Assembly (NCBI GenBank): GCA_008729055.1
Contig: SDUX01000010.1
Coordinates: 1,875,090-1,939,089, forward strand
Source of the DNA: Pyropia haitanensis
Taxonomy: Eukaryota > Rhodophyta > Bangiophyceae > Bangiales > Bangiaceae
Length of the DNA: 64,000 nt
Direction: 5' to 3'
Each line of letters opens with the position of its first letter. The first letter of the stretch is position 1. The translations under genes were made by a program, and so were the position numbers. The notes under the pieces were generated by a model that was not told where the DNA came from, did no database searches, and saw only the letters and a program-made list of their open reading frames with translations. Shown here piece after piece: positions 1-64,000 of this stretch.

Positions 1-949
1 AAGGGGGAGGATAACGACTGGGACGTCAAGCTGGGAGTGACGACGGCGGTCACGCCTGGACGGTTGGGGGCACCTCGAAATGGAGCCACACTGTTGCGAG
101 CCCGGACCGCTCTCGCACTTCGAGTGGGCTGGAGGGGCGAGACCACGGGCTGCAGCGCGCCTCGCAGATCGTGATCTGTCTGTGGACGGCAGGAGGCTGG
201 AGGCTCGGAGAGCCCCGAAGAGGTTCTCTCGTCTGCCCTTGCGGATCTTGTTTTGCGGCGACGGCGTGTTTTTTTGTGGTCGGAAAAACACACTGCATTT
301 CCGACCACAAACGAGGCATGTTTGCAACTCGTTTTACTTGAAAATGTCTGAGTAAGTTCTTGTGCCCCAGACGCCCGGCTCATCGAGTGCGCGAAGCATG
401 TTTTCACTTCTGACCAATAGAAAAGCTCTCTGCCTCTGTTCTTTGTCTGAGACACGCCCGAGTTCCGCCGTCAAGACGTGCCCTCAGTCCAGCAGCCTGA
501 CGGACACACCCTCCATCGCGGACGTGATCGTACTGCATGCCTCTGTTAGCCGTACGCCTCGAACACGCTCAGCCTCGGGGCAATGAACGCGCCGTGTTCG
601 TCACCTGAAGCCTAACCAAACGCGGGGGCCTCCCCTCTGCCGAGACACCCCCATCCATGTGTCTGCTCCCCTCACCTAGAGACGTCCAGCGCTGTCGTTC
701 TCGTCCCTTGGTAGCGGAACCAGGTCGAGAACGGTGTGGACGTCCGTCGGGGAAGTCTGCAGCGCTGCTGGCAGTCGCACGCCCTCGACACGACGGCCGG
801 GTGGCACGACGGCGGGGCCCTACGTGCACAAGACCGCCGGCGAGGCCACCCCCTCTGCCTGTCGCCACCGCCGCTGTGGCTGCCATCTTTGTCGCAGTCG
901 CTACCGCGCCGATGCGCCGCCGCCGCCGCCGTCGCCGCCGCCATGTGCC
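1..949. other. Intergenic, no gene supported
   Basis: I see no convincing gene. The open frames here are short, overlap on both strands and have no recognisable domain. Composition is mixed: 1-240 is G+C rich and 240-600 is closer to neutral, with a CCAAT-type box near 412. This lies downstream of the TMEM198-like gene and may hold its 3' end. Confidence 0.5.
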
Positions 950-2206
950 TCACCACCCCTCCCGGTCAAAGATGCTGGCGTCATCGGCGGCACCTCCCCC
1001 CCGGGCGTCGCCCATCAGCGCGACCCGCACCGTCGACGCGTCGGCTGCCGCTGCCGACGACGCGGGCGCGGGAGCGGGCGCGGGCGCGACGACGACCACC
1101 GTCTGCGCGGGAGCGGCACCCCCCCCAGCGGCGCCTCCCGCTCCCAGCGGCGCCGCCCCCCCCACTCCCCGGCGGCTGTCCTCCCCCCGCGCGGCAACGG
1201 CGGCGCCGACCCCCCCCACGCCCGCCCACCCACCCTTGCCGTCGAGCAGCCGCCCCTGCACGACCATCCCCGCGGCGCCAACGACGGCGGTCACAGCGAG
1301 CGCGGCCCAGCCGTGCCAGCCGCGCACCGCGGCGGCCTCGATGGCGCCGAGCCCCCCCGGTGGAATGCCGCCGACGAGCGCCACGGCGGCGCCGACGGCG
1401 GCGCCCGCGCCGCCAAACGCGGTGAGCGTGACGAGCATGCGCTCCTGCAGTGCCGCGGCGGCGGCGGCGCCCGCGAGGCCGCCCACGCCCGCACACACCC
1501 ACAGCGCCTCGCGGCCGCCGAGACCAACGGTGGAGGAGAGGAGGGCGGCGGCACCCGCGGACGCGGCGCCAACGCCGGCGAGGCCGCCGACCGCCGCGCC
1601 GAGGACCACCACCCCCGCCGTCACCGCCTTGAGCGCGACCGTCCCCGCAGCCGCACCGCCCAGCAACGACGCGCCAATCGCCACCGCCGCCGCGGTGGGC
1701 GACGCGCCCGCCCCCACGGAGCCGTCGGCCGCGGCGGGGGCGGCCACCGCCGCGGCGGCGGCGACGTGGCAGAGGGTGCCCCCGAGGGCGGCGGCGGCGA
1801 TAAACAGCGCGGGGCGCAGCAGCAGGACGCCCGCAAAGGCGAGCGCCAAGCCCGCCGGGATGGCCACCCACAGCAGCGCCCGGTGGTAGTGGCGGAGGGC
1901 GGCGCGGCCGCGCGCCAGCGCCGCCGCCGCCGCCGACGTGACCGCCGGCTCCACGTCCGACGCGGTGCGGCGCAGAGGGGAGGGCACGCGCGCACGGGGA
2001 GGGGGAGCGGGGGGGGGCAGCGCCAGCAGCGGCGGCGCCAGTTCGCGAAGGAGGGGGGAGGGGCGAGTCGGGGCGCTGGCGGCGACAGCGGTCGTCGACG
2101 CCGCCGCCGTCACCGCCGCCGCCACGGCCGCGACGGCGGCTGCGGCCAGGGCGGGCAGCAGCATGCGGCGTGGTGGGCGAGGCGAGGCGGCGGCGGTGGC
2201 AGGCAT
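950..2206 (-). CDS. TMEM198/TM7S3-like multi-pass membrane protein (DUF4203)
   Basis: The protein is about 418 residues from the ATG at 2206; a second ATG at 2164 (MLLPALAAAAVAAVAAAV) begins a clear signal peptide and may be the real start. A low-complexity luminal segment follows, then seven or so hydrophobic stretches rich in Gly and Ala, beginning near YHRALLWVAIPAGLALAFAG. This fits the TMEM198/TM7S3 (DUF4203) fold, known from animals, fungi and algae; animal TMEM198 has been linked to Wnt receptor signalling, which need not apply here. The tail is a Pro/Ala-rich, probably cytosolic region ending DDASIFDREGW. The frame is open without breaks. It diverges from the NSUN6-type gene. The family call rests on the pattern of membrane segments, not on a catalytic motif. 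Confidence 0.65.
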   Translation of the reverse strand: MPATAAASPRPPRRMLLPALAAAAVAAVAAAVTAAASTTAVAASAPTRPSPLLRELAPPLLALPPPAPPPRARVPSPLRRTASDVEPAVTSAAAAALARGRAALRHYHRALLWVAIPAGLALAFAGVLLLRPALFIAAAALGGTLCHVAAAAAVAAPAAADGSVGAGASPTAAAVAIGASLLGGAAAGTVALKAVTAGVVVLGAAVGGLAGVGAASAGAAALLSSTVGLGGREALWVCAGVGGLAGAAAAAALQERMLVTLTAFGGAGAAVGAAVALVGGIPPGGLGAIEAAAVRGWHGWAALAVTAVVGAAGMVVQGRLLDGKGGWAGVGGVGAAVAARGEDSRRGVGGAAPLGAGGAAGGGAAPAQTVVVVAPAPAPAPASSAAAADASTVRVALMGDARGGGAADDASIFDREGW

Positions 2207-3535
2207 CACCCGCCGCCGCCGCGGCTGCAGAGGTGGTGCCGAGGGGGGGGGGGGCTCTGCCCAGCGGCGGTCTAGCGGCGGCGGTCGCACCACCGCGCCC
2301 ATGGTGGTCGGCGCCGACGGGGAGGGGGGAGGCGCGCCGTCACAACCCAGCCTGGCGGGAGGGGAGGGGGTGATAGAACACCAAAGAGGGGGCCGTGAGA
2401 GAGAAGGTAGAGAGGATGGCAAGAGAGGAGGCGGGGGGGGAAGGGCAGAGGGAGTACTACGATAGGGGACTTCTGCGCAGCGGGGAGAGCAGCTGGAGCA
2501 GGGAGCGGTCAATAGCCGAGGCAGAGACGGCGACGGCGGCGGCGGCAGGTACGGCGACAACGACGACGGCAGCTATGGCGGCAACGACGGCGGCAGAGGC
2601 GGCGGCGGCGGCCGCGGCCGCCGCGGCAGTGACGGCAACAGTGACGGCAGCGGCGGTGGCAGCGGGCGCACGGACGGCGGCGGCGGGAGCAGGGACGGCG
2701 GCGGCGGCCTTACAGGTGAGGCCCCGCTGGCGCGCCGCCCGGTCAACGCCTCGGGGACGTGTGGGCGGCACGGCCGCACTGCCCCGCGGGGGGCGACAGC
2801 GACAGGGGGGCGGCGGGAGGGGGTGGCGTGGGTGGGCGCGGGGCGGGGGGCGGGCCCACGTCGGTGCCTTCTGTACATAGCCGCTGTGCTGCGCCCGTCC
2901 TTTGTCAGCGAGACTGCCGAGGAAGAGGGGCACGGCTGCCGCGACACGAGGCTCCCGGGGCGCCATGCAATTGCCGCACAGCGGCGGGGGCTACCTCTCG
3001 TGAGAATGTGACAGACCGGGTGGATGCGCGCTCTGGGCCGATCGGAATTGGATACCGGAGACCTAAATGTGATTGGGCTAAGGAATATAAGCTCATTTCC
3101 AATCGACTGACACGGTTATGATCCTTTATCGAAGTTTGCAGCAGTCCTAAACTCTGGCGGCGTGAAAGAAAGATCACGCGTCCAAAAAGAGACCAATCAT
3201 GAGCAGGTTTGAGAAGAAGTAGCCAATAGCGTGTTGTTCCGTTTGTCTTGTGTCTGTTGGTCCGCGGCTCAAACTAAAACAGGTGTGCGAAAAGACAAAC
3301 CCTCAAACTCAGCGCTATGCGGACTGCATCAGTGATGTGTCGCGTTGACCCTACGCTGTTCCAGAGTCTCTTGAATAAGTTTTTTTGTCAAAGCCCGGCA
3401 GTGTCCAGAGGGGTAGTGCCCAATGCCCGTTCTCTTCTTGTTCGCGCTCACCGCAATGCCCGCCGTCTACGCCGTCCGACCTTCCCCCTTTCCGCTGTCC
3501 AGGCCGCGCTGCCCGTCCCCATCCAAGAACAGTCA
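2207..3535. other. Divergent intergenic region with GGC-type microsatellite
   Basis: This separates the TMEM198-like and NSUN6-type genes. From about 2520 to 2710 it is an imperfect GGC/ACG trinucleotide microsatellite that makes spurious Ala-rich open frames on both strands. From 3020 to 3320 the base composition falls to near neutral, with CCAAT-type boxes near 3190 and 3219, which fits promoter DNA for the rightward gene. No gene is supported. Confidence 0.5.
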
Positions 3536-4429
3536 ATGGACGCGGTAGCTCCCGGTCGGCCAACGGCCGAGGCCAATGGCAAAGTCGGTGCGACCGGCAT
3601 CGCCCGCCCCTCCCCCCCACGACCGCCCCCCCCCCCCCCACCCGTGTGGTGCTCCCCGCCCCCGTCGCGGCGCTCCTCACCGCCCACCTGGGCGCGCCCG
3701 CCGTTGCGTCTCTGCTGGCCGCCCTGCCCACCCCCCCCCCCACCACGTTGCGGCTGCACCCACCCACCCCCGACGGCATCGCCGCGGCGGCGGCGGCGGT
3801 GCTCGACCACCTGGCGCCCGCGGCGTACCGGCTGGTGCCGACGCACCCGGCCATGCCCGAGGTCCTCCGGCTGGTACCACCGCCACGGCCGCCGCCCCGC
3901 ATCGCCGCGGCCAGTGGCGGCCACGGTGGGTGTGACGATGGGTGGGGCCCGCCAGCCGCCGGCGGCGTCGGCGCCCCCGCACCCCCCCCTGTCTTTCTAG
4001 ACGGCCCCACCGGCGAGGCGGTCCTCCGCGGCGCCCATGTCTACGTTGCGGGCATTGTCGGCGCGCACCCGTCGGTCCGCGCCGGCGCGCCCGTCACGCT
4101 CGTCGTCGACGCGGACGCCGCCCTGTGCGCGGGCGCCCGGTCGGCGGCGGCGACGCGGGTGCGGGCGGGGGGGGGGAAGCGGCGGCCGCGCTTCGTCGGG
4201 GCGGCCGAGCCGCCGCCGCCGCCGCCGCCACCGCCGTCGCCACCGCCATCGCCGCCACCGCAGCCGCCGCCGCCGCCGCCGCCACCGCCGCGGCTGCTGC
4301 TGGTTGGCTGGGGGGTCGCTGCCCTGTCGCGGCGGGACCTGTTTGGCCCCCGCCGGCCGGCCGGCGGCGTCGGCGTCTCGGTCTGTGGGGTGGTGGCGGG
4401 CGCCCCCCCCCCCTGGTCGGGGGACCCCC

Positions 4430-4466
<37 letters not shown>

Positions 4467-5377
4467 GCCCCCCATCGACTGGGCCCCCCCCCCCCCCTCC
4501 CTCCACGGGGTGCTGCCGCGGCAGCTCTTCCTCCAAACCCTCCCCTCGGCCACCGTCGCGCACCTGCTGGCGCCCGCCCCGGGCGACACGGTCGTGGACG
4601 TGACCGCCTCGCCCGGCGGCAAGGCCACCCACGTCGCCGCGCTGATCGGCCCGACGGGCCGGGTCGTTGCCGTGGACCGGTCGGCGGCCAAGGCCGCCGC
4701 CGTCACCGCCGCGGCCGCCCGCCTCGGCCTACACCCGCCGCGGCTGGTCGCCGTCGCGGGCGACGCGACCGCCCGCGGCGGGGTGCCACTGGCCGACGGC
4801 GCCGCCGACGGCGCGCTGGTGGACCCGCCGTGCTCGGGGCTGGGCCTCCGCCCGCGGCTGCGGCCGCTGCCGGGGGGGGTGCCGCCGCGGCGGCGGCACT
4901 GGCGGGCGCGGCGGCGCACCAGCGGCGGTTTTTTGGGCCGGCCGTCGCGGTGCTCCGGCTGGGGGGGGTGCTCGTCTACTCAACGTGCACGGTGGACCCG
5001 CTGGAGAATGAGGGCGTCGTCGCGTGGGCGCTCGCAACGTTCCCGCTCGCCTTGGAGGCGGCGCCGCTCCAGCGGGGGGGGGGGGAAGGCGCGTCGGGTG
5101 GCCGCCCGCTCACCGAGGCCACCTGGGCCGCCGCGGGCCTGACCGACAGGGGGGGGGGGGCGGGGGAGGAGGGGGTGCCGCCGAGCGGCCGCCCCGCCGC
5201 CGCCTCACCCCGGCCGAGGCGGACCTGTGCTGGGCGTGGGATGGGGCGGGGCAGACGCCGGGCTTTTTTGCGGCGCGCTTCCGCAAGGTCGGGCCGTGGT
5301 CGTGTCCGCCCGAGGCGGCGGCCGACGCGGTATTGAATGCGGGGGCGGGGGGTGTGGGCCCAGAGGACGAGGCGTGA
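3536..5377 (+). CDS. NSUN6: NSUN6-type tRNA (cytosine-5) methyltransferase, frame broken at homopolymers
   Basis: NSUN6 methylates C72 in the acceptor stem of certain tRNAs with S-adenosylmethionine. The order of parts fits that family: an N-terminal RsmB-like segment, a PUA domain (FLDGPTGEAVLRGAHVYVAG to about 4410), then the Rossmann methyltransferase with the SAM loop VVDVTASPGGKATHVAALIG, the motif IV cysteine in ALVDPPCSGLGLRP and the catalytic cysteine in VYSTCTVDPLENE. The PUA domain between N-terminus and catalytic domain is what separates NSUN6 from other NSUNs. The reading frame changes near 3630 (C run), at 4875-4880 (G7) and at 5150-5160 (G run), then ends at 5377. The start at 3536 is a guess: the first ATG that joins to the body through the C run. 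A Pro run (about 4210-4290) is inserted in the PUA domain. Confidence 0.8.
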
Positions 5378-7258
5378 GCCGCCGCGGCAGGTGCGCACGC
5401 GCACGTAGACTGCACCGGTCGTCGGTGGGGTTGAGCTGTGGGGGCTCTTCCGCTTCGCCTCGCCCGTTGCTCTTTGCGCCTGTTTTTTGGGTGCAGCGTC
5501 GGCTGCGCGGCGGGACACGGAATCCCGCTATGTCAGACGCCCGTGTCAATGCAGCCCAGCATGGGAGCGGCTGAGCAGATTGCTGCAAGGCGGTCGCCGC
5601 TCTTCGGATAGAATGTCCGCTTCCACCCCCGCTGCTTTTAGCAGCACGGTGCCTCTCGCCACCGTTTGCAGCGTGGCACCCCCGTTGTCGCCGTCATTGC
5701 GGCACCTCGTCCTCCGCCGCCATCCACGGCGCGGCGGACGTGCACGCTCCTGGAGAGCAGTACCGTACCTGAAGCACGCACAATGCGACTCCACGGGAAG
5801 AAGTCCAACCGCAAACATAGCATCGGGGAAAGAGTCCACGAGCGCTTCGTCTGTGAAAAAAACAGAAAGGGGCATCGAACATGGACGACCGAGCGTGGCC
5901 CACGGGCGCGCACCCTCGATCTAAGCTTTAACAGAGACGCAAGCACGACGCCGCATGTAGCCATTGACAGTGTGTTTATTCGTTTGGGTTGCGGCATAGA
6001 TAAACAAACAAAAAATACAATGGTACACACCCCGCACATGTCCAGCATGGGCGGGGCCGAGTAGCCCACGAAAGACGACAAGATGTGCGTTCGCGGTACG
6101 TGCGCAGGGAGGATGGTGGGAGGCGCGAAAGACGACGGACGTGCCGGCCCGGCGAGAGGGAGAACAGAGGGGCGGCGGGGTCGTTGATAAGCGGCTCGGC
6201 GCACAGCCGCCGCCGCTCGACGGCTCGGCTCGCAGCCGCCGCCGCCCGACACAGCCCGCCTCTCCCCGGCAGCCCTCTCCAGCCGGTAGGGCGGTCGTGT
6301 CAGTCGGCGCCTCTCCCACTCATGAGGTTGTCTCGCTCTCCGATCGATTGACTGGGTCGTTGCGGAGTTACCCGGTAAAGAGACGACAAATAACGAAGCA
6401 CAAATCCCAACCTCACTCTGCGTCGCTCTCGTCTGCGTCACTTCTGTCGACGTCCATGTGCCTCTTCTGCCTCGACGAAGGAAGCCCCAGCATCCTCCAG
6501 GGGCCCCGTCCGACGCCGCGCCTCTTGTCCGGAGCGCGCCCGTCCACGCTCTATGCGCAGCCGCCACGCCCGATGAAAAGGCGGAGGCCAGTGCCTCAAG
6601 CTTCCAAGATGCCCCGCCCACCTTCGCCCCGCTCCGCGGCGCCCCGCCGGGCTCCGCTGTGCCCAGTCCTCCCTGCCTGGTCAGCCGCCATCTCCACGAT
6701 CCGACTCACTTACCTAGAAAAATTACAATATGTGCTCGGATTGAGTACGCCGGTGTGCAGATTCACGTGTCGACCTGTCCGTGTTCTTTGCTGTCGAAAT
6801 ATCCGGAAGGTACTTGTGCAGCAGTTTAGCCAACCGTGGGCACCGCCTACGTGCCGGGGGTTGTCTCTAGCTCACCTGTGGGTGGGGGTGAAGAATGTGC
6901 CGTGGCACGAGAAAAGCCACGTGTGATTCGGCCTTTGGCCACGTCGGCCAGCAAGCGGGTGTCACGCCGTTTGGTTGGGTTCCGCGGCTGACGGCGTCCG
7001 CCGGCGACGGCGGCGGCGCCCACTTTTCGCGCACCGGTTCGCCTAGTCATTGATCTTTCGGTACGGGGACTCGGGGGCTACTGTGCTGTGGAAACCCGCC
7101 AGTCATAGAGGGGCGTCGGCGGCGTCCCCGCTGCGACTGCATCTTCGCTCCCGCTCGTTACCCGCAGAACCCCGACCCGCCGTTGTCGCCGCCTTCCCTT
7201 CTGGTCGTTCCCGTTGTTCAGCCCGGACCTGCGCGGATTGTGTGGTGCGTTGGACTGA
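5378..7258. other. Intergenic region and probable eEF1A copy 1 promoter
   Basis: No gene is supported between NSUN6 and eEF1A. Open frames on the minus strand (for example 5638-6621) have no recognisable domain and unlike their neighbours do not show strong G/C third positions. The last few hundred bases must hold the promoter and first leader exon of eEF1A, since a good splice donor (GTGAGC) lies at 7259. Confidence 0.5.
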
Positions 7259-7568
7259 GTGAGCTCCTAGCCTCGTCGTCGCTGACATTGTGTGTTCGTG
7301 CCGTCTGTTGACGACAGGTGTTGCTTCTTCGAGCGTCTGCTCCGGTGGTGTCGATAGCTCGTTGATCCCGACGGCAGCCTTGAGGCTTTGTGGGTTTCAT
7401 CCCAGCTTGACGTGCATCCGCCTGCACCTGTGGTGGATACCTGCCATTCTGGATCGCTGCTGACTGTTTTGCTCTGCGTTTGTGTCGTCCGCGCTCAATG
7501 TGCGTGTGCGCCTGGCGTGTTTATTCCCCTGCTACCATGATCTGGCGCTCTTCTCTTCCGGATCACAG
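7259..7568 (+). other. Predicted leader intron of eEF1A copy 1
   Basis: A donor GTGAGC at 7259 and an acceptor CGGATCACAG ending at 7568 bound a 310-base, pyrimidine-rich stretch. That leaves a 22-base second leader exon before the ATG at 7591. The same acceptor decamer occurs just upstream of the second eEF1A copy, which supports the splice site. The acceptor is better supported than the donor; no transcript was seen. Confidence 0.6.
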
Positions 7569-7590
7569 CAGCCCCTCATAGTCTTTCATC

Positions 7591-8940
7591 ATGGGGAAGG
7601 AGAAGCAGCATGTGTCCATTGTGGTCATTGGCCACGTCGACTCTGGCAAGTCGACGACGACTGGTCACCTGATCTACAAGTGCGGGGGTATCGACAAGCG
7701 TGCGATTGAGAAGTTCGAGAAGGAGGCCGCTGAGATGGGCAAGGGCTCCTTCAAGTACGCGTGGGTGCTGGACAAACTGAAGGCCGAGCGCGAGCGCGGT
7801 ATCACGATTGACATTGCGCTGTGGAAGTTCGAAACGGACAAGTACAACTTCACCATCATCGACGCCCCCGGTCACCGTGACTTCATCAAGAACATGATCA
7901 CGGGCACGTCGCAGGCGGATCTGGCCATCCTGGTCATTGCGACGCCGCCGGGCGAGTTTGAGGCGGGTATCTCGCAGAACGGGCAGACCCGCGAGCACGC
8001 GCTGCTGGCGTACACCCTGGGTGTTAAGCAGATGATTGTGGCTTGCAACAAGATGGACGACAAGAATGTGAACTGGTCGAAGGAGCGGTATGAGGAGGTG
8101 TCGAAGGAGATGGACCTGTACCTGAAGAAGGTTGGGTACGCCCCCGCCAAGGTGCCCAAGGTGCCGACGTCGGGCTGGACGGGTGAGAACCTGTTTGCGA
8201 AGACCGACCCCGACCACCCGCTCGGCAAGTGGTACAAGGGCCCGTGCCTGCTCGAAGCTCTGGACGCCTGCGACCCGCCGAAGCGGCCGGTCGACAAGCC
8301 GCTGCGCCTGCCCCTCCAGGATGTGTACAAGATTGGTGGCATTGGCACCGTGCCGGTGGGCCGTGTGGAGACTGGGCTCATCAAGCCCGGCATGGTCGTG
8401 ACGTTTGCGCCGTCGGGCCTGTCGACGGAGGTGAAGTCGGTGGAGATGCACCACGAGTCGATGCCCCAGGCCGGCCCCGGTGACAATGTTGGCTTCAACG
8501 TGAAGAACGTGTCGGTCAAGGACCTGAAGCGCGGCTACGTGTGTGGTGACTCGAAGAACGACCCGCCGAAGGCGTGCGCTTCGTTTAACGCCCAGGTGAT
8601 CATCCTGAACCACCCCGGTGAGATCCACGCCGGCTACGCGCCGGTGCTGGACTGCCACACGGCGCACATTGCGTGCAAGTTCTCGGAGCTGATCCTGAAG
8701 ATGGACCGCCGCTCGGGCAAGAAGCTGGAGGACTCGCCCAAGATGATCAAGTCGGGTGACGCCGCCATGGTGAAGATGGTTGCCTCGAAGCCGATGTGCG
8801 TGGAGGCCTTCACCCAGTACCCGCCGCTGGGCCGCTTTGCCGTGCGTGACATGCGCCAGACGGTCGCCGTTGGCGTCATCAAGTCGGTGGAGAAGAAGGA
8901 GGTTGAGGGCAAGACGACCAAGTCGGCGTCCAAGAAATAG
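7591..8940 (+). CDS. tef1: Translation elongation factor 1-alpha (eEF1A), copy 1
   Basis: eEF1A is the GTPase that delivers aminoacyl-tRNA to the cytosolic ribosome. The 449-residue protein is full length and uninterrupted. It has the P loop GHVDSGKST at residues 14-22, the switch I region with GITID, DAPGH for G3 and NKMD for G4, followed by the beta-barrel domains II and III and a basic tail ending KSASKK. Unlike its neighbours the gene has few long G/C runs. A leader intron lies immediately upstream. The encoded protein is identical, as far as I can read, to that of the inverted copy at 29090-30439; the two differ at several synonymous sites. Porphyra purpurea is reported to have two eEF1A genes, one constitutive and one sporophyte-specific and divergent; this near-identical pair is a different situation or a recent duplication. 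Confidence 0.98.
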
Positions 8941-9986
8941 CAGCCAACCCATCCTGCTGTAGTAAGGTCACTGGTGGCGTCTTTCTGGGCAGACTGGACG
9001 CGAGCCGAGCAGGAGTGCCTTCTTGCGCCATTTTTTGCTCAAGCTGTCATGGCTGTCACGAGAGACGGCTGCCGGTCCCCAGCAGTTGACCGTCTCTACT
9101 ATTCGACGCTCGCCAAAGGGAGAATAGAACTGTAGCATGCTTGTCTTGAATTGCTAGGATGTCTGTTGGAGCATGCCTTTGTCATCGAAAAACAATGCAT
9201 TTGTACATCGCGTGTTTGTTGCAGTTCCGACATGAGGGTCCTCGGGTGCGGCTGATGGAGTGCACGTATGTTCTCTGCTGTCTTCTGCTGTGCACTGAAG
9301 CCATGCTGGAGCCACGTACTGGTCTCCTGGGCCCTTCCTCCTGAACTCGCCAGACGTGCACTGGTCTACGAAGCTCTGCTGGGGGGAACGACGCTTCAAG
9401 CCGGTTGTGACCTGCACGTGGCGCGTCTGCTTCAAACGATTCGTCACAAGGTGGCCATCAAGCCCATCCATCCCCCAGAGTATCTCATCGCTGTCGGACC
9501 CCCGGCAACACGGTCATCTACACAATGTACATACAGGCACACGGACAGACGAGTCCAGGCTACACGGGAAGGCGGGTCGCCGGAAAAGAGGGGCACCCGT
9601 CCTTCCCCAGGGCCGTTGAAGAGCGCCCTCGCGGCTGCCACACATCACCAGCAGCGGTGCAAAAACAAGACATGGCAACGATAGAGTCGAGTACACGGAC
9701 AAAAGAACAAAAAATTGAAACAGGAAACGTTCGAGCTCCTGTGCAAACCGAGCCGGGAAGAACGCGGTCACAGCTGATCCTTCCGCAAAAGACGTCCACC
9801 TCGGTAACCACGCCCAAGCGGCCACCGTATGAGCGTGCCAGCCGACACGAATCACTACCAACAAAAAAAAACGAGAACACATCACTGCCTGGCCATCGAC
9901 ACGCGGGGGGGAGGCGGCAACGCGTTCGTCCTGAGGGCCCCCACCCCCCGCCCACTGACTCCACGAAGGAGCCCGTGGGCCAACCA
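8941..9986. other. Intergenic region between convergent eEF1A and G-patch genes
   Basis: The 3' ends of eEF1A copy 1 and of the leftward G-patch gene face each other here. The composition is close to neutral, lower in G+C than the coding regions. No gene or structured RNA is recognised. Confidence 0.55.
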
Positions 9987-11014
9987 CTACCTGCGCAGCG
10001 GCTGGAACGGGGGGTCCATGTTGACGTCCAAGCCCACGCCAAGACCCAGCCCCATCATTGGCACAAGCAGCCCCGAGTCGGCGTCAGCGCCCGCGTCCAC
10101 GTCCGCGTCGGCGTCAGCGTCCGACTCGCCGCCCGCGCCGGCCCTGCCCCCATAGTCCACATCACGAATGCTCGTCGGGCTGCGCCCTCCCCACTGGGCG
10201 CTCCCCTCCCCGCATTCGTCCGTGTCCATGATGCTGCCATCCATCGACGACAGGCTGTCGCCAGCAGCACTGCTCGCCGAAAGCGGGCTGCTGCTGCTGC
10301 CTCTCCCGCACCGCCGTTCGTGACGGTACAGCTTGCGACCGCCAGCGGCGGTGCCTGCCCACCCGCACCAGCGGCAGCGTGGCTTGTAAATGTCGCCCAC
10401 CAGCGCTGACACGGACGCGTAGTCAGCGGCCTCGGCCTTGACAGCTGCACGCACGTCACGGCGGGCGGCGGGTGCGGGACGACCCAGGCCCCCGCGGCCA
10501 ACCTTGACCGTCACGCCCAGGGGCTCCACCAGCGCGCCCTCGGCAGGGACCGCGCCGAGCGGCGTGCCAGGCGTGTAACCGAGGCGGGTGAGCATGTCGT
10601 AGCCGACATTGCCACGACCCAGGGCCAGACCCTCGTACGCCGTAGTGACCGAGTGCTTGGGGGTTGTGTACGACCGTCGGCGGGGGACCGGCACGGGCTG
10701 TCAAGCGGAGAAAGAGCATACAAGCACACGGCACGCGACGAAGAAATACACGTCCGAGCAGCATCCGGAGAGCAACATGACAAGCAGAAAAGAAAAGGGA
10801 CGCGGGCCATTGCAGGAGAACAGGGCACGGAGGCCAACACAACGCAATTAGCGTACATTACGCAGCACGTCTCAGCGGCTGCCGACCCCCCAAGCGCGGC
10901 GACAGCCCCGAATCGCCGGTGATGGCGGTCTCACCCGCCCCAACCACACGCCCCAAGGGGGACAGGTCAGCTCACCTGTGGCATCGCCCGGCCGCTCCCG
11001 GAACCGCCCGCCAT
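9987..11014 (-). CDS. G-patch domain protein, two exons
   Basis: G-patch proteins bind RNA or activate DEAH helicases in splicing and ribosome assembly. Exon 1 is 10976-11014 (MAGGSGSGRAMPQ), the intron 10975-10698 has GTGAGC at its start, a strong pyrimidine tract and GCTTGACAG at its end, and exon 2 is 10697-9987. Joined in frame they give about 249 residues. The G-patch lies at about residues 40-75: GNVGYDMLTRLGYTPGTPLG, then VEPLGVTVKVGRGGLG. Next comes CRWCGWAGTAAGGRKLYRHERRC (see C..C and H.{3,4}C spacing), a possible small zinc finger, and a Ser- and Asp-rich acidic tail with a DADADADV repeat. The ATG at 11014 is the first after an in-frame stop. A CXXC-like coding segment overlaps the presumed leader. 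The helicase partner cannot be named. Confidence 0.75.
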
Positions 11015-11025
11015 GATGGCGGGCC

Positions 11026-11257
11026 TCAAAGCCACGGGGGGTCACAACGTCCGAGACAACGCCACTTGGCCCAGGTGAGAGGGGGGGGAAGGGAGGGATG
11101 GAGGGAATGAGGGAACAACCGCCGGCAGCCCGCACACCACCACCAGTCCGCCGCTGGTGAGGCTGTCTTCGAGCTCGCACTCGCGGCAGGTCGCACAGTT
11201 GCGGCGGGTGATACAGTGACGACAGGCGGCACAGCACCACGCGCGCGACCCAGCCAC
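11026..11257 (-). CDS. CXXC-type zinc-finger coding segment (partial gene)
   Basis: CXXC fingers bind unmethylated CpG DNA. The exon beginning at 11257, after the acceptor CCACTCAG, encodes CAACRHCITRRNCATCREC followed by fourteen residues. Its cysteine spacing (C-x2-C-x2-C-x5-C-x2-C-x2-C-x14) matches the CXXC core of DNMT1/KMT2-type proteins. The final cysteine pair can be supplied either by direct read-through (one Cys only) or by splicing past a pyrimidine-rich stretch to a short exon reading WRCLGRCDPPWL and stopping at 11026. The second option completes the motif but needs an unseen donor around 11130. The usual KFGG sequence is replaced by a less basic one. Upstream exons were not resolved. 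It ends 12 bases before the G-patch start on the same strand, so this could also be an alternative 5' part of that transcription unit. Confidence 0.4.
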
Positions 11258-12131
11258 CTGAGTGGGTCGTGGAAGCAGCGAGGGAGGCGGGTGGCGGAGG
11301 CAAGCAAGCCGCACAGACGGTGCGCAGCGCCAGTGGTTGGGGGCAACGGCGGACCCGCACACGGGCCCGTACAGCCGCTACGACGGCAAAAACGGTAGTG
11401 GCAGCGGCGGCGGCTGCAGGTGGGGGGACAACTGGTCAGCAGAGCAGTGGCCAGCAGAGCAGTGGCCAAGCGGTACCGCGCGCGCGAGCAGGCACAAGGC
11501 GAGAGTGAGGCGGGCGAGTAGGGGCGGGCCGCGGCCGAAAGCGCGGGGCTAGCTAGGGGAGAACAGGCAGCACGGTTAATGGCCCGGCTGCCAACCGGTG
11601 GTCGGGGGCGGTGGAGGAGCGGTGGTCGGCAGGTGGCCGGGTGTGGGGGGGAGGGGGGTGGACGTGCTCGGCGAGTGGGACCAAGTGGGGGAACGGCCGA
11701 TGCGCAGGTGGCGGCCGCGCTGGCAGTCGTCGGCAGGCGGGTGGCGCGGCTGACGGTGGCGTCCCTCCGTGCGTGCTCGCGTGGGAGGGCTGGACAAGGG
11801 CGGGGTGTAGGACGCACGGCCGGGGTACGGGCAGCGGCGTCGGCAATGGCGAGCGACACGAGGCGGGTGGGTGGCCAGTCGGGAGTGACGGCACTGACAA
11901 GAAGAACCAGCAACGGACGTCCTCGTCCGTGGTGGGAGGGGGTACGGAGGCAGGGGAGGGGACGCCTCCAAACCGGGTGGCAGTGGAAGGGGGCGTGGGT
12001 GGGTGGCCCACCACGCGCGCGCGCACAGGCAGTTGCTGTGGGGAGCTCGGCCTCGCACCCCACCGCGAGTGGGGGGTTGCAGGAGCGCGCGGCACGAGGC
12101 GGGCCAAGACTCACCCAATCGTCAGCTGCCC

Positions 12132-12290
12132 ATGAAAGCCCATCCAAAGCCTGGTTTGGATGGGACCTGGATGGGAACTGGATGGGCCTCAGAAGCCCCA
12201 TCGAAGCGCCTTTTCGATGAGCCTTCGATGGCATCTCGATGGGGACTCACTTGGATGGGCTCGATGGGGTTTCCCATCGAGCAAAAGACT
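12132..12290. repeat. GATGGG/CCCATC repeat cluster, copy A
   Basis: About ten copies of short words such as TCGATGGG, TGGATGGG and their complement CCCATCGA or CCCATCCA are packed in 160 bases. Forward and complementary words are interleaved, so the strand could fold on itself. The same vocabulary recurs 1.2 kb to the right. Confidence 0.65.
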
Positions 12291-13307
12291 CGAGAGAACT
12301 GGCCAACAGGCTATATTTATTGAGCTATCTCGAGCACAAATGTGACGTTTCCACGAAAAGACTGCTGTCTTTTCTTCTGCACGTGTCATTGGACTATAAA
12401 CCCTGCTGACAGCGTCTCATCAGCCAATAGACGGCGTGATTGAATCGAAAGACTGAAAAAAATAATCGTTCATGGACATGGCGATCTTGCGCCACCCGGT
12501 AACAACGATCGCCTTCGCAGTCAAACACCCGCTGGACACCCGCTCAATGAACCACTACACTACCACTCGCATTTATTTTCTCGAGAACGGTATGGCTGCT
12601 ACATGATATATACTCTCACCATACACTGCGATTGAAGTACCCGTTATTGTGTTGAGCGGCGTAGAAGTGCCGCGGTACGCTACGGCATGGTCGCTCTTTT
12701 GCTGATCCTGTTCAAAACTGTTGCTCCTGTCTTTCTGTGGAAGCGGCCCACGAAGTTGACTGTCGCTGTAACTCTGTCTTGCCGCGACCTCAGCCACATG
12801 TTCTATCGCTGTCTCTGTCAGTGCCTTTGGCGTACCAGATCTGACTCTGAGCATACTGATCGCACCAGAGAGACACCGAGTGCGCTGGAGCCTCTTTCTG
12901 GTAAAAGACAAGGAGCATGCATGGTGCCGAGAGCAGGCTTGTTCCATTCCAGGGCCCGAAGGACGAAGGAAGATCGTTTTCGCCCTGACGCCGACTCCGC
13001 GCGAAGGTGCGACTCCATGCGCGTTCGTCGCTTCTTACAAAACATGAAATCAATGAAACGTCCAATCGAGGTTCGTGACCTCAGCCTTTTCGCGCCGAGA
13101 GGCTCAGGGAGGTCCCCTGTGCGGACAACGGCGCGCCGCTGTCGCAACACATGTCATTGTTTGCTCCAACCTGGCTGGAAGTGGCCGTTGTTTCAACATT
13201 TCTGGAGGAGTCCTTGTGAGGTTGTTGATCCATCCAATCAGAGAGCGTCTAGCAGCGTGGATCTCGCGCCTCTTGCGGAGTCCCAAGACTGTTGCGGGGC
13301 ACGTGAG

Positions 13308-13485
13308 ACAAAAGCCCATCGAACGCTGTGTTCGCTTCGGGCCCGGCCCCGTCGAGAGTCCCATCCAAAGTGCGCTTTCGATGGGCTTTTGGATGGGCTG
13401 GAAACGCCCATCGAAACGGGCCTTCGATGGGCCGATGGGGGTGGATGGGGTTGGATGGGAACTCGATGGGGTTTAGGTGGGAACT
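13308..13485. repeat. GATGGG/CCCATC repeat cluster, copy B
   Basis: This resembles copy A: AAGCCCATCGAA, TCCCATCCAAAG, TTCGATGGGC, TTTGGATGGGC, and near the end TGGATGGGAACTCGATGGGG. The words are shared but the order differs, so it is a related degenerate cluster and not a simple direct duplicate. Confidence 0.65.
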
Positions 13486-14618
13486 GACGATGGCAGCCTG
13501 AGAGGGGTGGGCCGCCAGGTGAGGTTGTGGGGCCCCGCCTGCAACAAGGTGGACGGAAATATGCAGGCACGGGGGGTCGTGACGAGGCCCATGCGGCCTC
13601 TGGGTGGCGGGTGGAGGCCCGCGCGAGGAAGAGCTCGGCGAAATGAGGCCGTCAATACTGCATGCAAATTTAAGCAGCAACATATTCTGCGACCTGTACA
13701 GGCGTTGTGTTGGAGGTTCTGTTGCGTGGCCCCCCCCCCGCCCCTCACGCTCAAGCCAGCAAGGCCCACCGCATCGCGTGCCGCACGTGGCGATTCGAAT
13801 TGCACAGGCCGCACTTCTGGTCCACAGAGACGCAAAGAGATTCTGCACCGTACAGTCTGCTGACACGGGATCCTTTACCACCAATCTGACCAGAAGTGCG
13901 GTGTAGTGAGACTATTGCTCTAAACCCAAACAAGTACGTTGCGTTCTGCAGTCTCGGCCGCACCGCGAGATCGGGCTCGCACACTCCGCAGGCCGCACCT
14001 GTCTTGGTGCACCCTTTGTCTCCCGCGCAAACGTGCACAACACCCGTGCAGGCCCACATCAGTGAAACCGCAACCCCTTCGATTTTGCCATCGCCAGCGA
14101 CCCCCCCTCCGCAGCCCTCACTGCCACCCCCCCGGCTTCCCCTCCGCCCCCGACTGCGCGACAGGCGTGGACGGTGGTCCCCCACAGCCACCGCAGGTGC
14201 ATTCCACACCCGCCGCCACCGCCAGGGGCCCTATCCATCCATCCCCTCCCCTTCTCTCCATCTGCCCACCCCAAGCGCGTCCGCTTCCTCCTGTCGCAAC
14301 GCACCGTGCCATCCACACACCCCCCCCCCCATCTCCCCGCAACCTATCCCATTTCTCGAGCCACCACCGCGTATCCTTCTTGGCAGTCACCCCTCGCTCC
14401 GCGCCTCCTCTCCCCCCCCCACCACAACTCCTCTCCACATACACCCCGCCCCGTCGCGGCATGCGGGACTACCGACCGGCGAGGCGGTGCCGGTGGCCGC
14501 CCCTCCCCGCCGGCCCCGCCACCGCCGCCGCGACAGCCGACCGGGTGCCGCTGCCGCTGTCGCCGTCACGGCCGGCGACGGCCGCGGCGGCGGCCCGGGT
14601 ACGCCGCTGGGGTTCGCC

Positions 14619-16127
14619 ATGCGCGCCGCCCTTCCTTCCCCCCCCCACCCCCCCGCCCGGTGCCGACGCGCGCGCGGCCGACCAGCCGGGCGGCCCCTCC
14701 GCCACCATTCCCACCCCCCCTCCCGGGGCGGCGCCGCCGCCTACGCCGCCAGGCCGCGGCCGCAGCGTCTCCCCCCCGCCTCGCCCGTGCTGACGCTCAC
14801 CCTCCCGACCGCGTCCGACTCGTCGGCCGTCGCCGACGCGGCGGCCGCCGCCGCCGCCGCCGTCCGCGGCGGCCTGTCGGTCGCCCGCCGCAGCGGGGCG
14901 GTGTCCGCCGTCGCCGCTGACGCGGCGGGCGTCGAGGCCGCCGCGGCGGTCGCCGCCGCGGCGGCCGCCGCCAAGGCGGCGCGCGTAAAGGAGCAGCGGC
15001 AGGTGGCGGCGGCGGTGGCGGCGAGCGTGGCGGCCGCGGCGGTGGCGGAGAGGGAGGCGGTCGCAAGGGCGGCGGCGGCCGAGGCGGCGGCCGCCGCGCG
15101 CCCCTTCTTCCGTGTCCACCCGTCGGTGGTGGAGGGGGAGGGGGTGGCGGGGGGGTGGGAGCGGCGGGACGCCCTTCCCGTTTCCGAACCGCTCGACGGC
15201 CGGTACGCAGCGTCCGAGGCGGAGGCAGCGGCGGCGCCCGTGGCTGCGGCGTCGGTGGAGACGGCGGCAGCGCCAGCGTCGACGGCGGATGGGGTGGGGG
15301 GGGCGCCGCCCCTTGGCGTGGCACCTCGGTTGGTCACGGCGGCGCACCTCCCCTGGCCTGCTGTCAAGCGGCGGCCGCGGTCAGGCACATCGCCGCTGCG
15401 CGGCGGGGCGCACCACGCCACGGCCATAGGCGGCAAGACCGAGTGGCCAGACGAGAAGGCGGCGGTGCCCCCCGCCACCCCCCCCGCGGCAGGCCGCGGG
15501 CGCCGCTCCCACGGTGGCGGCGGCGAGCGGTGCCGGGTGCCCCAGGCGGGCTCCCCGGTGACCCCCCCACCGTCGCCCCGCCCTGATAACAGCGACGCCG
15601 GTGGCGGTGGCGGCGGCGGTGGCAGCGACAGCGGCTGGGGCGGCAGTGGCAGCGAGCACAACACGGACGCCGACCGCACTGGCGGCGGCGGCTGCGGGCG
15701 GCGCAAGCGGCCGCGACGGTTGTCCGCGGCGGCGGCGGCGGCGGCGGCGGCGCCGCCAACCTCCCCCCCGCCGCCCACCGGTCGGCGGCGCCGGCCGCGG
15801 GCGTCGGCCGCCCGCGGCCGGCCCACCGTGCGGGCGCTGGTCATCTCCCTCTCCACCGACGGCAGCGACGGCAGCGGCGGGGGCGGCGCTGATGGCGGGG
15901 AGGGCGGCAGCGGCGGAAGCAGGGGGGGTGGCGGCGGCGGTGGCGGCGGGGGCGGCGGCGGTGGTGGTGGCCCGGCCGCCCCGACACCGCCACCCCGCCG
16001 CGCGACGCGGTCGGGGTGGGCGTGGTCTTCTCAGGCACAGGCGTTTGTCGAGGTGACCGTGGAGGCGCCCAGGCCGGGAGGGACGGGGCGGAGCGCCGCT
16101 GCCAGCGGGGACCCGCCGCGACCGTAG
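14619..16127 (+). CDS. Low-complexity hypothetical protein
   Basis: I do not recognise this protein. From the ATG at 14619 it would have about 502 residues. It holds a long Ala-rich stretch with heptad-like charged residues (around 14940-15100, with AAKAARVKEQRQVAAAV), suggesting a helical or coiled segment; then a less repetitive part (FFRVHPSVVEGEGVAGGWER, and HLPWPAVKRRPRSG); then acidic and Gly-rich stretches, a basic GRRKRPRRLS that could be a nuclear signal, poly-Gly, and an end WAWSSQAQAFVEVTVEAP. The third positions are almost all G or C, as in the real genes nearby, and the frame is open throughout, which is the main support. A nuclear protein is possible but unproven. The N-terminal extension to 13896 is unlikely. 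Confidence 0.4.
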   Translation: MRAALPSPPHPPARCRRARGRPAGRPLRHHSHPPSRGGAAAYAARPRPQRLPPASPVLTLTLPTASDSSAVADAAAAAAAAVRGGLSVARRSGAVSAVAADAAGVEAAAAVAAAAAAAKAARVKEQRQVAAAVAASVAAAAVAEREAVARAAAAEAAAAARPFFRVHPSVVEGEGVAGGWERRDALPVSEPLDGRYAASEAEAAAAPVAAASVETAAAPASTADGVGGAPPLGVAPRLVTAAHLPWPAVKRRPRSGTSPLRGGAHHATAIGGKTEWPDEKAAVPPATPPAAGRGRRSHGGGGERCRVPQAGSPVTPPPSPRPDNSDAGGGGGGGGSDSGWGGSGSEHNTDADRTGGGGCGRRKRPRRLSAAAAAAAAAPPTSPPPPTGRRRRPRASAARGRPTVRALVISLSTDGSDGSGGGGADGGEGGSGGSRGGGGGGGGGGGGGGGGPAAPTPPPRRATRSGWAWSSQAQAFVEVTVEAPRPGGTGRSAAASGDPPRP

Positions 16128-16348
16128 CCGCCCCGACGACCCGCCGGGGCGCGTCTGTTCCGTGCGCGGCGGGTATGATTGTCTCGTGGCTCGGCTGCTG
16201 TTCCTCATCACTGCGACGCCGCCGCCCAGCCGCCCCGGGTCGTCCCGTCTGGGGCTATCGCAGCGTGGAAAAATAGGGGTCGCGGGCAGGGGGCGGCGGC
16301 GATTCCCGTGTCACACGCGGCCTCCCCCCTCCCCCCCCCCTCCCCCCC

Positions 16349-18961
16349 TCAGGCCGCCGCGGCGGCGCCCATCCGCCGCGGGTCGCTGACGCCCATGACG
16401 CGGCGGCCGGGCGCGTCCCCCCCCCGCACGACCGACGTGGCGACGAGGTTCACCCCCCCACCCCCCGGCCGCCCACCCCCCCCACCCGGTGGCCCGCGCC
16501 GCGCGCGTACACACACCAGCGGCCCCACCAGCCGCCGACGCCACCGCCCGTCGGGTCGAGGTAGCCGCCAACCACGTCACAGACGCCCGCGGCGGCGGCC
16601 TTGCGGCCAACGCCGCCGCCGCCGCTGCCGCCATGCCCGCCGCCGCCGCCGCCGCCGCCCGCGACCGCCTCCATCCCCAGCGCGCGCCCCCACACAGCCG
16701 GCACCACCCGCGGCGCGGCGACGGCGGCACCCACGCCCAGCCCGCCGTCAACCACCCCCACCAGCACGCCCAGCGTGGCGGCGGCGGCGGCGCCCCCCCC
16801 CCCCCACTGCCCAGCGCGGCGAGCGCCGCCGCCCCCCTCGACAGCACCACCGGCGCCGCGGGCGTCGCGGGCCGCCCGCCCGGCGTGAGCGCGTTGGCCG
16901 CCGCCGGCGGCGGCGCCGGCCGCGGCAGCCGCCGCGCAAACGAGCCGACCGCGGCGTTGAGGACGGCGCCGGTGGCGGCCGACGCGGCGGCGGCGCCCCA
17001 CGGCGGGCCGTGGTGCGTCGCGGTCACCGTCACGAGCGTGCCCGCCGCGTCCAGGGCGGCCACGTGCGTCGCCGCCGCGGCGGTGGCGGGGTGGTCCGCC
17101 GCGGCAAACGCGCCGCGGCTGCCGCCGCCGCCGCCGCCGACGCGGCCGTGCGCCCGGGCTGACGACGCGGCGGCGGCGGCGGCGGCGGTGGCGGCCGCCG
17201 CCGCCGCCGCCTCTGCCCGCAGCTCCTCCCCCGCGTCGACGGTCTGGCGGCGGCCGCCCGGCGTGTAGGTGCGGCCGCCGTGGGTGCGGCGGCCGTCGAG
17301 CCGCCGCCGGCGGGCGGCCGCCCACGCCGGGTCGCCCGCCGCCGCGACCGCCGCGGCGGCGGCCGCCGCGCCAGCCGGCGCGCCGCCCACGACCGCGCGC
17401 AGGCCGAGGCCGTACTTGGTCGCCTCCACCACCCGCTGCCGCGCGTCGTTGTGGGTGCCGCCCACCCCTTTTACGCCGTCGAGGATGGCCAGCGCGGCGC
17501 CGACGGCGAGGCCACCCGACACGGGCGGCGGCGCGGTCTCCACCGTCAGGCCGCGGTAGGAAAAGGACAGCGGGGGCGGAGTGGCCACCTTGTACGCCGC
17601 CATGTCCGCGGCGGTGAGGGTGCCGCCCGCGGCGGCCACGTCGGCAAGGAACGCCGCGCGGAGGGGCGTGTCCTCGTACAGCGCGGCCGGGTTGGCCGCC
17701 AGCTGCCGCAGCGTCGCCGCGAGCGCCGGCTGCCGCAGCCGCTCCCCCGCCGACAGCACCACCCGCCCGGGCGCGTCGTCGGTGGTGTCCCCCCCCGCCG
17801 CGGCGGCCGACCCGTTGGCCGCCCCCGCCGCCCGCCCCGACACGACCACGCGGCGGGTGCCAATCGACGCGGCCGCCTCCTGCTTTTTCGACAGCGTCGG
17901 GCGGGTAAAGAGGGCGGCGAGGGTCGGGCTCGTCTCGACGCCCACGCCCGCCCGCGCCTCGCCCCCAACCCCCTCGGCGGTCGCGGCGAGCACCGCGGCG
18001 AGCATTGGCGACACGGCCGAGCCGTCGGCGAGGCCCGCCGCGACGCCGACCAGCGCCGCCCACGGCAGCCGCCCGTGCGCGGCGTGCGCGGCGGCGAGCG
18101 CGGCGACCGCCCCCGGCACGCCCACCAGCGCCCCCGCCGCCGACGCGTTGGCGCCGGGCGCGCTGTTCAGGGCGGCGCCATCCACCGCCGCGGGCGCCGC
18201 GCATAGGCCCTCGTACACGTACGTGCGGGGCGGCGTGGCCGCCGTCGCCGTCGCCCCAGACGCGGCCGCCCGCACGCTGGCCGTGGCGTTGGCCCCCGCC
18301 GCGGCAGCGGCGGCGGCGGCAGCGTCCGCCCCAGTCCCCGCGGTGCCATTGACGCGGACGAGGAGGACGGCCCCCCCCCCCACTCCCCCCGCGTACCCCC
18401 CCAGCACCCCCTGGCACAGCACCGCCACCACCGCCGCGTCCACCGCGTTGCCCCGTGGGGGCCCGCCCGTCTGGTCCCCCCCCCCGTCCCCCTTCTTCTC
18501 CCCCCCCCCCCCCCTCCCCCCCCGGCGGCGTCAGCGGCGGCAGTGGCGCGGGAAGAGAAGCGCCCCCCCCCCCCCCCGACCCCCCCCGCGCCCTCCACCC
18601 CCTCCTCCATCACCGCCAGCGCGGCGGCGGAGCACACCCCATCGTCCGCCGCGACGGCCGCCCGGGTGCCCGTCACGAGGGTGGTGCCCGCCTCGGGGGC
18701 GGGCGCCGCGCCCGGCGGCGGCGCAACGACCGGTGACAGCCGGCCGAGCGCCCACGGCAGGGAGAGGACGGTCGCGGCGAGGAGGCAAAAGCCGAGCAGC
18801 GTCGCCGCCGAGTGGGCGGTGGGGGGGGGGGGGGGGGCGCCGCGGCCGCCGTGGCGGGCGCTGCCGCGGGGGGGAGGGGGGGGGGGGACTAGCGCGAGCA
18901 CCTCCTCGTCGTCTTCGGTGTTGGGGGGGGCGGGGGGGGGGCGGGGGGGAGGGGGTGCCAT
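16349..18961 (-). CDS. Gamma-glutamyltransferase homologue, probably lacking the catalytic threonine
   Basis: Gamma-glutamyltransferases cleave glutathione outside the cell or in vacuoles and cut themselves at a conserved Thr. The protein starts at 18961 (MAPPPPRPPP), has an acidic N-tail and a signal anchor (LLGFCLLAATVLSLPWALG), then the large-subunit pattern TRAAVAADDGVCSAAALAVM, NAVDAAVVAVLCQGVLGGYA, VPGAVAALAAAHAAHGRLPW. The small-subunit region is recognisable: THVAALDAAGTLVTVTATHH, TGAVLNAAVGSF, LVGVVDGGLGVGAAVAAPR, and an end GVSDPRR. At the position of the nucleophile, two residues before the conserved His, there is Ala; and the Arg of the RExAP motif is Leu (GLCAAP). Frame changes occur at C runs near 18480-18520, 16795-16806 and 16465-16500. 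About 870 residues with large Ala/Gly insertions. Activity is doubtful. Confidence 0.8.
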
Positions 18962-19411
18962 GACCAGCCGGAGGCAACAAGCCGGGAGGAAGGAAAAAAA
19001 AAAAGAGTGGAGGGGGAGGACAGATGGGGGTGGGAGAAAGGGTGAGAGGGGGGGCAGGGGCGAGCAGGGGCGGAGGGGGAAGGGAGGGGGGGGGCGGGAG
19101 GACAGCAGCTGTAGCGTCAGCAAGCGGAGAGGGGGTGGGACGCGTGCAAGCGCTCGGCCTGTCGTGGTGCTGACGCGGGGTCCTTGCCACGTGTAAAAAG
19201 TTCCGGTACTTTTTGTATTTTTGCTGATCCCCTTTCCGTGGCGGGGGACCAACGCAGATCCGGCGGGCGCACTCGGCGCCAACGTGCGCTCCCGGCAGTG
19301 CCTGTGTCTGACGACCGCCCTCCCCTCGCGCGCATCGCCTCCGCCTCGGCATCGTCCTCCTTCACCCCCCTCCCGCCCCCGCACGCGGCCCGCAGCGTGG
19401 GGGCCTCCAGC
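18962..19411. other. Divergent promoter region, GGT homologue and HEAT-repeat gene
   Basis: Starts of two genes point away from this 450-base interval. It has G-rich tracts near 19020-19090 and a small T-rich patch (19195-19225), but I can name no specific element. Confidence 0.45.
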
Positions 19412-20744
19412 ATGGCAGCCCGCAACACGGCGGCCCACCTGTGGGTTGCCACCCCCGTCGCGTTTCTTCTTCCCCCCGCCTTCCCAGCGGCGGCGGCGGG
19501 CGGCCGGCGGCGGCCCTGCGACGGCGGCGGCGGCCACCCCTTCCGCTCCCCCAGAGGGAGGCGGGCGGCGGCGGCGGCGGCGGCAGCCGCGGTGGCGTCC
19601 TCTTCCCCTTGGCGCCTCCTTCCCCGTTGCGGCGCGCCGCCACCCCCCCCTCCCGGCGGCGCCGACGCCGACGGCGGCGACGGCGGCGGTGGCGGCGGCG
19701 GTGGCGACGGCACCCCCCCCGACGCCCCCCGCACGCTGGCCATGGCGCAGTCGCTGCTGGGCAAAGGCACCAAGGCCGCCGCGCAGCGGGCGCTGCTGCT
19801 GACGCGGTCGCTGCCGCCGGCGGCGGCGCTCGAGGTGCTCGGCGCGGCGCTCGACGGCAGTAGTAACGAGTTTATCCGCGCCACCGCGGCGGTGCAGCTG
19901 GGCCAGCTGTGGCCGCCCGCCGACCCGCCGGGCGGGTTGCCACCACCACCACCACCGCCGCCGCCGCCGTCAGCAGCGGCCCCCGACGGGCCACCAGAGG
20001 TGGCGGCGCAAGGCCCCCCGTCGTCGTCCTCGTCGGCGGCGCCGCCGCCACCACCGCCGTCGGTGGTGCCCGTCATGGCCGCCGCGACCGCCCGGCTGAC
20101 GTCACTCCTCGCGACCGCCCCCGAGGTGGGCGTCCGCTCCGCGGCCGCCGCGGGCCTCGGCTACCTCCCCCCCACCTTCCCGCCCGCCACCGCCGACGGC
20201 GTACCCGCGCTGCTGCGGTCGCTCGTCGAGGACGCGGACTGGCAGGTGCACTTCTCGGCGCTCGTCTCGCTCGGCACCCTCCGCGCGGCGGGCGACGCGC
20301 CCGCCGTCGTCGCGTCGTACCTCGCCCACCCAAACGACCTGCTCGTGCAGGCCGCGGTGGGCGCGCTGGGGGATATGGCCGACCCGGCCGCCCTCGGCGC
20401 GCTCCTCCGCCTCGTCACCGCGGAGGACGTGATGGTGCGGCAGCGGCTGGCCGACGCGCTGGGCAAGTTTGGGGCGGCGGCGGGGGCGGCGGCGGGGGGG
20501 GGGGGGACGCCCCGCCCGCCGTGCCGCCCGAGCTCGCCGCCGCCCTCGTCACCCTGGGGGGGGACCCGAGCCGCGCGGTGCGCGAGGCGGCCGCGTACAG
20601 CGCCAATGCGCTGGGCGTGCCGCTGGGCGGCAAGCGCGACCGCCTGGAGCGGACCTTTCGGATGGACACGGCCGTCGACGGCGGTGGCGATGCGGGAGAA
20701 GGGGGCGCCGCGGCGGTGGACGAGGGGGGGGGGCCGGGGCGTGA
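19412..20744 (+). CDS. HEAT-repeat (PBS lyase/NblB-like) protein, likely plastid
   Basis: The N-terminus from the ATG at 19412 (MAARNTAAHLWVATPVAFLL) is rich in Ala and Arg and low in acids, like a plastid transit peptide. After a Gly/Asp linker comes TLAMAQSLLGKGTKAAAQRA and then at least four HEAT repeats, for example DADWQVHFSALVSLGTLRAA, NDLLVQAAVGALGDMADP and EDVMVRQRLADALGKFG. Such repeats are shared by cyanobacterial phycobilin lyases (CpcE), NblB of phycobilisome turnover and related plant plastid proteins; a red alga has phycobilisomes, so a role there is plausible but not shown. A Pro-rich insert (about 19945-20075) splits the first and second repeats. The frame changes at the G10 run near 20495 and continues REAAAYSANALGVPLGG; the exact stop is uncertain (20744, 20818 or 20889). 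No partner CpcF-like gene is next to it. Confidence 0.65.
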
Positions 20745-20889
20745 GCTTGGGGTGTGGCGTGCCGGCCGCTGTGGTGTGGTGGGTTGCGGGGGTACGCCGT
20801 GGGGAGGGCGAGACGTGACCGTGGCGGGCGGCGCCCGCCGGAGCTCCGTGGGACATGCTTGGCGGCCATGCTCGTTGGCGGTGCAGTAG

Positions 20890-21393
20890 CGGTCTCTGCC
20901 AGGACAGGGGGTCTGGGCGGTTGCATCTCGATCCGTTTTGGTGTGTGGGGATGTGTCTTGGCGCGGTGGATGCCGCCACAGACGACACGAGGGGCCTCCC
21001 GCACGAAATCACGACACGGGTTCCATAAACCGTGCTTTCGCAGCAACAATGAAATTGATGGGCAGCCAGTTTTGCCTTTTCAATGCACAGCCGCACCTCT
21101 GGAGAGACGTCTCTCGTTCTGTAGTCGCGCTGCAGCAGAATCAAATCCGCCTCCACGCCTCCCGACGTACACGTCGCCACTGTTTCCTTCCTCACCACCG
21201 GACATGACTGCATGTGTGAGCCCCAGCCCGCCTGCCATCACAGCGCCGACCGCTTCCAGCAGCTGTATCGGGGAAGCAGTATCGAGGGTTCTGGCGAGAG
21301 TGCCCCGGGCCTGGTGGTGTCGCCTCCCCGCGAGGCGGCCCGCGGGCATCCTTGATCGGCCTCGGCCCCCCCCACTCTCCTACCCCAGGCTGC
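20890..21393. other. Intergenic region, convergent genes
   Basis: Between the 3' ends of the HEAT-repeat and GST-like genes. No gene is recognised; composition is moderately G+C rich. Confidence 0.5.
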
Positions 21394-22346
21394 CTACTTG
21401 CCCCCCCCCTCCGCCACCCCGAGACTATCGTCGGCAAAGTGGGCGGCAAGGATGGCCTCCCGCCACGCCAGCACCGTGTCGAGGCCCGCCCCAAACGTCG
21501 CCGCGTCCGCGGCGACCGCCTTGAGCGCCTTGACCCCCGCCAGCGGCGCGTCGTCGAGGACGCGCCCGCCCAGCGCCCGCACCACCCCCGTCGCGATGAC
21601 CATGGCAATGTCCGCGTAGCTAAACGCGCCGCCCACCAGGTACACGCAGGCGCCACCCACGGCGTCCCGCCCGCCGCCGCCGCCACCGCCGCCGCCACCA
21701 CCACCACCACCACCACCGCCGCGCGACACCACCGCGGCCAGGCGGTCCAGGTGCGCACGCGCGGTGGCGCGGTCCACCTCGGGCGGGTACTTGGCGACCA
21801 TGCCCGCCGCCGCGCGGGCCGCCACCCACCGCAGGACGGGACCAGGCAGGTACGTCCGCAGGGCGGCCGGCAGCGCGCCCGCCATGGCGGCGGCGCCCTC
21901 GGGGCTCGACGCGGCGGCGGTCATGACCGCGGCGCGCCCATACGACAGCACCTCCTGGGCGGTGGTGGCCCACGCAGCGACCTCATCCACCCCCCCCGGC
22001 GGAACAGGAGGAAACAGCACGGGCGGGGGGGGACCCCGCCGCCACCGGCGGCCGCGGCCGCTGCCGCCGCGGCGGCGGCCTGGCCTTGCGCGTAGCGCGC
22101 GATCGCCTCGGCGCCGCGGATGGCGCCGCCGCCCGCGGCGGCCCTGCGGAAGAGCACCGGCACGGAGATGGGCCCCGACGGGAAGCCCAGGCGCCAGCGG
22201 AGGAGGAGCTCGCCGGGCCCGCCCAGCGCGTAGGGCGTAAACGTGACCGGGTGGCCGAGGGTGGCGAGCGCCCAGCGGGCGTGGAGGGACCAGGGGGACA
22301 GGCCCAGGTGGACGAGCTCGTCGTGGGGGGGGGGCGCGGCCGCCAT
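21394..22346 (-). CDS. Glutathione S-transferase-like protein
   Basis: The N-terminal 90 residues from the ATG at 22346 look like a thioredoxin-fold GST N-domain: LVHLGLSPWSLHARWALATL, with SPWS at the active-site loop, then ISVPVLF (the cis-Pro strand) and RGAEAIARYA, which is the usual E-S/A-x-x-I-x-x-Y-like position. After a C run near 22026 the frame changes and an all-helical C-domain follows: PPEVDRATARAHLDRLAAVV, then AFSYADIAMVIATGVVRALG, the family's N-capping helix region. A Gly run of about 17 residues sits between helices. It ends LGVAEGGGK. About 317 residues, longer than the usual 210-240 because of insertions. The substrate cannot be told; it may bind glutathione or be a non-catalytic relative. 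Diverges from NDUFS6. Confidence 0.65.
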
Positions 22347-22956
22347 TGTCACCGACGCGCGGGGTAGCTGCGGCGGCCGCTGGTGGCGCGGACCACGGAG
22401 TGCGTTGATGGGGAGGGGTGCCGTCGGGGGGTCGAGGCAGGTCAGGACCCGCCCTGCTGCCTTTTATCCGCAACGGACAACGACCGCGGCGGTCACAGAC
22501 CTGCCAGGCGGGTCCAACCAGGCCCCCAAACCCGGCGGGAGCACCGCGTGGGCGCGCCGTCGACGACATCCAAACGACATCCGCAGACCATCGTGTGGCC
22601 GCGGCGGTTGGTCGCGGGGTCGTTGAACCGTGTGGGGCGAAGCAGGACGTCCTGCGGTCTCGACAATCGCGCTTGAAAAGTCAAACCTGAGCTGGACGTT
22701 TAAAATTCCCTCGAAAAGGGTCGATCCTCCGCGCCACGTTGTGTGCCTCGCCCGAGTCTGCGCCGCCCAAGGCAAGAGCGTCGCCAACGACTGCCTTCCT
22801 CCCCACCTCACCTTCCATTCCCTCCCCTCCCCCGAGAGAGCGGACGTTTATCTACCTCACCATCTTCCGTCCTCCACGTGCGCTTCTTGTTCCCGCTTCC
22901 CCACCCGGTTACCTTTTGCCCCCCTCCTTCTTTGTGCCGTTCCCTCCGCGGTTGCC
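22347..22956. other. Divergent promoter region, GST-like and NDUFS6 genes
   Basis: Two gene starts point away from this 610-base interval. The right half is pyrimidine-rich, as expected of the NDUFS6 leader. No gene is supported. Confidence 0.5.
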
Positions 22957-23357
22957 ATGGCCGCCGCCCTCCGCACCACCGCCGCCTTTGTCCGCCCGCT
23001 GCTCGCGGCCCGCGGCGGCGGCCGCGCCGCGGCCGCGGCCGCACCCCGCGGGTGGTCCCGATCCGCCACCAACGTGGCGGCCGACGCGCCCGCCGCGGAG
23101 TTCCAGCACCTCCCCCTGGGCGTGCCGCCGCCCGCCACCGACGCCGCGGCGGTGGCGGCCAAGTGGTCATCGGACGCGATGGCGCGCGTCGCCGCCGCGC
23201 CCGTCACGTTCGTGCCGGGGCGGCTTGCCACGTGCGATGGGGGGGGGGGGAGCCTCGGCCACCCGCTCGAGTTTATCAAGCTCGACGCGCCCTACCCGGC
23301 CGTGTGCAAGTACTGTGGCGCCAAGTTTCAAAGCTCGGGGGGGGGGGCGCGCACTGA
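22957..23357 (+). CDS. NDUFS6: NDUFS6-type subunit of mitochondrial complex I (CHCC zinc finger)
   Basis: This small accessory subunit sits in the matrix arm of NADH:ubiquinone oxidoreductase and binds zinc. The start MAAALRTTAAFVRPLLAARG is a typical mitochondrial presequence, basic and Ala-rich without acids. The zinc motif is complete: CDGGGGSLGHPLEF, then CKYCGAKF, giving C-x8-H-x14-C-x2-C. The first frame runs on past this point with no similarity, but a one-step shift in the G run at 23337-23348 gives the end SSGGGGAH and a stop at 23357. That length, about 133 residues, and a His at the C-terminus agree with plant homologues that end in His. The 3' frame change is inferred. Confidence 0.85.
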
Positions 23358-24404
23358 GCGGCGGGCTGGGCTGGGAGCGCATGGAATGGAGGGAGGCGGG
23401 GGAGGCAGGGGGGGGGCTGGGGTTTGCACGTTGGGGCGTGAGGGGGGTCCGGAGCGCAGCGTGGATGTCTGTCTGCCGCTGGCTGCGTGTGCCCACCCGG
23501 TCGGTGGTGTTTGTTGGGGTGATGAGCGGGGAGGCGGGGGAGGCGGAGGTGACGACGTGGCCACCGGTACCGGCTGCGGGAAGCAGTGTCCCACGCTTAT
23601 GATGGGCGTGGGTGCCGGTTTGGGGGAGAGGGACGCCAAGGTGGAGGATGGGGAGGTGCGACGGGAATGGCTTGGCGCGGTGGGTCACGGCGCGGTGGGC
23701 GGGTGCGCCCGGCATGTGGCCGCCAGACGGAGGGGGTACGGACAGCTGGGCGGCGGCAGTCACCCCGGCCGCGATGGCAACAGCTCCCCTCTGCGGGAGC
23801 CAGTCACGGATGCGGGGGTGTGTGCCCTCGCCCCTCTTTTCACTTCACGTTGCGCGCGCACCCGCCTCGGTCGCGCACGCGCCCGACGCGCTCCCCCCCC
23901 TCCGCGCCTGCACGCTGCCATTTTTCATTCTCTTCCATGCGTTTTTCTTCTGTCCAGCTGCGCCGCGCCGCGTCGGCGGGCGGCCCCGCGGCACGGCCGC
24001 TGCCGCTGGTGGTCGCGGCTGCCAGTGACGCCACTGTGGGGCCCAACCGGTCTCGTCTGGCGCGGATTGCCCGGTTGGGCAGCCGGCCTTTTGCCGGGAC
24101 GGGCCGCCCACTGGGCGCCCGCGACGCGGTGCCGGGCCGTCACGGCCATCGCGGGGGGGCGACAGCCGCCGCACGCGCCCGCCGCCGCACCACGCCCCCA
24201 CCGCAGGTGGCCACGGCGATACAGACGCATAGCACGCAGAGGACAAACGGGCTATGAAGAAGAACAGATTAAAAATACACCACCAGTGTACACAACTCGC
24301 CGGGGTCTCTGCCACGCGGTCCACTCCACCACCCAGACGCCCGGCAGTCGCCGCCCGCCGCCCGCTGCCCCGTCCCTTCCCACCCGCCGTGCGCGCGCCG
24401 CCCC
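23358..24404. other. Intergenic region, convergent NDUFS6 and PPR genes
   Basis: About 1 kb with no supported gene. A pyrimidine tract ending TCTGTCCAG near 23955 resembles a splice acceptor, and an ATG at 23938 opens a basic Ala/Arg-rich frame (MRFSSVQLRRAASAGGPAA), but neither joins to a recognisable product. Confidence 0.45.
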
Positions 24405-27312
24405 TCAAAACGCGCTCCACCGCGAGTCAATCGCGTTCCAGCCGTGCTTCTCAAAGATCCGCCCGCTCGCCGTCTGCCGCCACGCCTCGTCGTCGCCGTC
24501 AACGCCGCCGCGGCCGCGGCCGCGCGACCGCCAGCCGCCGCGGCCACGCTCCCGCGCGTCGGCGGCGGCGGCCGCCGCGGCGCCCTTCCCGTCCTGGTCG
24601 GCCCGCCCGCCGCCGCCGCCGCCGCCGCCGCCGGCAGCCGCCCAGCCGCCCTCCTCGGACTTCGCCACCCCCTTCCACGCCTCGCTCACCGTCGCGCACA
24701 GGCCGCGGACGGCGCGGCCCCACGCAGCCGCGTCGGGGGTGTCGGCGTAGCCGAGGCCCTGCATGTCCCGCCACAGCGCCGCGGCGCGGCCTGCGACCAG
24801 CACCAGCTCGTCCGTGCCGGCACCCGCGCCCGTGGCGGCGGCGGCGCCTCCACCGCGGCCACCACCCCGCTGCACGCGGCGCGGCGGCAGCAGGCCGCCG
24901 CCCGGCCGAACCACCCGACGGAGGCCGCTGGCGGCGGGGGCGCCGCGGCGGTCACCGCCGCCCCCCACCCTGCCGCCGCCGCTACCGCCGCCGACGCCCG
25001 CCGACGCCAGCAGTGCGCGGAGCAGGTTGATGACCGAGCCGGCGCTGAGGACGGCGCCCCGCTCCCGCGCGCGGGTGTAGACCGCCCACGCGGCGGCCAC
25101 GTCGCCCCGCCGCAGCGCCGCTGACAGCAGCGGCGCGTACGTGCGGCCGTCCGGGGTGACCGTCGGTGCGAGCGCCGCGCCCTGGCCCACCGCCGACGAC
25201 GGCGCGCCGCCAGTGGCCGTCGCGGTCGCGCCGTCGGCGGCCGCCTCCATCTCCGCCACCACCGCCTCGGCGAGCGCCACCTCCCCCGCGTACGCGGCCA
25301 CCCCGATAAACGCGTTGAGCACCCCGCGGTCGGGCGCGATGCCCGCCGCCCGCATCGCGGTCAGCAGCCGCCGCGCGTCCGCGACGCCGCCGCCGCGGCG
25401 GCCGTACCCGTGGATGAGGCTCGTGTAGGTGACGGCGGTGGGGGCGGGCGCGCCGCCCCGCGCCACTGCCGCCGAGACGGCAGCCTCGGCCTCGGCCGTT
25501 CGGCCGCGGCGCACCAGGCCGTCAATGAGCGCATTGAACGCGGGCGTGGGGGGCGTCACCCCCGGCGGAGGAGACGCCAACACCGCCGCGGCCGCTGATA
25601 AGGCACCCGCCCGCGCCAGGCCCGTCACGACTGCCGCCACGGTGATGGCGGTGGGCGGGGTGGTCGATCCGGGCGCGGTCATCACGCCATACAGCGCGAG
25701 AGCGGTGGTGACCCCGCGGGATGGGGGGGGGTCTGCCGTGCTCACCACCGCCTCTGCCCGCGCCGGTGACCCAGACGAGGCCCCGCCTGGCGCAGCAGGC
25801 GTCGGCGGTGTCCGCGGCAAGCACGCCGAGATGACCGCCGTGAACGAGCGGCTAGTGGGCGGCACCCCCGCCGCACCCATCTCGGCCGTCAGCACCTCCA
25901 TCGCCGCCGCGTAGGCGCCCGCAGACGCCAGGCCCGTCGCCAAGCACGTGTACGCCACGACCGCCCCGTCCACCGACGTCCACTGCCCAAATCCCGGAGG
26001 GATGGCCGCCGCGACAGGCCCGTCCGTGTCATCCGCGTCGGCCGCGGGCGCGCCCGCGCCAGACGGTGGGGTGACGCCCACCACCCCCGCCGCGAGCAGT
26101 TGCCGCGCGCGGCGCCAGCGCCCCCCCCGCACAACCGCGCCGACCAGGCTGTTGCGGGTCACGTCGTCCACCACTCCCGCGGTGGCGGCGGGGGTGTCCC
26201 CCGCGCCCGTCCCCCCTACCGCGTCAGCAACCAGCTCAAACGCCTCGTCCACCCGTCCTTGCTCGCCCAGCCCCCGGACCACCGAGTTGAGCGCCCGACC
26301 TCCAGACGCCACCCCTCCCACCCCCCCCGCAGCACGCTCACCGCCCCGTCCACGTCCCCCGCCCGCACCAGCGCCTCGATCAGCACGTTGCGGCCAACCG
26401 CATCGAGGACGACCCCACGGCCGGCCGCTTCCCGGACGAGGCGCCACACCTCCGCCGCGCCGCCCGCACCCGACCGCCCCGCGCCCTGCAAGAGAGCGGT
26501 GTAGCACCACAGGCCGACCGGCACGCCCCGCGCGGCGGCCGCCCGCACCACCCCGAGGGCCGACGCGTACGCGTCAACGCCGCCGCCGCCGCTGCCGCCG
26601 CCGCGGACGGCGGCAGTGGCCACCACCGCCACCAGTCGCTCGTCGGGCACCGGCCGCATGCGGCCGAGGACGGCGGCAGCTGGAGCGATCCGCCCCGCCG
26701 CGGCCAGCGCGGTCACCGCCGCCACGTACGCCGACCGCCGGGGGGCGGCGGGGGCGGCGGCGGCCTCCAGCTGGGCCAGCAGCGCCAGGCCCGCCCGCGG
26801 CGCGGGGACCGCGTCGGTAAACGCGGCCATGACCGCGTCGTGGAGGGCGGCCGTGGGTGGCGACGGCACCGACGCGTACAGGGCGACCGCGTCGGCCCAC
26901 CGGTGCGCCGCGACCGCGTCCGCGGCGGCGGCCAGCGGGTCCGCATCCTCCCCAGCAGCAGCAGCAACGGCGGGGGGGGGGGGGGCGCGGACGGGTGGGG
27001 GGTGCCGGCCGATGGGGAAGAAGACGGCGGGGGGAACCGGCCGACCCGCCGCGACTGGGGGCGCGGCTGCGACCCGGGGGACGAGGACGCCGCCGCCGCC
27101 GACACTGGCAACGTTGGCCCGCACGTCCCGCCCGTGCCGTCAGCGCCGCTGCCAGGGTGCGGGGCGGCCCAGGCCGCCGCCGCGGCCGCATCGGCTGGCG
27201 GCCGACCAACGGGGACGGGGGCGCCGCCCAGTGGGTGACGACAGCGACGGAGGGGGGGGGGGGGGGGGCGCCGCGGCAACGTGCCAGACCCGGCAGCAAA
27301 CGCCGTGGCCAT
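24405..27312 (-). CDS. Pentatricopeptide repeat (PPR) protein, organelle RNA factor
   Basis: PPR proteins bind organelle RNA one base per repeat and act in its processing, editing or stability. The start at 27312 (MATAFAAGSGTLPRRPPPPP) looks like an organelle presequence. At least eight degenerate PPR units can be seen, for example CYTALLQGAGRSGAGGAAEV, VAYTCLATGLASAGAYAAAM, FNALIDGLVRRGRTAEAEAA, TYTSLIHGYGRRGGGVADAR and TYAPLLSAALRRGDVAAAWA. The C-terminal 250 residues hold Gly-rich and basic insertions and end FEKHGWNAIDSRWSAF, without a recognisable DYW or SMR domain. Frame changes fall at the G run near 27253-27269 and at the C run near 26325. About 968 residues. Whether it goes to plastid or mitochondrion is not clear. 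Confidence 0.85.
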
Positions 27313-29089
27313 GGCCGGCGGGATACAGGGATAGCCGGAGGGGGGGGAGGGGGGGAGGGGGAAAGGGAGAGGGTCACGGCACCAACCGGGGGGAATGGCG
27401 ATGAGAGGCAAAGGGGAGGGAGGGGGGGGAGGGGGGCGGGCGGGCGGTCACGGCACGGACCGACGGGAGGGCCGCCGGTTGGCAAACGACCGATGCTGGC
27501 CCCGTCACCGAGACGGAGACGCGGTGTGGGAGCAAGCGGGGGGCCGCGGCGGGAAGCGCCGCCGCCCCGCCACCTCGCGCGCGGTGGCCAACCCGAGGGG
27601 GAAGCGCCGCAGCGGTGCGGCCCGCACGAGAGGCACACAGGCCGGCGCGGCGACCGTCCCGCCGCCCACTCAGCCCCGGGTCACGGTGGCGGTGGCGGCG
27701 TCGCGGGCGTGGAGGCGGGCGGCGCGCCACTCGCGGTGGCGACGGTGGAGGCTGCGTGGCCATAATGGCCAGAGATGACGATCTTGGTGATTGCACGGGC
27801 CGCCCCGGCCAGTGGTGCGGAGACGGGATGGAAGCCGACTGGGACCTCGTGTCCCATGTGCGGCTGCCGGCCGCCGGTCATTGGCCAGCCGCATCCCGTG
27901 TGGCGCCGGGACGCCGTTTGGGCGACGCTGGAGACGTCCGCCGCCACCCCGCGTGGGGTCCTGGTCTTCCGAGCCAGCCGCGGGCCTATGGACTCTCGGA
28001 CCAATCAGAAGACTCAATGGAGGTGACTCTATGGTGCGGTTTACACCAAGTGTGAGGGTGGGCGACACTGACGAGCAACACTAGAAAGAAGCGCAGTGAC
28101 CACACGCACCATGATCCAGCCGGCAGCGGCGCTGCCAGAGAGGGTCGTACAGACGCAGGTGCGGCACAGAGTCGACGTGGTTACGAAACGTTCGGATGCC
28201 ATATGAGTGGCGGCTGGCCTGCGGTAAGGACCGTAGCCGCGACTTCAGCGCACTTGCCCCTTTGGGCGGAGTGCGTTGGCCTCTGCAGCTGTGCGCTTGA
28301 TAGCCGCTGCTCGGTGCCGGCGAACATCCGTGCACAAGCGCCGGACGGCAGTGGTGATGCAGGCTCCCTGCCCAGCCGCACGGTGCATACCAGAAAGAAA
28401 GTAGACGTTTCGACAACGTGCGGAGGGGCGGTCCATTGGCTCGGACGCTGTTTCGCCTCTACTTTGCGAGGGCCGAACAATAGCCGTCGGCTCAGCCGGT
28501 TGGGCCACCTGCGCGTCTGCAGAGGTCTGATAGAGCGACCACACGGGCACCCCTCCTCCACCCACTCGCACCACCAACCGGCCATGTGCCCACTGCTGCA
28601 GCCTGTTGTTCACGACATCCAGACTGGCGGGCGTTTCAGGGACGGCCACCACAGGTGACGAGTGTTGACAGGCTACGGTGCTCGTTGGCCGGTGGTGGCT
28701 GGGCTCCCAAAGCAACAGCCACTTTCCCTCACGCGCTCGCCAACATAACGCGGCGCAGAGGCACGAAAGGCAAACCAGCGTGACAAAAGCCACACGGAAA
28801 GCCTAACGAGACGGCAGCGAGTCACAGCGAGACCGCAAGACGAAATACAGTATGAAAGATCGTTTACACCCAAAAAGATACAAAACATGAGGGTAAACTA
28901 CACTCCTATTCTCCCCTTCGCAAGGGTTGAGTAGTACAAACGGTCCAGCGCGGGAGACGGGCAGTCACCACGTGAGACCGACAAGACCCCGCGCGCGCGG
29001 TGTGATAGCGCGTAGCTACGGGACTGCGCCGTGCAGGCCCAGTGCACCCACGCGCACACAGACGACGCCACAGCGAGTACGATTGGCTG
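27313..29089. other. Intergenic region between PPR gene and eEF1A copy 2
   Basis: About 1.8 kb. The 27.3-27.8 kb part is purine-rich on the plus strand and probably the PPR leader and promoter. The 28.0-29.0 kb part is near neutral in composition; a CCAAT box lies near 28001. Open frames such as 28245-28793 on the minus strand have no recognisable domain. The right end holds the 3' untranslated region of eEF1A copy 2. Confidence 0.5.
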
Positions 29090-30439
29090 CTATTTCTTGG
29101 ACGCCGACTTGGTCGTCTTGCCCTCAACCTCCTTCTTCTCCACCGACTTGATGACGCCAACGGCGACCGTCTGGCGCATGTCACGCACGGCAAAGCGGCC
29201 CAGCGGAGGGTACTGGGTGAAGGCCTCCACGCACATCGGCTTCGAGGCAACCATCTTCACCATGGCGGCGTCACCCGACTTGATCATCTTGGGCGAGTCC
29301 TCCAGCTTCTTGCCCGAGCGGCGGTCCATCTTCAGGATCAGCTCCGAGAACTTGCACGCAATGTGCGCCGTGTGGCAGTCCAGCACCGGCGCGTAGCCGG
29401 CGTGAATCTCACCGGGGTGGTTCAGGATGATCACCTGGGCGTTAAACGAAGCGCACGCCTTCGGCGGGTCGTTCTTCGAGTCACCACACACGTAGCCGCG
29501 CTTCAGATCCTTGACCGACACGTTCTTCACGTTGAAGCCAACATTGTCACCGGGGCCGGCCTGGGGCATCGACTCGTGGTGCATCTCCACCGACTTCACC
29601 TCCGTCGACAGGCCCGACGGCGCAAACGTCACGACCATGCCGGGCTTGATGAGCCCAGTCTCCACACGGCCCACCGGCACGGTGCCAATGCCACCAATCT
29701 TGTACACATCCTGGAGGGGCAGGCGCAGCGGCTTGTCGACCGGCCGCTTCGGCGGGTCGCAGGCGTCCAGAGCTTCGAGCAGGCACGGGCCCTTGTACCA
29801 CTTGCCGAGCGGGTGGTCGGGGTCGGTCTTCGCAAACAGGTTCTCACCCGTCCAGCCCGACGTCGGCACCTTGGGCACCTTGGCGGGGGCGTACCCAACC
29901 TTCTTCAGGTACAGGTCCATCTCCTTCGACACCTCCTCATACCGCTCCTTCGACCAGTTCACATTCTTGTCGTCCATCTTGTTGCAAGCCACAATCATCT
30001 GCTTAACACCCAGGGTGTACGCCAGCAGCGCGTGCTCGCGGGTCTGCCCGTTCTGCGAGATACCCGCCTCAAACTCGCCCGGCGGCGTCGCAATGACCAG
30101 GATGGCCAAATCCGCCTGCGACGTGCCCGTGATCATGTTCTTGATGAAGTCACGGTGACCGGGGGCGTCGATGATAGTGAAGTTGTACTTGTCCGTTTCG
30201 AACTTCCACAGCGCAATGTCAATCGTGATACCGCGCTCGCGCTCGGCCTTCAGTTTGTCCAGCACCCACGCGTACTTGAAGGAGCCCTTGCCCATCTCAG
30301 CGGCCTCCTTCTCGAACTTCTCGATCGCACGCTTGTCGATACCCCCGCACTTGTAGATCAGGTGACCAGTCGTCGTCGACTTGCCAGAGTCGACGTGGCC
30401 AATGACCACAATGGACACATGCTGCTTCTCCTTCCCCAT
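29090..30439 (-). CDS. tef1: Translation elongation factor 1-alpha (eEF1A), copy 2
   Basis: This is a full-length, unbroken eEF1A of 449 residues, with the same motifs as copy 1 ([18 protein letters not shown]) and an apparently identical protein. Several synonymous differences exist, for example ACC/ACT in the codon before IIDAPGH and GAC/GAT in KDLKRG. Homology passes the stop codon by only nine bases (TAGCAGCCAA) and upstream is limited to about CTTTCATC and the acceptor decamer CGGATCACAG. The gene faces copy 1 across 20 kb. Its ORF on the opposite strand (29042-30838) is a shadow caused by G/C third positions. Identity of protein with unrelated flanks suggests gene conversion or strong selection on a retained duplicate. 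Confidence 0.98.
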
Positions 30440-31436
30440 GATGAAAGGCTCGGTGAACAAGACACTCCGACCCCTGTGATCCGCACGCGACAGAGGGGGG
30501 GAAGGATCAGGCAAGTGGAACAGGCGCGCCAACGAACACAAAGACGGGGTACCAGAAACCGCAGCGTGTCAGCGATCGTGATCAACAGAGGACGGATATC
30601 TGCTCAACGCATACATCAGAGAGCACCAACGACGACGCGGCGGGAGCGACCACCGGTCGTCTACCAGGGTCGGCATGACAAACAACTCGCCAACGACCGC
30701 AGTCGGGCACGATCCGCAATGCCAAGCATGTTGGCCAGCCGAGCAACTAGCCCAGCTCGGACAGAGGAGCGCGCCACTTCCACTCGGACCGAGCCCCCCA
30801 GACCAACCAGCCGTTACTCGGCGCACACCACCAGTTGAAGAAACGCCACGCGCACACCCTGGGCACCCACGCGCACGCACACGCGCGGGAGTAACGGTAG
30901 GCCGAGCGGTGAGAAACAAAAAAAAAAACGTACAGGTGGCGCGGGGAAGAGACGGATATGACGGCGTTGACGGCGGGAGTAGTCGAGAGGCACGATGCAG
31001 GCACGCGGCCGACGGCGGGGCGCTTTTTAAAAGGCTGGTGGACCGGCCCGTCGCCTGCCGACGCCGTGGCGGACGCCGGTCGGCGTCGCCGCGGCTCAAT
31101 TCCATTTCGCGAGGGGAAAAAGAAAGCACCACTGTAAACTCGGGTCAGACCAAGTTTGCCGCGCCACCAGCTGTTCAATTGCTGAGCCCGTGAGACTCGT
31201 GGCAGCTGACAAACCCTGTGCCGTGGCAGCCTGCTGGCTGTGCTGCAGCGCTGCGCTGGCGACGCAGTGACCAGCGGGGGCATTGCTCCTTTCTCCTGCG
31301 GCCGCTTACCCCACGGGGTGCGACCTCCCTGCCGCCAGTGCACGCAGACCGTTCTTCTTCAGCTTGCCCACCTGCGTCCACACTTTGGTACCCGAGGCGG
31401 TTCTCCCCTTTCCCGTGGTGTACAGAGCTGCTCGCA
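30440..31436. promoter_or_regulatory. Divergent promoter region with leader splice acceptor of eEF1A copy 2
   Basis: The eEF1A copy 2 leader acceptor CGGATCACAG ends at 30474, leaving a 34-base leader exon (30473-30440). A pyrimidine tract lies just upstream of it on that strand. The donor was not settled. The rest of this 1-kb interval separates eEF1A from the rightward three-exon gene; an A12 run lies at 30918-30930. Confidence 0.5.
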
Positions 31437-32344
31437 ATGGCGGACGAACAACCGTATGTCCGAGGGACTCTCGGCCATGCGGGTGCTCTTCACCGCCACC
31501 TCTGGGACGTCCAACCTTGCGGCTTACGGCGGTTTCTCGTCCTCTCTCCTCTGTGCCGGCGCTTTTATGACCCTTGGACACCCAGACTGACGCCCGGCTC
31601 TTCACTCCTCTCCCGCTATGGCTGCGGTCCTGGCCTCTTCAAGCCCCCCCCCCCCCGTCCCCCGCCCGCACTTTCTGCTGCGCTGCTCGCCGTTCTCTAC
31701 GCAGCACGGACCGCAAGTCGCTGATGGAGAGTCTTGCGGCAAAGCTTGCGGCGGGCCCCCCCGCCAAGCCCGTCGGGCTGGTCAAGCAGGTGGACCACAC
31801 GGCCACCGACGCGGGGGTGGCCGCCGAGGCCAGCTCGGCGGAGAAGGCGCTGGGTGGCGTGTTGACTGGTTCGATGGCCGGCCAATCCACGGCGGATGTC
31901 GCTGACAAGGAGGCGGCCACGGAAGGGTGCGTTTGGTGGGTCCATGCCCTTGATGGTATCGTGTGCGAGGATGTCCCGTGCGTGGGCGGCGATATGTGGG
32001 TGGCCGCGGTGCGAGTTCGTCCTTGTTCCTCAGCCACTTATCATACCGGTGGTCCCCGCTCTGCCGCTTTCCTCCTTCCCCTCTCTCTGGTTTGCTTACT
32101 TGTGCGCTCGCCCATGGATACAATCCGTTTTGTGGGATCCTGGCCCCCACACAGCAAGCCTCGGGAGGCGCTGTTTGCAGACCTGGCAGCCAAGCTTGCG
32201 GCGGGTCCCCCCGCCCACCCCGTTGGCCTCGTCAAGCAGCAGGAGGGCCCGTGGGAGCCGGCCACCGGCGAGGCGAGCGCGGCCGAGAAGAAGCTGGGCA
32301 GCCTGCTGCAGGAGAGCCTGGCACCAAAGGGTGACGGGCAGTAG
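31437..32344 (+). CDS. Small protein with two copies of a novel module, three exons
   Basis: I do not recognise the family. Exons are 31437-31453, 31705-31926 and 32155-32344. The first intron starts GTATGT and ends TTCTCTACGCAG; the second starts GTGCGT and ends CCACACAG. Together they give an uninterrupted 142-residue protein beginning MADEQPTDRKSLMESLAAKL. It is almost entirely two copies of a module of about 55 residues. Both contain LAAKLAAGPPA, then one variable residue, then PVGLVKQ, followed by an acidic Ala-rich helix (EASSAEKALGGVL and EASAAEKKLGSLL). No signal peptide, membrane segment or cysteine is visible, so a soluble cytosolic or nuclear protein is likely. The intron phases fit in both joins, which is strong support for the model. 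It diverges from eEF1A copy 2. Confidence 0.75.
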
Positions 32345-32621
32345 ACGGGGCGGACGCGGCGACAGCGACGGCTCCTTGTGGGGGCGCCTAGAGCAGACAC
32401 ACCGTTGTACCCGGACGTACTGCAAAGCAGCGAACGGGCTTGGGGAGGTGGGTGGACGGCGGCTGCGTCGGTATGAGAAGAGCCAGGCGAAAGGACGGTT
32501 GCCGTGAACGCGATTGTTGGCGAACGTGCAGCCGCGACGAGCGCCAGTGCCAACGGTCGTCTGACCCCCCCCCAGCGCCCCCCCGTTTCCCCCCCCCCCC
32601 CCCCATGCGTGGCGGCCGCCC

Positions 32622-34876
32622 TCAGCCCCTCGTCGCGGGCGGCGGCGCCAGCGCCGCACGGATGGTCACGCCGACCGGCGCGTGGTCCGAGCCGCCCACC
32701 TCGGGCCGCGCCCACGCGGCAACGACGCGGCCCGCCGCGGCGGCCGACGCGAGCACGTAGTCGAGGCGCCAGCCAATGTTCTTGGCGCGCGCCTCACCGC
32801 CCCGCCGGGACGACCAAAACGTGTAGACGGTGGTGGTCGGGTGCGCGACGCGGAGGGTGTCAACCAGCAGGGGCGACGGCAGCGGGAGCCGTGGGGGTGG
32901 CCGCGGTGGCTGCGGTGGGGGGGGGGAGGCGATCGCCCTGGCCGCCGCCACCGCCGCCGTCGCTGTGGGCGGAGGGGCCGCGGCGTCAGAGGCGGCGGCG
33001 GCGGCCGCCGTTGGCGCCGCGGCCGCCGCGGCGCCGCGGAGCCGGCGCCCCCCCCCCCCCCCGCCCTGCGCGCGGGCAAGCCGCTTCCCCCCCCCCAGCG
33101 GCTCAATCCCCCCCGGCGGCGGCCCAACGAGCGCGGAAAAGCTCCACCGCTCAGCGGGCGTGAACCCCGCGTTGCGGCCATTGGCCTGCGGGTTGGCCAG
33201 GTCCATCGCCGCGTGCGCCACGTTCATGTCGCCCGCGACCAGCACGCCCTTGCGCGTCCGCGCCGCGACCGCCGCGACGTGCGCGCGGAGGCGGGCGTCC
33301 CAGCCCCCCCATCCCCCCACCGCCAGCGTGCCGCCGCCACCGTCCCCGGCTCCGTCCGCGTCGTCCCCACCGCGGCCGCCGTCGCGGTCAGCAGTGCCAT
33401 CCACGCCAACGCCGGGCCCGACGCGGGTGGCCAGCCGCACCAGCCCCGCGCCCGCGTTGGGCACGTACACGCACACAACGACGGTGTCGTGGAACTCGGC
33501 GGTGAGGACGCGGCCCTCCCCGTCGGCCGCGCCGGCCGCGCCGGCCACGCGCCGGCCGTCGGCGGCCGTCAGCGGCAGGCCCGCGGTGACGCGCAGGGGG
33601 GGGTGCCGGCACAGCAACGCGGTGCCGCTGTAGCCGAGGCGGCCGCGCCGGGGGGGGATGGCCGGGGATAACTCCGCTGCCGCGCCGCCTGGCGCGGCGT
33701 GGCCGCCGGCGGCGTCGTCGACCGCCACAGCCGCAACGGCTACCGCCGGCAGGCCACCCGCACCCACAGTACCGTCCCCCTCCGCCGTGGCGTGACCGGC
33801 GGCCGCCGCCTCAGTGCCGCGCACCTCCTCCTCCCCCCCATCGGCAGCGTCGACTTTGGCTGCGGCGTCGGCGTGGACTGTGGCTGCGGCGTCGGCGTCG
33901 ACTTTGGCCGCGGCATCGGCGTCGACCTTGGCTTTGGCGGTGCCGTTGGCGTCGCCGTTGGCGTCGCCGTTGGCGTCGGTGTCAGCGTCAGTGCCCCCGC
34001 CCCCCCCCACGCGGCCAACGACCACCACCCCTTCGGCCTCCCCCGAGCACCCAAAGTACGCCCACGGCAGCGAGCGCGGCAGCGACGCGGCGACCGCGGC
34101 GACCGCCGGCCGCGGGAGGCGCGTCTCTTGGAGGCACAGCACGTCGGGGTCCTCGGCGGCCACGTACGCGGCGAGCGCGCCGGTGCGGGTGACGGTGCGG
34201 AGGGAGGCGACGTTCCAGGAGGCCACCTTGATCGCGCCGGGGGGGGGGGGGGTCCCCGCGCCTGGCCAAGGGGGGGGGGGGGGGGGGGAGCCGCCGGCCG
34301 CCGGGCCCTCCGCTGGCGTCGCCGCGAGGGGGGGGGGGTGCCGCGCGGGCGGCCGCCGCTGCGGGGCGCGGCGGCCGGGGCGGGGTCTGGCGGTGCGGCC
34401 GCCGCCTCGCTGCCGCTGCCGCTGCCGCTGCCGCTGCCGTCGCCGCGACCGCCGCCGCTGCCGTCGCCGCGACCGCCGCCGCTGCCGTCGCCGCGACCGC
34501 CGCCGCTGCCGCCATCGTTGACACCACCTTCGCTGCCACCACCGTCGGCGGTGGCCGACCGCGTCCGCCGCGGCCGCGCGGCGGCGGCGCGGGCGGGTGC
34601 CACGCGGGCGGCGCCGCCACCCCGAGGCCGCTTGGCCACCCGCCGCGGCAGTAGCGGCGACGGCGGCGGCGGCGGCAGCGGCGGCCGAGGCGGGGACGGT
34701 GGGGGGACGGCGGCCGGCGCGGCCCGCCGCCGCGTCGACCGCCGCGGCGGCGGCGGCACGCCCGCCGCGTCGGCGTCGCGGCCGCCGTCGGCAGCGGCGG
34801 CGGCGGCGGCGGCGGTCGCGGCGGTCGCGGCGGTGGACGCCGCTGCCCCAGACCTTGTGCGCTTGCGGGTGCGCAT
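32622..34876 (-). CDS. AP endonuclease, APE1/exonuclease III family, long N-terminal extension
   Basis: The enzyme cuts DNA 5' to abasic sites in base excision repair. The catalytic part has all family motifs in order: IKVASWNVASLRT, DVLCLQETRL with the metal-binding Glu, GYSGTALLCR, VLVAGDMNVAH, NAGFTPAERWSF, NIGWRLDYVL and SDHAPVGV. The start at 34876 (MRTRKRTRSGAAAS) is basic and could be a nuclear or organelle signal; further KRPRGGG and RRTRS clusters follow. The extension of about 220 residues has a 24-bp tandem repeat encoding GSGGGRGD three times. The frame changes at the C/G runs near 34238-34287, between extension and catalytic domain. Two long acidic or Gly-rich insertions (DADTDANGDANG and DRDGGRGGDD) lie between motifs. 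About 751 residues against about 318 for human APE1. Confidence 0.85.
34435..34506 (+). repeat. 24-bp tandem repeat inside the AP endonuclease gene
   Basis: The unit CCGCGACCGCCGCCGCTGCC with four further bases is repeated three times, next to a 6-bp CTGCCG repeat. It codes on the minus strand for GSGGGRGD repeats in the N-terminal extension. Confidence 0.7.
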
Positions 34877-36181
34877 CGCGCTGGCAAAAAGGCTCCCGGG
34901 TCGGAAGGCGGCGCCACGGGCGGAACAAGTCGTTGTGGTGTGGTGGCTGGGGGGCGGAGGCAGGGGGCGCTCGTGTCGGTAGCGGTCCGTCGCTACAAGA
35001 GCGGTCACTCTGGCCGAGAAGCAACAGGTGCCTCCTGGCTCCGAGGTACGTTGGAATCTTGATCGTAAGCTTCTCTAAGCCCAAGAGACTTGATCTACAA
35101 GTGTCAAGCCGATGGATTGCGATCGAAACGGAGTGCACAAATAAATTACATGTACGTGTACTGGCAGTCTGCGCGGATGCCACGTCGCTCTGCAGCGCTC
35201 CCGCCGCCCCGCCGCCTCCGGCTGCAACGGCTCTGCGCGGAAGCGGATGCGCGCGCCGCGCGCCGTTGCATCCCACCGCCAGACGCAACGCGTCCGTGCG
35301 CCGCGACGACCCCACCGCTGCTGGCCGCCTCTGTCTCGCGGCGCCGGTGTCGTGCACCCGCCCCCCCTACGCACCCCGTCATTGGCTCCCGTTCCACCAT
35401 CCGCGGCTCGTCCACCGGACGTCGACCGTGTCGCTTGGTCGGCTGGTGGTGCCACCGGTGGTCGGCGGTGGCGGCGGACTGCGGGGCGTGCGGGGGAGAC
35501 GAACAGACGGGCGGCCGTCTGCCTCTTGTTTGTTTTTGCGCGGCCGGTTGGCGCGGCTGGCGGGGCGGACGTGGTCCTTGGTCGGCCAAGCGGGGTGGTG
35601 GTTTTTTTTTTGGTGTTGTTTCGTTTTGGCCTTGGCGGTAGCGGTGGGTGGTGGTGGTGGCAGAGCTGCTGGCCGCTGTTTTTGTTTTTGTTTTTGTCCA
35701 TAGTTTTATCCTCGTGTGGGTGGGAGGAGGGGGGAGTGCCCGCTGCTGGCGCCCTGTCTGCCCGCGCTGCGGCGTGCTAGCTGTGGGCGTGGTGGGTGCT
35801 TTGTGGGGCTGCTGGACCCTCACGCGCGTGGCGTTGGCGTGCACCGCCGCGGCGAGCGGGTCCACGGGGGGTGGGGTGGCGATCTCGTGCGCCGGCTGCT
35901 GCGTGTCGCGACGCCGCGGCGTGGCCCCTGCCGGGCGCCCGCGCTGCCCGGGCACGCCCACGCGGGGCGTACGGGGTCGCCCCACCCGCGGACGTTGTCG
36001 GGGCCGAGGCGTTTCTTGGCCGGCGGCCGCGCGTGCCCCCAGCCTGCTGTTCGAGCGGTTGTCGCGGCCTTTTTTTTGGCGGTTGGCCCACGGCTGTCGG
36101 ACGTCTGCTGCGCCCGTCGTTCTACCCAGACTGCCCCACCCACCCACTCACCGCCCCGCCCGCGCCGTCGGGTCCGGCAGC
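34877..36181. other. Divergent intergenic region, AP endonuclease and SARNP
   Basis: About 1.3 kb. The 35.0-35.2 kb part is closer to neutral composition; 35.5-36.1 kb is G/T rich on the plus strand with a T9 run near 35600 and a TTTTTG repeat at 35679-35697, as expected for the SARNP leader. Open frames on both strands here are of low complexity with no domain. Confidence 0.5.
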
Positions 36182-37615
36182 ATGCACCCGTCCAAGATGA
36201 AGGTGGACGAGCTGCGCAAGGAGCTCAAGCGCCGCGGCGCGTCGACGACGGGCAACAAGGCCGCGCTGGTGCAGCGGCTGCAAGAGGTGGTCGACGCGGG
36301 CATTGACTTGGCCGCGACCGTCGCGCTGATGGGCTCCTCGGCACCGGCGGCGGCGTCGGCGGCGGCGGCTCGGTCGCCAGTGGCGGCGGCGCGGTCGCCG
36401 GCGGCGCGATCCCCGCCGGCGGCCGCGGCGCGGTCGCCGGCGGTGCGGTCACCGCCGGCGGCGGCGGCGCCGTCGCCTGCAGTGCCGACGCGGTCGCCGG
36501 CGGCGACGGCGGCGCGGTCGCCGGCGGCGGCGTCGGCGCGGTCGTCGGCGACGGCGGCGGTGCGGTCGCCGGTGACGGCGGCGGTGCGGTCTCCGGTGGC
36601 ACGCACCTCCCCCCCCTCGGCGCCGACAGCGGCGCCCGCGGCAGCGGTGGCACCCCCCCCGGCCGCTGCCGCCGCTCCGGTGCCGTCTGCTGCAGCGGCG
36701 GCCTCGCCGGGCCCCCCTCCCACCGACGGGGTGCTGGAAGAGGAGCTATTGGAGGAAGACCACGTGGACGCGGCGGAGTTTGCAGACAAGGGGCGGCTGG
36801 GTGACGCGGCCGGGACGGCGGGTGGGGTGCCCCCCCAGCCCGCGGCGGAGCCCGCCCGCGGCGCCCCCGTGCGGGCAGCGGCCGAGCCGACGGCGGCGAC
36901 CGCTGCGCTCGCAGCGGGCGCACCGGCGACGGCGACGAGTGCGGAAGGCGCCCCGGCGACGGGCGCGGGCGGCGCGTCGGCCAAGGAACATCAGGTACGT
37001 TTTGCTTTGCCAGTAACGGGCGGGGGGGGTGAGTCCACTAACGGCACGCACCGCTCTGATTTGCACGCACAGGGCGCGGCCAAGGCGCCCGGGCCAGACG
37101 GCCCGCCCGCGGCGGGGGCGGTGAAAAGGGCGGCCACGCCGGCGGAGCGGGCGGCCCGGTTTGGCATCCCCGCCGCCACCGACGGCGCGGCAGCAGCAGC
37201 CGTCGCAGCACCAGCGGCGACCAAAGGCGGCGCCCGCCATCCGGTGCCGCCGCTCGACGCGGCCGAGGAGGAGAAGCGCCGCAAGCGGGCGCGCAAGTTT
37301 GAGCTCGGCGAGAAGACGGCCAAGGAGCTCCAGGCGGAGGAGGCCGCCGCCGCCGCCGCCACCCGCGCCAAGCGGGCCAAGGCGGCGTCGGCGGCGGCGG
37401 CGGCGGCGCCGTCGTCGGCGTCGCCGCCGCCGCCGGCCGCGGCGGTGGGCGCGACGGGCGCGGTCGGCGGCGCGCCCGCGTCGGCGGCGGCGCGGGCGGC
37501 GGCCGCGGCGGCGCCGGCGGGGGGCAAGGGCAGGAAACTCGCGCCGCCCGTGCCACTGGACGAAGTGGAGCTCGCCAAGCGCGCGCTCCGCGCCAAGCGG
37601 TTTGCGTGTCAATGA
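36182..37615 (+). CDS. SARNP: SARNP/Tho1-like SAP-domain mRNA export factor, one intron
   Basis: SARNP (CIP29, yeast Tho1) helps mRNA export and packaging together with the helicase UAP56/DDX39B. Exons are 36182-36994 and 37073-37615; the 78-base intron has CAG then GTACGT and ends TTTGCACGCACAG, and is itself open in frame. The 451-residue product starts MHPSKMKVDELRKELKRRGA, a SAP domain (about residues 4-38) for nucleic-acid binding. A long middle part has about ten RSP motifs in Ala-rich sequence and an acidic patch (EEELLEEDHVD). The C-terminal part has three related short motifs: AERAARFGIP, RKRARKFEL and RALRAKRF. These match the tandem (K/R)-A-x-R-F motifs by which SARNP/Tho1 binds UAP56. 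The RSP stretch looks like a phosphorylatable linker, which is unusual in this family. Confidence 0.85.
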   Translation: MHPSKMKVDELRKELKRRGASTTGNKAALVQRLQEVVDAGIDLAATVALMGSSAPAAASAAAARSPVAAARSPAARSPPAAAARSPAVRSPPAAAAPSPAVPTRSPAATAARSPAAASARSSATAAVRSPVTAAVRSPVARTSPPSAPTAAPAAAVAPPPAAAAAPVPSAAAAASPGPPPTDGVLEEELLEEDHVDAAEFADKGRLGDAAGTAGGVPPQPAAEPARGAPVRAAAEPTAATAALAAGAPATATSAEGAPATGAGGASAKEHQVRFALPVTGGGGESTNGTHRSDLHAQGAAKAPGPDGPPAAGAVKRAATPAERAARFGIPAATDGAAAAAVAAPAATKGGARHPVPPLDAAEEEKRRKRARKFELGEKTAKELQAEEAAAAAATRAKRAKAASAAAAAAPSSASPPPPAAAVGATGAVGGAPASAAARAAAAAAPAGGKGRKLAPPVPLDEVELAKRALRAKRFACQ

Positions 37616-39159
37616 GGGGCGGTCGCGGGCGGGCCGCTGGGGGGGCTCGCGCCGTGTGCTGCTGCCGCGCGGCGGCTGGACGGGCGGGTCGGGCGGGTGC
37701 GGGCAGGGGTGGGTGGCGGCGGGCACGATCGCGGCTGGGCTCCGCCTGGCGCCGCTTCCTGGTTTGTGGCGACCGACACCATGGCGCTGCGGGCGGCGGT
37801 GACCGCCACCTGCGGCTGGCCGTGGGACCGTCTGCCGGCTGGCTGGCCTCCCGCCAGCGGGCTTGTGCCTTGCGCCACGCGGGTGGCGCTTCCCCCCGAC
37901 AGCCGCGGGCTGCGGCCGGGGTCTGCCTGCGGCCTGCGTGACGGCTCCCGGGCCGCTTGCTCGTCACTGCGCACGCGCTGCGGTTGGGGCGCCGGTCGCG
38001 GCGACCGTGGCTGCCGCCACTCGCCGCGTGCGTTGCTCGCTGACCCCGTCGTGCCTGGTCGCCGCCCGTTGTCTCCCACCGCCCGTGGTCCCGGATCGCC
38101 TCGGCTCGCCCCTGCTGGCTGCCGTGCGCCCGGCGGGAGTGGCGTGGTTGCCAAGCCGCGCGTCGCGGCGGGCCCCGCGTGGCCACCCGCGCCCCCCCCC
38201 CCCTCCGTGCACGTCGCCTGCCCCTGCTTGCTGCTTGTCACGCATTGCCTGCTGCCTCTTCCGCCTTGCATGTCTTCTCGTGCGCCGCGCACCCCCGCCG
38301 GCGGCCGCCTTTGCTTCCTCGTACGCCCTTCCGTTTCTACCTTGCCGCTTCCGGTGGTGTGTCGTCATCGTCCTTCCTGTGCTCGTACGCCTTCCCCTCT
38401 TCCCCGTGACGCGGCCTGGCGTGCACGTGCGTGTGGTGCCCGTCGCTTCCCCTCTTTGTTTGTTTCTGGACGGGCGTGGGCGTGTGTCTGGGCGTGTGGT
38501 GGTGCGTTTTCCACGTGGCTGGTGGGGTGCGTCGGTCGGTGTGCAACGCGTGTGCCCGTTTGTTGTGTCTGCGCTCTGGGGTGGCGTCGTTTATGCTGCT
38601 GCCCGCCGCACCTCTGCCGCTCAGGGCCACCCCCCCGCTCGCATCCCAGAGCAATCGCCCACCCCGCCGCGGCGGGGACTCCCCGCGTGCGGGGGCGCCC
38701 CGCTGCGCGTGCGCCCGTGGCTGGCGCGTACGTCGTCATCTCGTCCCCCCCCCCCCCCCCCGCCCCCCTGATCGCTCGCGGCGCCGTCCCACGGCGGCAA
38801 CCACCACTGCCCAGGTGCGGTGGGCGCGCCACCGCGCCCGCTCCACCGCCGACCAGCAGGGCGCCCGCCGTCGGCTCCCCTGGGGGAGGGCAGGCCGGCG
38901 GCCGGCGCAGCGCGAGGGGCGGCAGCGACGGGCGGCGCGGCGCTACCTCCCCCCCCCCCCCGCCCCCCCCCCAGCCATGGTGGCGGCGGCACGCCCCCCC
39001 ACCCCCCCCCCAGAGTCAGCGGGGAGCGGCGGCCCACCGCGGGCGCCCCTGCACGGGCGGCGCCGCCGTCGGCACCCCGCCACCCCCCCCACACCACCCC
39101 CCCCCACGGCGGCCACCCCCCCCCCCCCCCCCCCCCGTGCGGGGGCGGCCGCGGCGCGG
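37616..39159. other. Intergenic region, convergent SARNP and nicotinamidase, with long C runs
   Basis: About 1.5 kb without a supported gene. The plus strand is G/T rich to 38.6 kb and strongly C rich after 38.7 kb, with C runs of 14 or more at about 38748 and 21 at 39116-39136. The open frame 37697-39163 gives a Cys/Arg/Pro-rich product with no domain and is likely a composition artefact. Confidence 0.5.
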
Positions 39160-39796
39160 CTAGTCGATAAACGTCACCCCCGCGGCGGCGAGCTCCCGCT
39201 CCACCCCCCCACCGCCGCCGGCTCCACGTACGCGACCGCCCGCCGGGCGAGCGCGACCGGCCAGCCGCGGGCGCGGCCGTCGAGCGCCGTCGCGCGGACG
39301 CACACGTCGGCCGCGACGCCCGCCACCACCACCGCCGTCACGCGACGGGCGGTGAGGGCGGCGGCGAGGCCCGTGTCGACGGGCTGCGGCACCGCCGCGG
39401 CCCCCTCCCCACCCCCGTGCACCGGCCGGTTGCCAAACCCCGAGTACCCATCCTCCCCGCCGACGCCCTTGCGGATGACGACCGCGGCGGGCGGGATGGT
39501 CAGGCCGTCCACCCAGCGGGCACCCCAGGTGCCCGCCACACAGTGGACGGGCCACCGGCCGCCGGCGGTGACAAAGTGGGGCGTCACCGGCGGGTGCCAG
39601 TCGGCGGTGAGGACGACCGGCGCGCCCGCCGCGGCGGCCGCCGCCACGTGCGCGTTGATGGCCGTGACGGCGGCGGCGGCGGCGGGGACGGGCAGCGCGC
39701 CGTCGGGGTGACAAAAGTCGTTTTGGGCGTCGACGATGAGCAGGGCGGTGGTGGGGGTGTAGGCGTACGCCACGGGGGCGGCCGCCGCCGCCGCCG

Positions 39797-39832
<36 letters not shown>

Positions 39833-39833
39833 T
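39160..39833 (-). CDS. Nicotinamidase (isochorismatase-like hydrolase)
   Basis: The enzyme turns nicotinamide into nicotinate for NAD salvage. The catalytic triad is visible: Asp in ALLIVDAQNDFCHPDGALPV, Lys in VVIRKGVGG, and Cys in VVVAGVAADVCVRATALD. The metal site is TADWHPPVTPHF, and WPVHCVAGTWGA is the usual specificity segment. The start at 39833 is followed by about 20 residues of almost pure Ala from a GCC microsatellite, of unclear meaning. Near the end the frame changes at the C run at 39209-39216 so that the protein finishes VERELAAAGVTFID at 39160 rather than at 39174; that end fits the family better. About 224 residues, normal length. No neighbouring NAD genes. Confidence 0.88.
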
Positions 39834-40191
39834 GTGGCCCGCACCACCCAACCACAAGAAAAAAAAAAAGAAAAAAAAAAAAGAAAAAAAACCAACAACA
39901 AAGGGAAGACTCGCGGCGGCGGGGACGCAGAAACGGACGCGACGGCGGCGGCGACGCCACGCAGATGAGACCGCGGCCAGGGGGTACCGGCCGGTGGACG
40001 GGCGGGACGGAGGGCGGGCGGCAGACGACGGGGGGGGCACGGCACGCGGCGGCGCGGCGCAGACGGCGCCGCGCGCGCGCGGTGCCGCGGCCGTGATCTC
40101 TGCCACCCCCGCGCGCGACTTTGGTAGCGGCGAGCCACCCGCGCTCTGCTCCCGCTCTCCCCACCCCGCCCTCCCGCCACGCATCCCACCA
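39834..40191. other. Nicotinamidase upstream region
   Basis: The leader side of the nicotinamidase gene. An A-rich stretch (39857-39905) and otherwise G+C-rich DNA. No gene is supported. Confidence 0.45.
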
Positions 40192-40972
40192 GCGCAGTGG
40201 TGTCAAACCCGCGAACGTCCGCGGATCAAATTTTCGCCCTCTGGGCGTGCAATCGGCCGTGCAACGGCGTGAAAACCTCACTCCAAGGGGTCTCAGACCA
40301 CGGTTTTTTGGCACGCCGACGCACGGCGCCGTACACTTTTGAGGCATGAGTTCCGGAGCACTTTTTTTTCCCAGCCGCCGTACGGGAGCACTGGAGCATG
40401 AGCACGTCCTGCAGTATGTCATCGGAATCCATGCTCGTCGTCCTCAGTCGCTCTGACGTCAACACGATGCACGTTTTTGTGCTTTGCGTGCCATGCGATG
40501 GCACGGGCCATGCGCAGTGGAGCGCACGCCTTTGCAAGGAGCAGTGCACTCCGATGCACGCCGGGCCCAGATCTATTCCCGAAACAACCCAATTGGCAGT
40601 AGTTGGGCTGTCCCAAAGCACGCCCTCACTCTCAGAAATCCATCCTCATTCCGCCGGACGGTGACGGTTTCGCGGATAGCGCCAATGACCTTGCCTACGG
40701 TCCAGCACAGTACACAGGCCACCCACACTTGTTGAATTGGGCCGTAGTAAATAATCTGGCAACACGAACCGTCCGTGCACTGCTGCGTGCCAAGGCGTGC
40801 GCTCCAGCGTGCACTGCGTGCAATAATCTGTGCACAGAGTGCAAAATTTCGTGCCATCGACGCACGCGGCGTGCACTCGGGGTCGGTCCCCCCCCCCTCT
40901 CACAGGCCCCGTCAGGGGCTGTGCACGCCGCGGCACGATGGCCCGACGTTCGCGGGTTTGACACCACTGCGC
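40192..40972. mobile_element. Non-autonomous element with 28-bp terminal inverted repeats
   Basis: The ends are perfect inverted repeats of 28 bases: 40192-40219 begins GCGCAGTGGTGTCAAACCCG and 40945-40972 is its complement. Inside, a second imperfect inverted pair lies at about 40516-40546 and 40774-40804 (GGAGCGCACGCCTT and AGCAGTGCAC shared). The 781-base interval has much lower G+C than its surroundings and no long coding frame, as expected of a MITE or a deleted DNA transposon. The outermost GCGC is a palindrome, so the true ends could be at CAGTGG. I found no clear long target-site duplication. The superfamily cannot be assigned. Confidence 0.65.
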
Positions 40973-41024
40973 AGTGGTGGCAGCAGCCGCACCCACCCAC
41001 CCCGCCCCCCCCCCCCCCCGCCGC

Positions 41025-41312
41025 CCTCGCACCATCGCCAGTGCCGCCCGCCTGCCTGCCCCTCCCACCTCCCACCCCCCCACCCCCCCCCCCCCCGCCC
41101 TCGCACCATCGCCAGTGCCGCCCGCGTGCCTCCCCCTCCCACCACCCACCCCCCCACCCCCCCCCCCCCGCCCTCGCACCATCGCCAGTGCCGCCCGCCT
41201 GCCACCCCCTCCCACCACCCACCCCCCCACCCCCCCCCCCCGCCCTCGCACCATCGCCAGTGCCGCCCGCGTGCCACCCCCTCCCACCTCCCACCTCCCA
41301 CCCCCCCCCCCC
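41025..41312. repeat. C-rich minisatellite, about 72-bp unit, four copies
   Basis: Each copy begins near GCCCTCGCACCATCGCCAGT and continues through GCCGCCCGC, CCCTCCCACC and a long C run. Copies start near 41026, 41098, 41170 and 41243, and alternate between GCCTGCC and GCGTGCC variants. It lies just before the presumed PEX1 start and continues into further C tracts to about 41510. Confidence 0.8.
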
Positions 41313-41355
41313 CCCCCACCCTTCTCCCCTCCCCCCCCCCCCCCCCTCCCCCACC

Positions 41356-42325
41356 ATGGACCTAACACTCACCATCCCACCCACCCCCCCCGGCGCCACC
41401 GACACCTTCCTCCGGCTGCCGCCGCACCTTGCCGGCGCAGCGTACCGGCGCCCCCCCCCCCCCCCCCCCAAACACCCCCCCCCCCACCCCCCCCCCCCCT
41501 GCTCCCCCCCACCTGCTCTTCCTCCGTGTCACCCCCCCCCGTGACGGCCGCCCGTTTGTCGCCGCCTGGGCGGGCGGCGCGTCCGCCGCCGCCGCCGCCG
41601 TGGCGCTGCACGCGCCCGCGGCGGCGGCGGCGGGCGTCACCGCGGGTGACCGCCTGCGGCTGTCGCCGGTGGGGGGGGGGGGGGGGGGTGCCCATTGCCC
41701 GCCGCGTGACCGTCACCCTTGACGGTGGGGGTGGGGGTGGTGGGGGTGGTGGGGGTAGGGGTGGTGGTGGGGGGGGAGTGGTGGTGGGGGTGGGGGTGGT
41801 GGTGGGGGGGGGGGAGTGGTGGGCGGGGGGGGGGGGGGGAGGGGGCGGCGCCGCGCGCGCCACCGCCGCCGTCGCTGCCGAGGCGGCCGCCGCGTGGGCG
41901 GTGCTGCTGCGCAATGGCGCGGCGGCGGCGGCGGGGGGGGTGCTGTCGCAGGCGCGGGTGGTCAATGTCGGGCGGGTGCTGCCGCTGCGGCTGGCCGGGG
42001 GAGGGGGGGAGGTGCGCCTGTTCGTCGCGGCCGTCGAGGTGTGGGGGGGGGGAGGGGCGTCGACGGCTGGGCCGCCCTCGCCGACGCCACCGAGGTGGAG
42101 GTCGTACCGCCGCCGCCGCCGCCGCCGCCGCTGCTGCCGCCGCCGTCGCGGCGGCTGGCCGCAGGGGGGGGGGGGCGCACCGCAACTCGCCGCGGCGCGG
42201 TGGGCGGCGGCCTGGCGGGGGGGCGGCGGCTGGCCGCCCCGCGCCACGCCCGCCGCCGCTGCACGTGCGGGCGGTGCTGCGGGCGGTCGTGGGCGGCACG
42301 CCGCCGGGGGGGGGCGCCGCGCCCC

Positions 42326-42365
<40 letters not shown>

Positions 42366-43368
42366 CGCTGCCGCCGCCGCCACGACGACGGCGCCCGCGG
42401 CGGGCACCGCTGCCGCGGCCGCCGCCCGTCCCCGCGACGCGCGTGCGGACGCGGCGGCGGGGTCGGCCGCGACGACCGCGGCGGCGGGCGGCGGCGGTGG
42501 CGTGGCCGCCGCCACCGCAGACGGCCCGTCGGCCGCACCGCCGCCGCCGCCGTCGCCGTCGCCGCCGCCGCCGTCGCCGCCGTCGCTGTCGCCGTCGCCG
42601 CCGCTGTCGCTGCGGCCAGACACAGCGGCGGCGGCGGTGGCCTCCCCGCCGCCGCCGCCGCCGCCGCCCCCCCCCCCCGACGAGGTGTGGGTCCCGTCCG
42701 CGGTCGCCGCCGCCGCCGGCTGGCCCGCCGCCACCCGCGTCACCCTATCCGTGGTGGCGCACGGCCCCGGCCCGGCCCGCGGCACGACGGCGGCGGCGGC
42801 CGCGACGGCCGCGCCGCCCGTGGCGTCCGTGTCGGTGGCGCTGCGGCTGGCGCCGCCGCCGTGGCCGCCGGGTGACGTGTGGGTGCCGGCCGCGGCGGCG
42901 GCCGCCGCCGCGGCCGCGCCGTTTGCGCTCGTCGCGCTCACCGCGGCGCCGCCGCCGCCGGTGGGGGCGCCCGCGCGGGCTGTGGCCGCGCTGTCCTTGA
43001 CGCCGCTCGCGGGGGGGGGCGGGGGGTCGGCGGACGCTGCCGCCGCCGCTGCCGCGGGTGGTGCCGCCACGCCGGTGGGGGACCCGCCGGCCGGGCGCAC
43101 GGCCGCCGCCGCCGCCGCCGTCACCACAACGACGACCACGGCGACGCCCACCGCCGCGGTCGGCGACACGGCCGCCGCCGCGATCGCCGCCCCGCCAGGC
43201 GTGCGCGCGGCGGTGGCGGCGTGGGCGGCCGCCGCGGCTGGCGGCGCGGCCACCGTCGGCGCGGGCGCCGCCGCGGTGGTGAGCCTGCCGCCGCTTGCCG
43301 GCGGCGCGCCTCATCTGCTGGCCTTTCACCCCCACCGCCGTGGCGCCGCGTCCGCGGGCGGCGCCGTC

Positions 43369-43411
<43 letters not shown>

Positions 43412-43778
43412 GCAGTGGTGGCAGCAACGTTGGCAATGACGGTGACGCCGCGGGCCCCCTGACGCTCGCCCTGGCTGACCTCCCCCGCCTTCCCCTGACG
43501 CTACACCCCCCCCCGCTAGGCCGCCCCCCCCCCCCCCGGCGCCCCCCCCCCACCCCCCCCCCCCCTCGTCGGCGACGCCCCCCGCGCCGCCGCCCGCCGC
43601 CTCGCGCGCCTCCTCACCGCGGCGACGGGGGCCCCCCCCACGGCCCCCCCCGTCATCCTCGTCACGGGCGCCCGCGGCGCGGGCAAGACCCACACCGTCG
43701 CCGCGGCCACCGCCGGCCTCGCCCGCCGCCCGCCCTATGTTGCCACGGTATGGGTGGCGGGCCGCGCGCCGTCTGGTG

Positions 43779-43816
<38 letters not shown>

Positions 43817-44356
43817 GGCGGCGTGGGGGGGGCCATCCGCGCGGCGCTCGCCGCGGCCGTCGCCGCCGCGCCGGCGGTGGTGGTGGTGGACGACGCGCCG
43901 CAGGCGCTGGGCGGCGGCGCGGACGCCGTGGGGGGGGGGGGCGCCGGCGCACCCGCGCGGGCGCTCGGGCGGGACCTCCGCGCCCTCTGCCGGGCGGGCG
44001 TGGCGGCGGGGGGGGCGCCCGCGCCACGCGTCGCGGTGGTGCTGGTGGTTGGCGCTGGGGCGGGCGGGCTGCCCCGCCGGCTGGCTGGCGTTGGGGGGGG
44101 GTGGCGGGCGTCGTTGCCGTGGGGGGGGGGGGGGGCGCCGCCCGCTCCCGGTGGGGGGGGGGGGGGCGGCCTCGGCCCGAGTGACCGCGCGCGCATCGTT
44201 GGCGCGGCGCTGCGGCGGCTGGGGGGGGGGGGGGGCGCGTGGGCGGTCGGCGGGCCGCCACGGGACGTGCGCCGGGCGGTGGCGGACGTGACGGGCGTGG
44301 GGGGGGTCGCCGCGGGGTGGGTCGCCGCCGACCTGGTCGCGGCGGTGGGGGTGGCG

Positions 44357-44431
<75 letters not shown>

Positions 44432-44844
44432 CCCGTGGCGGCTGCCGGGGGGGGCGCGGCGCTGCCCGACGGCGACCTGCTCCGCCGCGCGTTTGGGGCC
44501 ATCACCCCCGCCGCGCGGGCGGGGCTGCCGCCGCCGCCGGCGGCCACGCCCGCCGCCGCCGGCGGCACCCCCCCGCTCCGCATCACCAACGGCGGCGCCG
44601 TTGGCGCGGGCGGGGACCCGGCGGCGGGGGCCCCCCCCCACGGCGCGCGGTCGCGCGCGGCCGCGGCCGACGCGGTCTGGGCGGCGACGGTCGGCGGCTC
44701 GGCGGCGGCCGTCGCGGCGCTCCGCCGCGCCGTCGAGCTCCCCCGCCGCCACCCGCGGCTCTTTGCCGGCGCCGCCGCGCCCTTCCCGCCCGCCCGGCAC
44801 GTGCTCGTGTACGGCCCGCCCGGCGCGGGCAAGTCCCGCCTCGT

Positions 44845-44875
<31 letters not shown>

Positions 44876-45578
44876 TCGCCGCGGCCGCTGTACGTTGCCA
44901 CCGTCCGCGGCGCGGCGGTGCTGTCCAAGTACGTGGGCGCGTCCGAGGCGGCGCTCGCGGCGGTGTTTGCCGCCGCCGCCGCGCGGGCGCCGGCGGTGCT
45001 CATCCTCGAGGAGCTCGACGCGCTCGCGCCCGTCCGGGGCGGCCGCGCGGGGGGGGGGGGGGGGGGGCGGGGGGGGGGTCGCCGACCGGCTCGTCAATAC
45101 GCTCCTGACGGCGCTCGACGGGGTGGGGGGGGGGGCCGCCGCCGCGGGCGTGACGGTTATTGGCGTCACGTCGCGGCCGGCGGCGGTGGACGCGGCGGTG
45201 ACGCGGCCGGGGCGGCTGGAGGTGGGGGTGGAGGTGCCGCTGGGGGGGGGGGGGGACCGCGCCGCGGTCGCGCGCCTCGCCCTTGCGCGCGTCGGGCTCC
45301 ACCCGCCGGCTGAGGTGCTCGCCGAGCTGGTGGGGGGGGGGGGGATGGACGGCTGGTCGCCGGCCGACCTCCACGGCGCCGTCACCGACGCGTACGAGGC
45401 GGCGGTTGCCGAGGTGCTGGCGGCAGAGGAGGCGCCGCCGCCGCCGCTGCCGCCGCCGCCGGCCACCGCCGACGCTGAGGGTGCCGCCACCGCTGCGGCC
45501 GCCGCCACCGCCGCCGTCGCCGCCGCAGACGATCCCACCACCGCCGCCGCCGACGGTCCCGTCGCGGCCGCCGCCGCG

Positions 45579-45610
<32 letters not shown>

Positions 45611-46185
45611 GGCCGCCGCCGCCACCAATGGGGCCGACGGGGCTACCACCACAACGGCGGGCGGGGCGGGCGCCTCGGCCGCGCCGCCGCCGGCCGCCGA
45701 CGCTGCGCCCGCTCCAGACGCCGCTCCCGCTGTGACCGCCGCGCCCGCCTCTGTCAACGTCCACGCCGCGCCCGTCTCTGCCGACGCCGACGCCGACGCC
45801 GCGCCCGTCCCCGTCGACGCCGACGCCGCGCCCGCCCCCGTCGACGCCGACGCCACGCCCGTCCCCGTCGACGCGGACGCCGCGTCCGCCGGCGCGGCCC
45901 CCCCCCCGCCCCCTCCCCGCGTGGTTGTGACCCTGTCGCACATCCGCGCGGCGCTCGGCCGCGGCGGCCCGTCGCTGTCGCTGGCCGCCCGTGCGGCGTA
46001 CGAGCGTGAGGCGGCCGCCTTCCGCGGCCGCCGCGGCCGTCAGCTGGGGGGCGGGGGGGGGCGGGTGGGGAGGGCGCGCCGCGGCCGCCGGGCACCCGCG
46101 CCACGACCCTCTGAGCCCGCCCGCGCCCCCCCCCCCCCCCGCCCCACCACCATGTCACCGTTCGCCGCCGGCACCCGCGGGATAG
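41356..46185 (+). CDS. PEX1: PEX1 peroxisomal AAA ATPase, broken by many homopolymer frame changes
   Basis: PEX1 with PEX6 forms the motor that pulls the receptor PEX5 out of the peroxisome membrane. The N-terminus (MDLTLTIPPTPPGATDTFLR, then LLRNGAAAAAGGVLSQARVV, VGRVLPLRLAGG) fits the PEX1 N1 domain. D1 has a Walker A GARGAGKTHTV near 43670 and a Walker B VVVVDDAPQAL. Then DLLRRAFGAITPAARAG, as in PEX1, leads to D2: VGGSAAAVAALRRAVELP, Walker A YGPPGAGKSRL, VLSKYVGASEAALAAVF, Walker B VLILEELDALAPVRG, and SRPAAVDAAVTRPGRLE. The C-terminus has a 10-residue repeat (PVPVDADAAP) and then HIRAALGRGGPSLSLAARAA, the usual PEX1 end. Frame changes at G/C runs occur at least seven times (for example 41460-41500, 41680, 42045, 42170, 43510-43560, 45050-45075). 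The stop is uncertain. Confidence 0.75.
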
Positions 46186-46545
46186 GAGCAGAGGGGAAGG
46201 GGAGGCGGCACCGGCAGCCGCCGCCGCCGTGGCGTGGATGGGGACGCCACGCGCGCGGCGGCGGCGGTGGCGGCGCCGGCAAGGCGACAAGGCGGCAAGG
46301 CGGCGGCGAGTCGGCGGCGCCGGTAGCTTCTCCCCCGCCCCCCCCCCCCCCCCCCCCGCCGCCCCGCGTTACCGTTGCCCTCACAAAACGTGCCGACGCC
46401 GGCCCAGGCGGTGCCGCGCGCGCCACCACGGTAGGCGTGGCGCCCCCCCCTCGCTCCACGCCGTCTGTCCATCCCCCCCCTTCCCCTCCGCTCCCCCCCC
46501 CCCCCCACCCCCCACCCCCCCCTGCCCTCCCCAACGGCCGCCGCG
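46186..46545. other. Intergenic region, convergent PEX1 and HPPK-DHPS
   Basis: About 360 bases between facing 3' ends, rich in C runs (for example 46338-46357 and 46491-46506). No gene is supported. Confidence 0.5.
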
Positions 46546-46804
46546 TCACCCCTCCCGCCTCCGCAGCAGCGCGTCGGCCACCCGCGCGACCGCAACGGCG
46601 CCCTCGTGGTGCACGCGGACAATGTCCCCCCCCCCGCGACGGCCGCCGCGACGGCGGCGGCGGTCGCCCAGTCCAGCTCTGCCCGCCCGACCGCCCGCCC
46701 CGCGTCGGCGCCGCGGCAGAGGGCGGCGAGGAAGCGCTTGCGCGACGGCCCGACCATCAGCGGCAGCCGCGCGCCCGCCCACGGGGTGGGCGCCGCGGGC
46801 GAAC

Positions 46805-46844
<40 letters not shown>

Positions 46845-48278
46845 GGGCGCGGCCGCCCCCCCCCCCCCCACGCCCGACGCGGCGGCCGCGGCGGCGGCGA
46901 CGCCGCCCCCCCCGCCCCAGGCCGGCGGCGGCAGCGCGGCCCAGGCGGCGTGGTCCCCCTCCCCCCACCCCCCCGCCGTCCGTGCCACCCCCCCCGCGAC
47001 GGCGGTGGCCCAGCCGCCGAGCCGCGCGAGCGTCGCCGCGCTCTCCGCGGCGCCCTTGCCAAAGCCCAGCCCGGGGTCCACGAGGAGCGCCCAGCCGGGC
47101 ACCCCCGCCGCGGCCGCCGCCGACACGGCCGTTGCCATCTCCCGCGCCGACCGCCGCAGCGCGTCGGCCTCGGCGTCGCCGCTGCCGTCGCCGCCGCCGC
47201 CGCCGCCGCCGCCGCTGCCGTCGCCGCCGCCGCCACCACCGCCGCCGCCGTCGGGGAGGCGGGGGCGGGCGGGCGGGGGCTCCCCCCCCGCCACCGCGTG
47301 CACCCCCCCCCGGCTGTGCATCAGCACCAGCGGCACGCCCGTGGCGGCGGCGACGCCCACGGTGCCCGCCCCCCCCGGCCCGTCGGCAGGCCCCCGGCCG
47401 CCCATCACGTCATTGATCATATCCGCGCCCGCCGCGACGGCGGCGGCCGCGACGCTCCCCCGGTACGTATCCACGCTGAGCAGCACGTCCGCGCCGAGGC
47501 GCGCCCGCACCGCCGCCACCGCCGGCAGCAGCCGGTCCGCCTCGGTGGCGGCGTCGACCGCCGCCGCGCCCGGCCGCGTGGACACCCCCCCCACGTCGAG
47601 GTGCGTGACGCCCGCGTCGACGAGGCGTTCCGCCTCGTCGGCGACCGCGGCGGCGGAGGCGAAGCGGCCGCCGTCACTAAACGAGTCGGGGGTGACGTTG
47701 AGGATGGCCGCGACGGCGGTGGCGCCGCCCCACACGCGGGAGCGGCCGCGGGGGAGGGGCGTCAGCCGCACCGTATCGGCCGCGGGGGGGAGGCCGGCGA
47801 GGAGGTCCACGACGCGGCGGCCGCGGGTGCCGGGGATGACGACGGGGCCGGCGCCAACGTCGGCGAGCGGGCCGAGCACAAACCGCCGCTCCGCGAGGCG
47901 CGGGTGCGGGACGACCAGCGCCGGCGGGTCGTCCACGCCGCCGCCGTCGGCGTACGCGACAATGTCCACGTCGAGCACCCGCGGGCCGTACCGCCGCCGC
48001 GGGCGGCCGCCGGGCGGCCGCCCCGCGGCGGCCTCGATGGCCCGCGTCGCGGCGAGCAGCTCGGCTGGCGGCAGCGTCGTGCGTACCGACACGGCGGCGT
48101 TGTAATAGGCGGGCTGCTCCGCCACGTGCGCGGGGGCGGTGCGGTACAGCGCAGAGGTGGCGGTGAGGGTGATGCGCGGGTGCGCGGCGAGGGCGGCGAC
48201 CGCCGCGGCGAGCGGCGGCGCCCGCGGCGCGATGTTGCCGCCGAGCGCGAGGAAGACGCGCCGCGCTGGGGGGGGCAT
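46546..48278 (-). CDS. Bifunctional folate enzyme HPPK-DHPS
   Basis: It carries out two successive steps of folate synthesis: pyrophosphorylation of 6-hydroxymethyl-dihydropterin and condensation with p-aminobenzoate. The HPPK part (about residues 1-170) shows FLALGGNIAPR, TSALYRTAPA, QPAYYNAAV and GPRVLDVDIVAY with its two metal-binding Asp, then VVPHPRLAERRFVLGPLADV. The DHPS part shows ILNVTPDSFSDGG, THLDVGGVSTRPGA, LLSVDTYRG, MINDVMGG, VLMHSRGG, LLVDPGLGFGKGA, MVGPSRKRFLA and, after a frame change at the G run at 46627-46635, DIVRVHHEGAVAVARVADAL. The HPPK-DHPS order without an aldolase domain matches plants, where the enzyme is mitochondrial; no clear presequence is seen from the ATG at 48278. 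Gly- and Ala-rich insertions lengthen the DHPS part. Confidence 0.92.
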
Positions 48279-48736
48279 GGTGACGTTTGGGGGGGTAGGG
48301 GGTGGGGGTGGCTAGGTGCAGGGGGTGGGGGGGGGGGGGGTGGGGGGGGGGGGGGGGGCGGCGGGGCACAAGCCACCGTTGGTGTGCGCGGCGGCCGGGC
48401 GGATGCGCGGGAAGATGGGGAAAGGGTAGCGACAGAGGCGGTGGCCGACCGACCCGCCTCTGCGTGCGTGATCAGCATCGGGTGATCCGGCCGCCGCAAC
48501 CAGACAAGCTGCTCAACCGAAAAAAAACACGTCCACTTTTCGTGCACCCTGCAATCGTCATTTCGATCACACATTTCTCCTTTACAGATCATATGTACAA
48601 GGCCCCTTCCGGCCGCTCGCCCCACCCTCGCCTCTGACCGGCTGTGCCCCAACGTCCCGCGTCTCCGACCCGCTCCTCTGGCCGCCCTCCCACCACGCCG
48701 CCCCCCCCCCCCCACCTCCCCCCCCGCCCCCCCCTC
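48279..48736. other. Intergenic region between HPPK-DHPS and AlkB-like genes
   Basis: The HPPK-DHPS promoter and the AlkB-like 3' end, both on the minus strand. The left part has long G runs (48325-48358); the middle (48480-48610) is near neutral in composition. No gene is supported. Confidence 0.5.
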
Positions 48737-50080
48737 TCACTCGCGCCCCCGCTTTGGCAGCCGCGGGTCCATCACCGCCCGCCACGCCGGCGGCACCGCC
48801 GCGAGGAGCGTCATGGCCGGGTAGCCCGCCGGCAGCCGCGGCCCGCCCCGCCCGAGCGCCTGGTACGGCTCGGCCGGCCGCAGGTGGTGGTCCGCGTGCG
48901 CCTGCAGCTTGAACAGCAGCACGCTCGACAGCGTCGGCGGCGCGTCCCACGCATGCTCAACGGTGAGGGCGGCCGCCACGCCGCCACCACCACCACCGCC
49001 GCCGCTGCCGTTGCCGTTGCCGTCGCCGCCGCCGCCGCCCGCGGCGGGCTGCCGGCAGAGGCCATAGTGCTCCACATAGTTGGACGTCTCGAGCAGCGCC
49101 ACCGCCACCGCGGCGGACGCCGCCCACACGCACAGGCCGGGGACCCCCCCCGCGGCGGCCGCCGCCGCCGCCACCCCCCCCGTCGCCACCGCGCGGCGGA
49201 CGACCAGCCGCCGCGAGCGGCCGGCGTCGGCGGCCCACGCGACGCGCCAGCCGCCGGCGGCGGAGCGCAGCCAAAACGCGTAGAGCCCCTCGCCCGCCAC
49301 CGCGGTCGCCGCGTCCGCCGCCGTCCCGACCGTCCGGTGGTGGCCCGCCACGTGCGCGACGGACCAGTGGCCGTACGCGGCGGCGACGAGCAGCGCGCCC
49401 GCGGCGGCACGCTCGGCGGCGGCGGCCGAGTGGAGCAGCTCGTGCGCGACGGTGAGGCCGGCGGCGGCGATGATGCCCAGGCTGGCCGCCCCGCCGGCGA
49501 GGCCGGCGGGTGACAGGGGGGGGGACGTCGCGCCGGGCAGGGCGGTGACCGCCCAGGCCGTCACCGCGGCCTGGATGGGGAGCCACGCCAGGAGGGGGAC
49601 CCGGTAGGCGCGCGTGGCGCGGAGGCTGTCGAGCGCCGCCGCGACCGCCGCGTCATTGTCGGCGGCGGCGGCGGCGACGGCGGCGTCGTCGGCGTCGTCG
49701 GCGGCGTCGGCGGCGTCGGCGTCGACGGGGGCGCCGTGGGCGGCGGCGGCGGCGGCGGCGTCGCGACGGGCGTGACGGGGTGTCTCTGGGGACGGGCGGC
49801 GCCGCGCCCGGCGGCGGCGCACCGGCGCGGCGGCGGGCGGGAGGGCCTCCCCCCAGCGGGTGCCCACCGCGGCGTCGACAATGGGAAAGAGCCCAAACGT
49901 GAGGAGCACCACCGCCCACGTCGACGCCGACGCCCAGCCGGGGGGGGCCGCGTAGTAGGCACCGACAAAGGTGGCGGGCAGGGCGTAGACGAGAGCGTAC
50001 GCCCAGGGGGGGGTCGCGTACAGCACAGGGGTGGGGGGAGGGGGGGGGAGCGGGGGGGAAGGCGTAGCGGGGGCGTCCAT
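48737..50080 (-). CDS. AlkB-type membrane di-iron hydroxylase (alkane 1-monooxygenase-like)
   Basis: AlkB enzymes hydroxylate the end carbon of alkanes or related lipids in a membrane, using two irons held by His clusters. The 447-residue protein starts at 50080 (MDAPATPSPPLPPPPP) and has several membrane segments (PPWAYALVYALPATFVGAYY, WAVVLLTFGLFPIVDAAVG and others). The His motifs are in family order: HELLH, then HVAGHH within AHVAGHHRTVGT, NYVEHYGL, and LQAHADHHLRPAEPYQ. NYVEHYGL is particular to AlkB among fatty-acid hydroxylase relatives. No rubredoxin domain is fused or adjacent. A disordered Asp/Ala stretch (DADAADAADDADDAA) and a Gly/Asn run interrupt two loops. The frame is unbroken. 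AlkB is mainly bacterial, so transfer in the past is possible, but base usage is like the neighbours. Confidence 0.88.
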   Translation of the reverse strand: MDAPATPSPPLPPPPPTPVLYATPPWAYALVYALPATFVGAYYAAPPGWASASTWAVVLLTFGLFPIVDAAVGTRWGEALPPAAAPVRRRRARRRPSPETPRHARRDAAAAAAAHGAPVDADAADAADDADDAAVAAAAADNDAAVAAALDSLRATRAYRVPLLAWLPIQAAVTAWAVTALPGATSPPLSPAGLAGGAASLGIIAAAGLTVAHELLHSAAAAERAAAGALLVAAAYGHWSVAHVAGHHRTVGTAADAATAVAGEGLYAFWLRSAAGGWRVAWAADAGRSRRLVVRRAVATGGVAAAAAAAGGVPGLCVWAASAAVAVALLETSNYVEHYGLCRQPAAGGGGGDGNGNGSGGGGGGGGVAAALTVEHAWDAPPTLSSVLLFKLQAHADHHLRPAEPYQALGRGGPRLPAGYPAMTLLAAVPPAWRAVMDPRLPKRGRE

Positions 50081-52163
50081 GTTAGACCGGGGGGGGGGGG
50101 GGGAGCACAGGCTGGCGGCCGCACCCTCCTTGTGGGGGAGAGCGTCTGGGGAAAAACGGGGGGTTTGGCAGCAGAGGAGGCGAGACGCAGGGCCAGGCGG
50201 GGCGGAGGGCGGCGGCGGTGGACGAGCCCCGGGGCGGTCGGAAAAAAAGGCGTCCGCGGCTGCCGCCCCCAGCCGCGGTGCGGCGGCGTTGGCACAAGCC
50301 CGCGGCCGCCACTGGCCGCCCCCCACCCCCCAGCCGCCCAGGCGGTGCCAGCACGTCCCCCCCCCCCCCGGCGCGCACACGGCGCCCCCCAGCCGCGCCG
50401 CCAGAGGTCGCGCGCGGGCGGACCTCGGAGATTCCCACCGAGGCGTCGGCCGCCCGCGCCGCCCGGTCGCGGGGGCAGACGGCTGGCCGCGGGCGGCGGC
50501 CGCCGGCGGCGACGGGCGGTGGACGGAGCCGCGCTCCCCTCTGGGTGTGGCCACGCCCGGAAACGGCGGGCGCGGCGGCCGCCGCCGGTGCGGTTGCCGC
50601 CCGCTGCCGCGCCGAGGCGCGTCTGGAGGGGGGTGGTGGTCGTCCCCAGGCGGCCGCGGCGCGGCGGTGGCGCCGCGCCGTCGTTGGCCGCCCCGCGCGC
50701 CGCCGCGCGTCGGCGCTGACGGCGGACGCGGGGTGGCCGGCGGCCGCGGCGGCCGCCGTGAGGGGCGGGGTACGCTCCGTTTGTGGCGCCCGCGGGGGAG
50801 GGCGCGGCTCCACACCGCACCGCGCTGGGTCATGGCGACGGTGGCGGGGGGGGGGCGCGGGGGGCGGGGGGGGGGGGGGGGGAGAAGGGGAGGTCCCTGG
50901 GGTGGCGGCGGCGAGTGGAACGTCGGCTGGCCAACAGCGGGGAGTGGGCGTGCGGCGCGCCGCCGCGACGGTGCGCGCGGCAACGGCAGCGGCTGTGCGG
51001 TGAGGGCCATCAGAAACGTGGAGCGGCGTTCGTGGTCCGCTGTGGAATGCACTTGATGCGGCTTGGACTGCAAGTAAGTGCTTGCCTGCCTGCCCTAGAA
51101 AACGTTGCGTGAGTCTGGCTGGGAACCGGTGTCTCCAGTCAGTCGAAGACCTTGTCACTGCGCAGCGGGGGCAAAACCGTGTACGTTAGAGTCGGCCGAT
51201 TTGACCTGTTCTGGTCTGTTCGACTCGAGCACGGGTGTCTGCAACGTGGCCCTCAGCGTCTCAGAACGCGGTTTCTCGTGCTTCTGTAGCAGACGCCCAC
51301 AGCAGATGGGCTCGCCCCTAAAGGCGAAGCTGCAGCGAGTTCCCGTTTTTTGTATATAGCATGAGAACCACCTCGTCGAGGTGTGTTTGAAGGTTTTTTG
51401 TTTGCCGGTGCGTCCCTTGTCATGTACGACCTCATTGCAATCGTGGACCCTGAACCAGAGCACGTTCCCGTGCAGGGCTTGCTCTCTCACGGTGCACGAC
51501 GTATTTTCCAAATGTTTCGTAAATGCGAGAAGTTTATTTGAGTGCGTGCCGCCGTGCAGAAGATTTCGTGCATTCGTGCAGTGCCATGCAGGACATCTGC
51601 ATGCACACCGTTGTCTCTGCTCGTGTTCTGTACGAAGGACTTGTTTTTTTGAAGCAGGAAGCGAGCCCAGCATTCGGTGCGTGCTCAGAGGCACGCAAAC
51701 ATATGCTTCAGCTGCCGAGCTACTCACTTTTCCGTGAGATGCAGAATTTCTATGCACGCTCACTGCACGGAACGTCTCCTATTGGTGCAGGCTTCATGCG
51801 AGAATGCTCGTGCATCAGGTGCACTTCTCGTTACAATCTGCAACGGCATGCTACCCGCGTAGCATTTCCAAGGGGCAAATTGTCGCGCGCGGTGCATGGT
51901 TTCCGCGCCCCGTGTCCACCAGACTGGATCGTGCAACACGCCGTGGTAGGCCCAAAACACGGATTTGGGCTCGCGGACGGTAGATTGTCTAGGCTCTGCT
52001 GCGCTGGGGGTACGATGTGCCGCCGCGAGCACGACCAGGTCATGTTGGATCAGGTCTTCGTCGTGAGCTGTGCAAAACAGATATGCGATGCTGTGCTCTC
52101 GGTGCGCGTGCCGATCTGACCAAAGATTCGTTCTCCGTGCGCGCGAGCACAAAAAGATAGAGA
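50081..52163. other. Intergenic region upstream of AlkB-like gene
   Basis: 50.1-51.0 kb is very G+C rich with large shadow frames and probably holds the AlkB-like leader and promoter. 51.05-52.16 kb changes sharply to near-neutral composition with T-rich patches and many TGCA-containing words; open frames there (for example 51523-52119) have no domain and atypical codon use. This could be an old mobile element, but I found no clear ends. Confidence 0.45.
52151..52155 (-). terminator. Pol III T5 terminator of tRNA-Tyr
   Basis: On the minus strand a run of five T lies nine bases after the tRNA-Tyr 3' end, the usual distance for RNA polymerase III termination. Confidence 0.7.
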
Positions 52164-52253
52164 TCTCTCGAGCCGGAGTCGAACCAGCGACATTCTGATG
52201 TCAAGCGGGTCACCAACTACAGTCAGACGCTCTGCCAACTGAGCTATCGAGAG
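52164..52253 (-). tRNA. tRNA-Tyr (anticodon GTA) with a 17-base intron
   Basis: All four arms fold: acceptor CTCTCGA with TCGAGAG, D arm GCTC/GAGC with loop AGTTGGCA, anticodon stem TCTGA/TCAGA, and T arm GCTGG/CCGGC with loop TTCGACT. The loop CTGTAGA (anticodon GTA) appears once the intron TTGGTGACCCGCTTGAC is removed between positions 37 and 38, the standard site for eukaryotic tRNA introns. The mature length is 73 with discriminator A. A and B boxes (TAGCTCAGTTGG, GGTTCGACTCC) are present, and T5 follows about ten bases downstream as a Pol III stop signal. CCA is not encoded, as expected of a nuclear gene. Confidence 0.97.
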
Positions 52254-53869
52254 CTGCTGATGCTCTCAGGCTCCACATATGTCATTATATTGTGTGGTAT
52301 ATACAGCAATTCGGCCCCTCACCGTCGAAAGCTGTCGAGAGAGGTGCCCCAGATAGTCAAGACTGTGACCGATAGCCAGGCGATAAAGGTCGCTTGGCAA
52401 GTGGGAAAAGTCGAACAATGGACCGTGATGCATTCAGCTCCCTTGTCGCCGCGTGTGGGATCGTCTGAACCGGCTGGTTCGACGTACCACCGCCAAGGTG
52501 AGAGCCCCGCCTCTTGTTAACTGGGTGAGGGTGTCTGGGGTGCCGTAGGATAGTGACACGCGACTTGTAACCTCAAGAGGCCGTGGGTCCTCTCCCCAAT
52601 CCTAAAATGGCCCAAGACAACGGAGTTCGTTCTTGCTGAGACGCTCTTCACTTGGGGACTTCTGGTTCAAGGGGTGACGAGCCCGTTCTACCCCTCGTGC
52701 GTACTCAAGTTGAGACTTGGCGGCTGTAGCTACAGCGGTAGCACCGGGAAGGGCAGCGGATCCGCACGTGACGTACCGAGACCCTAAAGCTCAAGCGCCG
52801 CCGACGGGCACGTTTCCAGTTACAACTGGGCACAACACCGCCGCCGCCAAGGCGACCTCTACTAAGATGACTCGAGTGAATGACGATGCGTGGCGTCATC
52901 ATCGCGTCCGTGACCAAAGGCACCCTCGCCGCCGGCGCTGGGACCGTCCATTGGCGAGCTTTCTGGGGGTGCGAGGGGGGAGGCGTGGTTCCGCAGGCAA
53001 CGCCGGCTGAGTCTGAGACAAGGGAAAACGTCCACGCACATGCGCGCGACAAACCGAGACAGGTCAATGAGAGGACGGACGAGTACAAGGAGGGCAACGA
53101 GGAGCTCCATTTATGCAGGAACGGCAGCAGCACCACGAGGGGTCCACGAGCTGGCTGGCCTACAGCACAGACATCACACTTCTCCTCTGCCACGCCCTGC
53201 ACAGGAGAAGAGACGAGCGGGACGACACGCCATGGGCCAGTGGTTTACAAAAAACAGAATTTCATTGGATCAGGTTGCTCTCCGCTCGTGTTCCGGTTCG
53301 TCTCGGAAAAGGCTGAGACAGCCATAACATGTACCGGAAACACGTGTTGTTGAAAGTTACGCGCTGGACAAAAAGAGGTCAATGAGTGTCGGCCCGTGTG
53401 GTCCGTCACGTTGGACAACTTGGCAACGCGTACACTCGTGACGCTGCCACCGATGCCTCGGACGCGCACGTGTCCCAACGTTGTTGGTGACGTGGGTCCC
53501 GTCCGCATGGTCGCGTGCTGCTCAGTTGGGGCGACCCGCTCCCTCCCCTTGTTGGCGTTGGCGGACGGGTCTCCATTTATGGGCGGTGGGGGTGACGCCG
53601 GGCACGACCGAAGCCCCAAAGCAGCTCGGCCGTACGCGGCGTCGAGCTCGGCCGCTTGTGTTGTCCCTTGCACCCGCTCGTACCCCCCCGCCTTATTGTC
53701 CTTGCCGATGCCCCTTTTTCCTTGCCCCCACTCACCTTGAGGAGACGGCAAGGCGGTGGGGTGTCGAGGCGTTGGCGCTATCAAGGGAGCTGGCGCGCCA
53801 GGCACCTGCCCTAGTCACCCGCGGCGGCCGCCCGTGACGCCCCCGTCTGGCACCCGCGCCGCCCTGACC
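52254..53869. other. Intergenic region upstream of BCS1-like gene
   Basis: About 1.6 kb, lower in G+C than most of the window. No gene or structured RNA is recognised. The right end is pyrimidine-rich (53680-53740) as expected of a leader. Confidence 0.5.
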
Positions 53870-55519
53870 ATGTACACGGACCGCCTGGCCGACGGCCGGG
53901 CATCCGAGCCAAACACGTACCCCTTCCCCCGCGCGACGCTCAATCGCATTGCCGCGTCGGCGGGCGTGGTGCCATCACAGCTGAGCCTCCTCGAGGTGTC
54001 CAGCGGCACCCCCCTCTTTGATGCCGTCCTCGACTACGCGGGCCGCACCTCGCAGGCGCCCGCAGACAACACGACCGCGCCGGTGCGGGCGCGGTGGGTC
54101 AACCCGCGGGATTCGTCCGAGTGGGTCGACGGCCACGGGAGCGACGCGGACGACACGGACCACACAGAGGCCATCGCCGCGGCCATCAAGGCGCACGGCC
54201 TAGCCGAGGCGCCGGACGACCAGGGCGCGTCGCAGATCCTGGCGCGTCCTCACCCGCGCCAGTTGCTCAAGGCGGTGGCGGGGCTTGGTGAGACGGTCGT
54301 GACATGGCCGCCACCGCCGGCCCTCTCTGTGGCCACCTTACGGGCGTCGCTTCTCCCTGGGAGGGAGGGCGGGCGGGAGGAGGCTGAGGGCGGCGGCGCG
54401 GCGGTTGCGCTTGCGGCCGACACGTCCGCCCCGCCCCCGACTCACACCATCCACGTGGTGCACTTTACGGCTGGGCCGCCGCTCCAGGGCGATTGCCGCG
54501 AGCCCGCCCTCTTTCGCACCGTGGTACTGGTCAGCGCTGCCCCAGATGGAGAGGCTGTCCTGGTAGAGTTTGCACGCGGTGTGAAGACCTGGCGGCGGGA
54601 CCTGTACGAGCAGGTGCCCCGGCCAATGATGTTTGAGCTGCACCGCTTCCGCACCGACTCGGAAGGGGGCTACAGCCACTGGGACTGCGAAGGGGAAAAG
54701 CATGGCCGGCTGCTCTCGTCTGTTATTTTGCCAGACGGCATGGCCGAGGCGATATTGGATGACGTGCGCTCGTTTCTCTCTGCGTCCGCCAAGGCGTGGT
54801 ACCGACGCCATGGCCTCCCATACCGGCGCTCGTACCTCTTTCACGGCACCCCCGGGTCGGGCAAGACGTCGACTATCCGGGCCCTGGCCAGCACGTTTGG
54901 CCTGCAGGCGTGCTTCCTGAGCGTCACCAACGCCAAGTTCAACAACCAGGTGCTGGCCGACGCGCTCAACACGCTGCCTCCCCGGGCGCTGCTCGTGATC
55001 GAGGATGTGGATGCGCTTTTTTCTATTGACCGGTCGACGACGGGCGTGGCGGGCTGCATGACCTTTTCCGGCCTCCTAAACTGCTTGGACGGCCTCACCG
55101 CGGCCGAGTCTGTGCTCGTCGCGATGACGACCAACAAGGAGGTGCGTGAGCTCGACCCCGCGCTTGTGCGCGGCGGCCGCGTGGACCGGCGGTGGGCCTT
55201 TTCGGCGCCCGACAAGGCGCAGCTCGTTCGCCTCTTTTCTTCCTATTACCCTGATGCGGATGCGGCCACGGGTTCCGCCTTTGCCGACGCGCTGGTCGCC
55301 GGCCTGGGCGCGGACCAGGTGTCCATGGCCGCCGCACAGCAGCTCTTCATCTACATGCGGCTTGCCACGCCCGCGCAGTGCGTGGCTGGGGTGCCCGCCT
55401 TTTGTGCCGAGTACCTGACGGGGCGCGCGGCGGCGGCGGAGGAGGCTGCCGCCGCCGCCGAGGCCGCAGCAGCAGCGGCAGAAGCTGATGAGGGCGAGAT
55501 GAGCGACCCATCTTTTTGA
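53870..55519 (+). CDS. BCS1-like AAA ATPase
   Basis: BCS1 proteins are AAA ATPases of the mitochondrial inner membrane that translocate the folded Rieske protein for complex III; plants have many relatives with other roles. The 549-residue protein (ATG at 53870, MYTDRLADGRASEPNTYPFP) has a divergent N-terminal part, then the BCS1-specific region (FHTVVL-like FRTVVLVSAAPDGEAVLVEF, ILPDGMAEAILDDVRSFL, WYRRHGLPYRRSYLFHGTPG), Walker A HGTPGSGKTS near residue 325, FLSVTNAKFNNQVLADAL, Walker B ALLVIEDVDALF near 375, FSGLLNCLDGL, and the arginine-finger segment LVRGGRVDRRWAF. No clear membrane helix is seen at the N-terminus, unlike canonical BCS1, so it may be a soluble relative. The C-tail is a Glu/Ala helix. 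The frame is unbroken. Confidence 0.88.
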   Translation: MYTDRLADGRASEPNTYPFPRATLNRIAASAGVVPSQLSLLEVSSGTPLFDAVLDYAGRTSQAPADNTTAPVRARWVNPRDSSEWVDGHGSDADDTDHTEAIAAAIKAHGLAEAPDDQGASQILARPHPRQLLKAVAGLGETVVTWPPPPALSVATLRASLLPGREGGREEAEGGGAAVALAADTSAPPPTHTIHVVHFTAGPPLQGDCREPALFRTVVLVSAAPDGEAVLVEFARGVKTWRRDLYEQVPRPMMFELHRFRTDSEGGYSHWDCEGEKHGRLLSSVILPDGMAEAILDDVRSFLSASAKAWYRRHGLPYRRSYLFHGTPGSGKTSTIRALASTFGLQACFLSVTNAKFNNQVLADALNTLPPRALLVIEDVDALFSIDRSTTGVAGCMTFSGLLNCLDGLTAAESVLVAMTTNKEVRELDPALVRGGRVDRRWAFSAPDKAQLVRLFSSYYPDADAATGSAFADALVAGLGADQVSMAAAQQLFIYMRLATPAQCVAGVPAFCAEYLTGRAAAAEEAAAAAEAAAAAAEADEGEMSDPSF

Positions 55520-55935
55520 TGATGGCGCTACAGCGGAGGAGGAAGAGGCAGAGCGATGGCGCGACGGCAGGGGAAAAATAGCAAGGTGGGTGCCTCAGGT
55601 CAGCCCTTTTTTGGGTTGGGGAGGAGAGTGGGGATCGGTCTTTACGGTTCGCGGTGATAGGAGCGCACGTACGTACCTCGGATCATTGTCATTTACTCCT
55701 TGCCTCCGACGCGGGCGTGCCCGTTGACGTACGGGTCTGGCGCTGGCCCAGCGGCAAGGCGGGGCGAAAAGAAAAAGAGAGAAAAAAAATGCATGCGGGC
55801 AACAGCGCCGCCGCGCGTGGCCGCCGCGGCGCGCGCCCCCCCCTGCCTGTCCCCCGGCTCCGGCCACGGCTACGCCCTCCGCCACCCCCCCCCCTCCCTC
55901 CCCCCCCAACGGACCCCACGCCTGCGGCGCCGCGC
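55520..55935. other. Intergenic region, convergent BCS1-like and Hint genes
   Basis: About 400 bases between facing 3' ends. No gene is supported; if the Hint gene uses another frame at its end it may reach 55689 or 55595. Confidence 0.5.
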
Positions 55936-57476
55936 TCAAGCCGACGCCCACGCAGCCGCCCGGAGCACCCACTGACGGAGCCACCCCCCCCCCCCTCCAG
56001 CCACCCCCCCGACGCGTCCAGCCGGTAGCCCGTCACGCGGCCGACCGCCGCGGCTGGCGCGAGCGCGGCGGCCGCCACCCGCGGCGGCACCGCGGCCGTC
56101 CACGTGGACGCGAGCACCCCCCCCACCACAATATCCCCCGCCGCGGTGTGCGGGTTGTACAGGCCCGCCGCGGTGCCGCGGGAGACGCGGATGACGGGGG
56201 AGGAGACCGCCGCGGCGGCGTCGGAGAGGGCGTCGCCGACCGCCACGTCCGCGGCACGGACGAGGACGCGGCGGCGGCCGCCGCCGACGGGGACGAGGTG
56301 GTCGGCGCTGGCGGTGAGGCTGCGGCCCGTCGCGGTTGTGAGCGTCACGACCGGGTGGGCGCCGCCCGGGGACCGGTGGGAGAACAAGTAGATGGGGGAA
56401 AAGGCGTCGCCGCCGGCGCCGGCCGCCACCCGCACCACGTCGCCGACGGCCAGGTCCGCCATCGTGACGGTGCGCCCCGACGCCAGCTCCACCGTCGCGG
56501 CGGCGGGGAAGCACGACGCGCCGCCGTCGCCACCCGCCGTTGCGCTGTTGCCGCCCGGCTCGCCCAGCACCGCCGCCGTGTACACGCAGAGGGGCTCCTC
56601 GTCCCAGTCATCGTCCAGGCGGTGCGTGCCGGGGCCGTGCCCGTGGTGCTTGTCTTGCATGTCGTCGTCGTCTGGGAGTTGCACCCGCAGCAGCACCGGG
56701 CCGGCGGGGACGGACACGGCGCGGCCGAGGAAGGTGGTCTTGATGGCGTCCCGCGCCGTCACGGCGATTGTCACCATGGCGGCCGCCGAGCGGCGGCGGC
56801 CGCACTGGCGGCCGGCGCTGTCCACCCCGACGAGCGCGTCCTTGCCAAACGCGTCCGCCACGGCTTTGCCAAGGCCGTCGACGACCGCGGCGGCCAGCGG
56901 CCGGACGACACGGTCGTCGTCGGCATCGTCACCGAGCGCCTCTGTGAGGGCGTCGAGGGTGGTCAGCGCGGCGGGCGGCAGCAGCACCAGCCGGCCGCCA
57001 CCCACACACGCGGCCTCGTCTTCGACCATGGCCGCGTCCTCGACGGCCAGCCCGCCGTTGCGGCCGCCGCGGCTGCCGACCACCCGGAAGCCGACGCTCC
57101 GCGCGCAGCGCCCCGTGGACGGGTGGCGGTCCCGGTTGCGGTCGCGGTGGCGGCCGCGCCCTTCTGCGGGGCGCTGCTCCCCCTCATCGTCCGTGTCGTC
57201 GCACGAGTCGTAGCCGTCGTCGGCGTGCACGCGGGTGCCGGCGGGGCACACCAGCCGCCGGAGGGTATAGGTGCGGGTGACGTCGCGGGGGCGCAGCGTC
57301 CGGCGGGAAGGCCGCAGGGCGGCCGCCCACGAGCCGCTGCCGCCGCCACCGTCGCCGCCGCCGCCGATGCCCGCCGCGTCGGTCGTGGCGGCGGCGGTGG
57401 CGGCGGCCGCGACGGCGGCCGCGGTGGCGGCCGCCGCCGCGGTTGTCCACACCTTGCGGACAGGACGGGGCGCCAT
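55936..57476 (-). CDS. Hint (Hedgehog/intein-type) autoprocessing-domain protein
   Basis: Hint domains cut the peptide bond before their first Cys and may transfer the upstream part to another molecule. The protein starts at 57476 with MAPRPVRKVWTTAAAAATAA, a basic then Ala-rich hydrophobic stretch that could be a signal peptide. The N-terminal 320 residues are unfamiliar, with paired Cys (LVCPAGTRVHADDGYDSCDD) and a later ordered part (VVRPLAAAVVDGLGKAVADA). The Hint domain begins at Cys322: ASCFPAAATVELASGRTVTM, DLAVGDVVRVAAG, LTASADHLVPVGGGRRRVLV, AADVAVGDAL, and GLYNPHTAAGDIVVGGVLAS, which is the typical Hog-type ending block. After a G run near 55984-55996 the frame changes and likely ends LRQWVLRAAAWASA at 55936. 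No cholesterol-transfer (SRR) region is recognised. Confidence 0.8.
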
Positions 57477-59103
57477 GGTGGGGGGGTGGGCGGAAGCGCC
57501 GACAGCAGGGTCAGGGATCCCTTGATGGGGTGCAGCGACCCGCGCAAAGCGAGAGGCGTGCAACGGGTGGGAACGACCAACGGCACGGGCACGAGCCGAC
57601 GGGGGCCGTCGCTGTCGGTCGTGCTGCTGCGCCGTGTTGCCTGCGTCCACACTGCCAGACGGGGCGCGCTGCTGCTATTTATGCGTGCGCTCTGCGGGCG
57701 GGCCACCCCGCCCGTGGCGCGGCCTCGACGCACCGCGGGGAGCGCCCGCACGCCACCGCCTCGTGCGCCGCGGCCGTTTTGGCGCGGTTGCGGCCGCGCG
57801 CCCCCCCTGTGCCCGGCCCTCCCCTGAGGACCACCCGCCGCGGCTGCCGCACGCTGCCACGCGCGGCCGCGCGCCCCCCGGCCGAGGTGTGCCGCGGACC
57901 CAGTCGCAGCGGCCCGGCAGCGGCGCGCCCGCCAGGCCGCTGTTCCACCCGTCGCTCGAGCGAGCGCCCCGCGCGGGAGGCGCAGACCTCTGCGTACAGC
58001 GCTGTACACGCCGGGCGGGTGCTTGTGCAACGGCGATGCGCAACAAAGTGGGTGGAGACGGGGAATAAAAGGGTGGAGACGGGGGGGGGGGGGGGGGGCG
58101 CGCACCGCGCGCGGTCGGGGATCACCCGCGGGTCCGCGGACCCGTCCCGGGGGTCCACCGTGGACGCCCGCCGACCAATGCTGCGGCCGTGATCGCCCTC
58201 AGCGACGCACCGCGGCGGGCGGTCCTCCGTCTGCCGTCTACAGCGGTTGACAGCTTGTGGCCTGTAGTGCCTATACGTAGCGCGGAGAGCCTTGCGCGGA
58301 GGCGCCGGGCGGGAGCTCCCGGGAGCATCCGCCCCCGCACCAGGCGGTGCCCACAGCCGAGGACAGCTGTGCATCATGCATACAGCGAGGCATGCATAAT
58401 ATTCGTCCACATATGGCCGTTGACAGCGGCAGCGCGACGATCCGCATCCACACCTACAGCAAGGCGGGGGGAACCTCCAACAGCGGCGGCGTCGTCAGCG
58501 GGACTATTGACCACCCTGGGGAACCGGCGGGCGGCACGCTTGCCAGGTCAGCCTGCTCTTCCCATGTTCCACGGCGATGTTGTTGTGGCAGCTGGAGAGG
58601 GGGCGCACCAATAGGCGACGGACGCGCTCGGACCGTACGGAGAGTGCTCGCGGCTGGGCGTGCTGGCTGCTACCCCACCTACTGGGCTGCTTCCACGGTG
58701 CTGCTGGCAGGATGGACCGTGCGCTCACACGGCATGATGCTGACGTGCGTAGGGCCTCCCGCTTCTGCGTGTGCTTCCCAATCAAACCGATAAAGCACAG
58801 ATGAGAGGTGGATGCCCGGCACAGGCCAGAAGAATGCAGTAGGCCGCCCGCACAAACGAGGGACCCACCAGTCGACAGAACAAGCATAGGGAAGGACGGC
58901 GTTGACAAAACAGGGCCGGCTACGCCCCTTCTCGACAATGACCTGCAAGGCCGCGGTGGTAGCCAGGATAGCTGACTTGGGGGAGAAGGCAGGTGGTGTC
59001 GGGGCGCACCCCCGCCACCCCCACCACCCCGTGGGTGACCGACGGCGCGGCGGCAGACACCGAGCCACGCCGGCCGCTACCCCTGCATCCGGAGGCGCTC
59101 CCC
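57477..59103. other. Intergenic region between Hint and RING/FBA genes
   Basis: About 1.6 kb. 57.5-58.2 kb is G+C rich and probably the Hint gene promoter; G16 lies near 58081-58098. 58.2-59.0 kb is closer to neutral composition. Several open frames exist on both strands, none with a recognisable domain. Confidence 0.5.
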
Positions 59104-60842
59104 TCAGGCGGGCCCGCCCCCGTGCCGCCGCCGCTGCTCCACCGCCCGGTTGCGCGCGTAGGCGGTGAGAATCCGCGCCACGTCCGCCGGTGGCACGGCG
59201 CCGCCCAAGTCGGTGGCCTGCCGGCGGCGCTGGCCACGGGCACCCCCACCCCCGCCGCCATTGGTGTCGCCGGCAGCGGTGGTGGCGGCGGCGGCGGCGG
59301 CGTTGGTGGCGGCGGCGGCGGCGGCGGCGCCGTCACGGCCATCCCCGGCAGGGGCGTCACGGAGGACGTCCCCCTCTGGGCGGTCGCCCAGCAGCACCCG
59401 CACCCCACACGCGGTCACCTTGGCGCCGTACCAGCCCGCCCACCCCCGCCCGTCCCGCCCCCGCACGCACACCACCACCCAGCGTGCGCCCGGCGCCGGC
59501 CCCAGCACGTGCCGCGCCGGCTCCCAGCAGTCGGCCGGCGCCGCGGTCGTGCCCGTACTCACCGCCGCCACCTCCGCCCCCGCGCCATCGTACAGCGCCG
59601 CCTCCAGCACGTACACCGACGGGCAGTCGGTGCGCGCCCGAAACGCGGCCGACACGGCGACCGGCACGCCCGCCGCGGCGGCCGCCGGCCGCACCGCCGC
59701 GTGCAGGTCCACCACCTGCGCCATCACGCACGGGTAGTAGGTGCTCACAAAGTTGCGGCCGCCCGCGGCTGGGTGCGGCACCTCCGACGCCTCGGTGGAC
59801 CACTCGAGCGGGCCCCACCCCCCCGGCCCGGCCCACCCGCCGGGCAGCGGGTACCAGCCGGCGGTGCCCGCCGTGGCCGACGGGTTGACGAGCAGGTTGC
59901 GGGAGGCGGCGGCCGGCCGGTCGGCCGCCACGCCGCCCGCGCCGCCCGCCGACGCGCACGCGGCGCAGCCGTACAGCTGCTCACACGCGGCGGCGGGGCC
60001 GTTGCGGTGGGTGGACCGCCCCGGCGGCAGCGGCTGCGTACACGCCGGCCGGCCGGGGCAGGGGGTGGGGGCGGGCAGCGCGGCGGGCGCGCCGCCGCCG
60101 CCGGCGGGCAGCGCCGCGTGGCACGCGTCGCAGTAGTGGGTGCGGCCAAAGCACACCCACGCGGACGGGCGGCAGCAGGTGCGGCACTTCCACAGGTGGT
60201 GGGGCGCGTGCGCCGGGTCGGTACACACCGTCGCCCCGTCGGCAGCAGCCGCCGCCGCCACCCCCGCCCCCGCCGCTGCCGCCGCCGCCACCCCCGCCGC
60301 CGCCCCCGCCGCCCCCGCCGCCGCCGCCATCGTCCCCGCCGGCGCGCCCGCCCCCGGCGCGACCCCCCCTCGCACCACACACGGCGGGCAGAGGCGCTCC
60401 TCTGGCGGCAACCCCCCCCCCCCCCCCCACACGCGGCGTCCCCCCCGTAAAACGGTTGCCCACACGCCGAGCACAGGTAAAACGCCGCCGCGCGGCGGGC
60501 GGCGGCCACGTCGGCGCCGGCGCCCAGCCGCTCGACCAGCAGCGCGTCGACGGCGGCGCGGATGGCGGCGGGGATGGCGGCCACGTCACGGAGGGCGGGG
60601 TGGTCGGCCCAGGCGCCACACTTGGCGCACGCGGCGCCGGCAAAGGCCAGCCGCCGCGCCGGGTCGGGCGCCGCGTGCCGCAGCTGCGCGCGCACGCAGT
60701 CCGTGTGCCAGCGGTGGCCACACGCGAGCGTGAGCGTCGCCGCGGCGGCGAGGGGGGACAGGCAGATGGCGCACTCGTCCGACGTGTCGGTAAACGTGGG
60801 GGGCGGGGGGGGGGGGGGGGGGGGTTGCCCCGCGTGACTCAT
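59104..60842 (-). CDS. RCR-like (MYCBP2-type) RING/tandem-cysteine E3 ligase fused to an FBA domain
   Basis: The protein starts at 60842 (MSHAGQPPPPPPPPPTFTDT). Residues 24-85 form a RING: CAICLSPL, CGHRWHTDC, CAKCGAWADHPAL. Then comes a cysteine-rich part resembling the tandem-cysteine domain of MYCBP2/PAM/Highwire: YLCSACGQPFYGGDAAC, a CPPC segment, CTDPAHAPHHLWKCRTCCRP, VCFGRTHYCDACHAAL and LYGCAACAS. MYCBP2 relays ubiquitin from one Cys to another and modifies Thr. From about residue 315 to 485 an FBA domain follows: NLLVNPSATAGTAGWYPLPG, GGRNFVSTYYPCVMAQVVDL, RARTDCPSVYVLEAALYDGA, and GRDGRGWAGWYGAKV. FBA domains in FBXO2-type F-box proteins bind N-glycans. The frame changes at the C run near 60416-60428. 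An Ala-rich linker lies between. The end is LTAYARNRAVEQRRRHGGGP. Likely cytosolic. Confidence 0.82.
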
Positions 60843-61690
60843 CGTGGCGGCAGGGACGAGGGATGGCGGCGGGTGGGGGCCAGCGCAGGCGGGGGGGGGG
60901 GGGGGGGGGGGTGGGAGATGGCGCCGGAAAGAAGCGGGCGCCACCGCCAGGGCGGGGGTGGGATGACGCCAGGCGGACGCGGCGGCGGCAGCCGCCGGGG
61001 GTCCCCACCGCAAGGGCGGCGGCGGCGGGGATCAAGAGGGGAGAAGAGCGGCCGCGGGTAGCGGCAAAAGAGAGGGGGGCGTCGGAAACAGTGCACCACA
61101 CGAGGTGTGGGTGGAACGGGCAGAAACGGAGCGCGGGTGCAAGGAAAGACAGCGGCGACGGTGCGAGCGTCACGGCCGGCGGGGTGTCGCTGGCGACGCG
61201 GCGGCTGGGGCGAACGAGACTGGGAACGCGCGCAACGAGGCCTGGTGTCCCTTGTTGTACACAGTACCTGTGCGTGCCACAGCGCCTCGTCACGCCCGTA
61301 TGTACATACGGTGGTGACGTCACTCGCGTTGTCGGTGTCTGAAACGAAAGCACCGTGCGGAACAGTGAAACCTGTACCGTTGGCTGACTTTTCCGTCAAG
61401 GGGACAGCGCGCGCGAAAACAGGGGGATGGATCCATCCATCGGTCGGGGGCGATCTCCGCCCGTTGGCGTGGGGTGTGCCCTCCCCCTCGCTCGCCGTCG
61501 TAGCCGCAGCGCGCGACGCGCCGTCGTTGACCGACGGTGCCATCGTCCCCCTCGCCCGTGCCCCCGACGCGCCCCACACCCCGCGACGTGCCCGCCGTCC
61601 ACCACCTCCCACGGGCGTCGCCGCTGTGGCGTCTTGCTCGCCCGTGGTGTCACCCGCTGCGCCCGTCGCCGCCCGCCGGCTCTTGGCACC
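60843..61690. other. Divergent promoter region, RING/FBA and RRM genes
   Basis: About 850 bases between gene starts pointing apart. G18 lies near 60893-60910. 61230-61440 is closer to neutral in composition. No gene is supported. Confidence 0.5.
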
Positions 61691-62240
61691 ATGGCCTTTG
61701 CCACGCCGCTCGGCCTTGGCCGCCGTCCCCGCGGCGCCACCCCCCGGGCCGCCCCGCGGGGGCTGGGCGTCACGTGCGCGACCCCCCCCCCCCCCGGCGC
61801 GGGCGGCGCGGCGGACCCCCCCCCCCCTCCGCGGGGGCGTCCACCCCCTCCCCCCCCCCCCCCCCCCCACCCGCGGCGTCGGGCGCCCCCCCCCCGGCAC
61901 CCCCTACACCGTCTGCGCCACGTGCGGGGCGGCGTTTGTCGTCCCCCCCACGGCGGTCTTTCGCGGCGGCGGGCGGCTCGTCTGCTGTGGCGTCTGTGGC
62001 CACACGTGGGTGCAGGCTGCCCACGCGCTCGCCGCCCTCGTCGCGGACCACGCGCTCGTCCCCTACCCCGCCGACCAGCGCGCGGCGATCGCGACCGCCG
62101 CCGCCGCGCGGCAGCGGCAGGGCATTCGCGCGTGGCGGTTACGCCGGCGGGGGGCACCGGCCGTGGCGTCAGCCGCCGCGTCGCGGCGGCGCGCGACGAC
62201 CACGGCGGGCGGCACGGCCGGCACGGCCGGCACGGCCACA

Positions 62241-62327
<87 letters not shown>

Positions 62328-62713
62328 TCGTGGTCATCGTCGTCGTCGCTGTTCCTCACCAACCTCCCCTGGTCGGCCGACGCGGCGGCGGTGGCGGCCG
62401 CGCTGGCGGGCGTGGGCGTGGGCGGCGTCACCGCGGCGGACGTGCGGCTGCTGCGGTCGCGCACGACGGGGATGTCGCGGGGGATGGCGTTTGTGGCGTT
62501 GCGGTCACCGGGGGGGGAGGGGGGGGGGGGGGGGGGCGCGCGACGCCGCCGCAGCTGGTCGCCGCCGTTGCCGCGGCGGATGGGGTGGTGGTCGGCGGCC
62601 GGCGGGTGGCGGTGCGGGTGGCACGCGGCAGGGGGGCGGCGGAGGGGGGGGGGGGGAGGGGGGGGAGGAAGCCGCCGGGACAGGGGAGGGCGCCTCGGAC
62701 TGACTGGGGGTGA
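61691..62713 (+). CDS. RNA-binding protein with zinc-ribbon and one RRM, likely plastid
   Basis: From the ATG at 61691, MAFATPLGLGRRPRGATPRA is basic and free of acids, like a plastid transit peptide. After C-run frame changes (61783-61870) a small zinc ribbon of MJ0042 type is read: YTVCATCGAAFVVPP, then LVCCGVCGHTW. A Ser run from a TCG microsatellite (62249-62300) and poly-Ala separate it from an RRM: RNP2 LFLTNLPWSADAAAVAAALA, loop VTAADVRLL, RNP1 GMSRGMAFVALR, and after a G-run frame change at 62512-62537, QLVAAVAAADGVVVGGRRVA. The end is RAPRTDWG at 62713. About 340 residues. It resembles small plastid ribonucleoproteins of the cp29/cp31 kind in having an N-terminal presequence and RRM, but has only one RRM and an added zinc ribbon. 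Confidence 0.7.
62249..62300 (+). repeat. TCG/GTC trinucleotide microsatellite in the RRM gene
   Basis: About 16 tandem TCG triplets code for poly-Ser in the frame used by the RRM protein, followed by GCG triplets (62300-62325) that code for poly-Ala. Confidence 0.85.
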
Positions 62714-63498
62714 GGGGGTGGGGTGGGGGGGGGGCAGGGCGTTGGCCGGGAGAGGTGATGAGCGGGGGGTCGGCCGGGACTGCCGCGGGGCGGTCGCAGC
62801 GCTGCCCACGCTGGCTGGGGTGGTGGTGACTCGTGGCCACGCTGCCGCTGGCGGACTTCCGTGGGGAGGGCGGCGAGCCGGTAGACGTGGGGCGCCTGCC
62901 TTGGGGTCTATACCCGAGGCACTGTTTTTGTTTTTTTTTTCTTTTTTTCGCCGGCCCCTGCTGGCGATGGCCACCGCTCCTTGTCCGGCCCCGCTCGGCT
63001 CGGTCCTGTGGTCGTCGCAGTGCTTGGCCCGCGGCGGCGGCGGCGGACGGACGCTCCCTTGGCTGCTCCCCTTCCGTCTGGGGGCGCCCGTTGTGGTCTC
63101 CCCCGGCGGTGGCGTCACGTGTTGTCTTTTTGGACTGGGCTCCGTTCGGCCTTGATGGGGGTGCGGTCCATGCTCCGTTGCGCCTTTGCCGGTGCCCTTG
63201 CTGCCCAACGTGTGGGGCCTTGATGGCGTCTGTAGGCGGGTGGCGGCGCCTTTGCTGGTGCCCTGCCGGCCGCGCACGACGGTGACTGGGCGCCGACGAT
63301 GACTGGGCTGCGGTGCGCTTCGTCTCTTGTGCACTGTTTCGGGTTTGGGGTTTCTTGGCCTCGGGCTGTTGCATCGCTGCCGCTGGTCGCACGACCGGTA
63401 CCGCGTCGTCGACCATCCGTTTGTGGGGCCGCGGCCGCGGTGGATGCATCGGCGTGACCGGCGCGTCGGCCGCCGCCGTGCGGACGGCGGCCGCGGCA

Positions 63499-63536
<38 letters not shown>

Positions 63537-64000
63537 GTGCGTGGTGCCGCTGTGCCGCGGCTGGCTGGTGCGGGTGGCGGTGGTGTCGGCATTGGCGGCG
63601 GCCGCCGTCTCCACCACCGGCGCACGTCGGGTCGTTTGCCGCGGCGGCCGCGGCGGTCGCGGCGGCTGCGCCGTGCGGCGGCGGCGGTGGCGCCGCTGCC
63701 GCCACTCGCGGCTCACCCCGCTGGTGCTGCCCTTGCGGTTGACTGCGCAGCGCGCTCTGCTGACACGGCGCCGCCGGGGCGGCGTGCCGTTGTGGGGCCG
63801 ACGCGGGCGCTCGTCCGCCAGAGCGTGCTTCTCCGCCTGGCCGACCGTGCGCGGACCTTTTTTTGTTTGCACGGCGGCGTGCCTGCTGCGCACCTGCGCC
63901 AGGCGACGCGCGTCTCACCCGCGGCCGAGACGCTCCCTGGCATTGCCGTTGTTGTTTTGCCGCTCGCCTGCCGGCGCGTCGGTGGCATCGGCGGCGGTGG
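62714..64000. other. No gene supported to the window end
   Basis: The plus strand is G/T rich, with a T run at 62930-62947 and a GCG microsatellite near 63500-63530. Open frames on both strands are of low complexity with Arg- or Ala-rich products and no domain. A leader or an incomplete gene that continues past the window cannot be excluded. Confidence 0.45.

Follow-up and report, generated by a model that had tools for sequence, protein, structure and literature searches.

A red-algal gene joining a RING and MYCBP2-related tandem-cysteine module to an FBA domain: a putative one-chain RING-Cys-relay ligase

RING-Cys-relay (RCR) E3 ligases have been described as passing ubiquitin along a cysteine relay, with a Cys-His-Glu triad and a preference for Thr over Ser (PMC9527308; PMC6769291), and the C4520S form of MYCBP2 is reported to be catalytically inactive (PMC12664034). 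The human FBA domain, according to one account, occurs in only six gene products, all of the F-box type or NCCRP1 (PMC3210139). For Fbs1, Phe177, Tyr279, and Trp280 are given as essential residues, while FBXO44 is aromatic at all three places, yet is described as not binding sugar (PMC4603797). Finally, SCF-FBS2 together with ARIH1 is reviewed as esterifying ubiquitin to N-GlcNAc or to Ser/Thr of Nrf1 (PMC12203941).

The window, a 64,000-nucleotide stretch from the red alga Pyropia haitanensis, contains a minus-strand gene that can be compared with each of these systems. As the original prediction held, a RING, an MYCBP2-like tandem-cysteine (TC) domain, and an FBA domain lie in one protein, a conclusion borne out by Pfam, PDB matches, a profile, and five relatives with a single open frame. 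The RING and TC match MYCBP2/PHR1 (PAM/Highwire/RPM-1; PDB 5o6c, 6t7f) across nearly the whole crystal chain, and the equivalents of C4520, C4572, and H4583 are present. In contrast with the giant MYCBP2, the algal protein has about 580 residues, carries its FBA domain downstream, and shows no PHR match in the window pieces at Pfam E values up to 10, and it differs further at the places that we take to form the Thr pocket and in the spacing of the last zinc site. With FBXO2/Fbs1, FBXO6/Fbs2, and FBXO44, it has in common the FBA fold and profile and the Trp280 and Phe/Tyr177 places, but no F-box was matched in the window pieces (Pfam E up to 10) or in nine relatives (0.01), and the FBA domain is joined to a catalytic module of its own. 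The likeness to SCF-FBS2/ARIH1 would consist of an FBA receptor, a cysteine-charging ligase, and hydroxyl acceptors (compare the review PMC12203941). That system needs two ligases, Skp1, and a cullin, whereas the algal protein is one chain, and the ARIH1 side is an RBR module, whereas the algal module is of the RCR type, so that the likeness is one of analogy and not of membership. Judged by its domains, the algal protein appears to be a new architecture, neither a PHR protein nor an F-box protein. No description of a RING/TC/FBA fusion was found among the matches listed from the part of the open-access literature covered.

Gene structure and relatives

The gene begins with an ATG at 60842 and ends with a stop at 59106-59104, confirming the extent originally predicted, but it is read in two frames (Table 1). 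The offset between them at 60412-60428 amounts to one base missing or two extra. GC by codon position is 0.77/0.66/0.92 in frame A and 0.80/0.72/0.93 in frame B, a coding-like pattern in both. The break point falls within the TC domain, so neither half alone would hold the whole TC fold. A second homopolymer inside the gene, 20 G on the plus strand at 60805-60824, leaves the frame intact; both runs are spots where an assembly can lose frame, and the one at 60412-60428 alone breaks it.

Table 1. Features of the RING-TC-FBA locus, in window coordinates
Feature	Position	Strand	Remark
RING-TC-FBA gene	60842 to 59104	minus	about 578 codons over two frames; Ala/Gly-rich tail last
Frame A	60842 to 60429	minus	proline-rich start, RING, start of TC up to Cys138
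Frame B	60426 to 59107	minus	remainder of TC, FBA, Ala/Gly-rich tail
17-C run (plus strand sequence)	60412-60428		reading frame breaks here
RING domain	60600..60773	minus	Cys24 to His81, frame A; Pfam zf-RING_11
TC domain, MYCBP2 type	59950..60479	minus	residues ~122-297, spans frame break
Cys138, putative C4520 equivalent	60429..60431	minus	first relay cysteine, mediator loop
Cys230, putative C4572 equivalent	60151..60153	minus	second relay cysteine
His241, putative H4583 equivalent	60118..60120	minus	catalytic base
FBA domain	59395..59904	minus	residues 176-345 of frame B; Pfam PF04300
Tyr at place of Fbs1 Phe177, sugar pocket	59737..59739	minus	by alignment
Gly-Trp at places of Fbs1 Tyr279-Trp280, sugar-pocket loop	59440..59445	minus	by alignment

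Word-based protein searches yielded nine distinct relatives, P0001-P0009. With the whole low-complexity protein as query, scoring was confined to the 7985 candidates with the most words in common, and queries with single regions of P0001 reached further (4400 candidates scored in one case and, at the upper limit of scoring, 7988 in another). Such searches rely on common five-residue words as well as on length, and neither animal MYCBP2 nor animal FBXO proteins were among the matches listed. P0002 comes from Porphyra umbilicalis (BU14_0166s0036, hypothetical protein), P0006 is an EukProt entry from Purpureofilum apyrenoidigerum (Rhodophyta, Stylonematophyceae), and P0003 (EukProt; a Trinity transcript by name) and P0005 are labelled transcripts (EukProt, MMETSP). 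The RING, TC, and FBA domains occur in one open frame in five of the nine (P0004, P0006-P0009), and two more have TC and FBA without the whole RING, P0001 beginning within the RING and P0003 within the TC. The P0005 sequence stops ahead of the FBA domain, and the P0002 gene model has RING and FBA without the TC core. FBA exceeded the Pfam cut-off in eight of the nine; a RING family did so in three (P0002, P0007, P0008) and was matched below the cut-off in P0004, P0005, P0006, and P0009. In P0001, P0004, and P0006-P0009 the open frame continues across the point at which that of the window breaks, so that the most probable cause of the break is a miscounted or polymorphic 17-C run and not a gene boundary. 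P0001, about 90% identical to P0002 in their common parts, has the TC core in open frame, and the core missing from the public model of P0002 is perhaps a wrongly called intron.

The C-termini of P0007 and P0009 are hydrophobic, scoring 1.88 and 2.25, respectively, on the Kyte-Doolittle scale over 17 residues, and could be tail anchors in a membrane; no such terminus was seen in the other three full relatives or in the window. Since the window's helix after the RING itself scores 1.89, P0009 alone stands out. When viral and genome contigs were scanned with a protein alignment, 113 and 65 pattern stretches, respectively, were obtained with 0 confirmed relatives, a result that does not prove the absence of viral or prokaryotic kin.

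Next downstream of the ligase gene, on the same strand, lies an open frame (55689-57674, minus) whose residues 387-547 match a hedgehog-type Hint module (PF01079, E 8.1e-23). In the open frame at 61695-62654 (plus), matches below the Pfam cut-offs were obtained to a zinc-ribbon-like domain (Zn_ribbon_4, 4.7e-5) and, weakly, to an RRM-like one (0.063).

The RING and tandem-cysteine module

The window's own piece matched zf-RING_11 in Pfam at an E value of 2.5e-8, and in the alignment of the window with its relatives the RING ligand columns are kept in all rows that cover them. For the TC stretch, Pfam returned no meaningful model. When the RING half was compared with all PDB sequences, the best match was MYCBP2 (1.3e-6), with other RING ligases ranking after it, from 5.6e-5. 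The TC alone, searched without the RING against the whole PDB set (phmmer, E up to 1), matched MYCBP2 as the sole protein, through two chain sequences at 8.8e-5 and 1e-4; a joint search with the FBA domain gave a weaker MYCBP2 match (0.0011). Because the RING half and the TC alone each find MYCBP2 as best match, the two parts independently indicate the same animal ligase. Moreover, a profile of the window's protein with its nine relatives matched the MYCBP2 RCR crystal chain at 2.5e-38, spanning chain residues 6-259 of 263, and the proposed kinship with MYCBP2 is thereby upheld. In the predicted model of P0004 the TC core was poor (pLDDT about 45-54), and Foldseek superpositions on MYCBP2 were loose (rmsd 8.6 and 11.8). 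On the basis of the profile and the match of the TC alone, the protein is classed as a RING with an MYCBP2-related TC and filed as a candidate RCR E3.

The catalytic residues are also in place. The C4520 equivalent is Cys in 9 of 9 covering rows (P0003 lies outside coverage), as is the equivalent of C4572, which we take to be the second relay cysteine, and the equivalent of H4583, presumably the catalytic base, is His in 9/9, P0002 being outside coverage for the latter two. The MYCBP2 numbering used matches that of PDB 5o6c. The relay cysteines and His are thus conserved although the proteins are merely 36-65% identical to that of the window. At the place of Glu4534, which we assume to be the third member of the catalytic triad, the nine rows have Glu (3), Asp (4), Thr (1, P0007), or Pro (1, P0009), in a loop whose alignment is uncertain. 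The Phe cluster at 4573, 4578, and 4586, presumably that of the MYCBP2 Thr pocket, does not appear to be kept in the algal set, where these places are occupied in nine rows by Phe/Tyr/His, Tyr/Leu/Phe, and Leu/Asp/Asn/His, respectively. Given these changes, the acceptor could differ from that of MYCBP2; they bear on acceptor choice and not on the relay. MYCBP2 Cys4614 and His4620 are kept in their own columns in 0 of 10 rows, so the spacing of the last zinc site differs from that in MYCBP2.

The FBA domain and its genomic setting

PF04300 matched the window's own piece at E 9.4e-14 (52 bits against a curated cut-off of 32.4). Foldseek with the window's own model matched 1umh at 1.4e-13, and the profile of the set, again with the nine relatives, matched the FBXO2 FBA domain at 2.3e-27. 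By profile and by predicted fold the C-terminal part is therefore an FBA domain, and not a different fold, the outcome that had been named as counting against the original prediction.

The further claim that this FBA domain is of the glycan type found only partial support. At the Fbs1 177/279/280 places the window has Tyr/Gly/Trp, and across the nine algal FBA rows the first is always Phe or Tyr and the last always Trp. In contrast, the place of Fbs1 Tyr279 is Gly or Cys in the window (Gly) and P0001-P0003, and Phe in the five relatives P0004 and P0006-P0009. Place 281 (Lys in Fbs1) is Ala in the window and is Ala, Asn, or Gln, never Lys, in the nine rows. Since FBXO44 is sugar-blind, conserved aromatics are not sufficient for sugar binding. 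From these residues, a sugar pocket is plausible in P0004 and P0006-P0009 and doubtful in the window and P0001-P0003.

The genome searched comprises 52.9 Mb in 136 contigs, and its domain counts are lower bounds. A profile search found FBA at one place, on the RING-TC-FBA gene. The same genome has at least one place for Skp1, at least 11 cullin match pieces at about four loci, and at least 20 F-box-like places, so SCF parts exist, but the FBA domain found sits on an RCR-like ligase. STT3 gave at least two pieces at one locus, and Rad4/Png1 (PF03835) gave one match, indistinguishable from XPC/Rad4. We also observed the endo-beta-N-acetylglucosaminidase family GH85 at at least two places, C7:2979773-2980663 (E 3.2e-70) and C4:3112883-3113974 (E 2.0e-49). 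When P0004 was compared with the genome, it matched the RING-TC-FBA locus (two rows) and gave three weak rows elsewhere (E 0.0014, 0.0045, and 0.041) that cover the RING region only. A genome search with PF08005 (PHR) gave 0 matches, but control genomes were equally silent, and this is no evidence of absence.

A putative one-chain ligase, its rivals, and its meaning

We incline, by a little over an even chance, to the view that the gene encodes a one-chain RCR E3 of red algae in which an FBA receptor most likely holds an N-glycan core and ubiquitin is joined by an ester link. The RING would take a ubiquitin-loaded E2, and ubiquitin would then move to Cys138 on a mobile loop and from there to Cys230, from which, aided by His241, it would be esterified to a hydroxyl on the target that the FBA domain holds. 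By analogy with MYCBP2, the chemistry would be directed at hydroxyls, whether of Ser/Thr or other. The target would most likely be the exposed N-glycan core of misfolded cytosolic glycoproteins, as for the animal Fbs proteins, implying a role in glycoprotein quality control. One chain may thus both select and tag its target, doing the job of the multi-subunit SCF-FBS2 plus ARIH1, and it would make ester-linked ubiquitin without Skp1 or a cullin, a fair inference given that no F-box was matched in the window pieces. Counting against this view are the broken frame of the window, its Gly and Ala at places 279 and 281, the variable Glu4534 place, the changes at the presumed Thr-pocket places, the altered zinc-site spacing, and the poor TC model with its loose superpositions on MYCBP2. 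In a more specific version, which we consider rather unlikely, the FBA domain would grip the N-glycan core and the RCR, with a presumed Thr pocket unlike that of MYCBP2, would esterify ubiquitin onto a sugar hydroxyl or a nearby Ser/Thr; one such sugar acceptor could be the N-GlcNAc that a GH85 enzyme leaves behind, and some relatives would possibly have membrane-anchored forms.

The same one-chain RCR ligase could instead use its FBA domain as a protein-binding receptor, sugar-blind like FBXO44. This is a possibility to be taken seriously, albeit less probable than glycan binding. In its favor, the Tyr279 place is occupied by Gly/Cys, and place 281 by Ala as in FBXO44, in the window and its three closest relatives. 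Against it, all nine algal rows keep the Trp280 and Phe/Tyr177 places, and the other five relatives have Phe at 279. That the protein is an ordinary RING ligase, passing ubiquitin from E2 directly to lysine with a merely structural TC, would fit the well-conserved RING and the loosely kept Glu4534 and presumed Thr-pocket places, but is very unlikely when the relay residues persist in every covering row at such modest identity to the window.

Least credible of all is that two separate genes, or a pseudogene, have been joined across the C run. The broken frame of the window and the P. umbilicalis model P0002 without its TC core speak for this reading. A split near 60420 had been set beforehand as a result that would overturn the fusion, but the six relatives named above are unbroken at the corresponding place, and two genes or a pseudogene are rejected on this ground as the general case; in addition, P0003, the Trinity transcript by name, joins part of the TC to the FBA domain, and a break inside the TC leaves neither half with a whole fold.

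The preferred reading, a one-chain RCR ligase with an FBA receptor, bears on the relay mechanism itself. With both relay cysteines in so short a red-algal protein, the relay would extend beyond the PHR proteins, and an enzyme of about 60 kDa with a substrate-receptor-type domain would offer a compact system for studying it. If the FBA domain binds glycans, it becomes testable whether one E3 aims ester-linked ubiquitin at glycoproteins or their sugar without an SCF. Should the sugar-directed version be true, the protein would parallel SCF-FBS2/ARIH1 independently and in one chain, and would represent a lineage of RCR ligases apart from the giant PHR proteins.
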